A stretch of 64,000 nucleotides of DNA from contig NZ_CP137852.1 in assembly GCF_033547095.1 (NCBI RefSeq), positions 2,287,501-2,351,500 of the forward strand, in the 5' to 3' direction. The position numbers were made by a program, and so were the translations under genes. Positions 1 through 64,000 of the stretch are shown one piece after another; position 1 is the stretch's first letter, and every line of letters starts with the position of its first letter. The notes under the pieces are model-generated. The model made no database searches and was not told the origin of the DNA. It worked only from the letters and a program-made list of their open reading frames with translations. This DNA is from Sediminicoccus rosea. Its GTDB lineage: Bacteria; Pseudomonadota; Alphaproteobacteria; Acetobacterales; Acetobacteraceae.

Positions 1-669
1 GGCGGCCCCAACGCCATGGCCGTGGTGGCACTCGCCAATCGCGGCGGCTTCCTGCACGCGCCCGATGTCTACATGGACAAGATCGCGATCGGCCCGGGTT
101 ACCCCGAGGGCATCGTGGACCTGGACCGCACGCCGGGCGAGAACCTGGAGGCCCTGGCCAAGGCCAAGGGCGTGCCGGTGGGCGAACTCACCGTCTGCAC
201 GCTGGATCGCGACCGCCACAAGGACATCATCAAGGCCTGCCGCGCCGCCGGCGCGCGCCTCATGCTGATCCCGGATGGCGATGTCTTCGGCGTCGTCGCC
301 TGTGCCCAGCCGGAGACGGGCGTGGACATGTATCTGGGCTGGGGCGGCGCGCCCGAGGGCGTGCTGGCGGCGGCGGCACTCCGCTGCATCGGCGGCCAGA
401 TGCAGGGCCGTCTGATCTTCGAGGATGAGGGCCAGGTGGTCCGCGCCCGCGAGATGGGCATCGAGGACCCGCACCGGAAATACTCGATGACGGAGATGGC
501 CTCCGGCGAGGTGATGTTCGCGGCGACGGGCGTCACCAGCGGCCCCATGCTGCGCGGCGTCCGGCTCTATCCCGGCGGTGCGGTCACGCATTCCATCGTG
601 ATGCGCAGCAAGTCCGGCACCGTCCGCTACGTGGAAGGCCGGCACAACTTCAAGCTGAAGCCCATCTGA
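1..669 (+). CDS. glpX: Fructose-1,6-bisphosphatase class II, C-terminal part
   Basis: The reading frame is open from the first base of the window, so the N-terminus lies outside. The visible 222 residues match the GlpX (class II FBPase) core: a GGPNAMAVVALANRGG segment, an YMDKIAIGP stretch and a DVFGVVACAQPETGVDMYLG segment with its GGAPEGV continuation. The family hydrolyses fructose-1,6-bisphosphate in gluconeogenesis, using a divalent metal, in the cytoplasm. Its stop codon overlaps the recJ start by one base (TGATG), so the two are probably co-transcribed. The catalytic metal-binding N-terminal part cannot be inspected. Confidence 0.93.
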   Translation, partial: GGPNAMAVVALANRGGFLHAPDVYMDKIAIGPGYPEGIVDLDRTPGENLEALAKAKGVPVGELTVCTLDRDRHKDIIKACRAAGARLMLIPDGDVFGVVACAQPETGVDMYLGWGGAPEGVLAAAALRCIGGQMQGRLIFEDEGQVVRAREMGIEDPHRKYSMTEMASGEVMFAATGVTSGPMLRGVRLYPGGAVTHSIVMRSKSGTVRYVEGRHNFKLKPI

Positions 670-2426
670 TGCAGACGGCGCTCGGCGTCGAGCGCAGCCT
701 CACCGGGCGCCGCTGGGTCTGGCGGCACAGCGAGCCGCGGCTGGCGGCCGCGCTCTCGCAGCAGCTGGGCCTGCCCGAGATCACGGGCAGGCTGCTCGCC
801 GCGCGCGGGCTGGATGCGGAATCCGCAGGGATCTTCCTGGCCCCCACGCTGCGCGCGCTGCTGCCCGACCCCTCCGTGCTGCTCGAGATGGACCAGGCCG
901 CGCAGCGCCTGGCGGACGCCGTGCAGCGCGGCGAGACCGTCGCCGTCTTCGCCGATTACGACGTGGATGGCGCCTGCTCGGGCGCGGTGATGACGCAGGC
1001 GCTGCGGCAACTGGGCTGCACCGTCATCCCCTATGTGCCGGACCGCCTGGCCGAGGGCTACGGTCCGAACGGGCCCGCCATCGCGGGGCTTGTCGCCCAG
1101 GGGGCCACGCTCATCATCTGCGTGGATTGCGGCATCGCGGCGCATGAGGCGCTGGCGGGGGCAGGGGCCGAGATTGTCGTGCTCGACCACCACAAGGCCG
1201 AGGGGCCGCCGCCGCGCGTGGTGGCGGCGGTGAACCCGAACCGGCTCGACTGCCCTTCCGGCCTGCGGCAGCTCTGCGCGGCTGGGGTGGCCTTCCTCGC
1301 GGCGGTCGCCATGCAGCGGGAATTGCGGCGGCGCGGCTTCTTTGCGAACCGTCCTGAGCCCGACCTGCGCGAGATGCTGGACATGGTGGCACTGGCCACG
1401 GTCTGCGACGTGGTGCCGCTGCTCGGCGTGAACCGCGCCTTTGTGCAGCACGGCCTGCGGATCCTCGCCCGGCGCGAGCGCGCGGGCCTCGCCGCGCTGA
1501 TGGAGCTGAACGCGGTGCGCGAGGCGCCCTCGGCCCATACGCTCGGCTTCGTGCTGGGGCCGCGCATCAATGCGGGCGGGCGAATCTCGGTCCCCGATCT
1601 CGGCCTGCGCCTGCTGCTGGAGAGCGACCCGATCGAGGCGCGCGGCATGGCCGAGCGGCTGGATGCGGTCAATCGGAAACGCCAGGAGGTGGAGGCCGGG
1701 GTGCTGCATGCCGCCATGCTGCAGGCCGAGGCGCAGCAGACCGAGGGCCATGCGGTGCTGCTGCTGCAGGATGAGGGCTGGCACCCGGGCGTGGTCGGCA
1801 TCGTCGCCGGGCGCGTGCGGGAGCGCTTCAACCGGCCCGCCTGCGTGGCGGGGATCGAGGCGGGGAAGGCCAAGGGCTCAGGCCGTTCCGTGCCGGGGCT
1901 GGACCTGGGGGCCGCCATCATCGCGGCCCGGCAATCGGGCATGCTGATCGCGGGGGGCGGGCACGCCATGGCGGCGGGCTTCACCATCGAGGCGCATCGC
2001 CTGCCCGAACTGCACGCCCATCTGGATGAGCGCCTGGCCGCCGCGCGCGACCTGCCCGGCGCGGCCGAGCAGGTGCTGGAAGGCGCGCTGAACGTGCGCG
2101 GCGCCACCGCCGAGCTCGCCGAGAGCATCGGCCGCCTGGCCCCCTTCGGCGCCGGCAATGACGAACCCGCCTTCGGCATCGCCCGCGCCCGTGTGGTGAA
2201 GGCCGGGCGCGTGGGGAAGGAGGGGGCGACGATCCGCGCCTTCCTGGAGGGCGAGGATGGCGGCCGCCTCAAGGCCATCTGCTTCCGCGCCAAGGAAGGC
2301 CCGCTGGCCGAGGCGCTTCTGGCGCAGGGCGGCGCGCCGCTCACGCTCGCCGGGCATCTGCGCGCCGAGACCTGGAACGAGCAGACCAGCGCCAGCTTCT
2401 TCGTGACGGACGCCGCGCGGGCCTGA
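669..2426 (+). CDS. recJ: Single-stranded-DNA-specific exonuclease RecJ
   Basis: A 585-residue protein of normal RecJ length. The DHH-family metal motifs are present in order: DYDVDG (residues 96-101), DCG (153-155) and DHH (173-175). A DHHA1 domain follows, with GGGHAMAAG near residue 435, then a C-terminal OB-like region. RecJ degrades single-stranded DNA 5' to 3' in recombination and mismatch or excision repair. The ATG overlaps the glpX stop by one base, and this is the natural start because the protein begins at the usual family N-terminus. Confidence 0.95.
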   Translation: MQTALGVERSLTGRRWVWRHSEPRLAAALSQQLGLPEITGRLLAARGLDAESAGIFLAPTLRALLPDPSVLLEMDQAAQRLADAVQRGETVAVFADYDVDGACSGAVMTQALRQLGCTVIPYVPDRLAEGYGPNGPAIAGLVAQGATLIICVDCGIAAHEALAGAGAEIVVLDHHKAEGPPPRVVAAVNPNRLDCPSGLRQLCAAGVAFLAAVAMQRELRRRGFFANRPEPDLREMLDMVALATVCDVVPLLGVNRAFVQHGLRILARRERAGLAALMELNAVREAPSAHTLGFVLGPRINAGGRISVPDLGLRLLLESDPIEARGMAERLDAVNRKRQEVEAGVLHAAMLQAEAQQTEGHAVLLLQDEGWHPGVVGIVAGRVRERFNRPACVAGIEAGKAKGSGRSVPGLDLGAAIIAARQSGMLIAGGGHAMAAGFTIEAHRLPELHAHLDERLAAARDLPGAAEQVLEGALNVRGATAELAESIGRLAPFGAGNDEPAFGIARARVVKAGRVGKEGATIRAFLEGEDGGRLKAICFRAKEGPLAEALLAQGGAPLTLAGHLRAETWNEQTSASFFVTDAARA

Positions 2427-2455
2427 CCCGTCACGGAAGTTTCACGCCGCGCCGG

Positions 2456-2483
2456 CCATGTTTCGACTATTGTCGAAACATGG
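2456..2483. promoter_or_regulatory. Perfect 12-4-12 palindrome over the arsR-arsC start (candidate ArsR operator)
   Basis: The arms CCATGTTTCGAC (2456-2467) and GTCGAAACATGG (2472-2483) are exact reverse complements separated by TATT. The right arm contains the ATG (2480-2482) of the ArsR-ArsC fusion gene. ArsR/SmtB repressors bind imperfect or perfect palindromes of this size at their own promoters. A bound dimer here would also cover the start codon, which suggests tight autorepression and possibly a very short leader. Assigning it to this ArsR is inference from position. Confidence 0.75.
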
Positions 2484-3331
2484 AATTGGAAGCTTCCGCC
2501 CTCGGCTTCGCGGCGCTCGGCCAGCCCACCCGGCTGGAGCTGATGCGCCGCCTCATGGCCGCCGGCCCCAACGGCCTCGCCGCCGGGGAGGCCGCGCGGC
2601 AGCTTGGCGTGGCGCCCTCCAGCCTCTCCTTCCATCTGCGCGCGCTCGAGCAGGCGGGGCTGATCGCCCCGCGCCGCCAGGGCCGCCAGCTCTTCTACGC
2701 CGCGCAATTCCACGCGCTGCGGCAGATGATCGCCTTCCTGGCCGAGGGCTGCTGCGACGGCCAGCCCGAAGGCTGCGGCGACATCGCCCGGCTTCTTCCC
2801 ACCCCCATGACGGAGCGGCGCATGCCTCTCTTCAACGTCCTGTTTCTCTGCACGCACAATTCGGCGCGCTCCATCATCGCCGAGGCGGTGCTGGCGAAGG
2901 TGGGGGAGGGGCGGTTCCGCGCCTTCTCCGCCGGTTCCGCACCCCGGCCCGCAGGCCCGCTGCCCGAGGTGATCAGCCAGCTCAGCGCGCTGGGGCATGA
3001 CGTCTCGGGCCTGCGCAGCAAATCCTGGAATGAGTTCGCGGGGCCCGAGGCGCCGCGCATGGATTTCGTGATCACGCTGTGTGACATCCTCTCGGGCCAG
3101 GCCTGCCCGGATTTCGGCGGCACGGTGACCACCGCCGCCTGGCCCCTGCCGGACCCCGCGAAGTTCAGCGGCAATGCGGCCGAGCGCGCGGCCCTGCTGA
3201 ACGAGCTCTATGCCGGGCTGCAGCGCCGTATCGAGATCTTTGTGAGTCTGCCGGTCACGACGCTGGACCGCATGGCGCTGAAGGCGAGGCTCGATGAATT
3301 GGCGCATCCGCGCCCGGTGCAGCGCGCATGA
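2480..3331 (+). CDS. ArsR repressor fused to LMW-phosphatase-type arsenate reductase
   Basis: A 283-residue two-domain protein. Residues 1-105 form an ArsR winged helix with a C-terminal cysteine cluster, C91-C92 and C99. This resembles the CC-plus-C As(III) site of ArsR proteins that sense through their C-terminal end. Residues 117-280 form a low-molecular-weight phosphatase fold with the CX5RS loop (C124 to R130), a DP acid motif (D225) and a further cysteine pair, C201 and C209, as in thioredoxin-coupled arsenate reductases. The protein should sense arsenite and reduce arsenate. It heads an operon with the GAPDH and ArsJ genes; its stop overlaps the next ATG by 4 bp. Confidence 0.9.
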
Positions 3332-4371
3332 GGGTCGGCATCAACGGGATGGGGCGCATCGGGCGGCTCGCCCTGCGCGCCGCGCTGGGCGCCGCGGAGC
3401 GCCCGGTGGAGGATCCGCGCGCGGGGCATCGCCTCGACGTCGTGCACCTCAACGAGATCAAGGGCGGTGCGCCCGCCATCGCGCATCTGCTGGAATTCGA
3501 CAGCGTGCAGGGCCGTTGGCGCGCGCCCATCGCCGCGGAGGGCAAGGACGCCATCCGCATCGGCGCGCGCCGCATGGGCTTCTCCGAGCATGCGCGGCCG
3601 GGCGAGATTCCCTGGGGCGATCTCGGCGTGGACCTCGTGCTGGAATGCACCGGAAAGTTCCTGACGCCCGAGGTCCTGCAAGGCCATCTCGACCGTGGGG
3701 CGAAGCGCGTCATCGTCGCCGCCCCGGTGAAGTTCGACAGCGTGCTGAACATCGTGGTCGGCGTGAACGAGCATCTCTACGACCCCGCGCGCCACCCCAT
3801 CGTCACCGCCGCCTCCTGCACCACCAATTGCCTGGCGCCGCTGGTGAAGGTGGTGCACGAGGCGATCGGCATCCGGCACGGCCAGATCACCACCATCCAT
3901 GATCCGACCAACACCAATGTCGTGGTGGATGCGCCGCACAAGGATCTGCGCCGCGCGCGCTCGGCCATGCTGTCGTTGCAGCCGACAACGACGGGCAGTG
4001 CGACGGCCATCGCGCTGATCTATCCGGAGCTGAAGGGCAAGCTGGATGGCCATGCGGTGCGCGCCCCGGTGCTCAACGCATCGCTCACCGATTGCGTCTT
4101 CGAGATGCGGCGGGAGACGACGGTGGCGGAGGTGAACGCCCTCTTCGCCGCGGCCGCCGACGGCCCGCTCGCCGGCATCCTGGGCTTCGAGCCGCGCCCG
4201 CTCGTCTCCGCCGATTATGCCCGGGACACGCGGAGCTCCATCGTGGATGGTCTCTCCACCCTCGTCACGGATGGCACGCTGCTCAAACTCTATGCCTGGT
4301 ATGACAATGAGATGGGCTATGCCTGCCGCATGGTGGACCTGGCCTGCCACATGGAGCGCGTGGGGCTGTGA
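3328..4371 (+). CDS. ArsJ-associated glyceraldehyde-3-phosphate dehydrogenase
   Basis: A 347-residue GAPDH with the NAD motif [10 protein letters not shown] at the N-terminus, catalytic C164 in [10 protein letters not shown] and H191. The N-terminal insertion and the position next to arsJ are typical of the arsenic-operon paralogue. In the known ArsJ pathway this enzyme uses arsenate in place of phosphate to make 1-arseno-3-phosphoglycerate, which ArsJ exports. It overlaps the ArsR-ArsC gene by 4 bp and arsJ by 4 bp. A housekeeping gap function is less likely because of this context. Confidence 0.93.
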
Positions 4372-5579
4372 GGAACTACGGCATCGTCACCGCCGCCTAT
4401 TGGGGCTTCACGCTGACCGATGGCGCGCTGCGGATGCTGGTGCTGCTGCATTTCTTCCGCCTCGGCTTCTCGCCCTTCACGCTGGCTTTCCTCTTCCTGC
4501 TCTATGAGGCGGCCGGCGTGGTGGCGAACCTGATCGGCGGCTGGCTCGCCACGCGCTTCGGCATCGCGCGCATGCTGGCCGTCGGCCTCGCCACGCAGAT
4601 CCTGGGCTTCCTGCTGCTTTCGGCCGTCTCGCCCGATTGGGGGATGGCGCTCTCCGTCGCCTGGGTCGTGCTGGCGCAGGGGCTCTGCGGCGTCGCGAAG
4701 GATCTGACGAAGACGGCCAGCAAATCCGCCATCAAGCTGACCGCGCCCGATGCGAGCGGCACCCTCTTCAAATGGGTCGCCTTCTTCACCGGCAGCAAGA
4801 ACGCCATGAAGGGCCTGGGCTTCTTCCTGGGCGGGCTGCTGCTGGAGGCGCTGGGCTTCCAGGGCGCGCTCTGGCTGATGGCGGCGCTGCTCGGCGCGGT
4901 CCTCGCTGGCGTGGTGCTCGCGCTGCCGCCGCTGATGGGCAAGGCGCGCGCCTCGAAATCCGCGCGCGAGCTCTTCGCCCGCAACCGCGGCGTGAACCTG
5001 CTGGCCGCCGCGCGCGTCTTTCTCTTCGGCGCGCGGGATGTGTGGTTCGTCGTCGGCCTGCCGGTCTTCCTCTACGCGGCTGGCTGGAGCTTCGCGATGG
5101 TGGGCGGGTTCCTGGCCCTCTGGACCATTGGCTACGGCGTCATCCAGGCAGCGACCCCGGCGCTGGTGCGCCGCAGCGCGGATGGGCTGAGCGCCGAGGT
5201 CCCGGCGGCGCGCGCCTGGTCGCTGGCCCTCGCGCTGATCCCGGCCGGCCTCGCGCTGCTGCTGGCGGGCGGTGCGCCGCGTCCGGACCTGCTGGTGCCT
5301 GCCGGCCTCTGCCTCTTCGGCCTCGCCTTCGCGGTGAATTCCTCGCTGCATTCCTACCTGGTGCTGGCCTATGCGGGCAGCGAGAAGGCGGCGGAGGATG
5401 TCGGCTTCTACTACGCCGCCAATGCGCTCGGCCGTTTCGGGGGCACGCTGCTCTCCGGCCTGCTCTACGGCTGGGGCGGCATCTCTGCCTGTCTGATCGG
5501 CTCAAGCCTGATGCTGGCTGCCTGTTGGTTGGTCACCCTCTTGCTGCCCACCCGCGCTTTGGCGCCGGGGGCGGCATAA
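4368..5579 (+). CDS. arsJ: Organoarsenical efflux MFS transporter ArsJ
   Basis: A 403-residue polytopic membrane protein of the major facilitator type with about 11-12 hydrophobic segments. The N-terminus [22 protein letters not shown] is followed by a [13 protein letters not shown] segment typical of ArsJ. It is expected to extrude 1-arseno-3-phosphoglycerate from the cytoplasm. The start is GTG (4368-4370) inside a GTGA overlap with the GAPDH stop, which indicates translational coupling. No further arsenic gene follows; the next gene is a phosphonate-type binding protein after 64 bp. Confidence 0.92.
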
Positions 5580-5643
5580 ACCGCTGGCCCGCCCAGGCTG
5601 ATCCGCTAGTCTTCGCCCGCCGCTGCGCCAAGGAGCCCCCCGC

Positions 5644-6672
5644 ATGCATCGTCGCTTCCTCGCCACCGCCGCTGCCCTGATCATGGGCGCGCTCTCCCTC
5701 CCGGCCGAGGCGCAGCAGCGCACGCGCCTCACCGTCTACACTGCCCTCGAGAACGAGCAGCTTGCCCCCTTCAAGGCGGCGGCCGAGGCCGCGGTGCGCG
5801 ACATCGAGATCGCCTGGGTGCGCGACAGCACCGGCGTCATCACCGCCCGCCTGCTGGCCGAGCGCGCCAATCCCCGCGCCGACGTGGTCTGGGGCCTCTC
5901 CGCCTTCTCGCTGCTGCAGATGGAAGCGCTCGACATGCTCGAGCCCTATACGCCGCGCGGTGCCGAGGCGCTGCGCCCCAACATGCGGAGCGACCGCAGC
6001 CCGATGACCTGGACCGGGATGGACGCCTTCGTCGCCACCGTCTGCTACAACACCGCCATTGCCCGGCAGCGGAACCTGCCGCGCCCGACCACCTGGACCG
6101 ACCTGCTGAACCCCGCCCTGCGCGGGCAGATCGCCATGCCCAACCCCTCCTCCTCGGGCACCGGCTTCCTGACGATCGCCGGCTGGATCAACAGCATGGG
6201 CGAGGAGCGCGCCTGGCAGTTCATGAACAGCCTGCACGAGAACATCCAGGTCTATACCCATTCCGGCTCGGCCCCCTGCAACAACGCGGCGCGCGGCGAA
6301 TACGGCATGGGCATCTCGCTTGACATGCGGGCCGTCACGCTGCGCAACCAGGGGGCGCCCATCGAGATCATCGTGCCGACGGATGGCGTGGGCTTCGACC
6401 TGGAGGCGACGGCCATCATGCGCGGCACGCGCAACCTGGCCGCCGCCCAGCGCCTCGCCGATTTCGCGGTGAGCCGCGAGGCGATGACCGTCTATGGCCG
6501 CTTCTACGCGCTGCTGGCGCTCCCCGGCGTCACCGCCAGCGTGCAGGGCTACCCGGCCGACTTCGAGCAGCGCCTGGTCAATGTGAACTTCCGCGAGATG
6601 GGGGCGGCGCGGGAGCGAATCCTCGCCGAATGGAACCGCCGCTTCGACAACAAATCCGCGCCGCGGAACTGA
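5644..6672 (+). CDS. 2-aminoethylphosphonate-type ABC transporter, substrate-binding protein
   Basis: A 342-residue periplasmic binding protein of the iron/phosphonate superfamily, with a cleavable signal peptide ending at AEAQ (about residue 23). The mature part begins RTRLTVYTALENEQL, and the PNPSSSGTGF segment is typical of this binding-protein group. It is followed by its ATPase and a double-length permease, the arrangement of the putative AEP transporter PhnSTU-type 2. The ligand is inferred from family and order; an Fe(III) or other small-anion ligand cannot be excluded. AAGGAG precedes the ATG. Confidence 0.82.
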   Translation: MHRRFLATAAALIMGALSLPAEAQQRTRLTVYTALENEQLAPFKAAAEAAVRDIEIAWVRDSTGVITARLLAERANPRADVVWGLSAFSLLQMEALDMLEPYTPRGAEALRPNMRSDRSPMTWTGMDAFVATVCYNTAIARQRNLPRPTTWTDLLNPALRGQIAMPNPSSSGTGFLTIAGWINSMGEERAWQFMNSLHENIQVYTHSGSAPCNNAARGEYGMGISLDMRAVTLRNQGAPIEIIVPTDGVGFDLEATAIMRGTRNLAAAQRLADFAVSREAMTVYGRFYALLALPGVTASVQGYPADFEQRLVNVNFREMGAARERILAEWNRRFDNKSAPRN

Positions 6673-6679
6673 GCGCCGC

Positions 6680-7738
6680 ATGCTGCGCCTGCCCGAGCCC
6701 TTCCTGAATGTGGCCGGGCTCGGCCGTGATTTCGGCCGCTTCACCGCCGTGCAGGAGGTGCAGCTTGCCGTGGCCGAGGGTGAATTCCTCTGCCTGCTCG
6801 GCCCCTCCGGTTGCGGCAAGACGACGCTCTTGCGGATGATCGCGGGGCTGGAGGCGCCGAGCCGCGGGCGGATCTTCCAGGCAGGGCGGGAGGTGACGCA
6901 TCTGCCGCCGGCCGCGCGGGATTTCGGCATCGTCTTCCAGTCCTACGCGCTCTTCCCGAACATGACCGTCGCCGCGAATGTCGGCTACGGGCTGCGTGGC
7001 CCCGCCTGGCCGCGCGCGCGGGCCGAGGCGCGGGTGGCGGAATTGCTGGCGCTTGTCGGGCTCTCGGCGCAGGCGGCGCGCTACCCCGCGCAGATCTCGG
7101 GCGGGCAGCAGCAGCGCGTGGCGCTGGCCCGCGCGCTGGCGAACGAGCCCGGCCTTCTGCTGCTGGACGAGCCGCTCTCGGCGCTGGATGCCATCGTGCG
7201 GCTGCACCTCCGGCAGGAGCTGCGCGGGCTGCAGCGCCGCCTGGGCATCACCACCATCATGGTCACGCATGACCAGGAGGAGGCGCTGAGCCTGGCCGAT
7301 CGCGTGGCGGTGATGGATCGCGGTCGCATCATGCAACTCGGCACGCCGGAGGAGGTCTATGCCCATCCGGCCAATCCCTTCGTGGCGGGCTTCGTCGGGC
7401 GCAGCACCAGCTTCGAGGCGGTGGTGGAGGGCGCGGGGGTGCGCCTCGCCGATGGCACGCATCTGCCGGCCCTGGCGGCGCCCGACCATGCGCCCGGCAC
7501 CGCGGTGCGCGTCTTCATCCGGCCCGAGGATGTGGCGTTGGGCGGCGCGGGCGCGCTGACCGGCCGGCTGACCGGCATCGAGTATCTGGGCCCGGTCTGC
7601 CGGCTGGAGCTGCATGCGGCCGGCCTCAGCTGGCAGGCGGAGGTGGCGCCGCGCGCCTTGCAGGGCGTGGCCCTGGGCGCCGAGATCCCGCTCACTTTGC
7701 CGCCCGACAAGCTGATGCTCTTCGCCCCGGATGTCTGA
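6680..7738 (+). CDS. 2-aminoethylphosphonate-type ABC transporter, ATP-binding protein
   Basis: A 352-residue ABC ATPase with Walker A GPSGCGKTTL (41-50), signature SGGQQQRVALARAL, Walker B LLLLDEPLSALD and an H-loop in MVTHDQEEALSLADRV. A TOBE-like C-terminal domain follows, which fits the importer class of the spermidine/phosphonate/iron type. The gene starts 7 bp after the binding-protein stop and overlaps the permease by 8 bp. It energises import through the adjacent permease. Confidence 0.88.
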   Translation: MLRLPEPFLNVAGLGRDFGRFTAVQEVQLAVAEGEFLCLLGPSGCGKTTLLRMIAGLEAPSRGRIFQAGREVTHLPPAARDFGIVFQSYALFPNMTVAANVGYGLRGPAWPRARAEARVAELLALVGLSAQAARYPAQISGGQQQRVALARALANEPGLLLLDEPLSALDAIVRLHLRQELRGLQRRLGITTIMVTHDQEEALSLADRVAVMDRGRIMQLGTPEEVYAHPANPFVAGFVGRSTSFEAVVEGAGVRLADGTHLPALAAPDHAPGTAVRVFIRPEDVALGGAGALTGRLTGIEYLGPVCRLELHAAGLSWQAEVAPRALQGVALGAEIPLTLPPDKLMLFAPDV

Positions 7739-9422
7739 GGCGCTGCCCGCCCCGCGCGGCGGCCTGCTGAGCGAGGCGGCGCTGCTGCGCCTCTGCCTCT
7801 GGTTCGCCGCGCTGCTGCTGGCGGTGGGCCTCGCCCTGCCGCTCGCGACCCTGCTCGCCCGCGCCTTCCTCGGCGCGGATGACGAATTCGTGGGGCTGCG
7901 GCACTTCGCCGCCTATGCGGCGACGCCCGCGCTGCTGGTCTCGGCCTGGAACAGCACCTGGACGGCGGCGCTGACCACCGTGATCGTCGTGCCCATCGCC
8001 TTCCTCTTCGCCTATGGCCTCACGCGCTCGCGCATGCCGGGGCGGCCGGCGTTCCGTGCGGTGATGCTGATCCCGATCCTCGCCCCCTCGCTGCTGCCCG
8101 CGCTCTCGCTCATCTACCTCTTCGGCAACCAGGGGCTGCTGCGCGTCCTGATGCCGGAGGGGGCGAGCATCTATGGCGCGCCCGGCATCGTCATGGCGCA
8201 GGTGATCCATACCTTCCCGCATGCCGCCATCATCCTCTCCGTGGCGCTCGGCATGGCGGATGCGCGATTGTTCGAGGCGGCCGAGACGCTGAAGGCGGGG
8301 CGGCTGCGCATCTTCCGCGACGTCACGCTGCCCGCCGCGCGCTACGGCCTCGTCTCCGCCACCGTCGTCGTCTTCACGCTGGTGGTGACGGATTTCGGGA
8401 TTCCCAAGGTGATCGGCGGGCAGTTCCCGGTGCTGGCGACCGATGTCTACAAGCAGGTGATCGGCCAGCAGAATTTCTCCATGGGGGCGGTGGTGGCGCT
8501 GGTGCTGCTGCTGCCGGCGCTCTTCTCCTTCCTCGCCGAGCGCTGGGCGCAGCGGATGCAGGCGGGCGCGATCTCAGGCCGCGCCGTGCTCTATGTCGCC
8601 AAGCCGCGCCTCGCACGGGACCTGCCGCTGTTCCTGCTCTGCCTGGCGGTGGCGGCGGTGCTGCTCGGCATCGTCGCCATGGCGGCCTGGGGCTCGCTGA
8701 TCCGCTTCTGGCCCTACAATATGAGCCTCACCCTCGCGAATTACGACTTCGCGCGCTTCGATTCCGAGGGCTGGGGCTCGCTCTGGACCTCCGTCTCCAT
8801 GGCGGGGCTGGCGGCGCTCCTCGGCACGCCGGTGGTCTTCATCACCGCCTATCTGCTGGAGCGTGGCGCGGCGGGCGGCGCCGTTTCGGGCTTCGTGCGC
8901 GTGGCCGCGATCGCGCCGCTCGCGGTGCCCGGGCTGGTGCTGGGCCTCGCCTATATCCTGTTCTTCAACCACCCGGCCAATCCGCTGGGCTTCCTCTACG
9001 GCACGCTCGCCATCCTCGTGCTGAACTGCGTGGTGCATTTCTACACGGTGGCGCACCTCACCGCCGTCACCGCCATCCGCCAGCTCGATCCGGAATTCGA
9101 GGCGGTGGGCGCCAGCCTGCGCGTGCCACGCCGGGTGACCTTCGGGCGTGTCACCGTGCCGATCAGCCTGCCGGCCATCCTCGAGATCGCCGTCTATCTT
9201 TTCGTGAATGCGATGACGACGGTCTCGGCCGTGGTCTTCCTCTACGGGCCGGGCAGCAAGCCCGCCTCCGTCGCCGTCGTGCAGATGGACGAGGCGGGGC
9301 AGATCGCCGCCGCCGCCGCCATGGCCTGCGTCATCCTTGGAATCACGGCCAGCGTGAAGATCCTGCAGATCGGCGTGGTGCGGCTGATGACGAGCCGCGC
9401 GGGGTGGCGCGCGGGGCGCTGA
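7731..9422 (+). CDS. 2-aminoethylphosphonate-type ABC transporter, fused double permease
   Basis: A 563-residue permease with two BPD_transp_1 units in tandem, each with about six membrane segments and an EAA-type loop: AAETLKAGRLRIFRDVTLP near residue 185 and AVGASLRVPRRVTFGRVTVP near 460. The double-length fusion is the form seen in PhnU-type AEP systems and in Fe(III) FbpB proteins. It overlaps the ATPase gene by 8 bp and ends 4 bp before the stop of the convergent gene on the other strand. Confidence 0.87.
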   Translation: MSEALPAPRGGLLSEAALLRLCLWFAALLLAVGLALPLATLLARAFLGADDEFVGLRHFAAYAATPALLVSAWNSTWTAALTTVIVVPIAFLFAYGLTRSRMPGRPAFRAVMLIPILAPSLLPALSLIYLFGNQGLLRVLMPEGASIYGAPGIVMAQVIHTFPHAAIILSVALGMADARLFEAAETLKAGRLRIFRDVTLPAARYGLVSATVVVFTLVVTDFGIPKVIGGQFPVLATDVYKQVIGQQNFSMGAVVALVLLLPALFSFLAERWAQRMQAGAISGRAVLYVAKPRLARDLPLFLLCLAVAAVLLGIVAMAAWGSLIRFWPYNMSLTLANYDFARFDSEGWGSLWTSVSMAGLAALLGTPVVFITAYLLERGAAGGAVSGFVRVAAIAPLAVPGLVLGLAYILFFNHPANPLGFLYGTLAILVLNCVVHFYTVAHLTAVTAIRQLDPEFEAVGASLRVPRRVTFGRVTVPISLPAILEIAVYLFVNAMTTVSAVVFLYGPGSKPASVAVVQMDEAGQIAAAAAMACVILGITASVKILQIGVVRLMTSRAGWRAGR

Positions 9423-9426
9423 CCGA

Positions 9427-10098
9427 TCAGCGCATCACCCAGCCGCCCGAGAAGGGGAACACCTGCCCCACGAAGAAGTCGCTCTCCCCGCCGGCGAGAA
9501 ACAGCGCGAGGGCCGCGGATTCCCAGCCATGCGCGAGGCGGCCGATGGGTGTCGCCCGCATCCGTTCCTTGAAGGTCTCGGTCGCCTGGAAGCTCTCGGG
9601 GAAGTAGGTCGGGTTGTTCACATGGGTCTGCGCGATGGCGTTGACCTGCACATTGTGCGGCGCGACCTCCACGCCGACATCCTGCACATAGGCGAGCTGC
9701 GCCCCGCGCGCCGAGCCATAGGCCGTGTAGTTGGGCATGCCGCGGAGCGCCGAGGCGCTGCCGATGACGACGATCTTGCCGTGCCGGCGTTCGATCATCT
9801 GCGGCAGCACCGCGCGCACCAGGCGGTGCAGCGGGAAGACCATCGCCTCATACATGGCGCGGAAGGTCGCGTCGTCCGTCTCCAGCACCGAGCGGTCGGG
9901 CCGGATGGCGGCGAGGTTGGCGACGAGGATGTCCACATGCCCGGCTTCCGCGATCAGCGCCTCGGCCGCGCCGGGGGCGATGAGGTCGCGGTCATCGGCG
10001 ATCACCTCGGCGCCCTCCCGGCGGAAGGTGGTGAGAAGGTCGGGCCCCATGAAGGCGCTGACCTGGGTGATGACGGCGCGTTTGCCCTGAAGCCGCAT
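9427..10098 (-). CDS. SDR-fold protein with halohydrin dehalogenase motifs
   Basis: A 223-residue short-chain-dehydrogenase-fold protein. The start at 10098 is chosen because GGGAGG precedes it by about 6 bp. The glycine-rich NAD motif is replaced by T11-x4-F16-x-G18 (TQVSAFMG). The catalytic triad reads S114-x12-Y127-x3-R131, with arginine where oxidoreductases have lysine. Loss of the cofactor motif together with Ser-Tyr-Arg is the hallmark of halohydrin dehalogenases, which convert vicinal halohydrins to epoxides. No dehalogenation partner genes are adjacent. An ordinary SDR oxidoreductase annotation would miss this. A catalytically altered SDR with another role remains possible. Confidence 0.75.
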   Translation of the reverse strand: MRLQGKRAVITQVSAFMGPDLLTTFRREGAEVIADDRDLIAPGAAEALIAEAGHVDILVANLAAIRPDRSVLETDDATFRAMYEAMVFPLHRLVRAVLPQMIERRHGKIVVIGSASALRGMPNYTAYGSARGAQLAYVQDVGVEVAPHNVQVNAIAQTHVNNPTYFPESFQATETFKERMRATPIGRLAHGWESAALALFLAGGESDFFVGQVFPFSGGWVMR

Positions 10099-10209
10099 GG
10101 CCTGCCTCCCTGTGCCGGACGTGGCTGGAGGTTGCCAGAGATGGCGCAGGGACAAAAAGGGCTTGATGCGGCGCGGAGCCGCGCGCCGCCCAGCCGGGCC
10201 CTCCGTGTC

Positions 10210-10325
10210 TCAGCTCGGGGGCGGCAGCATGGAGGGATCGCCCGCGGCGATCTCCCGCACCACCGCATGCGCCTCGGCGATGAAGAGCCGTGCGGCCGCG
10301 CTCGGCCGGCTGCTGCCAAGGCGCG
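10210..10325 (-). pseudogene. C-terminal tail of a decayed gene, possibly LysR-type
   Basis: The minus-strand frame ending at 10210 reads SSRPSAAARLFIAEAHAVV followed by a short tail. This resembles the last helix of LysR-family regulators. Nothing upstream in the frame looks coding past about 10330, where the sequence changes into the tail of a VOC gene on the other strand. The assignment to LysR is tentative because only about 35 residues remain. Confidence 0.4.
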
Positions 10326-10332
10326 TCCCACC

Positions 10333-10542
10333 AGGCTGCGCGCCATCCGTGACCGCGCGTTGGCGGCGGGCAAGGCCATCCGCACCTCCAACCACGGCAA
10401 TGCCTGGGCGATCTACGTCATCGACCCCGAGGGCAATGCCCTGGAGGTCGTCGCGACCTCGCCCTACCCGATGCAACAGCCCTTCGACCTGGACGCGGCG
10501 GATACCGAGATCCCGGCCGCGACCGCCGGCCTCAGAAGGTGA
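10333..10542 (+). pseudogene. C-terminal remnant of a VOC/glyoxalase-family gene
   Basis: The plus-strand frame contains LRAIRDRALAAG, then a YVIDPEGNALEVV segment that is the last beta unit of a vicinal-oxygen-chelate domain, including the final metal-ligand glutamate. The N-terminal two thirds are missing. The frame upstream runs antisense through the neighbouring SDR-fold gene and is not VOC sequence. Its end overlaps the convergent ThDP-enzyme gene by 11 bp. Confidence 0.65.
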
Positions 10543-12337
10543 TGCCGCGCGCCGCCAGCGCCTTGAGGAAGTTGGGCTCGGGGTTGGGCAGGGGCGGCAG
10601 GTCCCAGCTGCCGGTGCCGATCGGGCGGATGTCGCGGTCCACCGGCACTTCGACGAGGTAGGGCACGTTCGCCTTCACCGCCATGGCGATGGCGTCCTCC
10701 AGCTCGCCCGCATGGGTCACGCGGTGCGAGGCCACGCCCATGCTCTTCGCCATCATCGCGAAATCGGGGCTGTAGCTCTCGCCCGTGCGCTGGATCTCGA
10801 AGGCGGTGGCGAGTTCGCGCCCGCCGAACATGCCGTGCTGGATGTCGCGGATCGAGCAGAAGCCGGAATTGTTCCACACCACCCAGACGACGGGGATGCC
10901 GTATTCCACCGCCGTCGCCAGCGCGTGCGGCGTCATCAGGAAGGAGCCATCGCCGACCACGGCCACGCAGGGCCGATCCGGCGCGGCGAGCTTCGCGCCC
11001 AGGATGCCGGAGGTCGCGAAGCCCATGGCCGCGAAGCCCCAGCTATGGATCAGGTGGCGCGGGCGCAGCGTGTCCATCAGCTGGATGATCCAGTTGTGGT
11101 GCACGCCCACATCGCTCGCCACCACCGCGTTTTCCGGCACGGCCCGGGACAGCGCGGCCATCAGACGCTCGGGGCGCAGCGGCATCTGGTCCGACAATGC
11201 GAGGCTCGACTGGTATTCGCGCCAGACCTCACGCCCGCGGGCCAGGCGATCAAACCAGGCGCCGCCTTCGCGCGGGCCGCCGGTGCGGGCCTCGGCCATT
11301 TCCAGCATGAGTTCCAGGCTCGCCTTGGCATCGCCCAGGATGCCGTATTCCGTCGGGTAGTTGCGGCCGATCTCGGTGGGGTCGATGTCGATCTGGATGA
11401 GCTTGGAGGGCGGAATGGAGAGCGTGTAGCCATCCAGCCAGGCGCTCGTCGCGCGGTCATCGAAGGAGAAGCCGAGGGCGAGGATCACATCGGCATTGCG
11501 CGTCGCGTCATTCGCCGCATAGGCGCCGTTGCGGCCGATCGCGCCGAAGGCCAGGCGATGCCGGTCGGGGATGGCGCCCTTGCCATTGGGGCTGGTGACG
11601 ACGGGAATGCCCGTGCGCTCGGCGAAGGCCAGCAGCGCGTCGCAGGCCTTGCCCAGGATCACGCCCTGGCCCGCGATGATGACGGGCTGCGTGGCCTTGA
11701 GCAGCATGTCGAGCGCGGCGCAGAGCGCCTTCGGGTTGCCCGGCGCGCCGTTGATGACCGCCTTCACGGTGGAGGAGGGGACGACCGATGCCTCCTCGAC
11801 GAAGACGTTCAGCGGCACGTCCAGGTTCACCGGGCCGGGGCGGCCGGCGGTCAGCTGGTCCCAGGCCTGCGTGACCGCCAACTGCACCATGTCGGCGCGC
11901 ATCGGCTGGTAGCTGCGCTTGACGTAGGGGCGGATCACGCTCGGGAAATCGCCCTGGAAGTGGCGGCCCGTCTCCTGGAAGGGGCCGCGGTTGAACTGGC
12001 CTGTCGGCACATTGCCGGTGATCGCCAGGAAGGCGGAGCTGTCCATCATGGCGGCGGCCAGCGCCACCACCAGATTGGCCGAGCCCGGCCCGCAGGAGGT
12101 GAAGGTCGCCACCGGCTCGCCCTTCACCTTGTAGTAGGCGTCGGCCATGTGGCCGGCGGTCTGCTCGTGATGGGTGGAGATGGTCTTGATGCGGTTCTGC
12201 GCCTTGAAGGCCGCATCCATGAAGCCCGTGATGCCATGGCCGCAGAGACCGAACAGATAGGGCACGCCCTGCTTGGTCAGGTGATCCACGATGATGTCGG
12301 CGCCGTTCATCAGCGTGGCGCGGCTCTGGCTGTCCAT
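10532..12337 (-). CDS. Thiamine-diphosphate-dependent enzyme (acetolactate synthase-like)
   Basis: A 601-residue three-domain ThDP enzyme. E58 in THHEQTAGHMADAY is the cofactor-activating glutamate, and the GDGSFLM to NNSG segment binds Mg-ThDP. The middle domain has an RNADVILALGFSFDDR segment. GGGAGAG precedes the ATG at 12337. Family members decarboxylate 2-oxo acids or join two of them. No small regulatory subunit (IlvN) is nearby, so it is probably catabolic rather than a valine-pathway enzyme. It lies in the same direction as, and 32 bp beyond, the IclR gene. The substrate is unknown. Confidence 0.85.
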   Translation of the reverse strand: MDSQSRATLMNGADIIVDHLTKQGVPYLFGLCGHGITGFMDAAFKAQNRIKTISTHHEQTAGHMADAYYKVKGEPVATFTSCGPGSANLVVALAAAMMDSSAFLAITGNVPTGQFNRGPFQETGRHFQGDFPSVIRPYVKRSYQPMRADMVQLAVTQAWDQLTAGRPGPVNLDVPLNVFVEEASVVPSSTVKAVINGAPGNPKALCAALDMLLKATQPVIIAGQGVILGKACDALLAFAERTGIPVVTSPNGKGAIPDRHRLAFGAIGRNGAYAANDATRNADVILALGFSFDDRATSAWLDGYTLSIPPSKLIQIDIDPTEIGRNYPTEYGILGDAKASLELMLEMAEARTGGPREGGAWFDRLARGREVWREYQSSLALSDQMPLRPERLMAALSRAVPENAVVASDVGVHHNWIIQLMDTLRPRHLIHSWGFAAMGFATSGILGAKLAAPDRPCVAVVGDGSFLMTPHALATAVEYGIPVVWVVWNNSGFCSIRDIQHGMFGGRELATAFEIQRTGESYSPDFAMMAKSMGVASHRVTHAGELEDAIAMAVKANVPYLVEVPVDRDIRPIGTGSWDLPPLPNPEPNFLKALAARGITF

Positions 12338-12369
12338 GAGTTTCTCTCCCGGGTGTCGTGTCGTTGAAA

Positions 12370-13155
12370 TCAGGCGGCGGCCGAGCTTGGGCTGCCGAGC
12401 ATGCGCGAGACCTGCAGCGCCGCGGCCTTGACGCGCGGCAGCACCGCCGCGCACCGCGCCGCATCCATGCGGCTCGCGGGTGCGGAGATGCCGAGCGCCG
12501 CACTCGGCCGGCCGGTCTGGTCGGTGATCGGGGCGGCCAGGCAGCGCAGGCCGGGCTCGATCTCCTCGGCATCCGGGGCCCAGCCCTGCTGGCGGATCTG
12601 ATGCAGCGCTTCGCGCAGCGCCTCGGGCGTGGTGATGGTGGCGGGCGTGAAGCGGGGCAGGCCATGGCGGGCGATGATCGCCTCCACCTCCGCATCGGGA
12701 AGATAGGCCATGAGCAGCTTGCCGAGCGCGCTCGCATGGGCGGGGCTGCGCTTGCCCACGCGCGAATGCATCCGCACGGCGTGCGTCCCCTCGACGACCT
12801 GCACGGTGACGACCTCGCCCTCATGCAGGATGCCGACATGCACCGTCTCGCCGGTCTCCTCGGCGAGCGCCTGGATGGGGGGCAGGGATTGCCAGCGCAA
12901 TTGCTCCTGCCGGACGGCGGCATTGCCCAGCGCATGCAGCGCGAGGCCGGGCACGTGCCGGCCATTCGCATCCTTCGCCAGGAAGCCGGCGGCTTCCAGC
13001 GTGTGCAGCACGCGGAACAGCGTCGCCTTGTTCTGGCCGAGCTCGGTCGCGAGTTCGGCGAGGCTCCAGGAGGGGCGGCGCGCGAAGCAGCCGATCACCT
13101 CCAGCCCGCGATGGAGCGAGGCGAGGTGGTAGGGGTCTTTTGCGCCGGTGGTCAT
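12370..13155 (-). CDS. IclR-family transcriptional regulator
   Basis: A 261-residue regulator with an N-terminal winged helix-turn-helix (SLAELATELGQNKATLFRVL, about residues 32-51) and a C-terminal IclR effector domain with SPAHASALGKLLMAYLPDAE. The start at 13155 (MTTGAKD) gives the normal family length; an in-frame ATG at 13182 would add nine residues. It is transcribed toward the ThDP enzyme and divergently from the first TctC gene, so it probably controls both. The effector is unknown. Confidence 0.9.
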   Translation of the reverse strand: MTTGAKDPYHLASLHRGLEVIGCFARRPSWSLAELATELGQNKATLFRVLHTLEAAGFLAKDANGRHVPGLALHALGNAAVRQEQLRWQSLPPIQALAEETGETVHVGILHEGEVVTVQVVEGTHAVRMHSRVGKRSPAHASALGKLLMAYLPDAEVEAIIARHGLPRFTPATITTPEALREALHQIRQQGWAPDAEEIEPGLRCLAAPITDQTGRPSAALGISAPASRMDAARCAAVLPRVKAAALQVSRMLGSPSSAAA

Positions 13156-13220
13156 GTCGGTCTTTCGCTCAGCGGAACGCATCGGCGTGATGATACGCTT
13201 GACCGCGCCAGGCGAAAAGG

Positions 13221-13237
13221 GTTTCGATATACGAAAC
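13221..13237. promoter_or_regulatory. GTTTCG-N5-CGAAAC palindrome (candidate IclR operator)
   Basis: GTTTCG (13221-13226) and CGAAAC (13232-13237) are exact inverted repeats separated by ATATA. They lie in the 171-bp divergent region between the IclR and TctC genes, 66 bp from one start and 90 bp from the other. IclR-family regulators bind short palindromes of this type in such divergent regions. Assignment to this regulator is by position only. Confidence 0.55.
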
Positions 13238-13326
13238 GGGTGGACGCCAGCCGCGCCACCCCGCACACTGCCCATCACGTCCAGGAAAGGCGGGCCGAAG
13301 ATGCCCGCACACAGGGAGAAGACCGG

Positions 13327-14301
13327 ATGAAGAAGCGCGTCCTTGCCGCCGCGGCGGCGCTTTGGCTGGGCTTGGCACCCCAGGCCCAGGCCCAGGAATT
13401 CCCCAGCCGCACCATCAACATGATCGTGGTCTTCGCTCCCGGCGGCGCCACCGACGTGCTGGCCCGCATCGTCGCACAGCACATGACGCGCACGCTCGGC
13501 CAATCGGTCGTGGTCGAGAACGTGACGGGTGCCGGCGGCACCATCGGTGGCACGCGCGGCGCCAATGCGGCGCCCGATGGCTATACGCTCACCGTCGGCA
13601 GCCTCGGCAGCCATTCCGCCTCGGCCTCCATCTACCGCAACCCGGGCTATGACCCGCGCGAGCTGCAGCCGATCGGCCTGATCGCCGGCACGCCCATGTT
13701 CTTCGTGGTGCGCAACGGGCTGCCGGCGCGGACCATGCAGGAATTCCTGGCCCTGACGCGCGAGAATCCGGGCCGCGTTTCCAACGCCAATGCCGGCGTG
13801 GGCAGCACCAACCACCTGGGCTGCGCGCTCTTCTCGCACGTCACCGGCGTGCGGATGAACGAGATCCCCTATCGCGGCGAGGGCCCGGCGCTGAACGACA
13901 TCGTGGCCCAGCAGGTGGACAGCGCCTGCCTGCTGGCACCGGCCGCCGTCCCGCAGATCGCCTCCGGCACCATGCGGGGCCTGGCCGTCGCCGCCACCAC
14001 GCGCAACCCCAATGCGCCGAACGTGCCCTCGGCCGTCGAGGCCGGGGTGCCGGAATATGTCTTCCAGGGGTGGAACGCCATCTTCGCGCCGCGGGGCACG
14101 CCCGCCCCCGTCGTCGCGCGCCTGAACGCCGCGCTGCGCGCCGCGCTGGAGGACCCCGCCATCATCCGCCGCATCGAGGAGCTGGGCTCCATCCCCGCGC
14201 GGCCCGACCAGCGCAGCCCCGAGGCCTTGCAGGCCCTGGTGCGGAGCGAGGTGGAGCGCTGGGCGACGGTGATCCGCGCCGCCGGCATCCAGCCGCAATA
14301 G
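13327..14301 (+). CDS. Tripartite tricarboxylate transporter receptor (TctC/Bug family), copy 1
   Basis: A 324-residue secreted binding protein. The signal peptide runs to about residue 22 (AQAQEFPSR). The Bug-family hallmarks follow: MIVVFAPGGATDVLARIVA, GAGGTIG and AAPDGYTLTVGS. TctC proteins capture carboxylates for TctAB permeases, but no tctA or tctB gene lies nearby, as is common for the many orphan Bug proteins in this group of bacteria. It is divergent from the IclR regulator and probably controlled by it. Confidence 0.9.
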   Translation: MKKRVLAAAAALWLGLAPQAQAQEFPSRTINMIVVFAPGGATDVLARIVAQHMTRTLGQSVVVENVTGAGGTIGGTRGANAAPDGYTLTVGSLGSHSASASIYRNPGYDPRELQPIGLIAGTPMFFVVRNGLPARTMQEFLALTRENPGRVSNANAGVGSTNHLGCALFSHVTGVRMNEIPYRGEGPALNDIVAQQVDSACLLAPAAVPQIASGTMRGLAVAATTRNPNAPNVPSAVEAGVPEYVFQGWNAIFAPRGTPAPVVARLNAALRAALEDPAIIRRIEELGSIPARPDQRSPEALQALVRSEVERWATVIRAAGIQPQ

Positions 14302-14362
14302 CGCATGATCGGCTGAGCCGCTTCGCCGACACGGCGATCATCCTCCCGGTACGTTTTCAAGT

Positions 14363-14384
14363 GCAGGCGGCTCCGGCCGCCTGC
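14363..14384 (+). terminator. Strong hairpin between the two TctC genes
   Basis: GCAGGCGGC (14363-14371), a TCCG loop and GCCGCCTGC (14376-14384) form a perfect 9-bp stem 62 bp after the first TctC stop. No T-run follows, so it may act as a transcript 3'-end stabiliser or partial terminator rather than a classical intrinsic terminator. Confidence 0.5.
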
Positions 14385-14416
14385 TAGCCTCCCGCCAACA
14401 AGACGGGAGAGAGACG

Positions 14417-15385
14417 ATGATCCAGCGCCGCGGCCTTCTGGCCGCCAGCACGCTTCTGGCGACACCTGCCCTGGGGCAGGGCGCCTGGCCCAACCGCCCC
14501 GTGCGCGTCATCGTCGCCTTCCCGCCCGGCGGCTCGCTCGATGTGATGACGCGCCTCGCCTGCGAGGTGATGACGCAGCGTCTGGGCCAGAGCTTCGTCG
14601 TGGAAACCCGCAGCGGCGCCTCGGGCAATATCGGCACCGAGGCCCTGGCCCGCGCGACGCCCGATGGCTACACCATCGGCACGGTCAGCATGCACAACAT
14701 CGTGATCAACCCGATGCTGTTCACGCGCCTTCCCTTCGATCCCGCCAAGGACTTCCAGTGGATCAGCGCCATGTGGGACCTGCCGAATGTGGCGGTGGTG
14801 CCGGCGCAGCATGTGCCCGCGCGCACGCTGATGGAATTCCTGGCCTGGGCGCGCGAGCGGCCGGGCGGCATCAGCTATGGCTCCTCCGGCGTGGGTACGA
14901 CGATCCATCTCTCGGGCGCCTTCCTGCTCAACCGTGGCGGCATCCAGGGCACGCATGTGGCCTTCCGCGGCGCCGCGCAGACCATCCCGGCCATGCTCTC
15001 GGGCGACATCCAGGTGGCGGTGGACAACCTCGCCAGCTACACGCCCGTCATCGCGGAAGGCCGCATCCGTGCGCTGGCCGTGACCATGCCCGAGCGCTGG
15101 CCGACGCTGCCCGACGTGCCGACCATGGCGGAGGCTGGGCTCGACAATTTCAACGTCAGTCCCTGGCACCTCTGGGCCGCGCCCGCCGGCACGCCGCGCG
15201 CCGTGGTGGATCGCCTGAGCCAGGAAATCCGCACCGCCTTCGCCGATCCGGCCTTGCAGCAGCGCGCGATTTCCATCGGCACGCGGCTGACGGGCACCAC
15301 GCCCGAGCAGGTGGCCGAGCGCCTCCAGCGCGAGACGCCGCGCTGGGCCGAGATGGTGCGGATCTCGGGCGCTACGCCGGAATAG
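14417..15385 (+). CDS. Tripartite tricarboxylate transporter receptor (TctC/Bug family), copy 2
   Basis: A 322-residue Bug-family receptor with a signal peptide (MIQRRGLLAASTLLATPALG) and the motifs VRVIVAFPPGGSLDVMTRL, GASGNIG and ATPDGYTIGT. It is clearly divergent from the first TctC protein 115 bp upstream, so it is not a recent duplicate. The ligand is unknown. A GGGAGAGAG ribosome site precedes the ATG. Its 3' end overlaps the convergent selO gene by 14 bp. Confidence 0.9.
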   Translation: MIQRRGLLAASTLLATPALGQGAWPNRPVRVIVAFPPGGSLDVMTRLACEVMTQRLGQSFVVETRSGASGNIGTEALARATPDGYTIGTVSMHNIVINPMLFTRLPFDPAKDFQWISAMWDLPNVAVVPAQHVPARTLMEFLAWARERPGGISYGSSGVGTTIHLSGAFLLNRGGIQGTHVAFRGAAQTIPAMLSGDIQVAVDNLASYTPVIAEGRIRALAVTMPERWPTLPDVPTMAEAGLDNFNVSPWHLWAAPAGTPRAVVDRLSQEIRTAFADPALQQRAISIGTRLTGTTPEQVAERLQRETPRWAEMVRISGATPE

Positions 15386-16775
15386 AAGCGCCGAGATAGG
15401 CGAGGCGCGCCTGCTCGATTTCGGCGAGCTTGGCGTGGAAGGCGCTCCAGTCGTCGCGCTCGGCGATGGGTTCCCACAGCGCCTCCACCTGCTCGATCAG
15501 CAGGGTCGCCGGGCCTTCGCCGTCGAAATAAGAATGGTCGGGGGCGGCGCGCTCGTAGCTGGCGAGGGCGGCGCGCACCGGGCCCCAGGCGGCATGCGGA
15601 TAGTCGCGCTGCCGCCCGCCGCGCCAGTCGAAGAAGGCGCGCTCGAAGGGCGCCTCGCTCTCCAGCAGCGCGGTGAAGAACAGGCCTGAGAGCGCCGCGT
15701 CGCGCTCCGCCTCGATGGGCTTGAGGCCGAGCCGCCAGAGCACGGCGCGCGCGAATTCCGCCTGCACCAGCGCGCCGAAGCCATGCAGCGATTCCTCCAG
15801 GCGTGCTTTCAGGTCCGTCTCGCCCGCGAGCGGCAAGAGGCAGCCGCCAAGCCGCGCCAGGTTCCAGAGCAGCGTCTCCGGCTGGCGGCCGAAGGCGTAG
15901 AGGCCGCCATAGTCGAAATAGGCGGCGGTGAACTTCGGATCATAGGTCGGCAGGAAGCGCCAGGGGCCGTAGTCGAAGCTCTCGCCGGTGATGTTGATGT
16001 TGTCCGTGTTCAGCACGCCATGCACGAAGCCCGCCGCCATCCACTGCGCCCCCATGCGCGCCACGCGGCGGCACACCTCCGCGAAGAAGCGCGCGGCGCG
16101 CTCGGGCTCCGCCGTGGCCGTGGCCTCGGGCAGGTAGTGCCGCACCGCATGCGCGACCAGTGCGCTGATCGAGGCGGCATCGCCCAGATAGGCGAAGCGC
16201 TGGAAGGTGCCGATGCGGATATGCGAATGGCTGAGCCGCACCAGCACCGAGGCGCGGGTGGGCGAGGGCTCGTCATGGCGTTGCAGCGCCTCGCCCGTCT
16301 CGATCAGCGAGAAGCTCTTGGAGGTGTTGACGCCGAAGGCCTCCAGCAGCGAGGTCGCCAGAACCTCGCGCACGCCGCCCTTGAGCGTGAGGCGGCCATC
16401 GGCGGTGCGTGACCACGGCGTCTGCCCGCTGCCCTTGGTGCCGAAATCGAGCAGCCGCCCGTCCTCAAGGTCGTGCATCTGGGCGAACAGGAAGCCGCGC
16501 CCATCGCCGAGATCGGGGTTGTAGTGGCGGAACTGGTGCCCGTGATAGCGCAGCGCGAGCGGGTGATCGAAGCTGCCGGGCAGGGGCTCGAAACGGCCGA
16601 AATGCGCGATCCATTCCTCATCCGTCAGGCCATCCAGGCCAAGGCGCGCGGCCTGGCGCTGGTCCCGGTGGCGGATGATGTGGGTGGGGAAGCGTGCCGC
16701 CCCCACCACGTCGAAGAATTCGCCCCCGAGATCGGCATGGGTGCGGGCGGGGCGGAAGCTTTGGCTGATCGGCAT
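15372..16775 (-). CDS. selO: SelO/YdiU-family protein adenylyltransferase, short divergent form
   Basis: A 467-residue pseudokinase-fold protein. Recognisable parts are the YHGHQFRHYNPDLGDGRG segment, GTKGSGQTPWSR, LKGGVREVLATSLLEAFGV, the HGVLNTDNINI catalytic-loop segment and a SFDYGPW metal segment in place of DFG. SelO transfers AMP from ATP to Ser, Thr or Tyr of target proteins in redox stress. The usual C-terminal NPxxxLRN region and redox-active cysteine near the end (CxxC/CxxU area) are absent, so this is a distinct subclade. The ATG at 16775 is the only sensible start; the frame continues open far upstream by chance. Confidence 0.85.
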   Translation of the reverse strand: MPISQSFRPARTHADLGGEFFDVVGAARFPTHIIRHRDQRQAARLGLDGLTDEEWIAHFGRFEPLPGSFDHPLALRYHGHQFRHYNPDLGDGRGFLFAQMHDLEDGRLLDFGTKGSGQTPWSRTADGRLTLKGGVREVLATSLLEAFGVNTSKSFSLIETGEALQRHDEPSPTRASVLVRLSHSHIRIGTFQRFAYLGDAASISALVAHAVRHYLPEATATAEPERAARFFAEVCRRVARMGAQWMAAGFVHGVLNTDNINITGESFDYGPWRFLPTYDPKFTAAYFDYGGLYAFGRQPETLLWNLARLGGCLLPLAGETDLKARLEESLHGFGALVQAEFARAVLWRLGLKPIEAERDAALSGLFFTALLESEAPFERAFFDWRGGRQRDYPHAAWGPVRAALASYERAAPDHSYFDGEGPATLLIEQVEALWEPIAERDDWSAFHAKLAEIEQARLAYLGASIPA

Positions 16776-16835
16776 GGGGCCTGTTATCGCAGAAGCGGGG
16801 ATGGGGGTAAGCTCCTCGCAACATCGGAGGTTTCC

Positions 16836-17681
16836 ATGGCGCTGCAACATGTCATCGGTCTGGATCACGTCGTCGTCTCGGTGCGGGATCTCGACACCGC
16901 GGCCAGCGCCTGGCGCGCGCTCGGCTTCACCATCTCGCCGCGCGGGACGCACAGCCCACACATGGGCTCGGCCAACTACACCATCATGTTCGGCGAGGAT
17001 TACATGGAGCTGCTCGGCGTGCTGGCGCCGACCGAGCACAACGCCGCCATGCGCGAATGGCTGGCCGAGCAGGAGGGGATCGAGCGCGCGGCCTTCACCG
17101 CGCTGGATGCCGCGGCCGGCGTGGCCGAACTCCAGGCCATGGGCGTCGCCGCCATCGGCCCGATTGCCTTCGGCCGCCCGGTTGAACTGCCCGATGGGCG
17201 CATGGCCGAGGCGCGCTTCAACGTGATGCGCTGGCCTGTCGGCCTCCGCCCGGGCGGCTTGCGCATCTTCGCCTGCCAGCACCTGACGCGCGAGAATGTG
17301 TGGGTGCCCTCGCTGCTCCGGCATGCGAATGGCGCGACCCGCATCCTGCGCCTGGAGATGCTGACGGCCGATCCGCGCGCGGCCGCGGCCGAGATGGGCG
17401 GGCTGATCGCGCAGTCGCCCCGCCAGGAGGCGGATGGCGCCTGGGCATTGCCGACCGGCCCGAACCGCGCCGATCTCGTCTTCCTCGACCGCGCCATCCT
17501 CGCCGCGCGCCATCCGGGTGTGCCGCTGGAGGGGTTGCCGCAGGAAGGCGCCGCCGCCCTGGTGCTGGGCACCAGCGACCTCGCCGCCGCCGCCCGCGCG
17601 CTGGGCGTGGCGCCGGGCGCCACCGTGGCGGTGCCGGCGGCGCGCGCGACGGGCGTGCTGTTGCGCTTCCTGCCGGGCTAG
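16836..17681 (+). CDS. VOC-family (glyoxalase-like) protein
   Basis: A 281-residue protein beginning GLDHVVVSVRDLDTAASAW, the first beta-alpha unit of a vicinal-oxygen-chelate domain, followed by NYTIMFGEDYMELLGV with the acidic metal ligand. Length and pattern fit the glyoxalase-like family with a second degenerate domain. CGGAGG lies 5 bp before the ATG at 16836. The gene is divergent from selO across 60 bp. The substrate is unknown. Confidence 0.8.
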   Translation: MALQHVIGLDHVVVSVRDLDTAASAWRALGFTISPRGTHSPHMGSANYTIMFGEDYMELLGVLAPTEHNAAMREWLAEQEGIERAAFTALDAAAGVAELQAMGVAAIGPIAFGRPVELPDGRMAEARFNVMRWPVGLRPGGLRIFACQHLTRENVWVPSLLRHANGATRILRLEMLTADPRAAAAEMGGLIAQSPRQEADGAWALPTGPNRADLVFLDRAILAARHPGVPLEGLPQEGAAALVLGTSDLAAAARALGVAPGATVAVPAARATGVLLRFLPG

Positions 17682-17819
17682 CCCGCGTGTGGCCCGGGGG
17701 GGCGCGTGGAACCCTTCCTCCACACGGCCGGTGCGGGCGCCCTGGTCGCCAAGCGCGATGATTGACGCATGCCCTGCCACACGCCCATGCTGCGATGCAC
17801 CCAAATGAGGATGATGCGC

Positions 17820-19421
17820 ATGGAATTCTCCCGCCGCGCCGCGATGCTCACCTCGGCCGCCATTGCCGCCAGCGTGAACCTCCCCGAGGCCGCCCTCGCG
17901 CAGGAAACGCCGCGCCGCGGCGGCACGATGACGGTGCATTTCGCCACCGAGCAGCGCATCCTGAACCCGAGCCTCCAGGCCTCCACCGGCGTCTACATCG
18001 TCGGCGGCAAGATCCAGGAGCCGCTGGTGGACCTGGACGCGCAGGGCCGGCCGGCGCCTTGCCTCGCCACCGCCTGGGAATCCTCGCCCGACGGCAAGAC
18101 CATCACCTTCCGCCTGCGCCAGGGCGTGACCTGGCATGATGGGCGGCCCTTCACCTCGGCGGATGTGCAGTTCACCGCCATGGAGATGTGGAAGAAGATC
18201 CTGAACTACGGCACCGCGCTGCAGCTCTTCCTCGAGGCGGTCGAGACGCCGGACGCGCACACCGCCGTGTTCAAGTATTCTCAGCCCATGCCGCTGAACC
18301 TGCTGCTGCGCGCCCTGCCGGACCTCGGCTACATCTCGGCCAAGCACATCTACGAGGGCACGGATATCCGGCAGAACCCGGCCAATACCGCGCCCATCGG
18401 CACCGGCCCCTTCCGCTTCGTGCAGTATGAGCGCGGCCAGTTCATCATCGCCGAGCGCAACCCGAACTATTGGCGCGAGAACCAGCCCTACCTGGACCGC
18501 GTGGTCTGGCGCGTCATCACCGACCGCTCGGCCGCCGCCGCGCAGATGGAGGCGGGGCAGATCCTGTACAGCCCCTTCTCCGCGCTGGCGCTGGCCGATC
18601 TCGCGCGCCTCGGCCGCGATCCGCGCTTCGAGGTGACGACGCGCGGCAATGAGGGCAACCCGCGCACCAACACGCTGGAATTCAATTTCCGCAACCCGAT
18701 CCTCGCCGATCTCCGCGTCCGGCGCGCCATCGCGCATGCGATGAACATCCCCTTCTTCATCGAGAATTTTCTCAGCCCGAACTTCGCCAAGCTGGGAACG
18801 GGGCCCATCCCTTCCGTCTCCACAGATTTCTACCCGACCGGCATGCCGCAATACGGCTTCGACCGCGCGGCCGCGAACCGCCTGCTGGACGAGGCCGGGC
18901 ACCGGCGCGGCGCGGGCGGCGTGCGCTTCACGCTGCGCCTCAACCCCGCCCCATGGGGCGAGGACATCGCCCTCTTCACCACCTTCATCCAGCAGAGCCT
19001 GCAGGAGGTGGGCATCCGCGTGGAGGTCGTGCGGCTCGATGCGGCCGGCTTCCTGCGCACCGTCTACAATGACTGGAACTTCGACCTCGCCACCGGCTGG
19101 CACCAGTACCGCAACGACCCTGCCGTCTCGACCACGGTCTGGTATCGCTCCGGTTCGCCGCGTGGAGCTCCGTGGACGAACCAGTGGGGCGTCACCGACC
19201 CCGAGCTGGATGCGATCATCGACAGCGCCGCGACCGAGCTGGACCCCGGCCGCCGCAAGGCGCGCTATGCCGATTTCGTGCGCCGCGCCAATACGGAGCT
19301 GATGCTCTGGATGCCGATCGAGCAGCTCTTCATGACCTGCATCAACCGGCGCTGCCGCAACCACTCCAACACGCCGCGCTGGGGCTCCTCCTCCTGGCAT
19401 GACCTCTGGCTGGCGTCATAG
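17820..19421 (+). CDS. Peptide/nickel-type ABC transporter, substrate-binding protein
   Basis: A 533-residue SBP_bac_5 (family 5) binding protein. The N-terminus MEFSRRAAMLTSAAIAAS carries an SRRxxM twin-arginine-like motif, so it may use the Tat pathway. The mature part shows GGTMTVHFATEQRILNPS and the family segment TFRLRQGVTWHDGRPFTSADV. The start at 17820 is preferred over upstream in-frame starts that lengthen the signal. It is the first gene of a four-gene importer operon; the next gene begins after 6 bp. The ligand (oligopeptide, opine or similar) is unknown. Confidence 0.87.
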   Translation: MEFSRRAAMLTSAAIAASVNLPEAALAQETPRRGGTMTVHFATEQRILNPSLQASTGVYIVGGKIQEPLVDLDAQGRPAPCLATAWESSPDGKTITFRLRQGVTWHDGRPFTSADVQFTAMEMWKKILNYGTALQLFLEAVETPDAHTAVFKYSQPMPLNLLLRALPDLGYISAKHIYEGTDIRQNPANTAPIGTGPFRFVQYERGQFIIAERNPNYWRENQPYLDRVVWRVITDRSAAAAQMEAGQILYSPFSALALADLARLGRDPRFEVTTRGNEGNPRTNTLEFNFRNPILADLRVRRAIAHAMNIPFFIENFLSPNFAKLGTGPIPSVSTDFYPTGMPQYGFDRAAANRLLDEAGHRRGAGGVRFTLRLNPAPWGEDIALFTTFIQQSLQEVGIRVEVVRLDAAGFLRTVYNDWNFDLATGWHQYRNDPAVSTTVWYRSGSPRGAPWTNQWGVTDPELDAIIDSAATELDPGRRKARYADFVRRANTELMLWMPIEQLFMTCINRRCRNHSNTPRWGSSSWHDLWLAS

Positions 19422-19427
19422 GTCAGG

Positions 19428-20396
19428 GTGCGGATCCTCTCGCTTGCGGGGCGGCGGCTCGCCGCCTCGCTGCCCTCCCTCCTGATCATCCTCGTCGGCG
19501 TCTTCCTGCTGCTGCAGCTGGCGCCGGGCGATGCGGTGGACGCCCTCATCGCCCAGATGGGCGGCGGCGGCGATGCGGCGGCGATGCGCGCGGCACTCGG
19601 CCTCGACCAGTCGGTCGCCGCGCAGCTCGCGCAATATCTCTGGCGGCTGGTGCGCTTCGACCTCGGCTTCTCCACCATCTACGGCAAGCCGGTCGCGACC
19701 GTGATCTTCGAGCGACTGCCGGCGACGCTGCTGCTGATGACCTCCTCGCTCTCCTTCGCCTTCTTCTTCGGGCTGCTGTTCGGCGTGATCGCCGCACGGC
19801 GGGTGAACCGCTGGCCCGATACGGTGATCTCCACCATCGGCCTGCTGTTCTACGCGACCCCGTCCTTCTGGTTCGGGCTGATGGCGATCGTGCTCTTCGC
19901 AGTCCATCTGCAATGGCTGCCGGCCGGCGGCTATGAGAGCGTGGGCGAGGGGCTGACGGGGCTCGCCCGCGCCCTCGACATCGCGCGGCATTTCGTGCTG
20001 CCGACGCTCACGCTCGGCCTCATCTTCCTCGCCATCTACCTGCGGATCATGCGCGCCTCGATGCTCGAGGTGCTCACGCTCGATTTCGTCCGCACGGCGC
20101 GGGCCAAAGGGCTGGATGAGACGCGCGTCGTGGTTCGCCATGTGCTGCGCAACGCCATGCTGCCCATGGTCACGCTGATCGGCCTGCAGGCGGGCACCAT
20201 GCTGGGCGGCTCGGTGGTGGTGGAAAGCGTGTTCTCTCTGCCCGGCCTCGGGCGCCTGGCCTATGAGGCGGTGGTCCAGCGCGACCTGAACACGCTGCTC
20301 GGCATCGTCTTCATCTCCGCGCTGCTGGTGATCTTCGTGAACTTCCTGGTGGACCTGGTCTATGCCCGGCTCGACCCCAGGATCGCCGGCCGATGA
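19428..20396 (+). CDS. Peptide/nickel-type ABC transporter permease (DppB-like)
   Basis: A 322-residue membrane permease with about six transmembrane segments. It has the family N-terminal signature (LLQLAPGDAVDALIAQMGG) and an EAA loop, FVRTARAKGLDETRVVVRHV. The start is GTG at 19428. It overlaps the next permease gene by 4 bp (ATGA). It pairs with the following DppC-like subunit to form the channel. Confidence 0.9.
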   Translation: MRILSLAGRRLAASLPSLLIILVGVFLLLQLAPGDAVDALIAQMGGGGDAAAMRAALGLDQSVAAQLAQYLWRLVRFDLGFSTIYGKPVATVIFERLPATLLLMTSSLSFAFFFGLLFGVIAARRVNRWPDTVISTIGLLFYATPSFWFGLMAIVLFAVHLQWLPAGGYESVGEGLTGLARALDIARHFVLPTLTLGLIFLAIYLRIMRASMLEVLTLDFVRTARAKGLDETRVVVRHVLRNAMLPMVTLIGLQAGTMLGGSVVVESVFSLPGLGRLAYEAVVQRDLNTLLGIVFISALLVIFVNFLVDLVYARLDPRIAGR

Positions 20397-21238
20397 AGCG
20401 CTTCCTGCGCAACTATGTCCGCAGCCCGGCGGCCGTGATCGGCCTCATCCTGCTGCTCATCATCGTCTTCATGGCGGTCAGCGCCGACTGGTTCTTCCCG
20501 CGCGACCCGCTGGGCCTGGCCGGCCGCCCGCTGCAATGGCCAGGCCAGAATCCGCGCTTCTGGCTCGGCACCGACAATTCGGGGCGCGACATCGCGGCGC
20601 AGATCTTCCATGGCGCGCGCATCTCGCTGTTGATCGGCCTGGTCGCGACCTCGATCGCGGTCACCATCGGCATCATGATCGGCGCCATCGCCGGCTATTA
20701 CGGCGGCTGGGTGGATGATGTGCTGATGCGCGTCACGGAAGCCTTCCAGACCCTGCCGAACTTCCTGCTTCTGCTGCTCTTCGTCTCGATCTTCGGCTCG
20801 GAGCTGATGACGGTGGTGATCGCAGTCGGCGCCGTCTCCTGGCCGGCGCCGGCGCGGCTCACGCGGGCCGAATTTCTCTCGTTGCGCTCGCGCGAATTCG
20901 TCGAGGCCTGTCACACGCTCGGCATGCGCGACCGGCAGATCATCTTCCGCGAGATCCTGCCCAACGCGCTGCCGCCCGTCATCGTCTATGCCAGCGTGGT
21001 GATGGCCGTCGCCATCCTGCTGGAGGCGGCGCTGGCCTTCCTGCGCCTCTCGGACCCGAACGTTGCCTCCTGGGGGAACCTGATCGGCCTCGGGCGCGAT
21101 GTTCTGCGGACGCAGTGGTATGTCTCGGCCATTCCGGGCGTCGCGATCCTGGTGACGGTGCTGGCCGTCTCGCTGGTGGGGCAGGGGTTGAATGACGCAC
21201 TGAACCCGCGCCTCAAGGGCCGGGGTGGCCCGACATGA
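20393..21238 (+). CDS. Peptide/nickel-type ABC transporter permease (DppC-like)
   Basis: A 281-residue permease of the OppC/DppC type with the typical N-terminal segment LGTDNSGRDIAAQIFHGARI and an EAA loop, FVEACHTLGMRDRQIIFREI. It starts in an ATGA overlap with the DppB-like gene and ends in an ATGA overlap with the ATPase gene. Membrane segments are evident at about residues 20-40 and through 80-270. Confidence 0.9.
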   Translation: MKRFLRNYVRSPAAVIGLILLLIIVFMAVSADWFFPRDPLGLAGRPLQWPGQNPRFWLGTDNSGRDIAAQIFHGARISLLIGLVATSIAVTIGIMIGAIAGYYGGWVDDVLMRVTEAFQTLPNFLLLLLFVSIFGSELMTVVIAVGAVSWPAPARLTRAEFLSLRSREFVEACHTLGMRDRQIIFREILPNALPPVIVYASVVMAVAILLEAALAFLRLSDPNVASWGNLIGLGRDVLRTQWYVSAIPGVAILVTVLAVSLVGQGLNDALNPRLKGRGGPT

Positions 21239-22857
21239 GCGCCGTCCTCTCCCTCCAGGGCCTCACCGTCGCGCTGCCCAGGGGCGCCGACCGGCCGCAT
21301 GCGCTGCGCGAGGTGGACCTCGAACTCCACGCGGGCGAGATCCTCTGCGTCGTGGGCGAATCCGGTTCGGGCAAGTCCATGACGGCGGGTGCCATCATGC
21401 GCCTGCTGCCGCCCGGCGTCGCCATCGAGGCGGGCCGCATCCTCTTTGACGGCCGGGACCTCGCCAGCGCGAGCGAGGCGGAGATGCGCGCCATCCGCGG
21501 CGCCGGCATCGCCATGGTCTTCCAGGAACCGATGACGGCGCTGAACCCGCTGCGCCCCATCGGCGACCAGATCGGCGAGATGTTCCGCATCCATACGCAG
21601 CTCTCCAAGGCGGCGATCGAGGCGAAGGTGCTGGAGCTCCTGGAGGAGGTCCGCATCCCCGACCCTCGGCAGGCCCTGCGCGCCTATCCGCATGAGCTCT
21701 CCGGCGGGCAGCGCCAGCGCGCGATGATCGCGATGGCGCTGGCACTGAAGCCGCGCGTCCTGATTTGCGACGAGCCGACCACCGCGCTCGACGTGACGAC
21801 CCAGGCGCAGATCCTCTCCCTGATCCGGGACCTGCAGCAGCGCCTCGGCACCGCCGTGCTGTTCATCACGCATGATTTCGGCGTGGTGGCCGAGATCGCG
21901 GACCGCGTCGCCGTCATGCAGCATGGCCTGGTGGTGGAGCAGGGTGCGGCGCGCGACGTGCTGGAACGCCCGCGGCATGACTACACCAAGGCGCTCATCG
22001 CCGCCGTCCCGCCGCTCACCGCCCCGCCCGCCCGCGCCATCGCCGAGGAGGCGATCCTGCGCATCGAGCATGTGAGCAAGACCTATCGCAGCGGCGGCTT
22101 CCTTGGCCGGAAGCGGCGCGTGACGCGCGCGGTGCGCGATGTTTCGCTGCTTCTGCCGAAAGGCGGCACGCTCGGCATCGTGGGGGAGAGCGGTTCGGGC
22201 AAGTCCACGCTCGCGCGCTGCATCATGCGCCTCGTGAAGCCCGAGGCCGGCGCGATCCGCCTCGGCAACACGGATTTCGCGACACTCTCCAAATCCGAGC
22301 TGCGGGCGAGCGCCAAGCGCATGCAGATGGTCTTCCAGGACCCCTATGGCTCGCTCAATCCGCGCCGCCGCGCGGGCGAGCTGGTGGCCCAGGGCCCGAT
22401 GATCCATGGCATGCCGCGCGAGCAGGCGATGGCCCGCGCGCGCGAGCTCTTCGCCCTTGTCGGCCTCGATCCCGCCGGGGTGGAGCGCTACCCGCATGAA
22501 TTCTCGGGCGGGCAGCGCCAGCGCATCGGCATCGCCCGCGCGCTCGCCCTGGAGCCCGAGGTGCTGGTGGCGGATGAGCCGGTCTCGGCGCTCGACGTGT
22601 CGGTGCAGGCGCAGGTGCTGCGGCTGCTGGCGGAGCTGCGGACCAGGCTGGGCCTCTCCATCATCCTCATCACCCATGATCTGCGCGTGGCCATGCAGGT
22701 CTGCGACCTGGTGGCGGTCATGAAGGATGGCGAGGTGGTGGAGCATGGCCCGGTGGCGCGAGTGTTCGCGGCCCCCGAACATCCCTATACTCGGGCGCTC
22801 CTTTCGTCCGTGCCGGGGCGGGCTTCCGCGCCGGGACAGGGCTTCGCGACCAGCTGA
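21235..22857 (+). CDS. Peptide/nickel-type ABC transporter, fused dual ATPase (DppD-DppF-like)
   Basis: A 540-residue protein with two complete ABC domains. The first has Walker A GESGSGKSMT (about 42), signature LSGGQRQRAMIAMAL and Walker B VLICDEPTTALD. The second has Walker A GESGSGKSTL (about 317), signature FSGGQRQRIGIARAL and Walker B VLVADEPVSALD. Each has an OPP-type C-terminal tail (RHDYTKALI; EHPYTRALL). The fusion replaces separate DppD and DppF subunits. It completes the importer operon. Confidence 0.9.
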   Translation: MSAVLSLQGLTVALPRGADRPHALREVDLELHAGEILCVVGESGSGKSMTAGAIMRLLPPGVAIEAGRILFDGRDLASASEAEMRAIRGAGIAMVFQEPMTALNPLRPIGDQIGEMFRIHTQLSKAAIEAKVLELLEEVRIPDPRQALRAYPHELSGGQRQRAMIAMALALKPRVLICDEPTTALDVTTQAQILSLIRDLQQRLGTAVLFITHDFGVVAEIADRVAVMQHGLVVEQGAARDVLERPRHDYTKALIAAVPPLTAPPARAIAEEAILRIEHVSKTYRSGGFLGRKRRVTRAVRDVSLLLPKGGTLGIVGESGSGKSTLARCIMRLVKPEAGAIRLGNTDFATLSKSELRASAKRMQMVFQDPYGSLNPRRRAGELVAQGPMIHGMPREQAMARARELFALVGLDPAGVERYPHEFSGGQRQRIGIARALALEPEVLVADEPVSALDVSVQAQVLRLLAELRTRLGLSIILITHDLRVAMQVCDLVAVMKDGEVVEHGPVARVFAAPEHPYTRALLSSVPGRASAPGQGFATS

Positions 22858-22868
22858 GGACGCCGGAC

Positions 22869-23771
22869 ATGCTGCGTTTCATCCTGCCCGCCCTGCTGCT
22901 GGCGATGCCCGCACTCGCGCAGATCACCGCCCTGCCGCCCGAGACCCAGGCCGCGATCCGCGCCATCGGGCCGACCATGGGCGCCGAGGGTGTCACCCGC
23001 ACCGCGGCCGCGCTCGCCGCCTTGCAGCCGCCGCCCGCCGTGGAGCCGCTGCGCGACCAGCGCTACGGCCCCGATCCGCGCCATCGCCTCGATGTCTTCT
23101 CGCCCGGCGCGGGCGCGCGGCCCGTGCTCGTCTTCGTGCATGGCGGCGGCTTCACGGGCGGCGACAAGACGCGGCCGGGTGCCTTCTACTACGACAATAT
23201 CGGCCAATGGGCGGCGCGCTCGGGCCTGGTCGGTGTGAACATCACCTACCGGCTGGCGCCGCAGCACGCCTATCCGGCCGTGGTGGAGGACATCGCGGCG
23301 GCACTCGCCTGGGTGCGCGCGAATATCGCGGCGCATGGCGGTGACCCGGCGCGCATCGTGCTGATGGGGCAATCGGCCGGGGCGGCGCATGTGGGCGATT
23401 ACCTGGCGGCGCACGCGGCCTCGCCGGGCGTGGCTTCGGCCGTGCTCGTCTCGGGCGTGCATGATGTGGGCAGCTACCCGGCCTCGCCCACCACGGGCGC
23501 CTATTACGGGACGGACCCGATCAGGCTCGCGCAGCGCTCGGCCATTCCGGGCCTGACGCGGCTCGCCATCCCTCTGTTTCTTGCGTCGGCCGATCTGGAG
23601 CCGCGACCCTTCCAGGACCAGGTGGCGCGGCTGAACGCGGCGCTCTGCCTGGCCGGGCGCTGCCCGCCCTATCTGCACATGGCCGGTCACAACCATTTCT
23701 CGACGGTCTTCGCCATCGGCACGGCCGATCAGGAGCTGACCATCCCGATTCTCGCCTTGGCCAACCGGTGA
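22869..23771 (+). CDS. Secreted alpha/beta hydrolase (esterase/lipase family)
   Basis: A 300-residue hydrolase with a signal peptide (MLRFILPALLLAMPALAQ). It carries the oxyanion motif HGGGFTGG (about residues 94-101), the nucleophile elbow GQSAGA and a late HNHFS that should supply the catalytic histidine, which fits the hormone-sensitive-lipase/carboxylesterase group. It starts 11 bp after the transporter ATPase gene and overlaps the flavoprotein gene by 4 bp, so it is part of the same transcript. The substrate is unknown. Confidence 0.82.
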   Translation: MLRFILPALLLAMPALAQITALPPETQAAIRAIGPTMGAEGVTRTAAALAALQPPPAVEPLRDQRYGPDPRHRLDVFSPGAGARPVLVFVHGGGFTGGDKTRPGAFYYDNIGQWAARSGLVGVNITYRLAPQHAYPAVVEDIAAALAWVRANIAAHGGDPARIVLMGQSAGAAHVGDYLAAHAASPGVASAVLVSGVHDVGSYPASPTTGAYYGTDPIRLAQRSAIPGLTRLAIPLFLASADLEPRPFQDQVARLNAALCLAGRCPPYLHMAGHNHFSTVFAIGTADQELTIPILALANR

Positions 23772-24937
23772 GCGCGCCCTTCGCGGTCATCGGCGCCGGG
23801 CCGGCCGGGCTGATGGCGGCGGAAACCCTGGCCGCCGCCGGGCATGCGGTCGTGGTCTTCGACCAGATGGCCGCCCCCGCGCGGAAATTCCTGCTGGCCG
23901 GGCGCGGCGGGCTGAACCTGACGCATTCCGAGCCGCTGGAGCCGTTCCTCACGCGCTACGGCGCGGCGGCCGACCTCCTGCGCCCGGCGATCGAGGCGTT
24001 TCCGCCGGCCGCGCTCATCGCCTGGGCCGAGGGGCTGGGGCAGGAGGTCTTCACCGGGAGCTCGGGCCGCGTCTTTCCGCGCGCCATGAAGGCCTCGCCC
24101 CTGCTGCGCGCCTGGCTCGCGCGGCTGGAGGGGCTGGGCGTCACGCTGCGGCGGCGGCATCGCTGGCTGGGATGGGACGGGGCGGGCGCGCTCCGTTTCG
24201 CGACGCCGGAGGGCGAGCAGCGCTTCGTGCCACGCGCGACGATCCTGGCGCTCGGCGGCGCCTCCTGGCCGCGCCTTGGCTCGGATGGCGCCTGGGCCGC
24301 GCTGCTGCCGGGTGTCACGCCCTTCCGCCCCGCCAATATGGGCTTCCGTGTGGAGTGGAGCGCGCATCTGCGGGAGCGTTTCGCAGGCGAGCCGCTGAAG
24401 CGCGTGGCCTTGACCTTCGCCGGCGAGACCCGGCGCGGCGAGGCGATGATCACGCGGGACGGCATCGAAGGGGGGCTGCTCTACGCCGCCAGCGCCGCGC
24501 TGCGCGAGGCGATCGCGCGTGACGGCTTCGCCGACATCACGCTCGATCTGCGGCCCGACCTGCGGCGCGTCACGCTCCCCGGCGGCTCGCAATCGCTGGC
24601 GAACCAGCTCCGCAAGCAGGCGCGGCTGTCGCCCGTCGCGGTGGCGCTGGTGCAGGAGGCGCTGCGGGCCGGGGCTGGGCGTGGCCCGGCGGAGCTGGTG
24701 AAGGCCCTGCCGTTGCGCCTGACCGGCACGCAGGGGCTGGAGCGGGCGATCTCCTCCGCCGGCGGCCTGGCCTTCGGCCATGGCCTCGCCGTGCCCGGCC
24801 ATGAGCGCGTCTTCGCCTGCGGCGAGATGCTGGACTGGGAGGCGCCGACCGGCGGCTACCTCCTGCAGGCCTGCTTCAGCACGGCGGTGGCCGCGGCCCG
24901 CGTCGCGCTCGGGGTCACGTCGGCACGCAGCGGGTGA
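23768..24937 (+). CDS. HI0933/YhiN-type flavoprotein (NAD(P)/FAD-dependent oxidoreductase)
   Basis: A 389-residue FAD protein. The dinucleotide motif GAGPAGLMAAETLAAAGH lies near the N-terminus, followed by the family signature GRGGLNLTHSE and, near the end, FACGEMLDWEAPTGGYLLQ. The start is GTG in a GTGA overlap with the esterase stop. The physiological role of this family is poorly defined. Its 3' end overlaps the convergent small secreted protein gene by 23 bp. Confidence 0.85.
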   Translation: MSAPFAVIGAGPAGLMAAETLAAAGHAVVVFDQMAAPARKFLLAGRGGLNLTHSEPLEPFLTRYGAAADLLRPAIEAFPPAALIAWAEGLGQEVFTGSSGRVFPRAMKASPLLRAWLARLEGLGVTLRRRHRWLGWDGAGALRFATPEGEQRFVPRATILALGGASWPRLGSDGAWAALLPGVTPFRPANMGFRVEWSAHLRERFAGEPLKRVALTFAGETRRGEAMITRDGIEGGLLYAASAALREAIARDGFADITLDLRPDLRRVTLPGGSQSLANQLRKQARLSPVAVALVQEALRAGAGRGPAELVKALPLRLTGTQGLERAISSAGGLAFGHGLAVPGHERVFACGEMLDWEAPTGGYLLQACFSTAVAAARVALGVTSARSG

Positions 24938-25295
24938 TGTTGAGCGTCATCCGGGTGCCGGCGAGGGAGCCCTCGAAGGGCGTGCCGGCCCGGTTCGACA
25001 CCGCCCCCACATTCGGGAACATGGCGAGCGAGAATTCCGGGTTGGCCTTGGTGCCCGCCGGCCCGGTGAGCACGACATGCGCGAAGACGCGGACGGCGAC
25101 CGCGCCGCGGTTGATGATGCCGATGCGGATGTTGTTGTTGGCCGTGCCGAAATGGCTCGCCTCGAAGACCTCGACATTGCAGCCATTGGCGGTGGCGCCG
25201 TTCACGATGAGGTTCGGCCCGCTCCAGTTCGTCTGCTGGGCCGCGGCCGGCAGGGCCGCCAGGAGCAGGGGGGTGGCCAGGAGGAGCTTGCGCAT
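24915..25295 (-). CDS. Small secreted protein of unknown function
   Basis: A 126-residue protein with a clear signal peptide (MRKLLLATPLLLAALPAAAQ) and a beta-rich mature part that includes NGATANGCNVEVFEASHFG and NNNIRIGIINRG. It has two cysteines, one mid-protein and one three residues from the end (RCVPT), that could form a disulfide. I do not recognise a family. It stands alone, convergent with the flavoprotein gene. Confidence 0.7.
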   Translation of the reverse strand: MRKLLLATPLLLAALPAAAQQTNWSGPNLIVNGATANGCNVEVFEASHFGTANNNIRIGIINRGAVAVRVFAHVVLTGPAGTKANPEFSLAMFPNVGAVSNRAGTPFEGSLAGTRMTLNITRCVPT

Positions 25296-25410
25296 GGGGT
25301 TCTCGCTCAGTTTGGTTTCGTGCCGTGAACCATGCCCGCCCCGCGCGCCCACGGCGATTCCCCCGCGCCGATGCCCGCGATAGGCCGGTCCAATGGGGCG
25401 GGAGGAAGGT

Positions 25411-25460
25411 GCAGGAAACTCAAGTTTCCTGCTGGGGGGTCGAGGGGGCAAAGCCCCCTC
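25411..25460. repeat. Double-hairpin repeat element downstream of aapM
   Basis: Two perfect hairpins are joined by TGGGGGGTC. The first has arms GCAGGAAACT (25411-25420) and AGTTTCCTGC (25423-25432). The second has arms GAGGGGGC (25442-25449) and GCCCCCTC (25453-25460) with an AAA loop. The second begins 8 bp after the aapM stop and can serve as its transcript end. A similar GCTGGGGTC-hairpin arrangement lies at 38970-39031, so this looks like a dispersed genomic element. Confidence 0.7.
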
Positions 25461-25467
25461 TCTTTCC

Positions 25468-26535
25468 CTACCGCTGCGCCGGCTGGAAATCCCGCTCCAG
25501 CTTCTGGCTGTATTTCGACATGGCGAAGCACAGCACGAAATAGACGCCGGCGGCGAAGACATAGGCCTCGGTGGGGAAGCCCAGCCAATTCGGATCGCCC
25601 AGCGCCGAACGCAGCGTCGTGAAGAAGTCGAAGACGCCGATCACGATCACCAGCGTCGTGTCCTTGAAGAGACCGATGAAGGTGTTCACCTGCGACGGGA
25701 TGGTGATGGAGAGCGCCTGCGGCAGGATGACGAGGCGCATCTTTTGCCAGTAGCTGAGGCCCACCGCATCCGCCGCCTCATATTGCCCGCGCGGCATGGC
25801 CTGCAGGCCCCCGCGCACCACCTCCGCCATATAGGCCGCGGTGAAGATGGTGTAGGCGACCAGCACGCGCGCCAGGCGATCCAGCGTGATGCCCTCGGGC
25901 AGGAAGAGCGGCAGCATGATCGCCGCCATGAAGAGCAGGCTGATCAGCGGCACGCCGCGCACGCATTCGATGACGATGGTGGAGAACCAGCGCACCAGCG
26001 TCAGGTTCGAGCGCCGCCCGAGGGCGAGGAGGATCGCCAGCGGATAGCCGAGTGCGAGGCCATAGACCGCGATGATGCCGGTGATGGTGATGCCGCCCCA
26101 GAGGCGCGTCGCCACCGGCGTCAGCCCGAAGACGCCGCCGCCCATCAGGATGAGCATGGTGGGGGCCGCCACCACCCAGGCCACCAGCAGCCACTTGTTC
26201 CAGAAGGCGCGGAAGGTGGAGCAGATGACGAGCGTGACCAGGATGATGAGCATCACGCCCGGCCGCCAGCGCTCCTCATAGGGGTAGAGGCCGAAGACGC
26301 TGAACCAGAATTTCTCACGGATGAAGGCCCAGCAGGCGCCACCCGCCTCGCGGCATTGCGCGGCCGTGCCATTCCATGTGGCGTTCAGCACGGCCCAGCT
26401 GAAGAGCGGCGGCACGAGCCAGACGAGCAGCGCGATGCAGGCCGCGCTGATGGCGATGTTCACCGGGCCGTTGAAGCAGGCGCGGGCGAAGGCCACGCTG
26501 CGCTCGGTGAAGGTGGGAAGGGCGGGGGCGGCCAT
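25468..26535 (-). CDS. aapM: General L-amino acid ABC transporter permease AapM
   Basis: A 355-residue HisM-type permease with about eight membrane segments and the EAA loop QYEAADAVGLSYWQKMRLVILPQAL. It is last in an aapJ-aapQ-aapM series, starting 1 bp after aapQ. The usual fourth gene aapP, encoding the ATPase, does not follow; instead a hairpin repeat and an unrelated small gene lie downstream. Confidence 0.92.
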   Translation of the reverse strand: MAAPALPTFTERSVAFARACFNGPVNIAISAACIALLVWLVPPLFSWAVLNATWNGTAAQCREAGGACWAFIREKFWFSVFGLYPYEERWRPGVMLIILVTLVICSTFRAFWNKWLLVAWVVAAPTMLILMGGGVFGLTPVATRLWGGITITGIIAVYGLALGYPLAILLALGRRSNLTLVRWFSTIVIECVRGVPLISLLFMAAIMLPLFLPEGITLDRLARVLVAYTIFTAAYMAEVVRGGLQAMPRGQYEAADAVGLSYWQKMRLVILPQALSITIPSQVNTFIGLFKDTTLVIVIGVFDFFTTLRSALGDPNWLGFPTEAYVFAAGVYFVLCFAMSKYSQKLERDFQPAQR

Positions 26536-26536
26536 C

Positions 26537-27721
26537 TCAGCGCTCCTTCAGCGCGACAGCGCGGTTGTACATGTTCATCAGGAGCGAGGTGACGAGGCTG
26601 ATGGCGAGGTAGATCGCCATGAAGAGGCTGATCACCTCCACCGCCTGGCCGGTCTGGTTGATCGAGGTGTTGGCGACCGAGACGAGGTCCGGATAGCCGA
26701 TGACGACGGCGAGGGAGGAGTTCTTCGTCAGGTTCAGGAATTGCGAGGTCATCGGCGGGATGATGACGCGCAGCGCCTGGGGCAGGATGACGAGGCGCAT
26801 GATGCGCCCCGGTGGCAGGCCCAGCGCGCGCGCCGCCTCCCATTGCCCCTTGTGCACCGACTGGATGCCCGAGCGCACGATCTCGGCGATGAAGGCCGAG
26901 GTGTAGATGACGAGGCCGATCAGCAGCGCGAAGAATTCCGGGCTGAGCGAGAGCCCGCCCTCGAAATTGAAGCCGGTCAGTTCCGGCCATTCCACCGTGG
27001 GCGCGCCGAAGACGAAGCCCGCCAGCAGCGGCAGGCCGATCAGCAGCGAGAAGCCCGGGACCAGGGTGGATTTGCGCTCGCCCGTCTCGATCTGGCGGGC
27101 GCGCTCGCGGCGCGCGAGGCCGTACCAGAGGATGCCGGCGGTCACGAGGGCGAGGAGGCAGGAATAGAGCGCGGGCTCGGCCAGCAGGGCCGGCATCTTC
27201 ACGCCGCGCTGCGAGAGGAAGAGGCCGGGCAGCGGGTTCAGCGCCTGCCGCACCGAGGGGAGCTGCAGGATGATGGAGTGCCAGAACACCAGCTGCAGGA
27301 CGAGCGGCGTGTTGCGGATGATCTCGATATAGCCGCCGGTCAGGCTGCGCAGCAGCGGATTGGCGGAGAGGCGCGCCAGGCCCAGCAGCACGCCCAGGAT
27401 GGTGGCGAGCACGATGCCGACGATGGCGACGCGCATGGTGTTGAGGAAGCCCTGCGTCAGCGCGCGGGCATAGGTGTCCGACGGCGTGTAGTTGAGGAGG
27501 CCCTCGCCGATGGGAAAGCCCGCGGAGCGGTTGAGGAAGCCATAGCCGAACTGCAGGCCGCGCGCGGCCATGTTGGTCAGCATGTTGTTGTAGACGGACC
27601 AGCCGATGAAGATCACGGCGGCGGCCAGCGCCGCCTGCCACATCAGGCCGCGCATCGTGGTGCCCGCGGGCAGGGGGATCAGCGGCTTCGCCGCCGGCAT
27701 GATCGGGGAGGTGGTGCTCAT
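26537..27721 (-). CDS. aapQ: General L-amino acid ABC transporter permease AapQ
   Basis: A 394-residue permease with the long N-terminal extension typical of AapQ (RGLQFGYGFLNRSAGFPIGE) and the EAA loop WEAARALGLPPGRIMRLVIL. It forms the heterodimeric channel with AapM for broad-specificity L-amino acid uptake. It follows aapJ after 69 bp that contain a strong hairpin. Confidence 0.93.
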   Translation of the reverse strand: MSTTSPIMPAAKPLIPLPAGTTMRGLMWQAALAAAVIFIGWSVYNNMLTNMAARGLQFGYGFLNRSAGFPIGEGLLNYTPSDTYARALTQGFLNTMRVAIVGIVLATILGVLLGLARLSANPLLRSLTGGYIEIIRNTPLVLQLVFWHSIILQLPSVRQALNPLPGLFLSQRGVKMPALLAEPALYSCLLALVTAGILWYGLARRERARQIETGERKSTLVPGFSLLIGLPLLAGFVFGAPTVEWPELTGFNFEGGLSLSPEFFALLIGLVIYTSAFIAEIVRSGIQSVHKGQWEAARALGLPPGRIMRLVILPQALRVIIPPMTSQFLNLTKNSSLAVVIGYPDLVSVANTSINQTGQAVEVISLFMAIYLAISLVTSLLMNMYNRAVALKER

Positions 27722-27757
27722 GCGGCGCCCTTTTCACTCAACCGGAAAGAAGAAAGA

Positions 27758-27781
27758 GGGCCGGGGATCGCTCCCCGGCCC
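27758..27781 (-). terminator. Intercistronic attenuator-like hairpin between aapJ and aapQ
   Basis: The arms GGGCCGGGGA (27758-27767) and TCCCCGGCCC (27772-27781) are exact reverse complements with a 4-nt loop. On the transcribed minus strand the stem is followed by a pyrimidine-rich TCTTTCTTCTTTCC. Such a hairpin after the binding-protein gene would let most transcripts stop or be protected there, giving more AapJ than permease. Confidence 0.7.
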
Positions 27782-27790
27782 GTTTCGGCC

Positions 27791-28822
27791 TCAGCGGGCC
27801 GGCGGGGCGTAGAGCAGGCCGCCCTGCGTCCAGATGTTGTTCTGGCCGCGATCCAGGCCGAGCGGGGTCTGCGGGCCCAGGTGGCGGTTGTAGATCTCGC
27901 CATAATTGCCGAACTGGCGGATGATCTGGCGGGCATAGTCGGCGCGCGCCGCGCTGATGCTCTCGCCCATGTTGCCCTCGACGCCCAGGAAGCGGCGCAC
28001 CAGCGGGTTGGTGCTGCTGCCCGCGATCTGCTCGACATTCGCCTGGTTGATGCCGAGTTCCTCGGCCTCGATCAGGGCGAAGACGGTCCAGGCCACGATG
28101 TTCGTCAGCTCCTCATCGCCCTGGCGGATCACGGGGCCGAGCGGCTCCTTGCTGATGCGCTCGGGCAGGATCACGTGGTCGGCCGGGCGGGTGAGCAGCG
28201 TGCGCTGGGCGGCGAGTGCCGCGAAGTCGTTGGTGAACACGTCGCAGCGGCCGCTGTCATAGGCGCGGCGCAGCTCGTCGAGGTCGGAGATGACGACCGG
28301 CGTGAAGCGCAGGTTGTGCTGGCGGAAGAAGTCGTTGAGGTTCAGCTCGGTCGTCGTGCCGGGCTGCACGCAGACGGTCGCGCCGTTCAGCTGGCGGGCG
28401 GAGTTCACGTTCAGGCGGCGGGGCACCATCACGGACTGGCCATCATAGAAGACGATGGCCGGGAAGTTGAAGCGGTTCACGTTCGAATCGCGCGTCAGCG
28501 TCCAGGTCGAGTTGTTGGAGAGGATGTCCACCTCCCCCGAGGCCAGCGCCGGGAAGCGGCTCTGCGAGGTGACGGGGACGAACTCCACCTTCGAGGCGTC
28601 GTTGAAGATCGTGATCGCGACGGCGCGGCAGATCTCGACGTTGAAGCCCTGCCAGCGGCCCTGGCTGTCGGGCACGCCGAAGCCGGGGTTGGACGGGCCC
28701 TGGACGCCGCAGCGCAGGGTGCCGCGCTGGCGGATGTTGTCGAGGTCACGGCCGGCCAGCGCTTCCACCGGCCCGAAGACCATGAAAGCCGCCGCGGCAG
28801 CGGCAAAGGCGGTCAACTTCAT
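27791..28822 (-). CDS. aapJ: General L-amino acid-binding periplasmic protein AapJ
   Basis: A 343-residue family 3 binding protein with a signal peptide (MKLTAFAAAAAAFMVFGPVEALA). The mature part shows RGTLRCGVQGPSNPGFG, CRAVAITIF, DILSNNSTWTLTRD and a C-terminal NIWTQGGLLYAPPAR, all typical of AapJ. The start at 28822 follows an AAAAGGGA ribosome site. It is the first gene of the aapJQM operon. Confidence 0.94.
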   Translation of the reverse strand: MKLTAFAAAAAAFMVFGPVEALAGRDLDNIRQRGTLRCGVQGPSNPGFGVPDSQGRWQGFNVEICRAVAITIFNDASKVEFVPVTSQSRFPALASGEVDILSNNSTWTLTRDSNVNRFNFPAIVFYDGQSVMVPRRLNVNSARQLNGATVCVQPGTTTELNLNDFFRQHNLRFTPVVISDLDELRRAYDSGRCDVFTNDFAALAAQRTLLTRPADHVILPERISKEPLGPVIRQGDEELTNIVAWTVFALIEAEELGINQANVEQIAGSSTNPLVRRFLGVEGNMGESISAARADYARQIIRQFGNYGEIYNRHLGPQTPLGLDRGQNNIWTQGGLLYAPPAR

Positions 28823-29012
28823 CGGAAAATCCCTTTTCGTTGGCTCCGGCGAGGTATGCCTTGCCGGCTGGTCTGCCATGTGCCCGGAACCTAGCGTTGT
28901 TGCAAGAGGGTTAAACCGCCGCAATCAGCTGCGAGGGCAGGGATCGCCCAGGGCTTGGGCATGGGGGGCGAATGGGCCGGAAATCCGCCCCGCCCGCGGG
29001 CAACGCCGCCCC

Positions 29013-29771
29013 TCAGCGCCGGACCAGCTGGCTCGGCAGCAGGGCCACCGGGCGGCCGGTGATGGGGATGGGATTGGCGCGATAGGCATCGAGGCCACGT
29101 CCGCCGCCGCCTGCGGTCGGCAGGATCTGCGCCCGGTCTTCCCGATTCGAGAGCGAAAGGCTGCTGGGCGGTGCCATGGCCAGCTGGCGGGGCAGGTTGA
29201 GGCCGACCAGCGCGCGGTCCTCCGCCACGCGCGCCTGGGCCGCGGGCCAGGCGGCCTGGACCCGCGCGCGATAGGCCTGGGCGAGGTCGGGCGTGTGGGA
29301 GTGGTAATGCCCCGCGGCCGTCATCCAGTCGCCCCGCGCGGCATGGAGCTGCGTCAGGAATTGCGCGGCGTAGCGGGCATTGCTCATGGGGTCGAAGGCC
29401 TCCTCCAGGCTGGCGAAGGCGCGGGGGTGATGGTGCAGGTTCACCTGCATGCAGCCCACGTCGATCACCCGGACGCCGCGCCCCTGCAATTCCCGCACGG
29501 CGGCAATCGCTGCCGCCCTGTCTGGGAAGAAATGGCCGCGCCCCTCCGCATTGATGGTCCAGGGCCAGGGGCCGGAGGTGCCGGTCTCGGGGTTGCGGCG
29601 GCCGGATTCGACCCGCCCGATGGCTTGCAGCAGGCCCGCCGGGATTTGCGCATCCTGCTCCGCGCGGGCGATGGCCGCGCGGCATTGCAGCGTCGGATCA
29701 AGGGTTTGCGCCGCTGCGGCCGTCCCAAGCAGCAAGAGGAAGGGCAGGAGCAGGGCGGGCATGATGCGCAT
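29013..29771 (-). CDS. Secreted lytic transglycosylase (SLT-type domain)
   Basis: A 252-residue exported protein (signal MRIMPALLLPFLLLLGTAAAAQ). It has an SLT-like catalytic region: ESGRRN with the presumed glutamate, GPWPWTINAEG, IDVGCMQVNLHHHP and DPMSNARYAAQFL. It should cleave peptidoglycan glycan strands. The ATG at 29771 is chosen because it begins the signal peptide. The C-terminal 80 residues are low in recognisable motifs. It is divergent from the small RNA gene. Confidence 0.85.
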   Translation of the reverse strand: MRIMPALLLPFLLLLGTAAAAQTLDPTLQCRAAIARAEQDAQIPAGLLQAIGRVESGRRNPETGTSGPWPWTINAEGRGHFFPDRAAAIAAVRELQGRGVRVIDVGCMQVNLHHHPRAFASLEEAFDPMSNARYAAQFLTQLHAARGDWMTAAGHYHSHTPDLAQAYRARVQAAWPAAQARVAEDRALVGLNLPRQLAMAPPSSLSLSNREDRAQILPTAGGGGRGLDAYRANPIPITGRPVALLPSQLVRR

Positions 29772-29839
29772 GGCGCGCTCTGCGCAAATCGCATGCCAGC
29801 CCCGATGCAAAATCGCGATGCTGCAATGCAAAAAATCGC

Positions 29840-29868
29840 TTGCACACGAGCGACCTCCCGCCTATGTT
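29840..29868 (+). promoter_or_regulatory. Sigma-70-type promoter of the small RNA
   Basis: TTGCAC (29840-29845) and TATGTT (29863-29868) are separated by exactly 17 bp, a good -35/-10 pair. The predicted start is about 29875, just upstream of the structured RNA that ends at an intrinsic terminator at 29960. Confidence 0.65.
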
Positions 29869-29874
29869 TCTGGA

Positions 29875-29960
29875 GGCGGCAGGAACTTCGGTTCTTGCCT
29901 GCTTTCTTGGACGTTTCCTCCCTAAACTTGGCGGCGCAGCAATGCGTCGCCATTTTTTTT
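29875..29960 (+). ncRNA. Structured trans-acting small RNA, alpha-r8/MmgR (suhB)-like
   Basis: The segment of about 86 nt has three parts. A hairpin has arms GGCAGGAAC (29878-29886) and GTTCTTGCC (29891-29899) around a TTCG tetraloop. An unpaired stretch contains TTTCCTCCCT (29914-29923). The terminator hairpin and T8 run close the RNA. The CCTCC core is an anti-Shine-Dalgarno sequence. The order hairpin, UUUCCUCCCU, terminator matches what I recall of the alphaproteobacterial MmgR/alpha-r8 RNAs (older name suhB), Hfq-linked regulators of storage and metabolism. The family call is from memory; structure and signals are seen directly. Confidence 0.7.
29930..29960 (+). terminator. Intrinsic terminator of the small RNA
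   Basis: GGCGGCGCA (29930-29938), a GCAA tetraloop and TGCGTCGCC (29943-29951) form a 9-bp stem with one G-U pair, followed by A and eight Ts (29953-29960). It is oriented + while no protein gene precedes it on that strand, which is what exposed the small RNA. Confidence 0.85.
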
Positions 29961-29982
29961 GGACAGATCCTTTCGGCCGTCT

Positions 29983-30390
29983 TTATGGCGCATCCACCAG
30001 CTTCGTCACGAATTGCGCCGGCGCGGTGATCTCCACCAATTCCAGGTCATCGGAATGGGCGAGTTCCCGGTGGCGGATGCGCGGGGGCTGCAGCACGCTC
30101 GTGCCCGCCGTCAGCGTCACCTCGCCGATATCCTCGTATTCGAAGCGCACCCAGCCCTTCACGATCCAGACCATCTGGAAATCCAGCTCATGCAGGTGCC
30201 ATTGCGGCTCGGCATGCACGCCGGGAATCGCGCGGATCACATGGGCGCCGAACCCGCCCGCCGTCGCCTCCGCGATGCCGAGGTCGCCATACTCGAAGAA
30301 GGCGCGCAGCCCGCGCGTGAAATCCCGCCCCTCGGCATGGCGGACGATGGTGCGGCCCTTCGGCTGTTCCGTCACGACATCCTCCTTCAT
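29983..30390 (-). CDS. Cupin-domain protein
   Basis: A 135-residue single-cupin protein. Motif 1 is recognisable around HAEPQWHLHELDFQMVWIVKGW and motif 2 around SVLQPPRIRHRELAHSDDLE. The ATG at 30390 lies in an ATGA overlap with the GST stop, so it is the second gene of that pair. Metal ligands are probably the histidines of HLHE and the RHRE histidine. The function is unknown; it could be a small isomerase, dioxygenase or sensor. Confidence 0.75.
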   Translation of the reverse strand: MKEDVVTEQPKGRTIVRHAEGRDFTRGLRAFFEYGDLGIAEATAGGFGAHVIRAIPGVHAEPQWHLHELDFQMVWIVKGWVRFEYEDIGEVTLTAGTSVLQPPRIRHRELAHSDDLELVEITAPAQFVTKLVDAP

Positions 30391-31013
30391 GACATGGGCA
30401 CCCCCACATGGCGGGCATAGCCCGGTCGGGCCATCAGCCGCCCATGCCAGGCCTGGAGCCGCGGCTGCGGCGCGCGGGTGACGGGCAGCGCCAGCCAGCG
30501 ATGCAGATAGGGGCCGAGCGCAATGTCGGCGAGGCTGAGATGCTCGCCCCCCAGATAGGGCGCGATGCCGAGGCTGTTCTCCACCATGTCCCACAACGCC
30601 TGCGCCTCGTCCCGCGCCGCATGGGTGGCGGGCCAGTTCCGCTCCGCCTCGGGCGTGCGGACATAGGTGAAGAAGATGGTGGTCATCGGCGCGTTGAGGT
30701 GGCCGAGCTGCCAGTCCATCCAGCGCTCGATGCGCGCGCGGGCGCGGGGCTCCACGGGATAGAGCGCATGCCCCGGGGTACGGGTGGTGACCAGGTAGCG
30801 GCAGATCGTGTTGCTTTCCCAGAGCGAATAGCCGTCCGGCTCCTCGATCGTCGGCACCCGGCCATTGGGGTTCATCGCGAGGTAAGCCGGCTCCTTCGTG
30901 CGGCCGAAGCTGCCGCCGGCATCCAGCCGCTCATGGGGAATCCCGAGCTCCTCGCAGAGCCAGAGCAGTTTCATCACATTGGAGGAGCTGGCGCGGCCCC
31001 AGATCTTCAGCAT
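30387..31013 (-). CDS. Glutathione S-transferase family protein
   Basis: A 208-residue GST. The N-terminal thioredoxin-like domain has SSSNVMKLLWLCEELGI and the cis-proline segment GRVPTIEEPDG followed by ESNTICRYL. The C-terminal helical domain ends with LSLADIALGPYLHRW. The serine near the N-terminus is the likely catalytic residue. It precedes the cupin gene and is divergent from the catalase-like gene across 147 bp. Confidence 0.88.
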   Translation of the reverse strand: MLKIWGRASSSNVMKLLWLCEELGIPHERLDAGGSFGRTKEPAYLAMNPNGRVPTIEEPDGYSLWESNTICRYLVTTRTPGHALYPVEPRARARIERWMDWQLGHLNAPMTTIFFTYVRTPEAERNWPATHAARDEAQALWDMVENSLGIAPYLGGEHLSLADIALGPYLHRWLALPVTRAPQPRLQAWHGRLMARPGYARHVGVPMS

Positions 31014-31160
31014 GGCGTTTCTCCCTCAGCCGGATGCGAGCCTAGGCCTTGCGCGGCGGGGGCGGGAAGGGCGTGAAATCCTGTGGCGGCGGCAGACCCG
31101 GCTGCGTAACCTTCCCAGGATGTCCGGCGAAACCAGGGACACAGGAGGAAGGACCCACCC

Positions 31161-32153
31161 ATGCACCGCCGCCCGCTCACCCTCGGCCTCGCCGCCGCCA
31201 CCCTCGCCGCCCTGCTGGCGGTGCCGCCCGTCGCAGCCCAGCCGACGCCGGAGGAGATCATCAACGGCTTCGAGGGGGTGCTGGGGCCGGTCCGCAGCTA
31301 CCGTCCCTCCCATCCCAAGGGCCTCTGCGCCGCGGGGCATTTCACCGCGACGCCCGAGGGCTCGCGACTCTCCGTCGCACCCGTGTTCAGCGGGCAGCGG
31401 GTCAACACCATCATCCGCTTCGGCGTGGCGGGCGCGAATCCGCAGGCCGACGACCGGGCGCGCAGCACCCGCGGCCTCGGCATCCGCTTCGAGACGGCAG
31501 CGGGCGACGTGCTGGACATGGCGAACATCTCCGCCCCCATCTTCGGCGCCCCCAACCCGACCGTCTTCCTCGAGAACCTGCGCGTGCGCGCGCCGGATCC
31601 CGCAACTGGCCGGCCCAATGCCGAGCGCATCGCGGCCTTCGTCGCCGCCAACCCGGCGGTGACGCGGCAGGGCGCCTGGCTCGGCGCCACGCTGCCGCCG
31701 GCGAGCTGGGCCACCACCCCCTATTGGGGCGTCAATGCCTTCCGCTTCCAGGGCCAGGACGGGCAGGTGCGCCACGCCCGCTGGGTGTTCGAGCCGCGCG
31801 CCGGCGTGCAGCGCCTGACCGCCGAGCAGATGCAGTCCCTCCCGCGCGACTTCCTGGCCGACGAGATTCGCGCCCGCATCGCGCAGGGCCCGGTCGAGTT
31901 CGACATGGTGCTGCAATTCCCGGGGCCGGGCGATGACGTGACCAACCCCACCGTGGCCTGGCCCGATGACCGGCCGCGCGCCGTGGTGGGGCGCCTCACG
32001 GTCACCTCCGTCGCCGCCGGCCCGGGCGGGCCCTGCGATCCGATCAGCTTCATGACGCTGGACCAGGAGCCGGGGATCAGCTTCAGCGACGACCCGACCC
32101 TGCATGCGCGCGCCGCACCCTACGCGGTCTCGCTCTCGCGCCGGACCAATTGA
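31161..32153 (+). CDS. Exported catalase-family peroxidase (SrpA-like)
   Basis: A 330-residue protein with a signal peptide (cleaved near VAAQ, residue 27). It has the mini-catalase pattern: catalytic His in KGLCAAGHFTATPEG, heme-pocket RSTRGLGIRF, NPTVFLENL and the distal PYAVSLSRR that supplies the heme-ligand tyrosine. Such short catalases act mainly as organic peroxidases in the periplasm. AGGAGGA precedes the ATG. It is separated by 85 bp from dsbB. Confidence 0.87.
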   Translation: MHRRPLTLGLAAATLAALLAVPPVAAQPTPEEIINGFEGVLGPVRSYRPSHPKGLCAAGHFTATPEGSRLSVAPVFSGQRVNTIIRFGVAGANPQADDRARSTRGLGIRFETAAGDVLDMANISAPIFGAPNPTVFLENLRVRAPDPATGRPNAERIAAFVAANPAVTRQGAWLGATLPPASWATTPYWGVNAFRFQGQDGQVRHARWVFEPRAGVQRLTAEQMQSLPRDFLADEIRARIAQGPVEFDMVLQFPGPGDDVTNPTVAWPDDRPRAVVGRLTVTSVAAGPGGPCDPISFMTLDQEPGISFSDDPTLHARAAPYAVSLSRRTN

Positions 32154-32238
32154 GGGCAGGGGACCAAGGCTTGGGACCGAGGCTTTTTGTTACCGCGCCC
32201 GGCCTTGCCGCGGCGCGGGCCCTGGCTTCAGATGGGGC

Positions 32239-32709
32239 ATGGCCTCCGCCCTGCTGATCGCCCTCCTCGCCTTCGGGGCGCCCCTCTTCGCGCGCGGCTC
32301 CGAGGGCTGGTTCGGCCTTGCCCCCTGCGAGCTCTGCCTCTGGCAGCGCTGGCCCTATTGGGTGGCGGGCGGCCTCGCCCTGCTGGGCGTGTTCCTCTGG
32401 CGGCGGCCGGCGCTGCGCCTGGCCGGCCTCGCCGCCGCCATCTCGGCCGCGATCGGCGCCTTCCATCTGGGCGTGGAGTTCGGCTGGTGGCCCTCGCCGC
32501 TGCCCGGCTGCCAGGCGCCCACCTCGGGCGGCGCCATGAGCGTGGAGGACATGCTCCGCAGCCTCGCCCCCACGCCCAACAAGCCTTGCGACCAGCCGGC
32601 CTACCTGATTCCGGGCTTCCCCCTTTCCATGGCGGGGATGAACCTGATCTATGGGGTGAGCCTCGCCGTCCTGGCCTGGCGCCTTGCCCAGAAGGAGCCC
32701 CGCGCATGA
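32239..32709 (+). CDS. dsbB: Disulfide bond formation protein B
   Basis: A 156-residue membrane protein with four hydrophobic segments. The first periplasmic loop has the redox pair CELC, and the second loop has the GCQAP and PCDQP cysteines, the two pairs needed to pass electrons from DsbA to ubiquinone. The ATG at 32239 gives the family N-terminus. Its stop overlaps the coq7 start by 4 bp, coupling a quinone-reducing protein to a quinone-biosynthesis gene. Confidence 0.88.
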   Translation: MASALLIALLAFGAPLFARGSEGWFGLAPCELCLWQRWPYWVAGGLALLGVFLWRRPALRLAGLAAAISAAIGAFHLGVEFGWWPSPLPGCQAPTSGGAMSVEDMLRSLAPTPNKPCDQPAYLIPGFPLSMAGMNLIYGVSLAVLAWRLAQKEPRA

Positions 32710-33239
32710 GCCATCCCTCGCCCAAGACGGACCGCCGCTACCTGGAGGAGGTGATCCGCGTGGACCACGCCGGGGAATATGGCGCGAAGCGCATCTACCA
32801 GGGCCAGCTCGCCGTGCTGCGCGGCACGAAGCACGAGGACACCATCCGCCACATGCAGGAGCAGGAGCAGGAGCATCTCGACACCTTCTCCCGCCTGATC
32901 GCCGAGCGGCGGGTGCGCCCGACCGCGCTGCTGCCCATCTGGCATGTGGCCGGCTTCGCGCTGGGCGCCGCCACCGCCGCCATGGGCGCGCGGGCCGCCA
33001 TGGCCTGCACCGTCGCCGTCGAGGAGGCGATCGACGAACACTACCAGGCGCAGGAACGCACCCTGGGCGAGGACGAGGCGCCGCTGAAGGCCGACATCGC
33101 CCGCTTCCGCGCCGAGGAGCTGGAGCACAGGGACATCGGACTCGCCAATGAGGCGGAGCTGACGCCGGGCTACCGGCTGCTCTCCGCCGCCATCAAGATG
33201 GGCTGCAAGGTCGCCATCCGCATTTCGGAAAAGGTCTGA
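32706..33239 (+). CDS. coq7: Demethoxyubiquinone hydroxylase Coq7
   Basis: A 177-residue di-iron protein. Two ferritin-like halves are visible: RVDHAGEYGAKRIY with EQEQEHL, and VEEAIDEHY with FRAEELEHRDIG, which supply the Glu and His iron ligands. It hydroxylates the C6 position in ubiquinone biosynthesis. It starts in an ATGA overlap with dsbB. The start is fixed by that overlap, although the frame is open further upstream. Confidence 0.93.
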   Translation: MSHPSPKTDRRYLEEVIRVDHAGEYGAKRIYQGQLAVLRGTKHEDTIRHMQEQEQEHLDTFSRLIAERRVRPTALLPIWHVAGFALGAATAAMGARAAMACTVAVEEAIDEHYQAQERTLGEDEAPLKADIARFRAEELEHRDIGLANEAELTPGYRLLSAAIKMGCKVAIRISEKV

Positions 33240-33269
33240 AAAACCTCGGTTTCGTGCCGGTGTCACGCT

Positions 33270-33285
33270 TTGGCACGATCCTTGC
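33270..33285 (+). promoter_or_regulatory. Consensus sigma-54 (-24/-12) promoter of the kdsD-lpt-rpoN operon
   Basis: TTGGCACGATCCTTGC matches the sigma-54 consensus TGGCACG-N4-TTGC exactly, with GG at 33272-33273 and GC at 33284-33285 and the obligatory 10-bp spacing. It lies 47 bp before the kdsD GTG start, so transcription would begin near 33297. Since rpoN is the fifth gene of this operon, the promoter implies positive feedback on sigma-54. Confidence 0.75.
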
Positions 33286-33332
33286 CTTATCCTTGCCTTG
33301 ACCCCCGCTGGCCGCCACCCCATAGAGGCAGC

Positions 33333-34328
33333 GTGGATCAAGGCACCCCCCCTCTGAACAGCCCGGACATCGAGAGCCTGGAGACGGCGCGGCGCGTCCT
33401 CCGCCTGGAGGCGGCGGCGCTGGAGGCGACGGCGGCCGGGCTGGATGCCCGCTTCGACCAGGCCGTGCAGTTGCTGGCCGTCACCACCGGGCGCGTCGTC
33501 GTCTCGGGCATGGGCAAGTCGGGCCATGTCGGCCGCAAGATCGCGGCCACCTTCGCCTCCACCGGAACGCCCGCGCAATTCGTCCATCCGGGCGAGGCGA
33601 GCCATGGCGACCTCGGCATGATCATCCAAGGCGATTCCGTGCTCGCCCTGTCCAATTCCGGCGAGACCTCGGAGCTGGGCGACCTTGTGGCCCATACCCG
33701 CCGCTTCGGCATCCCGCTGATCTCGATCGTGGGCCGGCCCTCCAGCACGCTCGGCCGCGATTCCGACGTGGCGCTGGTGCTGCCGGCCGCGCAGGAGGCC
33801 TGCCCGCTCGGCCTTGCTCCCACCACCTCCACCACCATGCAGCTGGCGCTGGGCGATGCGCTCGCTGTCGCGCTGCTGGAGCGGCGCGGCTTCGGCCCGG
33901 AGGACTTCCGCGTCTTCCACCCGGGCGGCAAGCTTGGTGCCCGCCTCTCCCGCGTGGCCGACCTGATGCACGGCCCGGAGGAGCTTCCGCTCGCGACCCC
34001 CGAGACGCCGATGGCCGAGGCGCTGGTGGCGATGACGGCCCGGCGCTTCGGCTGCCTCGGCATCACGGATGCGGAAGGGCGCCTCGCCGGCATCATCACC
34101 GATGGCGACCTGCGCCGCGCGCTGCAGCCGGGCGGTGCCCTGCTCACCCGCCGCGCCGGCGAGGTGATGACGCGCCAGCCGCGCAGCGTCCCCGCCGACG
34201 CCCTGGCGGCCGAGGCGCTGCGGATCATGAACGAGGGCAGCATCACCACCCTCTTCGTGGTGGATGCGGAGCGCCGGCCCGCCGGCATCCTGCACATCCA
34301 TGACCTGCTGCGCGCGGGCGTGGCGTGA
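33333..34328 (+). CDS. kdsD: D-arabinose-5-phosphate isomerase (KpsF/GutQ/KdsD)
   Basis: A 331-residue protein with an N-terminal SIS sugar-isomerase domain (VVVSGMGKSGHVGRKIAATF; HPGEASHGDLGMI; LALSNSGETSEL) and two C-terminal CBS domains. It converts ribulose-5-phosphate to arabinose-5-phosphate, the first step to Kdo for LPS. GTG at 33333 is taken as the start because AGAGG precedes it and the protein then has family length. It leads the operon that carries the LPS-transport genes. Confidence 0.9.
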   Translation: MDQGTPPLNSPDIESLETARRVLRLEAAALEATAAGLDARFDQAVQLLAVTTGRVVVSGMGKSGHVGRKIAATFASTGTPAQFVHPGEASHGDLGMIIQGDSVLALSNSGETSELGDLVAHTRRFGIPLISIVGRPSSTLGRDSDVALVLPAAQEACPLGLAPTTSTTMQLALGDALAVALLERRGFGPEDFRVFHPGGKLGARLSRVADLMHGPEELPLATPETPMAEALVAMTARRFGCLGITDAEGRLAGIITDGDLRRALQPGGALLTRRAGEVMTRQPRSVPADALAAEALRIMNEGSITTLFVVDAERRPAGILHIHDLLRAGVA

Positions 34329-34341
34329 TGGGCCGGGCCCG

Positions 34342-35022
34342 ATGAGCCAGGAGATCCGCCGCTCCGACTTCCTGGACGTCGCGCAGGACCGCCGCCGCGC
34401 GCTGACGCCCTCGCGCGCGCGCCAGGTGCCGCGCGCCGAACAGATCGCCCGCCGCCAGCGCCTCGTCCAGGCGATGAAGTTCCTGATGCCGCTGCTCGCC
34501 GCCGGCGTGCTCGCGCTGATGGTCTTCTGGCCCGATATCGAGGGCAGCAATTCGCGCCTCTCCTTCCGGCGCGGCCCGGCCCTGGTGCCCGAGGCGCTGC
34601 AGCTCGTCGCCCCCCGCTTCCAGGGCGTGGACGAGCTGAACCGCCCCTACACGGTCACCGCCCGCCTCGCCCGCCAGCCGGGGCAGGAGGAGGTGCTGCT
34701 GATGGAACTGCCGCGCGCCGACATCCAGCTGAATGACGGCGGCTGGGTCTATGTCGAGAGCGACCGCGGCCGCTATGACCGCGCCACCCAACTGCTCGAT
34801 CTTGAGGGCAATGTGGAACTCTATCACGACAACGGCACGCTCTTCCGCACCGAGGCGGCGGCGGTGCGGGTCAATGCCGGCACCGCCCATGGCGAAAGGC
34901 CGACCCAGGCGCAGGGCAGCTTCGGCACCATCGAATCCGAGGGCTTCGAGATGCGGGACCGCGGCGCGGTCATGATCTTCACCGGCCGCGCCCGCGCCGT
35001 GCTGGAAGGGCGCCAGCAATGA
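34342..35022 (+). CDS. lptC: LPS export ABC transporter periplasmic protein LptC
   Basis: A 226-residue single-pass inner-membrane protein. Residues 41-63 are a membrane anchor (MKFLMPLLAAGVLALMVFW), followed by a periplasmic beta-jellyroll with GRYDRATQLLDLEGNV. It passes LPS from LptBFG to LptA. It starts 13 bp after kdsD and overlaps lptA by 4 bp. Confidence 0.88.
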   Translation: MSQEIRRSDFLDVAQDRRRALTPSRARQVPRAEQIARRQRLVQAMKFLMPLLAAGVLALMVFWPDIEGSNSRLSFRRGPALVPEALQLVAPRFQGVDELNRPYTVTARLARQPGQEEVLLMELPRADIQLNDGGWVYVESDRGRYDRATQLLDLEGNVELYHDNGTLFRTEAAAVRVNAGTAHGERPTQAQGSFGTIESEGFEMRDRGAVMIFTGRARAVLEGRQQ

Positions 35023-35972
35023 GGCGCCCGCTGGCCCTGCTCGGCCTTCTCATCGCCGGTCCTGCCCTGGCCCAGGGCATCGACATGTCCCAGGGCGGGC
35101 CGGTGGACATCACCGCCACCAACGGAATCGAGTGGCGCCAGGCCGAGCAGGTGGTGGTGGCGCGTGGCGATGCACGCGCCGTGCGCGACGGCACGACCAT
35201 CGAGGCAGCGCGGCTGATTGCGCGCTACCGCTCGCAGGGCGGCGCCCAGAATGCCGGCGCCCAGAACGTTGGCGCCCAGCCGGCCGCGCGCCCCGCCGCG
35301 GCGGGCGAGACGCCGCTCAGTGGCGGTAGCGAGATCTGGCGCGTGGAGGCGGAAGGCGATGTCCGCATCTTCACGCCGACCGATACCGCCCGCGGCGACC
35401 GCGCCGTCTATGACATGGACCAGGCCGTGCTGGTGCTGACCGGCCGCGCCATCAGCTACAGCACGCCGCAGCAGGTGATCTCCGCGCGCGACAGCCTGGA
35501 ATACTGGACGCATCGGCGCATGGCGGTGGCCCGCGGCTCCGCCCTCGTCGTCACGCAGGATGGCCGGCGCATCGCGGCCGATACGCTGGTCGCCCACATG
35601 CTGGAGGACCCACCGCCGGGGGCCACGCCCGCCGGCCGCGCCGTGGCCCGCCCAGGCACCGAGGGCACGGCCGGCCCGCCCCCCGGCCAGGGCCGCATCG
35701 ATCGCATCGAGCTGTTCGGCAATGTCGAGATCCGTACGGAGGCCGAGGTGATCCGCGGCGACCGCGCGGTGTATTCGGCCGCCACCGGCCTCGCCCGCGT
35801 GCTCGGCAATGTCCGCATCACGCGGGGCGAGAACCTCGTCTCCGGCCGCGAGGCCATCGTGAACATGAACACCGGCGTCTCGCGCATCCTCTCCCAGCCA
35901 GGGCAGCGTGTGCAGGGCATCATCATTCCGCAGCAGGGGAGCGACCCTGCCTCCCCAGGAGCCAGCCGATGA
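35019..35972 (+). CDS. lptA: LPS export periplasmic protein LptA (OstA-like)
   Basis: A 317-residue exported protein with a signal peptide ([20 protein letters not shown]) and OstA repeats such as [19 protein letters not shown] and [15 protein letters not shown]. It is longer than E. coli LptA (185 aa) because of low-complexity Ala/Gln and Pro/Gly inserts near residues 70-95 and 190-230. It forms the periplasmic bridge for LPS. ATGA overlaps join it to lptC and lptB. Confidence 0.87.
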
Positions 35973-36760
35973 ACCAGATGGGCCAGACGCCAGGGCCGGC
36001 CGCGGCCGGCAAGCCCGCCCTCTCGGCCATCGAAGGTTCGGGCGGGCTGGTCGCGACCGGCCTTGGCAAGCGCTACAAGAAGCGCCCGGTGGTGCGGAAC
36101 GTCTCGATCTCGCTCAAGCGGGGCGAGGCGGTGGGCCTGCTCGGCCCCAATGGCGCGGGCAAGACCACGACCTTCTACATGATCACCGGCCTCGTTCAGC
36201 CCGAGGAGGGCACGGTGATGATGGACGGCGCCGATGTGACGCGCCTGCCCATGTATCGCCGCGCGCGCCTCGGCCTCGGCTACCTGCCGCAGGAGGCGTC
36301 CATCTTCCGTGGCCTCTCGGTCGAGCAGAACATCCTCGCCGCGCTCGAGGTGGTGGAGCCGCTGCGCGACCGGCGCGAGCAGATGCTGGAAAGCCTCATG
36401 GCGGAATTCGGCATCTCGCACCTGCGGCGCGCGCCGGCTTTGGCGCTTTCGGGCGGCGAGCGGCGGCGTTGCGAGATCGCGCGCGCGCTCGCCACGCATC
36501 CCTCCTACATCCTGCTGGACGAGCCGCTGGCCGGCATCGACCCGATCGCGGTGGCCGAGATCCGTGACCTGGTGAAGCACCTGAAGAATCGCGGCATCGG
36601 CGTGCTCATCACCGACCACAATGTGCGCGAGACGCTGGAGATCATCGACCGCGCCTACATCATGCATGACGGCCAGGTGCTGATGGAGGGCCTGCCGCAC
36701 GAGATCGTGGCGCATGAGGGCGTGCGCCGCGTCTATCTCGGCGAGAAGTTCAGCCTCTAG
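35969..36760 (+). CDS. lptB: LPS export ABC transporter ATP-binding protein LptB
   Basis: A 263-residue ABC ATPase with Walker [13 protein letters not shown]-loop [15 protein letters not shown], signature [15 protein letters not shown] and Walker [12 protein letters not shown]. The hallmark Lpt[12 protein letters not shown] segment is intact. A non-conserved N-terminal extension of about 25 residues is present. It powers LPS extraction with LptFG, which are encoded elsewhere. rpoN follows after 53 bp, the usual gene order. Confidence 0.95.
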
Positions 36761-36813
36761 GCCGCCATGCAAGGGGCCGCGACACCAACCAGACCAGCGC
36801 GGCGGGAGTAGGC

Positions 36814-38271
36814 ATGGCGCTCGGCCCGCGCCTCGACCTGCGCCATTCGCAGTCGCTGATGATGACGCCGCAGCTGCGGCAGGCCATCAAGCTGCTGCAA
36901 TCCTCCAACCTCGAGGTCATGGCCTTCGTGGAGGAGGAGCTGGAGCGCAACCCGCTGCTCGAGCGGGACGAGACGCATGTGGCCGTGAGCGAGACCGTGG
37001 CGGTGGCGCCCGACGCCGCCGCCATCGCCACCTCGGACACGCTGGCGGTGGGCGATGCCGCGCCGCTCGATGCCGATTTCTCCAACGTGATGGATGAGGG
37101 CGAGGCCTATCAGCCCGGCGTCGGCGCCGGCGGGCGCATGGATTTCAGTGACGACCTGTCGGGCATCGAGGCGATGGCCGCCGCCGGCCCGACGCTGCGC
37201 GAGCGCCTGGCCGAGCAGATCCGCCTGAATTTCGAGGAGGGGCGCGACCGGCTGATCGCCTCCGCGCTGCTCGCCATGGTCGAGCCCTCGGGGCGGCTCA
37301 GCCTGGATGCGACGGCGCTCGCCGCGCGGCTCGGCTGCGATGTCGCCGTGGTGGAGCGCGTGCGCCGCGCCATGCAGCGCTTCGAGCCCACCGGCATGTT
37401 CTGCGCCGATCTGCGCGAATGCCTCCAGGTCCAGCTGGAGGAGGCCGGCCGCTACGACCCCTACATGGCGCGCCTGCTGGACAACCTCCCCCTGCTGGCA
37501 CGCCGCGACATGGCGGCCCTGCGCGAGGCCTGCGGCGTGGATGCCGAGGACCTGGCCGAGATGGTGGCCGAGCTTCGCCGCCTCGACCCCAAGCCGGGGG
37601 CGGGCGGCGATGACGAGCCGCTGAACATCATCCAGCCCGACGTGCTGATGCGCCCCGATGCGGAGGGCGGCTGGATCCTGGAGCTGAACCCGGAGACGCT
37701 GCCCCGCGTGCTGGTGAACCGCGGCTTCGCCGCGCGCTGCACCGTGGGCCTGAAGGACAAGGAGCAGAAGGGCTTCCTGGCCGAACAGCTGCAAAGCGCC
37801 AATTGGCTGGTGAAGAGCCTGGAGCAGCGGGCGAACACCATCCTCAAGGTCGCCTCCGAGATCGTCCGCCGGCAGGACGCCTTCTTCCGCCACGGCGTGG
37901 GGCATCTGCGCCCCCTCATCCTGCGGGACGTGGCCGAGGAGGTGGAGATGCACGAGAGCACCGTCAGCCGCGTCACCGCCAACAAGTATATGGCGACGCC
38001 GCGCGGCATGCTGGAGCTGAAATACTTCTTCACCACGGCCATCCAGGGCACGGCGGGCGGCGAAGCGGTGAGCGCGGAGGCGGTGCGCCACCGCATCCGC
38101 GGCCTGGTGCAGGCCGAGACCTTCGAGACCGTCCTCTCGGATGACGCAATCGTATTGCGGTTGCGTGAAGAAGGCGTGGACATCGCGCGGCGGACCGTGG
38201 CCAAATACCGCGAAGCGATGCGCATCCCGTCCTCGGTGCAGCGCAAGCGCGAGAAGGCCGCCACGGCCTGA
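36814..38271 (+). CDS. rpoN: RNA polymerase sigma-54 factor RpoN
   Basis: A 485-residue sigma-54. The N-terminal activator-interacting region reads SQSLMMTPQLRQAIKLLQSS. An acidic, variable region II follows (about 55-120), then the core-binding and DNA-binding domains. The C-terminal RpoN box, ARRTVAKYREAM, lies just before the end. It directs transcription from -24/-12 promoters. A consensus promoter of that type lies upstream of this operon. Confidence 0.96.
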   Translation: MALGPRLDLRHSQSLMMTPQLRQAIKLLQSSNLEVMAFVEEELERNPLLERDETHVAVSETVAVAPDAAAIATSDTLAVGDAAPLDADFSNVMDEGEAYQPGVGAGGRMDFSDDLSGIEAMAAAGPTLRERLAEQIRLNFEEGRDRLIASALLAMVEPSGRLSLDATALAARLGCDVAVVERVRRAMQRFEPTGMFCADLRECLQVQLEEAGRYDPYMARLLDNLPLLARRDMAALREACGVDAEDLAEMVAELRRLDPKPGAGGDDEPLNIIQPDVLMRPDAEGGWILELNPETLPRVLVNRGFAARCTVGLKDKEQKGFLAEQLQSANWLVKSLEQRANTILKVASEIVRRQDAFFRHGVGHLRPLILRDVAEEVEMHESTVSRVTANKYMATPRGMLELKYFFTTAIQGTAGGEAVSAEAVRHRIRGLVQAETFETVLSDDAIVLRLREEGVDIARRTVAKYREAMRIPSSVQRKREKAATA

Positions 38272-38308
38272 AGGGGCACCCCCTGCTGGCCGGATGGCGG
38301 CTGGCCAA

Positions 38309-38333
38309 GAGCGCAGGCTTTGTGTCTGCGCTC
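38309..38333 (+). terminator. Hairpin between rpoN and hpf
   Basis: GAGCGCAG (38309-38316) and CTGCGCTC (38326-38333) form an exact 8-bp stem with a 9-nt loop in the 88-bp gap. There is no T-run. It may partially end the rpoN transcript or shape hpf translation, since the hpf start lies 27 bp downstream. Confidence 0.45.
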
Positions 38334-38359
38334 GGAATGACTGAGGGGAAGTGACCAAC

Positions 38360-38950
38360 ATGCACATCACTGTCGCCGGCAAGCAGGTCGCCACCAGCGA
38401 TGCTCTGCGCACCCATGTCGAGGATGGGCTGGGGGCGATCACGGCGAAGTATTTCGACCACGCGCTGGAGGCGCGGGTCACCTTTCGCAAGGATGCCAAG
38501 GGCAGTGCCGGGGGGCATTTCGCCTGCGACATCAACCTGCATGCGGGCCGTGGCCTGATGATGCGGGGCGAGGGGCAGGGGGTGGATGCGCACAAGGCCT
38601 TCGACCAGGCCGCGGAACATGTCGCCAAGCGCCTCAGGCGCTACCGACGCCGCGTGAACGAACACGCGCGCGGCGCCGCAAGCCAGCGCGAGCCGCAGGA
38701 GACGCTGCGCGAATACGTGGTCCAGGCCGCCGAGGATGCCGAGGAAGCGCCCGAGATCCAGGGCGCCGAGCACCCGGCCGTGGTGGCCGAGCCGCTGGGC
38801 GAGCTGCACCAGCTGACCGTGGGCGAGGCGACGATGCGCCTGGAACTGGCCGGCCACCCCGTGATCGTCTTCCGCAACCGCGCGAGCGGCGGGATCAACG
38901 TGGTCTATCGCCGCCAGGACGGGCACGTCGGCTGGATTGATCCGGGGTAA
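38360..38950 (+). CDS. hpf: Ribosome hibernation-promoting factor, long form
   Basis: A 196-residue long HPF. Residues 1-100 are the S30AE ribosome-binding domain (MHITVAGKQVATSDALRTHV), a linker follows, and residues 140-196 are the dimerisation domain with GEATMRLELAGHPVIVFRN. It makes 100S ribosome dimers in stationary phase. ATG at 38360 suits the AGGGG site better than the in-frame GTG at 38351, which is only 2 bp from it. ptsN, often the next gene, is absent. Confidence 0.9.
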   Translation: MHITVAGKQVATSDALRTHVEDGLGAITAKYFDHALEARVTFRKDAKGSAGGHFACDINLHAGRGLMMRGEGQGVDAHKAFDQAAEHVAKRLRRYRRRVNEHARGAASQREPQETLREYVVQAAEDAEEAPEIQGAEHPAVVAEPLGELHQLTVGEATMRLELAGHPVIVFRNRASGGINVVYRRQDGHVGWIDPG

Positions 38951-38969
38951 CCGATGGCCTGAGGCGCCA

Positions 38970-39031
38970 GGCGGCGGCTTTGCCGCTTGGCGGCTGGGGT
39001 CTGGAGGGCGGCGCCCTGGACCGGGCGCCGC
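38970..39031. repeat. GC-rich double-hairpin element between hpf and rnd
   Basis: GCGGC-TTT-GCCGC near 38972-38984 is followed by GGCTGGGGTC and then a 9-bp stem GCGGCGCCC (39008-39016) and GGGCGCCGC (39023-39031) with a TGGACC loop. It separates two convergent genes and can end both transcripts. Its layout (hairpin, CTGGGGTC, hairpin) matches the element at 25411-25460. Confidence 0.6.
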
Positions 39032-39037
39032 GTCTTC

Positions 39038-39676
39038 TCAATGCGAGAAAATATCCGGCTCCTCATAGCCCATCAGGTCCAGCTTCCCGCGCGCGGGCAG
39101 GAAGCGGTAGCAATCTTCGGCGAGCGCGAGCCGCCCCTCGCGCACCAGCAGCGCCTCCAGCCGCGCCCAGAGCGCGTGCAGGTGCAGCACATCGCTCGCC
39201 GCATAGGCGCATTGCTCGGGCGTGAGTTCGGGCGCGCCCCAGTCACTGGTCTGCTGCTGCTTGCTGATCTCGACGCCCAGCAGGTCGCGGCAGAGATCCT
39301 TGAGACCATGCCGGTCGGTGTAGGTGCGGACGAGCTTGGAGGCGATCTTGGTGCAGCGCACCGGCGCCACCGTCGCGCCGATCCCCTGGAACAGCGCGGC
39401 CACGTCGAAGCGCGCGAAATGGAACAGCTTCACCACCCCCGGGTCTTCCATCAGCCGCACGAGGTTGGGGGAGGGGCCGCCACCAGGGATGATCTGCACG
39501 AGATGCGCCGTGCCGTTGCCGGAGGAGAGCTGCACCAGGCAAAGTCGGTCCCGCCGCGGGTCGAGGCCCATGGTCTCGGTGTCCACGGCCACCACGCTGC
39601 CAAAGGAGAGGTCGGGCGGCAGGTCCTGGCGGTGCAGCTGGATGGGGCCGGCCGGCGTGAACATCGTCTTCGCCAT
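39038..39676 (-). CDS. rnd: Short ribonuclease D (DEDDy 3'-5' exonuclease)
   Basis: A 212-residue protein containing only the exonuclease domain. The DEDDy motifs are AVDTETMGL (motif I), FHFARFDVAAL (motif II) and YAASDVLHL (motif III). The HRDC domains of E. coli RNase D are missing, as in many alphaproteobacterial short RNase D proteins. It is convergent with hpf and is the last core-genome gene before the integrase. Confidence 0.9.
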   Translation of the reverse strand: MAKTMFTPAGPIQLHRQDLPPDLSFGSVVAVDTETMGLDPRRDRLCLVQLSSGNGTAHLVQIIPGGGPSPNLVRLMEDPGVVKLFHFARFDVAALFQGIGATVAPVRCTKIASKLVRTYTDRHGLKDLCRDLLGVEISKQQQTSDWGAPELTPEQCAYAASDVLHLHALWARLEALLVREGRLALAEDCYRFLPARGKLDLMGYEEPDIFSH

Positions 39677-39887
39677 CGTGCGGCCTCACATTCCCCGTCG
39701 AGGCGGGGCTTTCCGACTATGATTGAGGTGGTGGTGCCCAGGAAAGGCGGCGGGCGCCCTCGTTTAGCCCCGATTTCCAAGCCAAATCAATACTCCCCAT
39801 TACGGCGATATAAGTCCATTAACTGCCTGGGACTGCCCATCGTCCCATTTGTGTCCCAAATTCCGGCGGAGAAATCGGGGGGTTGGC

Positions 39888-40916
39888 ATGGCGACATTCG
39901 AGCAGCGCGGCGCGGCCTGGCGGGCGAAGGTGAGGGTGAGGGGCGCCAACCTCGCGCGGACGTTTGACACCTATGATGAGGCCCTGGCCTGGGCGAGGGC
40001 GCAAGAGGCGAAGCTCCTGGCCGGCGCCCGGGTGCAGGACGGCCAGGCCGCGTTCCTGAGCGTGGCCGACCTGATGCGCCGCTACGCCGAGGAAGTGTCA
40101 CCTGGGAAGCGGGGCGAGCGGTGGGAGGTGGTGCGGCTGACCATGATGCTGCGCGATGCCTCGTTCGGCACCGCGCTGCGGGATTACGGGCCCGAGCAGG
40201 TGGCCGATTGGCGCGACTCGCGCCTCAAGATCGTCTCCGCGGCGACCGTGAACCGGGAATTGAACCTCCTTTCCGCCGTCTTCACGACCGCCATCAAGGA
40301 CTGGCGAATCGGCCTCCAGGCCAATCCGGTTCGGCTGACCAGCCGGCCGAAGAACCCGCCGGCCCGAAAGCGGCGCGTATCCGATGACGAGATCGCGGCG
40401 ATTCGCGGGGCGCTGGGCTGGGATGGGACGACCAAGCCCGACACCTCATCCCAATGGGTGGCCTGGATGCACGCCTTTGCGGTGGAGACTGCCATGCGCC
40501 GCGGCGAGATCATGGGCATGACTTGGCGACGGGCGCACCTGAAGGCCGCCTATGTCGAATTGCTGGATGGGGAGGAGAAGGGCCGGGCCGGGCAGACCAA
40601 GACGGGCAGGGGCCGTCTGGTGCCGCTATCGCAGCGCGCTTTGGCGCTGCTGAAGATGGTAGGCGAGGGAGATGCTGACGCGCCGATCGTGCCCATCCCG
40701 GCGGGGACGGCCGATGCGCTATTCCGGCGCGCGGTGAAGGCCGCCAAGCTGGACGACCTTCATTTCCACGACAGCCGGCGCGAGGCGACAACACGCATCG
40801 CGCCGAAGGTGGGCAACCCGATGGACCTGGCGAAGATCACCGGCCACCGTGATCACCGGCAGCTGATGGATTACTATGCGCCGGATGCAACGGAGCTTGC
40901 GAAGAAGCTGGGGTAG
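39888..40916 (+). CDS. Phage-type tyrosine recombinase (integrase)
   Basis: A 342-residue integrase with a SAM-like core-binding domain (about 65-155) and a catalytic domain holding Arg in ETAMRRGEIMGM, the HxxR box FHDSRREA, a GHRDHR histidine and the tyrosine in MDYYAPD. All catalytic residues are present, so it may be active. The start at 39888 gives a normal N-terminal arm domain. It marks the left edge of the accessory region. No tRNA gene or obvious att core was found beside it. Confidence 0.9.
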   Translation: MATFEQRGAAWRAKVRVRGANLARTFDTYDEALAWARAQEAKLLAGARVQDGQAAFLSVADLMRRYAEEVSPGKRGERWEVVRLTMMLRDASFGTALRDYGPEQVADWRDSRLKIVSAATVNRELNLLSAVFTTAIKDWRIGLQANPVRLTSRPKNPPARKRRVSDDEIAAIRGALGWDGTTKPDTSSQWVAWMHAFAVETAMRRGEIMGMTWRRAHLKAAYVELLDGEEKGRAGQTKTGRGRLVPLSQRALALLKMVGEGDADAPIVPIPAGTADALFRRAVKAAKLDDLHFHDSRREATTRIAPKVGNPMDLAKITGHRDHRQLMDYYAPDATELAKKLG

Positions 40917-41660
40917 CCTTCGACGGTCCTGTCTAGATCCGGATAGACATCGGACAGTCAATCGCCTGAGCGACGCGTGAGGGATGCCTGCAACGATATC
41001 CGCGCGAAAAAACGCAAGCATGGCGGCGCCATTCTAGGCAGCCCCGCGCTAAGTAAAATCCCGCGCTATGAGACATTGCCTCGCCACGAGATACGATCAG
41101 GCCAGACTTCCAACATGCGTCATTCGGAACCGATGACGGAACGAATGCGCTGTAAGTCAATCCATACAAGGCTTTGCGAGCGTCGGCCCCCTTTCGTCCG
41201 TTGCGGCAAGGGGTGGAGTATAGGGGGGGCATAAAGGGGGGGGTCTCTAAAAAAATATACAGAGGAAAGCACCCCCATGACGAAAGTGACGAAAGGGGGG
41301 AGAGCGGGGGGGGAATACCATCTATATACATACGATAAAATTTTTTTTGTTATTATATATAGGGTTAGGCCCCCTCCCACCCCCTCCCGACCTTTCGTCA
41401 CGTTCTGTCAGGAATTGACCCCTCCGGACTGACACATCCGCAGAAGCCCAGATTTCCGTCGCGGCCATCATGGCGAGCACCAGGCCCAAATCCTCGCTTG
41501 GCCTCCCCATGATGGCGATGGTATGGGCGCAGGCGTGCCCACCACCGACGCCCGCAGGATGCAGCCCCCACCAGCCCACCAGGACGCGCCTGGAGGCCCT
41601 GGAGGCGTCAGCCGGTGTCACCGCACCCCAGGAGCCCAGCACCGCCCCAGGCGAGCGCGC
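40917..41660. other. Non-coding stretch with AT/poly-G core and GACGAAAG repeats
   Basis: No convincing gene is present in these 744 bp. Around 41217-41365 the composition departs sharply from the surroundings, with runs of 7-8 G, A7 and T8 runs, and a TATATA-rich segment. The 8-mer GACGAAAG occurs twice in tandem near 41279-41296, and its complement CTTTCGTC occurs near 41190 and 41392. The arrangement could be a replication origin or packaging site of the adjoining phage-derived element. A short 64-codon frame (41470-41664) exists but looks like chance. Confidence 0.45.
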
Positions 41661-42257
41661 ATGATGGCCAGCAAGGCAGCAGCGAAGACGCCCGCGAAGG
41701 GCAAGGCTCAGGTGAAGCCGAAGAAGAAGGCCGCAGCCAAGCCGCCAGCTCGCAAGCAGGTCGCTGCCAAGGCGCCGGCAAGCAAGCGAGGTCGCCCCAG
41801 CAGCTACGACCCGAAGCTGGCTCGCATGGCGCAGAAGCTTTGCGAGCTTGGCGCAACCGACATCGAGATCGCGGACGCCACCGGGATTGACGTGGCGACT
41901 GTCTATCGCTGGCAAGCCAGTCATCCCGAGTTCTGCGAGGCCCTAAAGACCGGCAAGGCAGCCTCGGACGAGCGCGTGGTGCGCAGTCTGTTCCCCAAGG
42001 CGACCGGCTACACCTACAACGCGGTGAAAATCCTCCAGCACGAGGGCGCCCCGGTCATCGTCTCCTACCGCGAGCATGTGCCACCCGACACCACGGCCGC
42101 GATTTTCTGGCTGAAGAACCGGCGCCGAGACGAATGGCGCGACAAGGTGGAGGTCGCTGGCTCCGCCGAGAACCCGCTGACGCTCCTCATCCAGGAAGTG
42201 CAGGGCCGCTCCCTCAAGCCCGTGCAGATCGTGGACGGGGAAGCGAGCGAAGTCTAG
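41661..42257 (+). CDS. Phage terminase small-subunit-like DNA-binding protein
   Basis: A 198-residue protein. The first 40 residues are a Lys/Ala/Pro-rich basic tail. The body begins KRGRPSSYDPKLARMAQKLC, continues through a helix-turn-helix (ATDIEIADATGIDVATVYRW) and ends with PPDTTAAIFWLKNRRRDEWR. This pattern is common in prophage small-terminase-like genes. Its stop lies directly at the edge of an IS5-type remnant, so the C-terminus may be slightly altered. The large terminase gene is missing. Confidence 0.75.
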   Translation: MMASKAAAKTPAKGKAQVKPKKKAAAKPPARKQVAAKAPASKRGRPSSYDPKLARMAQKLCELGATDIEIADATGIDVATVYRWQASHPEFCEALKTGKAASDERVVRSLFPKATGYTYNAVKILQHEGAPVIVSYREHVPPDTTAAIFWLKNRRRDEWRDKVEVAGSAENPLTLLIQEVQGRSLKPVQIVDGEASEV

Positions 42258-42266
42258 GCTCATGTT

Positions 42267-42443
42267 TCATTGACCGAGCCAGAAGATGACGGTTGCGGCG
42301 AGTGTGATGGCGCTGAAGAAGGTGCGAGCGCCGCGGTCGTAGCGCATGGCGATCCGGCGCCAGTCCTTGAGCCTGCCTAACATGATCTCAATACGGTGGC
42401 GCTGGCGATACAGCGTAGCGTCGTGCGGCATAGCGCAGGCTTG
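42267..42443 (-). pseudogene. C-terminal fragment of an IS5-family transposase
   Basis: The minus-strand frame contains HDATLYRQRHRIEIMLGRLK and DWRRIAMRYDRGARTFFSAI, which is the conserved end of IS5-type DDE transposases. The N-terminal two thirds with the catalytic aspartates are absent, and the frame upstream is unrelated. It abuts the stop of the terminase-like gene. Confidence 0.8.
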
Positions 42444-42542
42444 GCGATCAGTCATGGTCATCTCCGTCGTCGCGCAGGACTTCGTGTGCGTGTGACGGAC
42501 CATTCGCTCTACGTCGGAATAGAGCCAAGCGATTAGTGGATC

Positions 42543-42926
42543 ATGATATTGCTATGTGACAGAGCGCGCCTCACGGCCGCGCACGATCAATGTGAGGTCA
42601 GGGCCAATGCAGCGCTGATCCGCCTGGAAAATGCGGTGACCGCAACCTTCGACGCCAATGTGACAGCGGGGAACATCACCGTCACCTCGGCGCAGATGCA
42701 GCAGTCCGTGTTGATCCGAGCCATCAATGCTACCCCGGTGGGGCGTACGGTGACATTGCCGGACGTGGCGCGGGTGGTCCTTCTGCACAACAACGGGGCG
42801 AACACCCAGAGCGTGGAGTTCATCCGGGGCACGACTACGCTCACGCTGATCTTGGGACAGACGGTGATTGCGCGGCTGGATGGCACGGCGAATGGGCTGG
42901 TGTCGCTGCTGCGGGGGACGGGGTGA
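42543..42926 (+). pseudogene. Fragment of a phage structural (tail-type) gene
   Basis: A 127-codon frame. From about residue 28 it reads like the beta-rich end of phage tail proteins (NAVTATFDANVTAGNITVTS; VTLPDVARVVLLHNNGANTQ). The first 27 residues look like IS-derived or out-of-frame sequence. It is probably a tail gene truncated by the neighbouring IS5-type element. The assignment to a tail protein is inferred from sequence style and position. Confidence 0.5.
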
Positions 42927-43162
42927 TGCCAAAGATCGCGGTTAACCATCCGACGCAGGGGATCCGTGCGCGCCGATATCACTCGCCGGGCACGCTCCCA
43001 TGATTCGGCCGGCCCTCTGACGGCCGGCCTGGTGGACACCAGACGGGCTCGCCGCCATCCCCACCACCGCCTGCGATCCAACCCTCGTCCGGCGCCTTCT
43101 CGGGAGGGAAGCTGCGGCGCCGCAGCTTCGTTGCGACACCGCTGGAACTGTAGCCAGTCCGC

Positions 43163-43390
43163 TCAGGCTGCGCCCCGCACGAAAGCCAGTAGGTCGCGGT
43201 TCAGCACGTCGGCGTTTACCGTGAGCATGCCGTGCGAGAAGCCAGGATAGGTCTTCAGTGTACCGTCCTTCAGAAGCCGGACGGCGGTCCGGGCCGAGTT
43301 GTCAATTGGCACAACCTGGTCGTCCTCGCCATGCATCACCAGCGTCGGCACGGTGATCGCCTTTGACGTGCTCCCCTGGATGTATCCACT
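43163..43390 (-). pseudogene. C-terminal remnant of an alpha/beta hydrolase (haloperoxidase-like)
   Basis: The minus frame reads STSKAITVPTLVMHGEDDQV followed by VPIDNSARTAVRLLKDG and a GFSHGML with the catalytic histidine, typical of non-heme chloroperoxidase-type hydrolases. The frame loses similarity at about 43390, shortly before the IS3-type element. Nucleophile and oxyanion regions are missing. Confidence 0.75.
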
Positions 43391-43465
43391 CAGACGGAGA
43401 GTCCTCTGGGGTTGTGATCCGCGACCAATGTTTGGACCGCCGGAAGTAAGAGTTTTCCGGCTTGG

Positions 43466-44303
43466 TCACGACGGCGCGCTGGTTGCGCCATCGGGATTTT
43501 GCAGCTCACAGGGGACCTTATCGCCGATCGCCCCGTGCGGTCTCTCCTCGTTGTAGTATCTACGCTAAGCCTCCATCTTCTCGCGGGCATCAGCAAGTGT
43601 CAGGAACCAGTGCGTGTTCAGGCAATCCGCCCGGAACCGGCCGTTGAAGGCCTCGATGTAGGCATTGTCCGTCGGCTTGCCCGGCCGCGAGAAATCCAGC
43701 GTGACGTCGTGCGCATAGGCCCACAGGTCGACGTTGCGGGACACGAATTCCGATCCCTGATCCACGAGGATAGTCTTCGGATAGCCCACCGTCGCGCAGA
43801 CCCGTTCCAGCGTCTGCACCACATCCTCGCCGCGGTAGCTGAACCGAGGATCGATCACAGGCGCATAGCGCGAGAAGATGTCGACCACCGTCAGTACGCG
43901 CAGCCGAGCTCCCGTCGCCAGTTGATCGTGCACGAAGTCCATCGCCCCGGGTTTCATTCGGCGCCACAGCATCACGACGGTCCTCGCGCAGCTTCGCCTT
44001 CACCCTGCGCTTCGGCGCCTTGTGCCGCAGTTGCAGGCCCAACTCATTGTAGATCCTGCGGGTTCGCTTCTGGTTGATTATCCAGCCCTCACGTCGCAGC
44101 AACACATGCACGCGCCGATAGCCGTACCGGACGCGCGTCTCGCAGATCCCCTTGATCCGCTCCTCCAAACCGGCCTGCCCGTGTCGACGCGACTTGTACT
44201 GGTACATGGACGTATCGAAGGACAGTGCCCGGCAGGCCCGCCTGATCGATATGCCCCAGTCCACTCGCATCCCGTCGACCAGCTTGCGCTTGCGAACAGG
44301 CCT
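43466..44303 (-). pseudogene. IS3-family OrfB (DDE transposase), copy A, broken
   Basis: Frame 1 runs through GISIRRACRAL, YGYRRVHVLLRREGW and APNET. It then shifts by one base within a CCCGGGG run near 43945, and the rest continues in another frame (AMDFVHDQL, VDQGSEFVSRN, YIEAFNGRF). A second lesion is a TAG at 43565-43567 where IS3 proteins have Trp (KMEA-stop-RRYYNEERPHGAIG). All three acidic catalytic residues are still encoded, but no functional protein can be made. Confidence 0.85.
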
Positions 44304-44569
44304 CAGATTTTTCGACGGATGACGTCCTGCAGCATCTCCCGCTCCACCGTCAGATCCGCCACGATCTTCTTCAGCTTCGAGTTCTCATCCTCAAGCAGTT
44401 TCAGCCGGCGCATCTCCGTCGGCAGCAGGCCGTCGTATTTCTTCTTCCAGTTGAAATAGGTCGCCTGGCTGATCCCCGCCTTGCGGCAGACCTCCGCCAC
44501 CGGAAGACCCTCGGCGCCCTGCTTCAGCACGAATGCCTTCTGCGCCTCCGTAAACCTCGATGCCTTCAC
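44303..44569 (-). CDS. IS3-family OrfA (transposase helix-turn-helix subunit), copy A
   Basis: An 88-residue protein with a helix-turn-helix (GLPVAEVCRKAGISQATYFN) and a C-terminal leucine-zipper-like segment (RRLKLLEDENSKLKKIV). It looks intact. The downstream orfB lies in the -1 frame after CGAAAAAT, as expected for programmed frameshifting in IS3 elements. Confidence 0.88.
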   Translation of the reverse strand: MKASRFTEAQKAFVLKQGAEGLPVAEVCRKAGISQATYFNWKKKYDGLLPTEMRRLKLLEDENSKLKKIVADLTVEREMLQDVIRRKI

Positions 44570-44649
44570 CGTTCTCCGCTCCTCCCAGCCAGGGAAATCT
44601 CAGCAGAAAACTCCAACCAAAAGCGATCCAGGTTCCCGGGCGCGGATCA

Positions 44650-45155
44650 AGCCGCCAATCCATTCTTTCGCTACGCGACGGCCGCGGTACCCACCGACCG
44701 TCCACGGAAGCGGGGCAACTTCACTGAATTTCGACATCTTGAACACCTCCATCTCACGCCCCGGGGTGTCCACAAAGCCGGGTCAACTCCAACTCCAGGT
44801 TCAACCGGTGTTGCCCGCCGCTGCGCCTACGGTTCCGCGCCGGGCAGCACCGGGCGTCGATCAACGTCGGAAAATTGGTCCCTTTTCGAGGTCGATCGGG
44901 AGTGCTTTTGGGGCGCCGGTTGACAGGGCAAGCGCGACTGCAACATGATTCGGTGGGTGCACGGCGAACGCGCTAAGCGAAAAGCACCGGCGCATCTGCA
45001 AGCGTCACGTCGCGGAGCAGGAACTCTTACCGGATGAAGCCGAGCGTCATGTCCAGCGGCCCGCCAAAGGGTCGTCGGCCGCCCGGTGAGTGCCAAGCGC
45101 ATCCGCCGCGCGCATTCCGGCCACCACGCCTTGTCGGCTAGTTTGGACACCAAAA
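44650..45155. other. Intergenic stretch without a recognisable gene
   Basis: These 506 bp separate the IS3 copy from the glycan genes. No reading frame shows family features in either direction. A segment near 44745-44800 (GGGGTGTCCAC followed by GGGTCAACTCC) looks like the worn end of another IS. The promoter of the IMPase-PIG-L pair should lie in the last 150 bp, but no clear element stands out. Confidence 0.4.
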
Positions 45156-45941
45156 ATGCTCGCAAACGATCTTCCTGCCCTGGTCCATCTGCTGGAGGCG
45201 CTCGGGCGCGATCTGCTGAGATGGCGCGCAACCGGCGCGACGGGCGGACACTGGGAGGCTACGCAGTTCAAGGCGGAGGGCGACATGCGTGCGCACCGCA
45301 TCCTCGTAGAAGCCCTCGCGGCCGCCTGGCCCGGCGTTCCGGTGGTCAGCGAAGAGGACGAGACCTTCACGGAAGCCCGCCCCGGCCGCTACTGGCTGGT
45401 CGACCCGATCGACGGCACCGCGAGTTGGGCCGGTGGCTTTCCGGGGTTCGTCACGCAGGCGGCGCTGATAGTGGCGGATGCACCCGTGCTTGCCGCTATC
45501 GTCGCGCCGGCCCTAGGCTTCACCTACACTGCGGCGCTCGGCGAAGGGGCCTGGCTGAACGGTGCGCCACTGGCCGTCGCTCCTCGCGGGCGGTCGCTCC
45601 GCCTCATCGACAACTACCCAGATCCGCGCGGGGTGGCCGCAGCGGCGATGACGGGCCTGGGATGTACAGGTTATGTCGAGTGCGGTAGCTTATCGTTGAA
45701 GATGTGTCGCGTGATAGACGGCGCGGCCGAGTTATTCATCAAGGACGTCACGGTCAAGGATTGGGATATGGCCGCTCCAGCACTGGTGGTCGCGGAGGCG
45801 GGCGGCTGTTTTCTGCGCCTCAATGGCACGCCTTGGCGATTCGCCGGCGCGATGGCGAAGGCCGGGGGAATCGTGGCCGCGGCAGATGCGACCTTGGCGC
45901 GGCGCGCAGTCGCCTGGCATGCTGCGGGAGCCCTCCCGTGA
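45156..45941 (+). CDS. Inositol-monophosphatase-family phosphatase (CysQ/IMPase-like)
   Basis: A 261-residue metal-dependent phosphatase. The metal motifs are VSEEDE (about residues 64-69), DPIDGT and the late WDMAAPALVVAEAGG. The family dephosphorylates inositol phosphate, PAP or sugar phosphates. Coupling by a GTGA overlap to a PIG-L deacetylase and placement in a surface-glycan cluster suggest a sugar-phosphate substrate rather than PAP; this is inference. The start at 45156 fits family length. Confidence 0.85.
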   Translation: MLANDLPALVHLLEALGRDLLRWRATGATGGHWEATQFKAEGDMRAHRILVEALAAAWPGVPVVSEEDETFTEARPGRYWLVDPIDGTASWAGGFPGFVTQAALIVADAPVLAAIVAPALGFTYTAALGEGAWLNGAPLAVAPRGRSLRLIDNYPDPRGVAAAAMTGLGCTGYVECGSLSLKMCRVIDGAAELFIKDVTVKDWDMAAPALVVAEAGGCFLRLNGTPWRFAGAMAKAGGIVAAADATLARRAVAWHAAGALP

Positions 45942-46615
45942 GCCGTGTCCTAGTGGTCGCGGCGCACCCGGATGACGAGGTGTTGGGCTGCGGCGGCACA
46001 CTGGCCCGTCACGTCGAGGCCGGCGACAGCGTCGCCGTGATGTTTCTGACCGACGGCGTCGGCGCTCGCGGCAACAGTCCCGAGGCGGAGCCGGCCCGCC
46101 GCGCCCGCGAGGCCTCGGCGCGGGCGGCGCTATCCATCCTGGGCGTTTGCGAGATCGTCTTCGGGAACCTGCCCGATAACCAGATCGACAGCGTACCATT
46201 GCTGCGAGTGGCGCAGGCGGTGGAAGCGGTGGCGCGCGAGCGCCAGCCGGACCTGGTCTACACGCACCACATCGGTGACCTGAACGTGGACCATCGCCTC
46301 GCACATCAGGCCGTGTTGACGGCGTTTCGCCCCCAACCCGGGCAGGCGCGGCCCACAATCCTCGCTTTCGAGACCGCCTCCTCGACCGAGTGGCAGTCAG
46401 TAGCCGCGGGGCTGGCGTTCCAACCGAACTGGTTCGAGCCGATCGAGGGGCAATTGGAGCGCAAGTTGGACTCGTTAAAGGCCTATGGGCAGGAGATGCG
46501 CCCCTGGCCGCATGCGCGTTCACTGACCGCGGTCGAGCACCTTGCGCGCTGGCGCGGCGCTACTATTGGCTGCGCTGCGGCCGAGGCCTTCATGCTGGTG
46601 CGGCGTATCGGCTGA
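45938..46615 (+). CDS. PIG-L family deacetylase
   Basis: A 225-residue LmbE/PIG-L protein. AHPDDEVLGCGGTLARH supplies the zinc ligands and catalytic Asp, and HHIGDLNVDHR supplies the later histidines. Members remove N-acetyl groups from GlcNAc-type substrates. The start is GTG inside the GTGA overlap with the phosphatase stop, so the two are translated together. In this island it could deacetylate an amino sugar or a nonulosonic acid intermediate so that another acyl group can be attached. Confidence 0.9.
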   Translation: MSRVLVVAAHPDDEVLGCGGTLARHVEAGDSVAVMFLTDGVGARGNSPEAEPARRAREASARAALSILGVCEIVFGNLPDNQIDSVPLLRVAQAVEAVARERQPDLVYTHHIGDLNVDHRLAHQAVLTAFRPQPGQARPTILAFETASSTEWQSVAAGLAFQPNWFEPIEGQLERKLDSLKAYGQEMRPWPHARSLTAVEHLARWRGATIGCAAAEAFMLVRRIG

Positions 46616-46622
46616 GCGCGGC

Positions 46623-47297
46623 CTACGGTGCGGCCGCGTCGCGGTCCGCCCAGTCCGGGCCGAGCAGGTCGATGATTGCGTCGCGCAGTCGGTTGGCAAG
46701 CAGCGCCTGGCCCCCGGCGGTCAGATGATGACCATCAGGGTGAAGCAATTCCTCGCCGGCCTCTGTGAGAGCGTGTTCCATGTCGATGTAGCGCATGTTG
46801 GCGTCAACCCGCTCGCTTAGGACTGCATTGTAGGCGCGAATATTCTCTGCCACCTTAGGCTCCTTCGCCAGTGTGGCCGTGTTGGTGGGCGAGATGCCGA
46901 TCACGATGAAGGGCAGCGTCGGCGCCATGCGCTCGCGCTCCTCCAGCAGGCGCGTCATTGCCTCGCGAAAGGCCTTCAGCGTCGTGTGCGGCTGGCCGTC
47001 CAGCTGCGCGCGCGGCCAGCAATCCACGACACCCTTGTGCAGCACTGCGACATCGGCCTCCATCCAGGAGAACAACTCGTTCCGGTGCGAGTAGGACGAG
47101 GCCAAGCTGGAGGCGCGCATGGCGAGATTGCTGACGCGGATCTCGCTAGCCTGGAAACGCTCCTTCAGCAGGCCTTCCAACAGATAAGGGTACGTTTGGC
47201 GGAACCGGGTAAATCGCTCGGGCTGGTCGCTGGGATGCTTTTGAAACCATGGACGGGGCAAACTCAGCGAGTCGGTGCTCATCACAATATGCAACAT
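46623..47297 (-). CDS. SGNH/GDSL-type hydrolase
   Basis: A 224-residue protein. STDSLSLPRPW at the N-terminus replaces the GDSL block, SNLAMRAS is a block-II-like segment, and DGHHLTAGGQ near residue 195 supplies the Asp-x-x-His pair. Block III (HKGVVDCWPR) has no clear GxND. It ends 7 bp from the PIG-L stop on the opposite strand and is divergent from the TPR-SGNH gene. It may add or remove O-acyl groups on the glycan. Confidence 0.7.
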   Translation of the reverse strand: MLHIVMSTDSLSLPRPWFQKHPSDQPERFTRFRQTYPYLLEGLLKERFQASEIRVSNLAMRASSLASSYSHRNELFSWMEADVAVLHKGVVDCWPRAQLDGQPHTTLKAFREAMTRLLEERERMAPTLPFIVIGISPTNTATLAKEPKVAENIRAYNAVLSERVDANMRYIDMEHALTEAGEELLHPDGHHLTAGGQALLANRLRDAIIDLLGPDWADRDAAAP

Positions 47298-47495
47298 ATG
47301 AGGCCAGCGCCTTATCCTGGTAACAAACCTGCTTGGGGCAGCGACGAAAGCCCTCTTGTTGTTTACTAGCGGACGGACTGGGGGTGATGCAAGGTTTCAA
47401 CTGGTTGACCGACACCGCGCTTGGCCGGAGGGGGCGCTAGCCCCACGATGACAATCGTGCAAATGCATTGATCTTAGGGCTTGAGAGGGCAGGAC

Positions 47496-50400
47496 ATGGA
47501 CGACTTGAATCGCCCGAGCAGCAATAGGGAAGCGGCCTATTCGAGTGGTGCGCATGACCAGGCGCTGGTCGGATTCGAGGCGCTGCGCGCGCAGGGACTG
47601 GGCAACGAGGCCGACCTCGCTCGCGAGATCGGCCTACTTGCCCGGTCTAGGCGCACCGAGGACCTCTTTCGGCTCGCCGTTGCGCATTTCGAGGTGCTGC
47701 GCACCGCACGTGATGGGCTCAACCTAGTCGCAGTAGCGCTGCGCGCGCCCTCCACCATACCGGCCAAGGAGCGCGTTGCCTTCTTCCGCATTGCGTTGGA
47801 GGCGGAACCCCGCAACGCCGAGGTGCTGGCGCGTCTCGTCGAGGCACTGCTCGCGGCGGAGGACATGGTCGGCGCGCGGCAGGTGCTCGCGCACGCGACA
47901 TCCTGGGCCGAGCCGGCCGCGCTGGCGCATCTGCGCTCCCTCATCGCGCAGGCCGCGGGCGATCTGCCCATTGCGCTGCGCGAGGCGGCCCTGGCGCTGC
48001 GGCTGACCGAGGAAGCGGGTCGTCTACTCCCTCTGGCCCAGCGCCAGCTCTTCCAGGTCAGCACGGCGCTGGCCTATGCGATCCGAGCTGACGTGGCGCG
48101 TGAAGATTGCGCCGCGGCGCAGGACAAGCTGCGCCTGCTGCGTGAGTGCGGCCGATACGGCCGCGAGCAGCTCTCGATCGAGTTACAGCTGCTCAACAGA
48201 GCACGCCAGCGCGAAGCGTTCCGCCAGTTGCTTGCAGAGCAGCGCGAGCTCGCCGTGCAGAGCCCGGACAGCGCGCGCCGCATCGCCCTGCTGGCCCGCA
48301 ACTACCTGACGCCGGCCGAGCGGGCGGACTTCCTGCGCGAGGCGCATGCCTTGGCGCCGGCCGACGTGCCGCTGCTGGAAGCTCTGCTGCGCGTCTTGCT
48401 CGAGGCGGGCGACGCGGCTGGGGGCCGCAGCCTCATGCAGAGCCTGGGGTCGAAAGGGCCGCCTGAAGCAGAGCGGGCGGCGCTCGTCGCCATCCTGCCC
48501 GCGGCGGCCAAGCCGGAGGACCCAGCTACACCCGTCGGACAGATCGCCATCTTCCGGCGCCGGATCGCCGCCGGCGAGGGCGATGCGGCCGCAGCCGACC
48601 TCATTGCTTTCTTGCAGCGCGAACCGGACGCGGGCGCCGTACGACGCGAGCTGGTGGACTATCTCAACCCGCAGCGCCGCTATGTCGAGGCGGCACGCCT
48701 GATCGATCTCGAACGGATCGCCGGTGAACCCACCAAGCTGCTCATCAACTGGGCGATCACGCTGTTCCGCGGCCACCAATATGAACGGGGCGCGGAACTG
48801 TTGGCGCGCATCGAGGCGCGCGATGGAGAGACGCCCGAACTGGCAATGGCGCGCATCTCCGCGCTTGAGATGCAAGGCGACCTGCAGGGCGCGGCCGCCA
48901 TTGCCCGCGAGCGCCACGCCAAGGTGAAGACCGTGAGCCTGCTGCGCCTCATGGCCGACCAGGCCTCGCGGCTGAACCGCTTCGACGAGGCGCGGCGCCT
49001 GCTCGACGCCTGCGATGAGGCTGAGCCGGGCGACCGCAACACCGACGAATTGCGCCGCCGCAACGAACGCATGGAAGCGCAGCAGCAGGCCTGGATCGCC
49101 GAGGCGAGGGCCGTAGCCGATCATCTCGGCGCCACACCCGGCGAGGAGCTCCTGCTCGGCGACTATTTCGCGCAGTTCGGCATGGTGCAGCAGGCCAGCG
49201 CCGCCTACGAGCGCGCGGTCAAGCGGCGTGAACAGGGCCGGTCACGAGGTCGTCGGCGCGCTGCCGATCCGGTACCGCCGCTCGCGCGAGCGCAGCGGAT
49301 CGTCTTGCTCGCTGAGGCGGCCCGGTTCGACGAGGCGCTGGCGCTGTTCGAAAGGCTGAACCTATCGCAGGTCGACATGCCGACGTTGTTGCGGCTGGAG
49401 CGGGCGGTCATGCGCCGCACCCTGAACCCGCGGTTCGCGGTAGCTTCGGCCCAGCTGCGGGCGGAGTTCGGCCGCCGCTCAGTGCCGAGCTCGATCCGCC
49501 GCATCGCCATAGTCGGCGGCTCCAATACGATCATGACCTCCGGCTGGGGTCGGACGCTCGAGGCGCTGGGCGAGCGGGCGTTGGGCCTCACCGTGCACAA
49601 CTACGGCATCGGCGCGAGTTCCTGCCTCTATGGATGGCTGCGCATCGGCAAGGATTCGCTGTTTGAGCGCTATGACCTCGTGCTGTTTGAGCATGCGCTG
49701 AACGATGCCGTCTATGTGCAGAACGGCAGCATGGATCATGGCTTCCGCCGCAGCGTGCTGCGCGCCATCGCACAAGAGTGCGCGGCGAAGGGTGGCCGCT
49801 TTGCCATGCTGCTGACAGCCCCGCGCGAGAACGCCGAGGCCGCGATCAACGGCGTCGACCCGATCATTGAGGAGACCCGCCGGTTCTGTGCGGAGGCCGG
49901 CATTGATGCGGACGACCCCTCGGCACGGATGCGTAAACTCCGCCTTCCCCCTGGCGCCGCCCGCTTCGGCTATCGGGATGAACTGCACTACACTGAGGCC
50001 GCCTCAACCGACATGGCGGTCAACCTTCTGGCACGCATCGCGACAGAGCCCGCCTTCGGCATGGTGCGTCACGTCCCGCCAGCCTGGGCCGACCAGCCAG
50101 GCGCGCTGCGCTCGATCTCGGTCGCCGGCCTGGAGCATATGAAGGTCACCGGGCCGCACAAGGTGCAGCATCTCGAATCGGCTTTCTACTCGGGCGATTT
50201 CGTCCGGCTGGAACGCGGCGCGCGGCTGACGACGCAGGTCGGCGGGCGTCTGGTCGGTCTTCTGGTCAACGTCTCGGCCGATACGGGCCATATCCGTGTG
50301 CGTATCGGCGATCGGGTATTCGTGAAGAACCTGTTTGGCTTCCGGAATACCAACGACCCAACCAAACCGCGCATCCTGCTGCGGCAGTTCGAGACGGAGC

Positions 50401-50555
50401 TCCGCCTCGCGCCGGGTACGCCGGTTGAGATCGACCTCGATTTGGGCCCGGCCGATCTGCAGAAGCTGCCGCACGACCAGACCGCGTACGCATCTGCGCC
50501 ACAGGTACCGCTGGAGGCACAGGTACTGGAGATCGGCGGCCTCATCCTCTGCTGA
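47496..50555 (+). CDS. Large TPR-repeat protein with C-terminal SGNH domain
   Basis: A 1019-residue cytoplasmic-type protein with no signal peptide or membrane segment. Residues 1 to about 660 are helical repeats of TPR style, such as RIALEAEPRNAEVLARLVEA and AHALAPADVPLLEALLRVLL. Residues about 665-850 form an SGNH fold: IAIVGGSNTIM (block I), GIGASSCLYG (block II), EHALNDAVY (block III, N-D) and DELHYTEAAS (Asp/His). The last 150 residues are beta-rich. The ATG at 47496 follows GAGAGG. The stop TGA is part of the 8-bp IS66 target duplication. I recognise no named family; a glycan O-acyltransferase or esterase is plausible. Confidence 0.75.
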   Translation: MDDLNRPSSNREAAYSSGAHDQALVGFEALRAQGLGNEADLAREIGLLARSRRTEDLFRLAVAHFEVLRTARDGLNLVAVALRAPSTIPAKERVAFFRIALEAEPRNAEVLARLVEALLAAEDMVGARQVLAHATSWAEPAALAHLRSLIAQAAGDLPIALREAALALRLTEEAGRLLPLAQRQLFQVSTALAYAIRADVAREDCAAAQDKLRLLRECGRYGREQLSIELQLLNRARQREAFRQLLAEQRELAVQSPDSARRIALLARNYLTPAERADFLREAHALAPADVPLLEALLRVLLEAGDAAGGRSLMQSLGSKGPPEAERAALVAILPAAAKPEDPATPVGQIAIFRRRIAAGEGDAAAADLIAFLQREPDAGAVRRELVDYLNPQRRYVEAARLIDLERIAGEPTKLLINWAITLFRGHQYERGAELLARIEARDGETPELAMARISALEMQGDLQGAAAIARERHAKVKTVSLLRLMADQASRLNRFDEARRLLDACDEAEPGDRNTDELRRRNERMEAQQQAWIAEARAVADHLGATPGEELLLGDYFAQFGMVQQASAAYERAVKRREQGRSRGRRRAADPVPPLARAQRIVLLAEAARFDEALALFERLNLSQVDMPTLLRLERAVMRRTLNPRFAVASAQLRAEFGRRSVPSSIRRIAIVGGSNTIMTSGWGRTLEALGERALGLTVHNYGIGASSCLYGWLRIGKDSLFERYDLVLFEHALNDAVYVQNGSMDHGFRRSVLRAIAQECAAKGGRFAMLLTAPRENAEAAINGVDPIIEETRRFCAEAGIDADDPSARMRKLRLPPGAARFGYRDELHYTEAASTDMAVNLLARIATEPAFGMVRHVPPAWADQPGALRSISVAGLEHMKVTGPHKVQHLESAFYSGDFVRLERGARLTTQVGGRLVGLLVNVSADTGHIRVRIGDRVFVKNLFGFRNTNDPTKPRILLRQFETELRLAPGTPVEIDLDLGPADLQKLPHDQTAYASAPQVPLEAQVLEIGGLILC

Positions 50556-50557
50556 AG
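50550..50557. repeat. Left 8-bp target-site duplication of the IS nest (CTGCTGAA)
   Basis: CTGCTGAA directly precedes the GTAAGC tip of an IS66 remnant. The same octamer directly follows the opposite IS66 tip at 57942-57949. IS66 elements generate 8-bp duplications. The TGA in it is the stop of the TPR-SGNH gene. Confidence 0.85.
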
Positions 50558-50626
50558 TAAGCGTGCGCTGACGTCTGCGGCATCCCTGTCTTGACGAAGG
50601 TCAGGCGGCGTCGGGCCGGAGGTTCC
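50558..50626 (-). mobile_element. Right-end remnant of the ancestral IS66 element
   Basis: GTAAGCGTGCGCTGACG and the next 50 bp align with the reverse complement of the right end of IS66 copy B (53750-53818), including the last codons of tnpC (WNLRP-stop region). Similarity stops at GGTTCC, where the IS630 element begins. Confidence 0.8.
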
Positions 50627-51253
50627 TAGAGCGGTTTCCCCCCTGAGTGAGTCGATTGGGATTTCCCGACGCGGGGCTGATCTGATTCAAGCTGTCTGTC
50701 GGCGAGGAGGCCGACAGGCATGTCCAAGGCGCTGTCGGTCGATCTTCGGGAGAGGGTGGTAGCTGCGGTCGCGGCGGGTGCGTCGTGCCGCGCTGCGGCG
50801 GCGCGGTTCGGCGTCAGCGCCTCGAGTGCGATCCGCTGGTGCGCCCTGGCACGGGAGACGGGATCGGTTGCGCCGGGCCCGCTCGGAGGCGACCGGCGCT
50901 CGGCACGCCTGGCGGCCCATGCGGCGCTCATCCTTGGCCTGCTGGAGCAGAAGTCGGACATCACGCTCACGGAGATTCAGACGGAGCTCGCCAGGGCCGG
51001 CGTTCCAGCGGGCATCGGGACGATCTGGCGCTTCTTCGATCGGCACCGGATCACGCGCAAAAAAAGACGGCGCATGCGGCCGAGCAGGACCGTCCGGACA
51101 TCCTGACGCGTCGCTGGGCGTGGTTCGAGCGCCAGCCCGACCTCGATCCGGACCGCCTGGTGTTCATCGACGAGACCTGGGCCTCGACGAAGATGGCCCG
51201 AACGCATGGCCGGGCGCCCCGCGGCGAGCGCCTGCGCTCGCCGATCCCGCACG
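50627..51253 (+). mobile_element. Truncated IS630-family element
   Basis: The left end (GAGCGGTTTCCCCC) follows a TA dinucleotide, the target of IS630 elements, at 50627-50628. The right part is lost where IS66 copy B begins at 51254. Confidence 0.75.
50720..51253 (+). pseudogene. IS630-family transposase, truncated
   Basis: The first frame (50720-51106) encodes the helix-turn-helix part (SVDLRERVVAAVAAGASCRA). After an A7 run at 51059-51065 the DDE part continues in another frame (HAAEQDRPDILTRRWAWFER; FIDETWASTKMARTHGRAP). Many IS630 elements split at such A-runs, so this may be natural frameshifting. The gene is cut after PIPHG at 51253 by IS66 copy B and lacks its last catalytic residues. 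Confidence 0.85.
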
Positions 51254-51365
51254 GTAAGCGTGCTTCCTCGACTGCCTTGCGGCGCGCTGCGTTGATCGGC
51301 TGACCTGCCTGGCTGCTGGGTGGAGCGGAAGTCCGCTGTCGCGCTTAAGCCTAGGGGTAAGGTCG

Positions 51366-51797
51366 TTGCCGGACGGTCGGTTGGACGAGGTGATCAGCGT
51401 AGTGGCGCGTCGTCGTCGCTGGACGCTGGAGCAGAAGCTGGCGCTGGTCGAGGAGGTATCGCGGCTTGGCGCGTCGGTCGCGGCGGTAGCCGATCGGTAC
51501 GGGATGAGCCGGAGCCTGCTGTTCGAATGGCGTCGCCAGGTCCGTGAGGGAACGATGCCGGGCGTGGTCCGCGCGGATGTGGCCGCGACGCTGGTGCCGG
51601 TCCGTATCGTGGAGAACGCGCAGACGAAGGAGGCACCACGCCCGACGGTGGTGTCGCGCCGGTCTGCCGAGCGTGCTGGCAAGGCGGCGGCGACCGTCGA
51701 AGTGGTGCTGTCGAACGGCCGCGTGCTGCGTGTCTCCGAGACGATTGCGCCGGAGGTGCTGGGGCGGCTGGCGGCGGCGCTCGACGCCGGATGCTGA
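51366..51797 (+). CDS. tnpA: IS66 accessory protein TnpA, copy B
   Basis: A 143-residue protein with the Orf1 helix-turn-helix RRRWTLEQKLALVEEVSRLG and YGMSRSLLFEWRR, and a C-terminal segment (VEVVLSNGRVLRVSE) typical of IS66 TnpA. The start used is TTG. It overlaps tnpB by 7 bp. Confidence 0.88.
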   Translation: MPDGRLDEVISVVARRRRWTLEQKLALVEEVSRLGASVAAVADRYGMSRSLLFEWRRQVREGTMPGVVRADVAATLVPVRIVENAQTKEAPRPTVVSRRSAERAGKAAATVEVVLSNGRVLRVSETIAPEVLGRLAAALDAGC

Positions 51798-52141
51798 GCT
51801 TCAACGCGGGGCTGCGCGTGCACCTTGCGCTGGGCGCGACGGACATGCGCAAGGGCTTCGACGGGCTGGCGGCGCAGGTCCAGACGGTGCTGCAGGCGGA
51901 TCCGTTTTCTGGCCACCTGTTCCTGTTCCGCGGCAAGCGTGGTGACCTTCTGAAGGCGCTGTGGTGGGACGGCCAGGGCTTGGTGCTGCTGGCTAAGCGG
52001 CTCGAGAAGGGTCGGTTCATTTGGCCGACGATTGCGCGCGAGGGCGTGGTGATGCTGACGACGGCGCAGCTGGCGATGCTGCTGGAGGGGCTGGACTGGC
52101 GCACGCCGACGCCGAGCTGGAAGCCTGAGATCGCGGTGTAG
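51791..52141 (+). CDS. tnpB: IS66 accessory protein TnpB, copy B
   Basis: A 116-residue IS66 Orf2 protein with the hallmark [33 protein letters not shown] and [20 protein letters not shown] segments. Its exact role in transposition is unsettled, but it is required in IS66 elements. Confidence 0.93.
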
Positions 52142-52145
52142 CCCC

Positions 52146-53774
52146 TTGCGCCGACGCGGCGACGTCTGGGACGATTCCGGTGTGACGCCGCACACCGACA
52201 GTCCACGGCCCGAGGATCCCGCCGCGCTGGCGGCGATGATCGCGGCGCTGCGCGGGGAGCTGGCCGAGGAGCGCACCGCCCGCCGCATGGCGGAGGTCGG
52301 CCTGCAGGCCAAGACACTGGAGGCCGAGCGGCTGCGTGTGCAGATCGCGCGCCTGCGGCATGAGCGGTTCGGGCGATCGTCGGAGCGCCTGGCGGGCGAG
52401 GTCGAGCAGCTGGAACTGCGGCTCGACGAGGTGTTGGCCGACATCGCCGCCACGGGCGGCACGGCCGACGCCGAGGACGAGGCGACCAGCGCCCCAGCGC
52501 CTGAGGAGAAGGCACGGCGGCACGGCCGCAAGCCGCTGCCGGACAGCTTGCCGCGGCGGGACGTCGAACACCTGCCTGCCGAGGGCTGCACCTGCCGCAC
52601 TTGCGGTGGCGCGCTGCGCAAGGTGGGCGACGACGTGACGGAGATCCTGGAGTACCGCCCCGGCCGGTTCGAGGTGGTGCGCCACGTCCGCCCCGCGTTC
52701 TCCTGCCGGGCATGCGAGGCGATGACGCAGGCGCCGATGCCGTCACTGCCGATCGAGCGCGGCAGGCCAGGCCCGGGGCTGCTCGCCCATGTGCTGGTCT
52801 CGAAGTACTGCGACCATCTCCCGCTCTACAGGCAGTCGGAGATCTACGCTCGCGATGGGCTGGACCTGCCGCGCGGGCTGCTGGCGGGCTGGGTGGGCAA
52901 GTCGGCTGCGCTGGTCGAGCCGATGGCAGCCCACATCGGCCGACACGCCCTGGCAGGGCACAGGGTCCATGCCGACGACACGCCAATGCCGATGCTCTCG
53001 CCCGGCCGCGGCAGGACGCAGGCGGCGCGGTTCTGGGCCTATCTGCGTGACGATCGACCATTCGGTGGGACCGACCCGCCCGCGGTGCTCTATGAGTTCA
53101 CGCTGGACCGGAAGGGTGAGCATCCGCAGCGACGCCTGCGTGACTTCCAGGGCATCCTGCAGGCCGACGCCTACTCGGGGTTCAACGCCCTCTACGAAAC
53201 CGGCCGCGTGGTGGAGGCGGCGTGCTGGACGCATGCCCGGCGCTACTTCCACGACGAGCTGCTGGCCAATGGCAGCCCGCTGGCGCGCGAGGCCATCGAG
53301 CGCATGCAGCCGCTGTTCGCGATCGAGGCGGAGATCCACGGCCAACCACCGGAGGCGCGCCTTGCCGCCCGCCAGGTCCGCTCGGCGCCGGTGATGACGG
53401 ACCTGCACGCCTGGCTTGAGGCGACGCTGCGGCGGATCTCTGGCAAGTCGGACCTGGCCAAGGCGATCCGCTATACGCTGGCGCAGTGGGGCGCGCTGAC
53501 GACGGTGCTGCGCGATGGCCGCGCCTGCCTGCACAACAACGCTGCCGAACGGCAGATGCGGCCGCTCGCGCTGGGTCGGAAGAACTATCTGTTCGCCGGG
53601 TCGCTCGAGGGCGGCAGGCGGGCCGCTATCATCTACACCCTCATCGGCACCGCCGAGCTCAATGGCTGGGACCCGCAGGCCTATCTCCGCCTGCTGCTCG
53701 ACCGCATCGCCGACCACCCCATCAACCGCATCGACGAACTCGCACCCTGGAACCTGCGGCCCCACGCCACCTGA
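52146..53774 (+). CDS. tnpC: IS66 transposase TnpC, copy B
   Basis: A 542-residue DDE transposase. The N-terminal coiled coil holds [12 protein letters not shown]. The zinc-binding part has CTCRTCGG and SCRACEA. The catalytic residues are in [21 protein letters not shown] and [11 protein letters not shown]. The ORF starts at TTG 52146; GTG at 52182 is an alternative. All motifs are intact. Confidence 0.92.
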
Positions 53775-53818
53775 CCACCGTCAAGGCGTCGGCGCCGTAG
53801 CCGTCAGCGGACGCTTAC

Positions 53819-54121
53819 ATGGTCAGTGACAACGGCACGGAACTGACGTCGACGTCGATCCTGCGCTGGTCGCAGGAGCGGCAGGTGGAGTGGCATTACA
53901 TCGCCCCCGGGAAGCCCACCCAGAACGCGTTCGTGGAGAGCTTCAACGGGCGCCTGCGGGATGAGTGCCTGAACGAGACGTTGTTCACGTCCATGCTACA
54001 GGCCCGTGCCGTGCTGGCCACTTGGCGGCAGGATTACAACACGGTCCGGCCGCACTCGAAGCTTGGCGGGCGTACCCCCGCCCAGATCGCCGGCCAACGG
54101 GGTCGGGGGCATGCCCCCAAC
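53819..54121 (+). pseudogene. C-terminal part of an IS3-family OrfB
   Basis: The frame reads [40 protein letters not shown] and [19 protein letters not shown], the second half of an IS3 transposase. It is cut on the left by IS66 copy B and on the right, after GHAPN, by IS66 copy C at 54122. It differs from both other IS3 elements here, so it is a third type. Confidence 0.88.
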
Positions 54122-54206
54122 GTAAGCGCGGCGTATAGGCCCGTCTTCCGCTGCGGGCGGTGAATGTGCTCGTTCGGCCTGGGCTTGGGAGCTTCGGGCC
54201 GACGTT

Positions 54207-54614
54207 ATGGTCGACGTTAATGACGACGCGAAGGCTGGCGGGTATCGCCGGCTCGAGATGCTGACGGGACCTGGTCGCCGGCGGAAGTGGTCGGACGACG
54301 ACAAGGCGAAGGTGGTGGCGCAGACGCTCGAGCCCGGCGCGGTCGTGGCCGAGGTGGCGCGTCGGTGGCAGATCTGTCCGCAGCAAGTGTTCACGTGGCG
54401 GCGGGAGATGCGTGCTGGGATCGGCGCGCCGCTGGATTTCGTGCCGGTCGTCGTGGAGACGATAGCGTCGAAGCCTGAGGCGACGGTCACGCCGGCGCGC
54501 GGCACGCCAGCGATCGAGGTGAAACTCGCAGGCGCCGTGCTGCGTGTCGCGCCCGGCACGGACGCCGAGTTGCTGACCATGGTGCTGCGCGCGATCAGGG
54601 CCTCGGCGGCATGA
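54207..54614 (+). CDS. tnpA: IS66 accessory protein TnpA, copy C
   Basis: A 135-residue protein with RRRKWSDDDKAKVVAQTLEP and WQICPQQVFTWRREM (helix-turn-helix) and the C-terminal IEVKLAGAVLRVAPGTD segment. It overlaps tnpB by 4 bp (ATGA). Confidence 0.88.
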   Translation: MVDVNDDAKAGGYRRLEMLTGPGRRRKWSDDDKAKVVAQTLEPGAVVAEVARRWQICPQQVFTWRREMRAGIGAPLDFVPVVVETIASKPEATVTPARGTPAIEVKLAGAVLRVAPGTDAELLTMVLRAIRASAA

Positions 54615-54967
54615 TCGCGCCTCCGGCGGGCGCGCGGATCCTGCTCGCGGCGAAACCCGTCGATTTCCGCAAGGGCGCGCACAGCCTGGCGGCACTCGCA
54701 GCCGAGGTGCTGGATGCTGATCCGTTCTCCGGCGCGGTGCTGGTGTTCCGCTCGCGCCGTGCCGACCGGATCAAGATCCTGGTCTGGGATGGCAGCGGCC
54801 TGGTGCTGGTCTGGAAGCAACTGGAGGGCGGCGCGTTCCGCTGGCCGCCGATCGTGGACGGCGCGCTGCGCCTGACGCCGGTTGAGTTCGCCGCGCTGTT
54901 CGACGGGATCGATTGGCGACGCGTGCAGGCATCGCGGGAGATTCCCAAGCCGAGCGCGCCTGCATAG
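54611..54967 (+). CDS. tnpB: IS66 accessory protein TnpB, copy C
   Basis: A 118-residue Orf2 protein with KPVDFRKGAHSLAALAAEVL, DPFSGAVLVFRSRRAD and ILVWDGSGLVLVWKQLEGG. It starts in an ATGA overlap with tnpA. Confidence 0.92.
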   Translation: MIAPPAGARILLAAKPVDFRKGAHSLAALAAEVLDADPFSGAVLVFRSRRADRIKILVWDGSGLVLVWKQLEGGAFRWPPIVDGALRLTPVEFAALFDGIDWRRVQASREIPKPSAPA

Positions 54968-54980
54968 AATCGCACGCACG

Positions 54981-56516
54981 ATGCGCGTCGCGGCCGCCGA
55001 CATGCCGAGCCTGCCGGAAGATCCAACGGCGCTGCGCGCGCTGCTGCTGTCGGTCATCGCCGAGCGCGACAGCCTGGCGGCCGAACGCGACGCGCTGGCG
55101 GTGCGGAACGAGCAACTCCACCACCTGCTGCTGAAGCTCAAGCGCCGGCAGTTCGGGCAGAAGTCGGAGCGGCTGCCGGAGGAACAGTTGCTGTTCGCGT
55201 TCGAGGAGATCGAGGCGACGCTGGCCGAGAACACGGCTGTGGCCGGCAAGGCGTCTGCTGCCCTGCGGGACAACCAGGCAAAGCGTCGCCGCGAGGGCCG
55301 CGGTCGGCTGCCGGCGCATCTGCCGCGCGTCGAGCAGGTCCTGGCCCCGGAGGCCACGGCCTGCCCCTGCTGCCAGGGCCCGCTGGTCGAGATCGGCGTC
55401 GATGCTGCCGAGCGCCTCGACGTGATCCCGGCGCAGTTCCGCGTGCTCGTGACCAAGCGGCCGAAGCTGACCTGCCGCGCCTGCCCGGGCGTGGTGCTGC
55501 AGGCGCCGGCGCCGGCCCGGCTGATCGAGGGCGGCGTGCCGACGGAGGCGACGGTCGGCCACGTCATGGTCTCGCGCTACGCCGACCATCTGCCGCTGTA
55601 TCGCCAGGCACAGATCCTGGCGCGGCAGGGGATCGAGATCGGCCGGGAGGTGCTGGCCGACTGGACCGGCACGGCGGCGAACGAGGTCATGCCGGTCGTG
55701 CGCCGCATGCGGGAGATCCTGCTGCGCTCCGCGCGGCTGTTCGTGGACGAGACCACCATGCCGGTGCTCGACCCGGGCCGCGGCAAGACCAAGAAGGGAT
55801 TCGCCTGGGCGATCGCGCGCGACGACCGGCCCTGGGGCGGCACCGACCCGCCGGCAGTGGTGTTCCACTACGCCCCAGGTCGTGGCGCCGAGCATGCGAA
55901 GGATCTGCTGAGCGGCTACCGAGGCATCCTGCAGTGCGACGGCTACGGCGCCTACAAGGCGCTGGCCGCGAGCAACGCCGGTATCACGCTGGCATTCTGC
56001 TGGAGCCACGTCCGGCGCGAGTTCATCGAGCTGGCCAAGGGCAAGATGGCGCCGGTCGCCCGCGAGACGCTGCAGCGCATCGCCACGCTCTACGCCGTCG
56101 AGGCCGCGATCCGCGGCAAGGCGCCTGAGGTCCGCCGCGCCGTCCGCCAGGAACGGAGCCGGCCGTTCATCGAGGATCTGTTCGCCTGGCTCACGGCGCA
56201 GCTCGCGCGCCTGCCCAGCGGCAGCCCGACCGCGCAGGCCATCCGCTATGCGCTGAACCACCGCGAGGGCCTCGTCCAGTTCCTCGAGGACGGCCGGATC
56301 GAGGTCGACACCAACACCGTCGAGCGCGCCATCCGCCCGATCTGCCTCAGCCGGAAGAACGCTTTGTTCGCGTCCGGCGATGATGGCGGGGCACGCTGGG
56401 CCGCCGTCGCCTCGCTGGTGGAGACCTGCAAGCTCAACGGCGTGGACCCGCAGCGCTACTTCACCGACGTGCTGACACGCCTCGTCAACGGCTGGCCTGA
56501 CCTGCCCCCTACCTGA
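54981..56516 (+). CDS. tnpC: IS66 transposase TnpC, copy C
   Basis: A 511-residue transposase. The coiled coil leads to [17 protein letters not shown], the zinc part has CPCCQG and CRACPG, and the catalytic residues are in [22 protein letters not shown] and [10 protein letters not shown]. The usual C-terminal RIDELLPW is missing: the protein ends GWPDLPPT exactly where IS3 element D starts, so the last residues may have been replaced. Confidence 0.88.
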
Positions 56517-56560
56517 TCCCTTGATTTGGGTGAGAGTCCGTCCCCAACAGGAGATGGACG

Positions 56561-56824
56561 ATGAAGAAGAGCAGGTTCAGCGAAGCGCAGATGATTGGTG
56601 TGCTGCGGGAGCAGGAGGCCGGTGCGACGACGGAGGACGTCTGTCGGCGGCACGGCATCAGCCAGCAGACGTTCTACCGTTGGAAATCGAAGTACGGCGG
56701 CATGGAAGTCTCGGACGCGCAGAAGCTGAAGGCGCTGGAGGACGAGAACCGGCGTCTGAAGAAGCTGCTGGCGGAATCGATGCTGGATGTCTCGGCGTTG
56801 AAGGACCTGCTGGGAAAAAACTGA
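56561..56824 (+). CDS. IS3-family OrfA, element D
   Basis: An 87-residue protein with a helix-turn-helix ([20 protein letters not shown]) and a leucine-rich coiled segment ([19 protein letters not shown]). AGGAGATGG precedes the ATG. It ends two codons after the slippery run. Confidence 0.92.
56815..56821 (+). promoter_or_regulatory. -1 ribosomal frameshift heptamer A-AAA-AAC
   Basis: The zero frame reads GGA AAA AAC TGA, so the heptamer A AAA AAC lies in the correct phase for a -1 slip just before the orfA stop. Slipping yields the OrfAB fusion transposase, the normal mechanism in IS3 elements. Confidence 0.85.
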
Positions 56825-57735
56825 GGACGCCCGCGGCACGCCGGGCTGCGGCGCTGCGCCTGATGGCGGAGCGTGGATATTCGCAGCGGCGTGCCTGCGG
56901 GCTGCTCGAGGTAGATCCCAAGACGGTGCGGCGGGAGCCGGTGCCGGGCGATGGCGAAGTGCGTGCTCGTCTGCGCGAACTGGCGGCAGAGCGCCGGCGG
57001 TTCGGCTATCGGCGGCTGGGCATTCTGCTGCGGCGGGAAGGCGTGGCGATGAACAAGAAGAAGCTCTACCGCCTCTACCGGGAAGAGGGGCTGTCGGTGC
57101 GTCGCCGGCGTGGCCGCAAGCGGGCGACCGGCACCCGTGCGCCGCTGGCCTTGCCGCAGGGGCCGAACCAGCGCTGGTCGCTGGACTTCGTCTCCGACGC
57201 GCTGAGCTGGGGGCGACGGATCCGCATTCTGTGCATCGTCGACGATTTCACCCGCGAGGGCCTGGCGCTGGTGGTGGACACCTCGATCGGCGGGCGACGC
57301 CTGGTGCGCGAGTTGGAAGCGTTGATCGCCCGCCGTGGCCGCCCCGCGGTGATCGTCAGCGACAACGGCACGGAGATGACCTGCCGCGCCGTGCTCGAAT
57401 GGTGCAACCGCAGCGGCGTGGCGTGGCACTACATCGCGCCTGGCAAGCCGCAGCAGAACGGGTTCGTGGAATCCTTCAACGGGAAGCTGCGGGACGAGTG
57501 CTTGAACGAGGAGGTCTTCGCCAACCTGGCCGAGGCCCGCGCTGTCATCGAACGCTGGCGGCTCGACTACAATCTGAACAGGCCGCACTCGGCGCATGGC
57601 GGGCTGACCCCGGATGCCGCACGCCGTCGCCACGCGGACGCGGCCGGGCGGCTGCGCTACCTCGAAGGCTCCGCCGCCCGGCCGCTCCAGCCACCACAGG
57701 ATTTCGGCTACAACCCCGGCGGGCTCTCACAATGA
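56818..57735 (+). CDS. IS3-family OrfB (DDE transposase), element D
   Basis: About 305 codons in the -1 frame relative to orfA. The rve integrase core has [32 protein letters not shown] and [20 protein letters not shown], with D, D and E in place, and ends [16 protein letters not shown]. It has no good start of its own and should be made as an OrfAB fusion. Confidence 0.92.
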
Positions 57736-57760
57736 ACGCGGGACCAACGGGGAGCAGGTC

Positions 57761-57864
57761 AGGTCCCCTGTGAGCTGCAAAATCCCGATGGCGCAACCAG
57801 CCCGCCGTCGTGACCAAGCCGGAAAACTCTAACTTCCGGCGGTCCAAACATTGGTCGCGGATCA
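57761..57864 (+). mobile_element. End remnant of a second IS3 copy A
   Basis: The segment from AGGTCCCCTGTGAGC to the CGCGGATCA tip is the reverse complement of 43415-43518 with only a few mismatches. It holds the last OrfB codons and the terminal repeat. Its interior was lost where element D now lies. Confidence 0.85.
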
Positions 57865-57865
57865 T

Positions 57866-57941
57866 TCCGTACCGCCCAGCAGACGCGCAGGTCAGCCGAC
57901 CAGCACCACGCGCCGCAAGGCAGTCGAGGGAAGACGCTTAC
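57866..57941 (-). mobile_element. Left-end remnant of the ancestral IS66 element
   Basis: Read leftward from the GTAAGC tip at 57941, the sequence (CTCGACTGCCTTGCGGCGCG, then GGCTGACCTGC) aligns with the left end of IS66 copy B at 51254-51330. It is followed outward by the octamer CTGCTGAA. Confidence 0.82.
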
Positions 57942-57949
57942 CTGCTGAA
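57942..57949. repeat. Right 8-bp target-site duplication of the IS nest (CTGCTGAA)
   Basis: It is identical to 50550-50557. The following 144 bp to the stop of the NeuB-like fusion gene contain no gene and represent the original convergent intergenic region. Confidence 0.85.
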
Positions 57950-58093
57950 CGACTTGCTGCTGGCTGCAGAGCACCAACCTCGCAGAGCTTCGTGACCATA
58001 CTCGCCGGCCCCGGACGTGTCGTGCGGCGCCAACAAGCGGGCCATGGTGACGGCGGCGCTGGCCGGCCCCTGAGGGCGCTCCTGGGGATCTTT

Positions 58094-59884
58094 CTAAGCC
58101 TTGGCCGGCACGATCCGGGTATCGCGCTTTAGCTGCTCGACCAGGACGTTGTTGGCGACATAGACCATTTGCCGGCTGGCATTGAGCGCCGCGATGTCAG
58201 GCCGCTTGTCCAGAACGGCGAAGACGTTGCGCAGCAGCGCCGACAGGCCCTGCGCGTCGAGTTCGCGGTAAAGTGCCTCGTACATCGCGAGATCCTCGGG
58301 GTAGTCCAGTGTCAGGCGGTAGTCGCGCACCAGATCTGGCGGCAGGTCGACCCACTGGATACGGAACAGTTCCGGGTTGTTCTCGACATACTGGTTCATG
58401 TACTCGGAGAAAGGCGCGCCGCCGGTCAGTCGATCGATGCGGCGCAGCACCTCGACGTTGAAGATCTGCGGTGCCGAGCCTGGCGCCTCAGTGCGGGCCC
58501 GTGTAAAATCGGCACCATTGCGGAAGTGCGCATCAAGCAAGATGCTCGTTACCTCGGGCGATATAGTCAGGCAGTCGGCCGTGACGCGCACGATCACGTC
58601 GATGCCGAACTTGTTGGCCGCGCCGAGGTACCGGCGAATGACGTCGTCCTCCTCTCCTCGCCAGAAGCCAACCTTGCCGTCGAGCGTGTGGCTGGCGAGC
58701 ACGCCGTCGCGCTCATGCGTCGAGGTTGCTAGCACAGTGAGATCCACATCCTGCATGAGCAGGCAGTTTTCTAGGCAGCGCTCTATGCTTGACCGGCCGG
58801 CGACGGGCAGGATCGCCTTGTCGCGCAGGCGTGTGGACTTCATCCGCCCGGCGACGATCGCCCCGATCCGCGCCTTGCGGAAGTCATCGCGCACCAGCGG
58901 CGCGTTGCGCGGCACATCACGGGCCAGTACGTGGCGCGAGGTCTGCAACGCTTCGACCTCGTCCACCGTAATGCCCACCTTGTCGGTACGGCGGAATATG
59001 AGCGTGGACGGCGCCACCATGCTGCCAGCAGGCAGGTGCTCGCGGGCGATCGGCCGAGGCTTGGTCTTTGCAAGGTAGGCGGCCTCCAGCGGGACCACGA
59101 ACCGGCCGGAGAAGGCCCGTGCTGTCAGCTCTAGATCGCGCGCCATTTCCGCGATCTCAGTCGGTTCGAGTGCTGCGGAGCCATCATAAGGGGCGCTTGT
59201 CCGGTCGAGCGCAACATGCTTCTCAATAATCTCGCAGCCCAACGCAGCCGCTAGCAAAGGCAAGCGCCGTGCGAAGGGGTCGGAGCCTTCCATATGGTCG
59301 GACATCGAGAGCAAGACGCCAGGAAAGGCCGCACGAAGAACAAGCAGCTTGTCGAGCGAGGTATCGTCCACCCGTGTGGGGTAGGCCTGGAAGCCAATCT
59401 GTAACGCGAGGCGGCCGGCGCCAAGGCCGCCGAAACGCGCTACTAGCTCTTGCAACTCGCCCAGGTCATGGCCTGAGACATTGAGGATCAGCGTCTTTTC
59501 GCGAAGATCGATGCTGCGCAGCGCGGATAGCACCTCATCGTTCACCAGCACCGAGGATTGCAGCTTGAGGCCGGCGATCTGCGGAAGGTTTGCCTCAAGT
59601 ACTTGAAAGGCGCTGAGGTCAGCGCATTCAATCCAAACGCTGCCGACCTTCTCGTGCGCCTCGGCTATCAGGGCGGTCCAGTCGGCGTGGCCAATCTGGA
59701 CCTGCTGGTAAATGCCGTAGTATGAAAAGTCTGGGAGAGCTAGCGTCTCGGCCGAGATGGGATGGAACTTGACCCCCGCCCGCGGGTAGCCAACCTTGCC
59801 TAGAGCCTCGGTCAAGCTGCGGACGGCGGCCACGTCGCCACCATGCACATTAGCGAATTCGTAAATTAGCGTAGGAATCTGCAT
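58094..59884 (-). CDS. Bifunctional NeuB-like synthase fused to CMP-sugar cytidylyltransferase
   Basis: A 596-residue protein with three parts. Residues 1-260 form a NeuB-type barrel, in which YEFANVHGGD replaces the AEIGxNHNG motif and SMSDHMEGSD and IIEKHVALDR are kept. Residues 275-335 form a SAF/antifreeze-like domain (REHLPAGSMVAPSTLIF). Residues 338-590 form an SpsF-type nucleotidyltransferase beginning GAIVAGRMKSTRLRDKAILP. It should condense a six-carbon amino sugar with phosphoenolpyruvate and activate the product with CTP. Placement after pseB and pseC suggests pseudaminic-type acid. The barrel is divergent, so the substrate is uncertain. Confidence 0.8.
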   Translation of the reverse strand: MQIPTLIYEFANVHGGDVAAVRSLTEALGKVGYPRAGVKFHPISAETLALPDFSYYGIYQQVQIGHADWTALIAEAHEKVGSVWIECADLSAFQVLEANLPQIAGLKLQSSVLVNDEVLSALRSIDLREKTLILNVSGHDLGELQELVARFGGLGAGRLALQIGFQAYPTRVDDTSLDKLLVLRAAFPGVLLSMSDHMEGSDPFARRLPLLAAALGCEIIEKHVALDRTSAPYDGSAALEPTEIAEMARDLELTARAFSGRFVVPLEAAYLAKTKPRPIAREHLPAGSMVAPSTLIFRRTDKVGITVDEVEALQTSRHVLARDVPRNAPLVRDDFRKARIGAIVAGRMKSTRLRDKAILPVAGRSSIERCLENCLLMQDVDLTVLATSTHERDGVLASHTLDGKVGFWRGEEDDVIRRYLGAANKFGIDVIVRVTADCLTISPEVTSILLDAHFRNGADFTRARTEAPGSAPQIFNVEVLRRIDRLTGGAPFSEYMNQYVENNPELFRIQWVDLPPDLVRDYRLTLDYPEDLAMYEALYRELDAQGLSALLRNVFAVLDKRPDIAALNASRQMVYVANNVLVEQLKRDTRIVPAKA

Positions 59885-59914
59885 GGCTGCGCCTTTTGTG
59901 GATGCGTGGGCGGA

Positions 59915-61135
59915 TCAACCGCCCGCGCGCTGCACGATGTCGGTCAGAGCTTGGACCACGCGGTCCGTGTCGGCCTCGGTCAGGCCGTGATACAGTGGCA
60001 GGGACAGGCACCGCTTGTAGTATTCCTCGGCACCCGGGAGATGCTGCGCGCCGTAGCGCCCGACGTAGTATGGTTGAGTGTGCACTGGTATATAGTGCAC
60101 CTGGGTGCCGATACCCGCCGCCCGTAACTCCGCCATCACCTTAGCCCGGCTGACGCCCAGGGACTCGAAGTCGATCAGCGCTACGTAGAGATGCCAACTT
60201 ACAGACCGGCCGGAGGGCGAGCGGCCGAAGGGCTTAACCAGCGGCGCGAGCGGTGCGAGGCCGGTATCGTAGCGTGCGACCGCCGCCTGACGGCTAGCGA
60301 TGAAGCTGTCCAGCCGCGCCATCTGCGAAAGGCCGAGGGCGCATTGCATATCAGTGATGCGATAGTTGAAGCCCAACTCGTGCATCTCGTAGTACCATGG
60401 ATTTGGCGTATCGTTGTCGAAAGCGCGCTCCCGCAGGCGAAAGCCGCTTGGCTCACGGGTCATGCCATGGCTGCGCAACGAACGCAGGCGCGCCGCAATA
60501 TGCGGGTCATTCGTCGAGACCGCGCCGCCCTCGCCGGTGGCGAGCGTCTTCACCGGGTGGAAAGAGAACACCGCCATCCCATCGCTTTCCGTGCAGCCAA
60601 TAGGGACTAAGTCATTGCCGCGCTGGCGCATGGTACCGATGGCGTGCGCTGCATCCTCTACCACCTTGAGGCCGAGGGCGCGCGCCGCGTCACCGGCCTC
60701 GGTCGGCTGGCCGGCCAGATGCACCGGGAAGGCGGCGCGGACGTCAAGGCCGGCTGAGCTGCCGGCCCGGAAGGCCTGCTCGATGTCCTGGGCGCGGGCC
60801 AGCCCGGTGTCCGGATCGACATCGCAGAACACCACCTCCGCTCCGGTCATACGGACGGCGTTCGCGGTGGAGAGAAAGGTCACGCTAGGTACGATCGCAG
60901 CTTGGCCGGGACCGAGGTCCAGCGCCAGCGCGGCGAGGTGAAGCCCAGTCGTCGCGTTGGAGCAGGCGATGACATGCGCCGCCCCGGTGCGCGTCGCGAG
61001 TGCCGCCTCGAAGGCGCTGACTGAAGGACCCTGGGTCAGCCAGTCGCCTTGCAGCACCTCGACAACCGCCGATACGTCCTCGGCGGAGATGTTCTGCCGT
61101 CCGTAGGGCAGGAAGGGGGCGTCCGGATGGGACAT
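59915..61135 (-). CDS. pseC: UDP-4-amino-4,6-dideoxy-N-acetyl-altrosamine transaminase PseC
   Basis: A 406-residue DegT/DnrJ/EryC1 aminotransferase. The PLP lysine is K196 in FSFHPVKTLATGEGGA, D161 is in VVEDAAHAIG, and the GFNYRITDMQCALGLSQM segment is typical of PseC. It transaminates the keto product of PseB. It overlaps pseB by 1 bp. Confidence 0.9.
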   Translation of the reverse strand: MSHPDAPFLPYGRQNISAEDVSAVVEVLQGDWLTQGPSVSAFEAALATRTGAAHVIACSNATTGLHLAALALDLGPGQAAIVPSVTFLSTANAVRMTGAEVVFCDVDPDTGLARAQDIEQAFRAGSSAGLDVRAAFPVHLAGQPTEAGDAARALGLKVVEDAAHAIGTMRQRGNDLVPIGCTESDGMAVFSFHPVKTLATGEGGAVSTNDPHIAARLRSLRSHGMTREPSGFRLRERAFDNDTPNPWYYEMHELGFNYRITDMQCALGLSQMARLDSFIASRQAAVARYDTGLAPLAPLVKPFGRSPSGRSVSWHLYVALIDFESLGVSRAKVMAELRAAGIGTQVHYIPVHTQPYYVGRYGAQHLPGAEEYYKRCLSLPLYHGLTEADTDRVVQALTDIVQRAGG

Positions 61136-62163
61136 TACGGCAGGTCCTGCAGGAAGGCGCGCATCTGCTCGTCTGTAACCCAGTCGGTGTTGGTTTCGGA
61201 CGAATAGTAGAAGGTGTCGGGCGCGTATTGTGCGCCATCATTGGTGTAGCTGCTGCGCTGCCACCAGCTGAAGGCCGGCTCGATCACGTAGGCGTCCTCT
61301 AGCTCGATGGTCTGGCGCGCATCGTCCTCGTTCACCATCACCTCATGCAACTTCTCGCCCGGGCGGATCCCGACGACATGTGTCGGCAGGTGCGGCGCCA
61401 TAACGCGCGCGAGGTCGGTCATGCGCATCGAGGGGATACGGGGCACGAAGATCTCGCCGCCGCGGGACTGCGACAGCGCGGCTACCGCGAAGTCTACGCC
61501 CTGCTGCAGTTTGATCCAGAAGCGCGTCATGCGTGGGTCGGTCAGCGGCAGCGAGGTGGCACCCTCGGCGATAAGCTTGCGGAAGAAGGGAATGACCGAG
61601 CCGCGCGAGCCGATCACGTTGCCGTAGCGCAGCGCGGCGAAGCGCGTGCCGATGCTGCCTGAGAGATTGTTCGCTGCGACGAAAATTTTGTCGGAAGCGA
61701 GCTTGGAGGCGCCGTAAAGATTGATCGGGTTGCACGCCTTGTCGGTCGAGAGCGCCAGCACTCGCGAGACCCGGTTCTCCAGTGCTGCGCGGACCACGTT
61801 CTCCGCACCGTTCACGTTGGTGTGCAGGCATTCGAACGGATTGTGCTCGGCGGCGGGCACATGCTTCATCGCGGCAGCGTGGATGACGATGTCCACCTCG
61901 CGCATCGCCATGTTCAGACGGTTGAAATCGCGCACGTCGCCGATGAAGAAGCGCAGGCAGGCATGCTCCTCCGGTCGGAAGATCTGCTGCATCTCGTAGT
62001 GCTTGAATTCGTCGCGCGATAGGATAATTAGCCGGCGCGGCTTGGCGCGTTTGAGGGCGTTCATGACGAAGTGTCGCCCGAAAGATCCCGTCCCGCCGGT
62101 GACCAGGATGGATTTGTCGTCCAGGTATTTGTATTGGCTGTCGATATCGTTGATCAGCTTCAT
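61135..62163 (-). CDS. pseB: UDP-GlcNAc 4,6-dehydratase (inverting) PseB
   Basis: A 342-residue extended SDR enzyme. The NADP motif is TGGTGSFGRHF (22-32), then AAMKHVPAAEHNP, the catalytic STDKACNP (D141, K142) and YGASK (Y150, K154). The LPTHVVGIRPGEKLHEVM segment is typical of inverting PseB-type enzymes. It starts the nonulosonic acid route from UDP-GlcNAc. It overlaps the epimerase-like gene by 4 bp. Confidence 0.93.
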   Translation of the reverse strand: MKLINDIDSQYKYLDDKSILVTGGTGSFGRHFVMNALKRAKPRRLIILSRDEFKHYEMQQIFRPEEHACLRFFIGDVRDFNRLNMAMREVDIVIHAAAMKHVPAAEHNPFECLHTNVNGAENVVRAALENRVSRVLALSTDKACNPINLYGASKLASDKIFVAANNLSGSIGTRFAALRYGNVIGSRGSVIPFFRKLIAEGATSLPLTDPRMTRFWIKLQQGVDFAVAALSQSRGGEIFVPRIPSMRMTDLARVMAPHLPTHVVGIRPGEKLHEVMVNEDDARQTIELEDAYVIEPAFSWWQRSSYTNDGAQYAPDTFYYSSETNTDWVTDEQMRAFLQDLP

Positions 62164-63044
62164 GCGGCGTCTTCCATTCCTGTAGATTGGGTGGGTGGGC
62201 CGCCGGCTGCCGTCGCCAGGGCGATGCGGATGCGTTCTGGCAGCGACCCGGGGGCAGGACCATAGGCTGCGTTAAGGCGCGACAGGTCCATCTCAAAAAC
62301 TGGGTGTGCGACCTGGGTGGCGAGCGGGGCGCCGCTCGCCTGCGCGACTAGCGCGACGAGACGATTGATCGAATGCGGACCGGGATAGCCGACGTTCAGG
62401 ATGCTCGTGGGCGCGGCTGGCCGGAGTGCGGCGCGTGCCACCACGCTGGCAGCATCCTCGACATGCATGGCCGCCCACATGACCGGCGCGGCGGGCAGAC
62501 TGGGGGTCAAGCCGAGCGCTGCGGCGCGGCAAAGCTGTTGAACCAGGCCGCCCCGCCGCGGCGCGCCGAACAGGCCGGGCAGGCGGAGGATCGTGGCGGC
62601 CAGCCCGCCGGCCGCCTCCAGAACGCGCTCCGCCTCACGCTTGCCGAGACCATAGGCAGATTGCGGATCGGTCGTCTCCTCGCGTGCCGGCATGGGCTGC
62701 GTGGGCGCGTAGACGGTCATCGACGAGATGTGCACTAGGCGTTGCACCCCCGCCTCGGCCAGGTGGCGCGTCATCTGGACGCTCCTCGCCGCCGCCGCCG
62801 TGTCATCATAGCTGCCCACGCGCTCGGCCGCGCAATGCACCACCACGGCCGGCCGCACCGCTGCCAGCAGGGCGCGCAGGGCCGACCGGTCCAGCAGATC
62901 GCAGGCCAAGCCGACGCGCCCGTCGCGCGAGGCACCGGTCGCCGCGCCACCCGCCGCGTAGATCGCGTTCAGCACGTGGGCGCCGAGATAACCGGCCGCC
63001 CCCGTGACCAGAATGGGCCCTAGATGTGCTGCCATGTGATCCAC
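62160..63044 (-). CDS. NAD-dependent epimerase/dehydratase family protein
   Basis: A 294-residue extended SDR with VTGAAGYLGAHVLNAIYAAG at the N-terminus, HISSMTVYAP and the active-site YGLGKREAE. The start is GTG at 63044 or ATG at 63035; the gene overlaps both neighbours, so it is co-translated with them. Its role is open: it could reduce or epimerise a sugar intermediate that PseH and PseG handle in the classical pathway, whose genes are not visible here. Confidence 0.82.
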   Translation of the reverse strand: MDHMAAHLGPILVTGAAGYLGAHVLNAIYAAGGAATGASRDGRVGLACDLLDRSALRALLAAVRPAVVVHCAAERVGSYDDTAAAARSVQMTRHLAEAGVQRLVHISSMTVYAPTQPMPAREETTDPQSAYGLGKREAERVLEAAGGLAATILRLPGLFGAPRRGGLVQQLCRAAALGLTPSLPAAPVMWAAMHVEDAASVVARAALRPAAPTSILNVGYPGPHSINRLVALVAQASGAPLATQVAHPVFEMDLSRLNAAYGPAPGSLPERIRIALATAAGGPPTQSTGMEDAA

Positions 63045-64000
63045 TCATCCGCCTCAATGCGCGTCTTGGCGGAGCGGCCCAGGACATGATCCATCATATG
63101 CGGCGGGATGCCGAGACCAGGGCGTTTGGCCGTCAGCATCTCCCGCGACAGCACCTCGCCGGGCTCTATCGCGCGCGCGGCGTGCAGGCTGCGGCGGCAC
63201 TTCTCATACATGTCGGCCTCCTCGGGCCTGGGGCCGGCCTTCGCGCCGTCGCCGATTGCCTTCTCCACCTCGCGCACGTGCCGCACCATGGCGGCGAACT
63301 CGCCAGGTTCCATGGCGAAGCGGTGGTCGGGGCCAGCCATAGCGCGGTCGAGCGTGAAGTGCTTCTCGATCATGCAGCCGCCCAGCGCCACCGAGGCGAT
63401 TGGGATATGCTCGCCGATGGTGTGGTCGGAATAGCCGGTTAGCACGCCGAAAGCGTCGCGCATCACCCGCATCGCTGCGAGGTTGCTGAGTTCGCTCGGT
63501 GCCGGATAGAGCGAGGTGCATTGCAGGAGCACGATGTCGCGGTTACCGGCGGTGCGGCAGGTTTCCACCGCGCGTTGGATCTCCATCCAGTCCGCCATGC
63601 CGGTCGATAGGATCACCGGCTTGCAGGTCTCTGCACAAAGACGCACCAGGTCGAGGTCGGTAATGTCGAAGGAGGCCACTTTATTGGCCGCCATGCCCAG
63701 CGCGGCGAGTTCGGCGATAGCCTCTGGGTCGCAGGGCGAAGATAGGAACACGACGCCCCTTTGCTCGGCGTGCTCCTTCAGCGGCGCGTGCCAGCTGCGG
63801 TCGAGTTCGATGGACTCGATCAGCTCGTAGATGGATACGCCCTTCAGGTAGTTCACGTCGGGCGTGCGGCGCGAATAGTGGCTGGATGCCTTGAAAGTTT
63901 GGAACTTGACAGCGTCCGCGCCGCTTTCGGCGGCGGCGTCAATCAGGCGCAGTGCTAGGGCGAAGTCGCCGTTATGGTTCGAGCCAATCTCAGCGATGAT
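63020..64000 (-). CDS. NeuB-family nonulosonic acid synthase, N-terminus beyond window
   Basis: The frame is open to the window edge, giving 326 visible residues. IIAEIGSNHNGDFALAL and ADAVKFQTFKASSHYSR are the NeuB N-terminal motifs, LTGYSDHTIGEHIP and GCMIEKHFTLDRAMAGPDH the barrel end, and a SAF domain (RAIEPGEVLSREMLTAKRPG) closes the protein. It makes a nine-carbon keto acid from an amino hexose and PEP. The AEIGSNHNGD form is closer to NeuB/legionaminate than to PseI types as I recall them. It is the first visible gene of the minus-strand operon. Confidence 0.9.
   Translation of the reverse strand: MIAEIGSNHNGDFALALRLIDAAAESGADAVKFQTFKASSHYSRRTPDVNYLKGVSIYELIESIELDRSWHAPLKEHAEQRGVVFLSSPCDPEAIAELAALGMAANKVASFDITDLDLVRLCAETCKPVILSTGMADWMEIQRAVETCRTAGNRDIVLLQCTSLYPAPSELSNLAAMRVMRDAFGVLTGYSDHTIGEHIPIASVALGGCMIEKHFTLDRAMAGPDHRFAMEPGEFAAMVRHVREVEKAIGDGAKAGPRPEEADMYEKCRRSLHAARAIEPGEVLSREMLTAKRPGLGIPPHMMDHVLGRSAKTRIEADEWITWQHI

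Follow-up and report, generated by a model that had tools for sequence, protein, structure and literature searches.

Halohydrin dehalogenases (HHDHs) convert a halogenated alcohol to an epoxide and are easily taken for ordinary dehydrogenases. They are used in the synthesis of chiral epoxides and beta-substituted alcohols, and there is interest in finding further members. A 223-aa frame in a 64,000-nucleotide stretch of the Sediminicoccus rosea genome (hereafter the window) raises the question of whether it encodes such an enzyme or an ordinary SDR oxidoreductase, and what an HHDH would do at this place. The motifs, homology searches, phylogeny and cofactor-site residues described below indicate that the gene very probably encodes a cofactor-free HHDH of the B/D branch, with the corresponding activity predicted.

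The gene and its motifs

The frame lies on the minus strand, with an ATG at 10098 and a stop codon ending at 9427, and its protein reads MRLQGKRAVITQVSAFMG...GGWVMR (Table 1). A published PHI-BLAST filter for HHDHs combines T-X4-F/Y-X-G with S-X12-Y-X3-R and yielded 37 new genes, with activity confirmed for a selection of 19 (PMC4989007). The initial annotation had stated that this frame matches both HHDH motifs exactly, and both were found in it, motif 1 reading T11-Q-V-S-A-F16-M-G18 and motif 2 comprising S114, Y127 and R131.

Table 1. Features of the HHDH locus and its surroundings, in window positions.
Feature	Position	Strand	Basis or remark
HHDH gene (predicted), 223 aa, B/D branch	9427..10098	minus	motifs, PDB sequence search, tree, Foldseek, cofactor-site comparison
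Motif 1, T11-x4-F16-x-G18 codons	10045..10068	minus	occupies the place of the NAD glycine loop
Motif 2, S114-x12-Y127-x3-R131 codons	9706..9759	minus	putative catalytic triad
AGGGAGG, likely ribosome-binding site	10105..10111	minus	6 nt before the ATG; inferred from position
Left-flanking phnU2-like permease gene, converging on the HHDH gene	7731..9422	plus	TIGR03262 above cut-off
TPP-dependent enzyme gene, right flank, acetolactate-synthase-like	10532..12367	minus	no model reaches cut-off; in 9/20 congeners
1,099-bp segment absent from congener G009	9425..10523		blastn against L124; ends uncertain by about 2 bases
VOC-family gene remnant	10219..10542	plus	tblastn against plasmids, blastp against one VOC protein

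As a control, 40 other SDR-like places were fetched from the same genome, of which 39 gave a frame and one gave none; six of the 39 frames rest on weak matches (E above 0.01) and are uninformative. Neither the pair of HHDH motifs nor S-x12-Y-x3-R by itself occurs in any of the 39, a motif-1 lookalike occurs in one, where it overlaps that frame's Ser motif, and the ordinary S-x10-14-Y-x3-K occurs in 28. Judged from these frames, the filter is selective in this genome. Among homologues, a scripted check recovered both motifs in 20 of 22 HHDH-like rows and in none of five ordinary SDR rows; motif 1 is also present in L008, where the start had been called too far upstream. The HHDH-like protein of L018 carries Trp at the aromatic place of motif 1 (T-x4-W-x-G), outside the published motif. 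Nei-Gojobori dN/dS values against five relatives range from 0.10 to 0.20, synonymous sites being close to saturated in four of these pairs, and the frame is thus under purifying selection.

A probably recently gained segment

In congener G009 (locus L124), the phnU2 and TPP-enzyme genes are convergent and abutting, without an HHDH gene. In blastn alignments, window positions 9000-9424 correspond to L124 7725-8149 (90%) and window positions 10524-13350 to L124 8142-10973 (92%), and the segment between them consists of the HHDH gene, 425 bp before the gene and 2 bp after it. The segment also bears the remnant of a VOC-family gene, which aligns at 37% with residues 42-158 of a VOC protein 182 aa long, lacks the first 41 residues, and has its stop beyond the end of the inserted segment; Pfam returned no match for the 67-residue VOC-like piece. 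The presence of this truncated gene makes the segment look like DNA that originated elsewhere. Its G+C is 0.70 against 0.71 and 0.68 in the flanks, and no convincing target-site duplication or terminal repeats were found at its ends.

The distribution of the gene was surveyed with the window protein (P0002) as query, scoring only the best candidates of the first look. At E 1e-30 the HHDH gene was found in none of the 20 congeners and in none of 39 other members of the family. At 1e-40 it was present in three of 396 others in a family sample, in nine of 384 others in a class sample, and in a single record among 72,556 of plasmids. Within the genus of L001, four of 265 genomes have it, L001's own counted. 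The HHDH gene is rare and scattered. Since no congener among the 20 has it, gain in the window's lineage appears more probable than loss in G009, and the gene has the appearance of an accessory gene acquired recently.

Nine congeners with the TPP-enzyme gene were fetched, and phnU2 lies near that gene in two of them, G009 and G015. About 3 kb of different DNA occupies the phnU2/TPP-gene junction of G015 (L132:5091-8116), and so this spot may take up DNA repeatedly. An operon of the HHDH gene with the TPP enzyme is rejected on the ground that 9/20 congeners have the TPP-enzyme gene and 0/20 the HHDH gene; the TPP gene near the HHDH gene of L003 is a glyoxylate carboligase gene, whose product is 30% identical to the window's TPP enzyme. 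Farther off in the window, at 3328-5579, lie an ArsJ organoarsenical efflux gene and its partner glyceraldehyde-3-phosphate dehydrogenase gene, both above NCBIfam cut-offs.

The protein could also be an HHDH by descent that does no useful work here, its gene having moved alone and now heading for loss. Such a fate would fit the truncated VOC gene that shares the 1.1-kb segment, the fact that the regulator and hydrolase genes of the relatives are not alongside, and the dN/dS of 0.20 against L003, which exceeds the 0.04-0.13 of the other computable pairs. We nevertheless consider decay unlikely, given that the frame is intact, the ribosome-binding site good, the catalytic residues kept, dN/dS far below 1, and a related epoxide hydrolase encoded in the genome.

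Family placement and cofactor site

Pfam assigns the 223-aa protein to SDR families only, and NCBIfam gives 194 SDR-type matches, none of the best 25 of which reaches its cut-off. In a sequence search of the PDB, the closest entries are HheD2 (7b73; 2e-66), HheD8 (8xxb; 4e-65) and HheB (4zd6; 6e-61); these and 5b12 all score 1e-60 or better, and the next entry, 6a41 ('dehalogenase'), follows at 7e-28. Entry 7b73 is HheD2 (PMC9629495), and the PDB titles in the Foldseek output name 8xxb as HheD8 with chloride and 4zd6 as HheB. Identities over aligned positions are 115/220 to HheD2, 115/220 to HheB, 113/222 to 8xxb, 77/217 to 6a41 and 65/209 to HheC.

HheD2 and HheD8 (the latter crystal entry being a triple mutant) share both motifs, length and fold with the window protein at 52% and 51% identity, and differ from it in that the window protein falls in a separate well-supported tree group. 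HheB from Corynebacterium sp. N-1074 likewise has both motifs and 52% identity, but carries Tyr for Phe in motif 1 and sits on a separate branch. HheC from Agrobacterium radiobacter AD1 (PDB 1pwx) also has both motifs, and like chemistry would be expected of the two proteins, although identity is only 31% and HheC retains a segment after beta-2 that is absent from B/D types.

An IQ-TREE tree was determined from 32 rows, comprising 27 HHDH-type sequences and five SDRs, with only five reference stretches among them. All 27 HHDH-type rows are split from the SDRs (support 100/99), the window protein falls in a 22-row B/D set with HheB, HheD2 and 8xxb (98/98), and within that set it forms its own group of five rows with L001-L004 (100/100); with five reference stretches in the tree, the forks between B and D types have no settled order. 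An AlphaFold2 model built from 10 sequences (pLDDT 78.3, pTM 0.80) was compared with solved structures by Foldseek, and chains of HheD2, HheD8 and HheB occupy ranks 1-9. TM-scores of this predicted model to HHDHs (0.83-0.84) are only slightly above those to ordinary SDRs (0.77-0.82), so that fold alone separates the two families poorly and is not decisive. Prediction quality is low around the active site, in residues 115-123, 159-167 and 182-187, and the model is too uncertain there to show a halide pocket.

Compared with SDRs, TQVSAFMG replaces the glycine loop (T-G/A-X3-G/A-X-G), ANLA replaces the NNAG-type motif, Met86 replaces the helix Asn, Arg131 replaces the catalytic Lys of Y-x3-K, and, like HheB and HheD2, the protein lacks a segment that follows beta-2. 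With these NAD-site features changed, NAD(P) use appears very unlikely. A rival reading, as an NAD(P)-dependent SDR oxidoreductase that has Arg in place of Lys and an unusual loop, would account for the SDR fold, for the SDR-only names from Pfam and NCBIfam, and for TM-scores to SDRs that come near those to HHDHs. It would leave unexplained why four cofactor features are changed together in a protein that is 52% identical to two HHDHs of solved structure and is grouped with them at 98/98, and we therefore hold it to be highly improbable.

The comparisons instead support membership of the B/D-branch HHDHs rather than the NAD(P)-dependent SDRs, and by sequence the protein is very probably a further HHDH in a known family, in a tree group of its own. 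The initial annotation had proposed a candidate HHDH hidden among SDR proteins and suggested a search and a tree with SDRs, together with a fold model; the identities, the tree and the altered cofactor site bear the proposal out, and the solved structures nearest to the model are HHDHs, with the reservation on TM-scores given above. Its expectation that automatic annotation would apply SDR names also proved right, both for the window protein and for a relative on a plasmid. Only its description of the protein as short does not stand, since 223 aa is normal for B/D types: HheB has 227 aa, and the match to the HheD2 chain extends over about 221 residues.

In the mechanism described for HHDHs, Ser positions the substrate, Tyr takes a proton, Arg tunes Tyr, and the halide leaves into the motif-1 pocket (PMC4989007). 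We hypothesize that in the window protein Ser114 would hold the hydroxyl of a vicinal halohydrin, that Tyr127, its pKa lowered by Arg131, would take the proton, and that the alkoxide would displace the halide, yielding an epoxide, with the released halide ion sitting in a pocket that T11-x4-F16-x-G18 lines. Working in reverse, the enzyme would also be expected to open epoxide rings with halide, azide, cyanide or nitrite. Within the cell, the enzyme would make the epoxide and an epoxide hydrolase encoded elsewhere would open it to a diol.

Gene neighbourhoods of relatives

Twenty-five HHDH loci, several of which end at contig ends, were compared: the window, L001-L009, L039-L050 and L071-L073. 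The HHDH-type places L017, L018 and L019, which fall outside the B/D set, were left out, and neighbour queries were drawn from the neighbours themselves, so that other kinds of neighbour may be missed. In six of the 25 loci (L001, L002, L003, L004, L050 and L071, of which L001, L002, L004 and L071 share descent), an immediate neighbour of the HHDH gene on the same strand encodes a protein of the epoxide hydrolase or haloalkane dehalogenase kind, with spacings from a 16 bp overlap to 47 bp apart in the frames as called. With these queries, the other 19 loci, window included, gave no such hydrolase gene directly beside the HHDH gene; in L046, a sequence about 1.2 kb away matches the haloalkane dehalogenase of L003 at 33%. 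Each of the five nearest relatives found (76-84%) has the hydrolase gene directly beside its HHDH gene, and the product is epoxide-hydrolase-like in four, including one LinB-like fusion, and a DhlA-like haloalkane dehalogenase in one.

The hydrolases themselves differ between loci. For that of L002 the best match is 8hgu (an alpha/beta hydrolase, 2e-86), followed by isobutylene epoxide hydrolase 9c2g (9e-69) and soluble epoxide hydrolase 1ehy (4e-64). In L003 (2203-3848; Roseomonas sp. MO-31), the HHDH gene, 84% to the window's, lies 47 bp before a haloalkane dehalogenase gene whose product passes the NCBIfam haloalkane dehalogenase cut-off and is nearest to 2xt0 (1e-103) and the 1ede group, which we take to be DhlA-type haloalkane dehalogenases. 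It represents a subfamily other than the LinB-like one of L001. In L001 (6666-8552; Bradyrhizobium erythrophlei GAS478), a 628-aa frame directly follows the HHDH gene with a 4-bp overlap and joins an L002-like hydrolase half to a haloalkane dehalogenase half of the LinB kind (7pw1, 2e-122; LinB entries, 1e-112), while in L071, from the same genus, the hydrolase is unfused (299 aa). In L050, an annotated epoxide hydrolase gene precedes the HHDH gene by 11 bp. This locus (8796-10669) is on the Novosphingobium resinovorum conjugative plasmid pSA2, where the HHDH is annotated as an SDR family oxidoreductase.

Other neighbours recur as well. A TetR-like gene (weak family match) is divergently upstream of the HHDH gene in L002, L003 and L004. 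Glutathione S-transferase genes adjoin the HHDH gene in L040 and L042 and occur at a greater distance in L047, L008 and L001; all five were selected visually, and Pfam then supported the assignment, weakly for L040. In L007 (3495-4886) and L008 (6757-8148) the HHDH gene is immediately followed by HpaB-like flavin monooxygenase genes, which score below the NCBIfam cut-off, and farther on in L003 are an IclR-like gene and the glyoxylate carboligase gene.

A HisD/HpsN-like dehydrogenase gene precedes the HHDH gene in L001 (4639-5964), L004 (4652-5998) and L071 (5803-7128). The L001 enzyme matches DHPS 3-dehydrogenase (HpsN) at 1e-112 and histidinol dehydrogenase at 4e-75, and the better match to the former suggested 3-chloro-2-hydroxypropanesulfonate as substrate. 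His126 of HpsN recognises the sulfonate (PMC11382572). With the numbering offset inferred, this position is Met in all three dehydrogenases (Lys353 being kept), which weakens the case for a sulfonate pathway. These proteins have KFPM where HpsN has RYAH, and they appear to be a third kind beside HisD and HpsN. The window's genome (L025) encodes a 50% relative with KYPL.

Neither an epoxide hydrolase gene nor a haloalkane dehalogenase gene adjoins the window's HHDH gene. Elsewhere in the genome, at C1:397285-398139, is an L002-like hydrolase gene, whose product is 53% to the hydrolase half of L001 and 49% to that of L002. The LinB-like half of L001 has no match in the genome at 1e-10, the L003 haloalkane dehalogenase has partial matches only (best 7e-12), and the TetR-like regulator of the relatives has no close match (33%). 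With no partner beside the window copy and a related hydrolase elsewhere, the strain's route likely runs from halohydrin to epoxide by the predicted HHDH, and from epoxide to diol by the hydrolase encoded elsewhere or without an enzyme. A role in phosphonate use with the neighbouring phnS2-T2-U2 genes, for example in action on an epoxyphosphonate, is suggested by the adjoining phnU2 and is rejected as having next to no plausibility, because in G009 phnU2 and the TPP-enzyme gene adjoin each other with no HHDH gene between them, phnS2/phnU2 lie near none of the 24 other HHDH loci examined (E 1e-8), and the HHDH gene and phnU2 are convergent.

A possible natural route for small halocompounds

The founding HHDHs came from strains enriched on haloalcohols or epihalohydrins (PMC4989007). 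Another study reported that, in databases as they then stood, searches had turned up no genes for haloalkane dehalogenases of the DhaA type, or for haloalcohol dehalogenases of the dichloropropanol-metabolism kind, outside strains isolated on such compounds (PMC3414701). Searches of the open-licence literature for natural HHDH gene sets gave no title or abstract dealing with those described here.

An engineered route for 1,2,3-trichloropropane combines DhaA, HheC and EchA (PMC5539299). The same three enzyme kinds occur together in L001, as an HHDH and a separate protein that fuses epoxide-hydrolase-like and LinB-like halves, with the difference that L001 belongs to a natural Bradyrhizobium genome; the window's own genome has no LinB-like match. 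We tentatively propose, as a possibility that we would not yet favor over its negation, that a natural route for small halocompounds has been assembled more than once, leading from haloalkane dehalogenase through HHDH and epoxide hydrolase to the third-kind dehydrogenase, and that the window copy is the module's central enzyme, moved alone to a new host and working with an epoxide hydrolase encoded elsewhere.

If this is true, the assembled route would be a natural counterpart of the engineered one. The natural fusion of an epoxide hydrolase with a LinB-like haloalkane dehalogenase is of practical interest, and the compact gene sets of the relatives, each with an epoxide hydrolase or haloalkane dehalogenase and three with a TetR-like regulator, make the natural role of HHDHs testable in terms of inducer and substrate.
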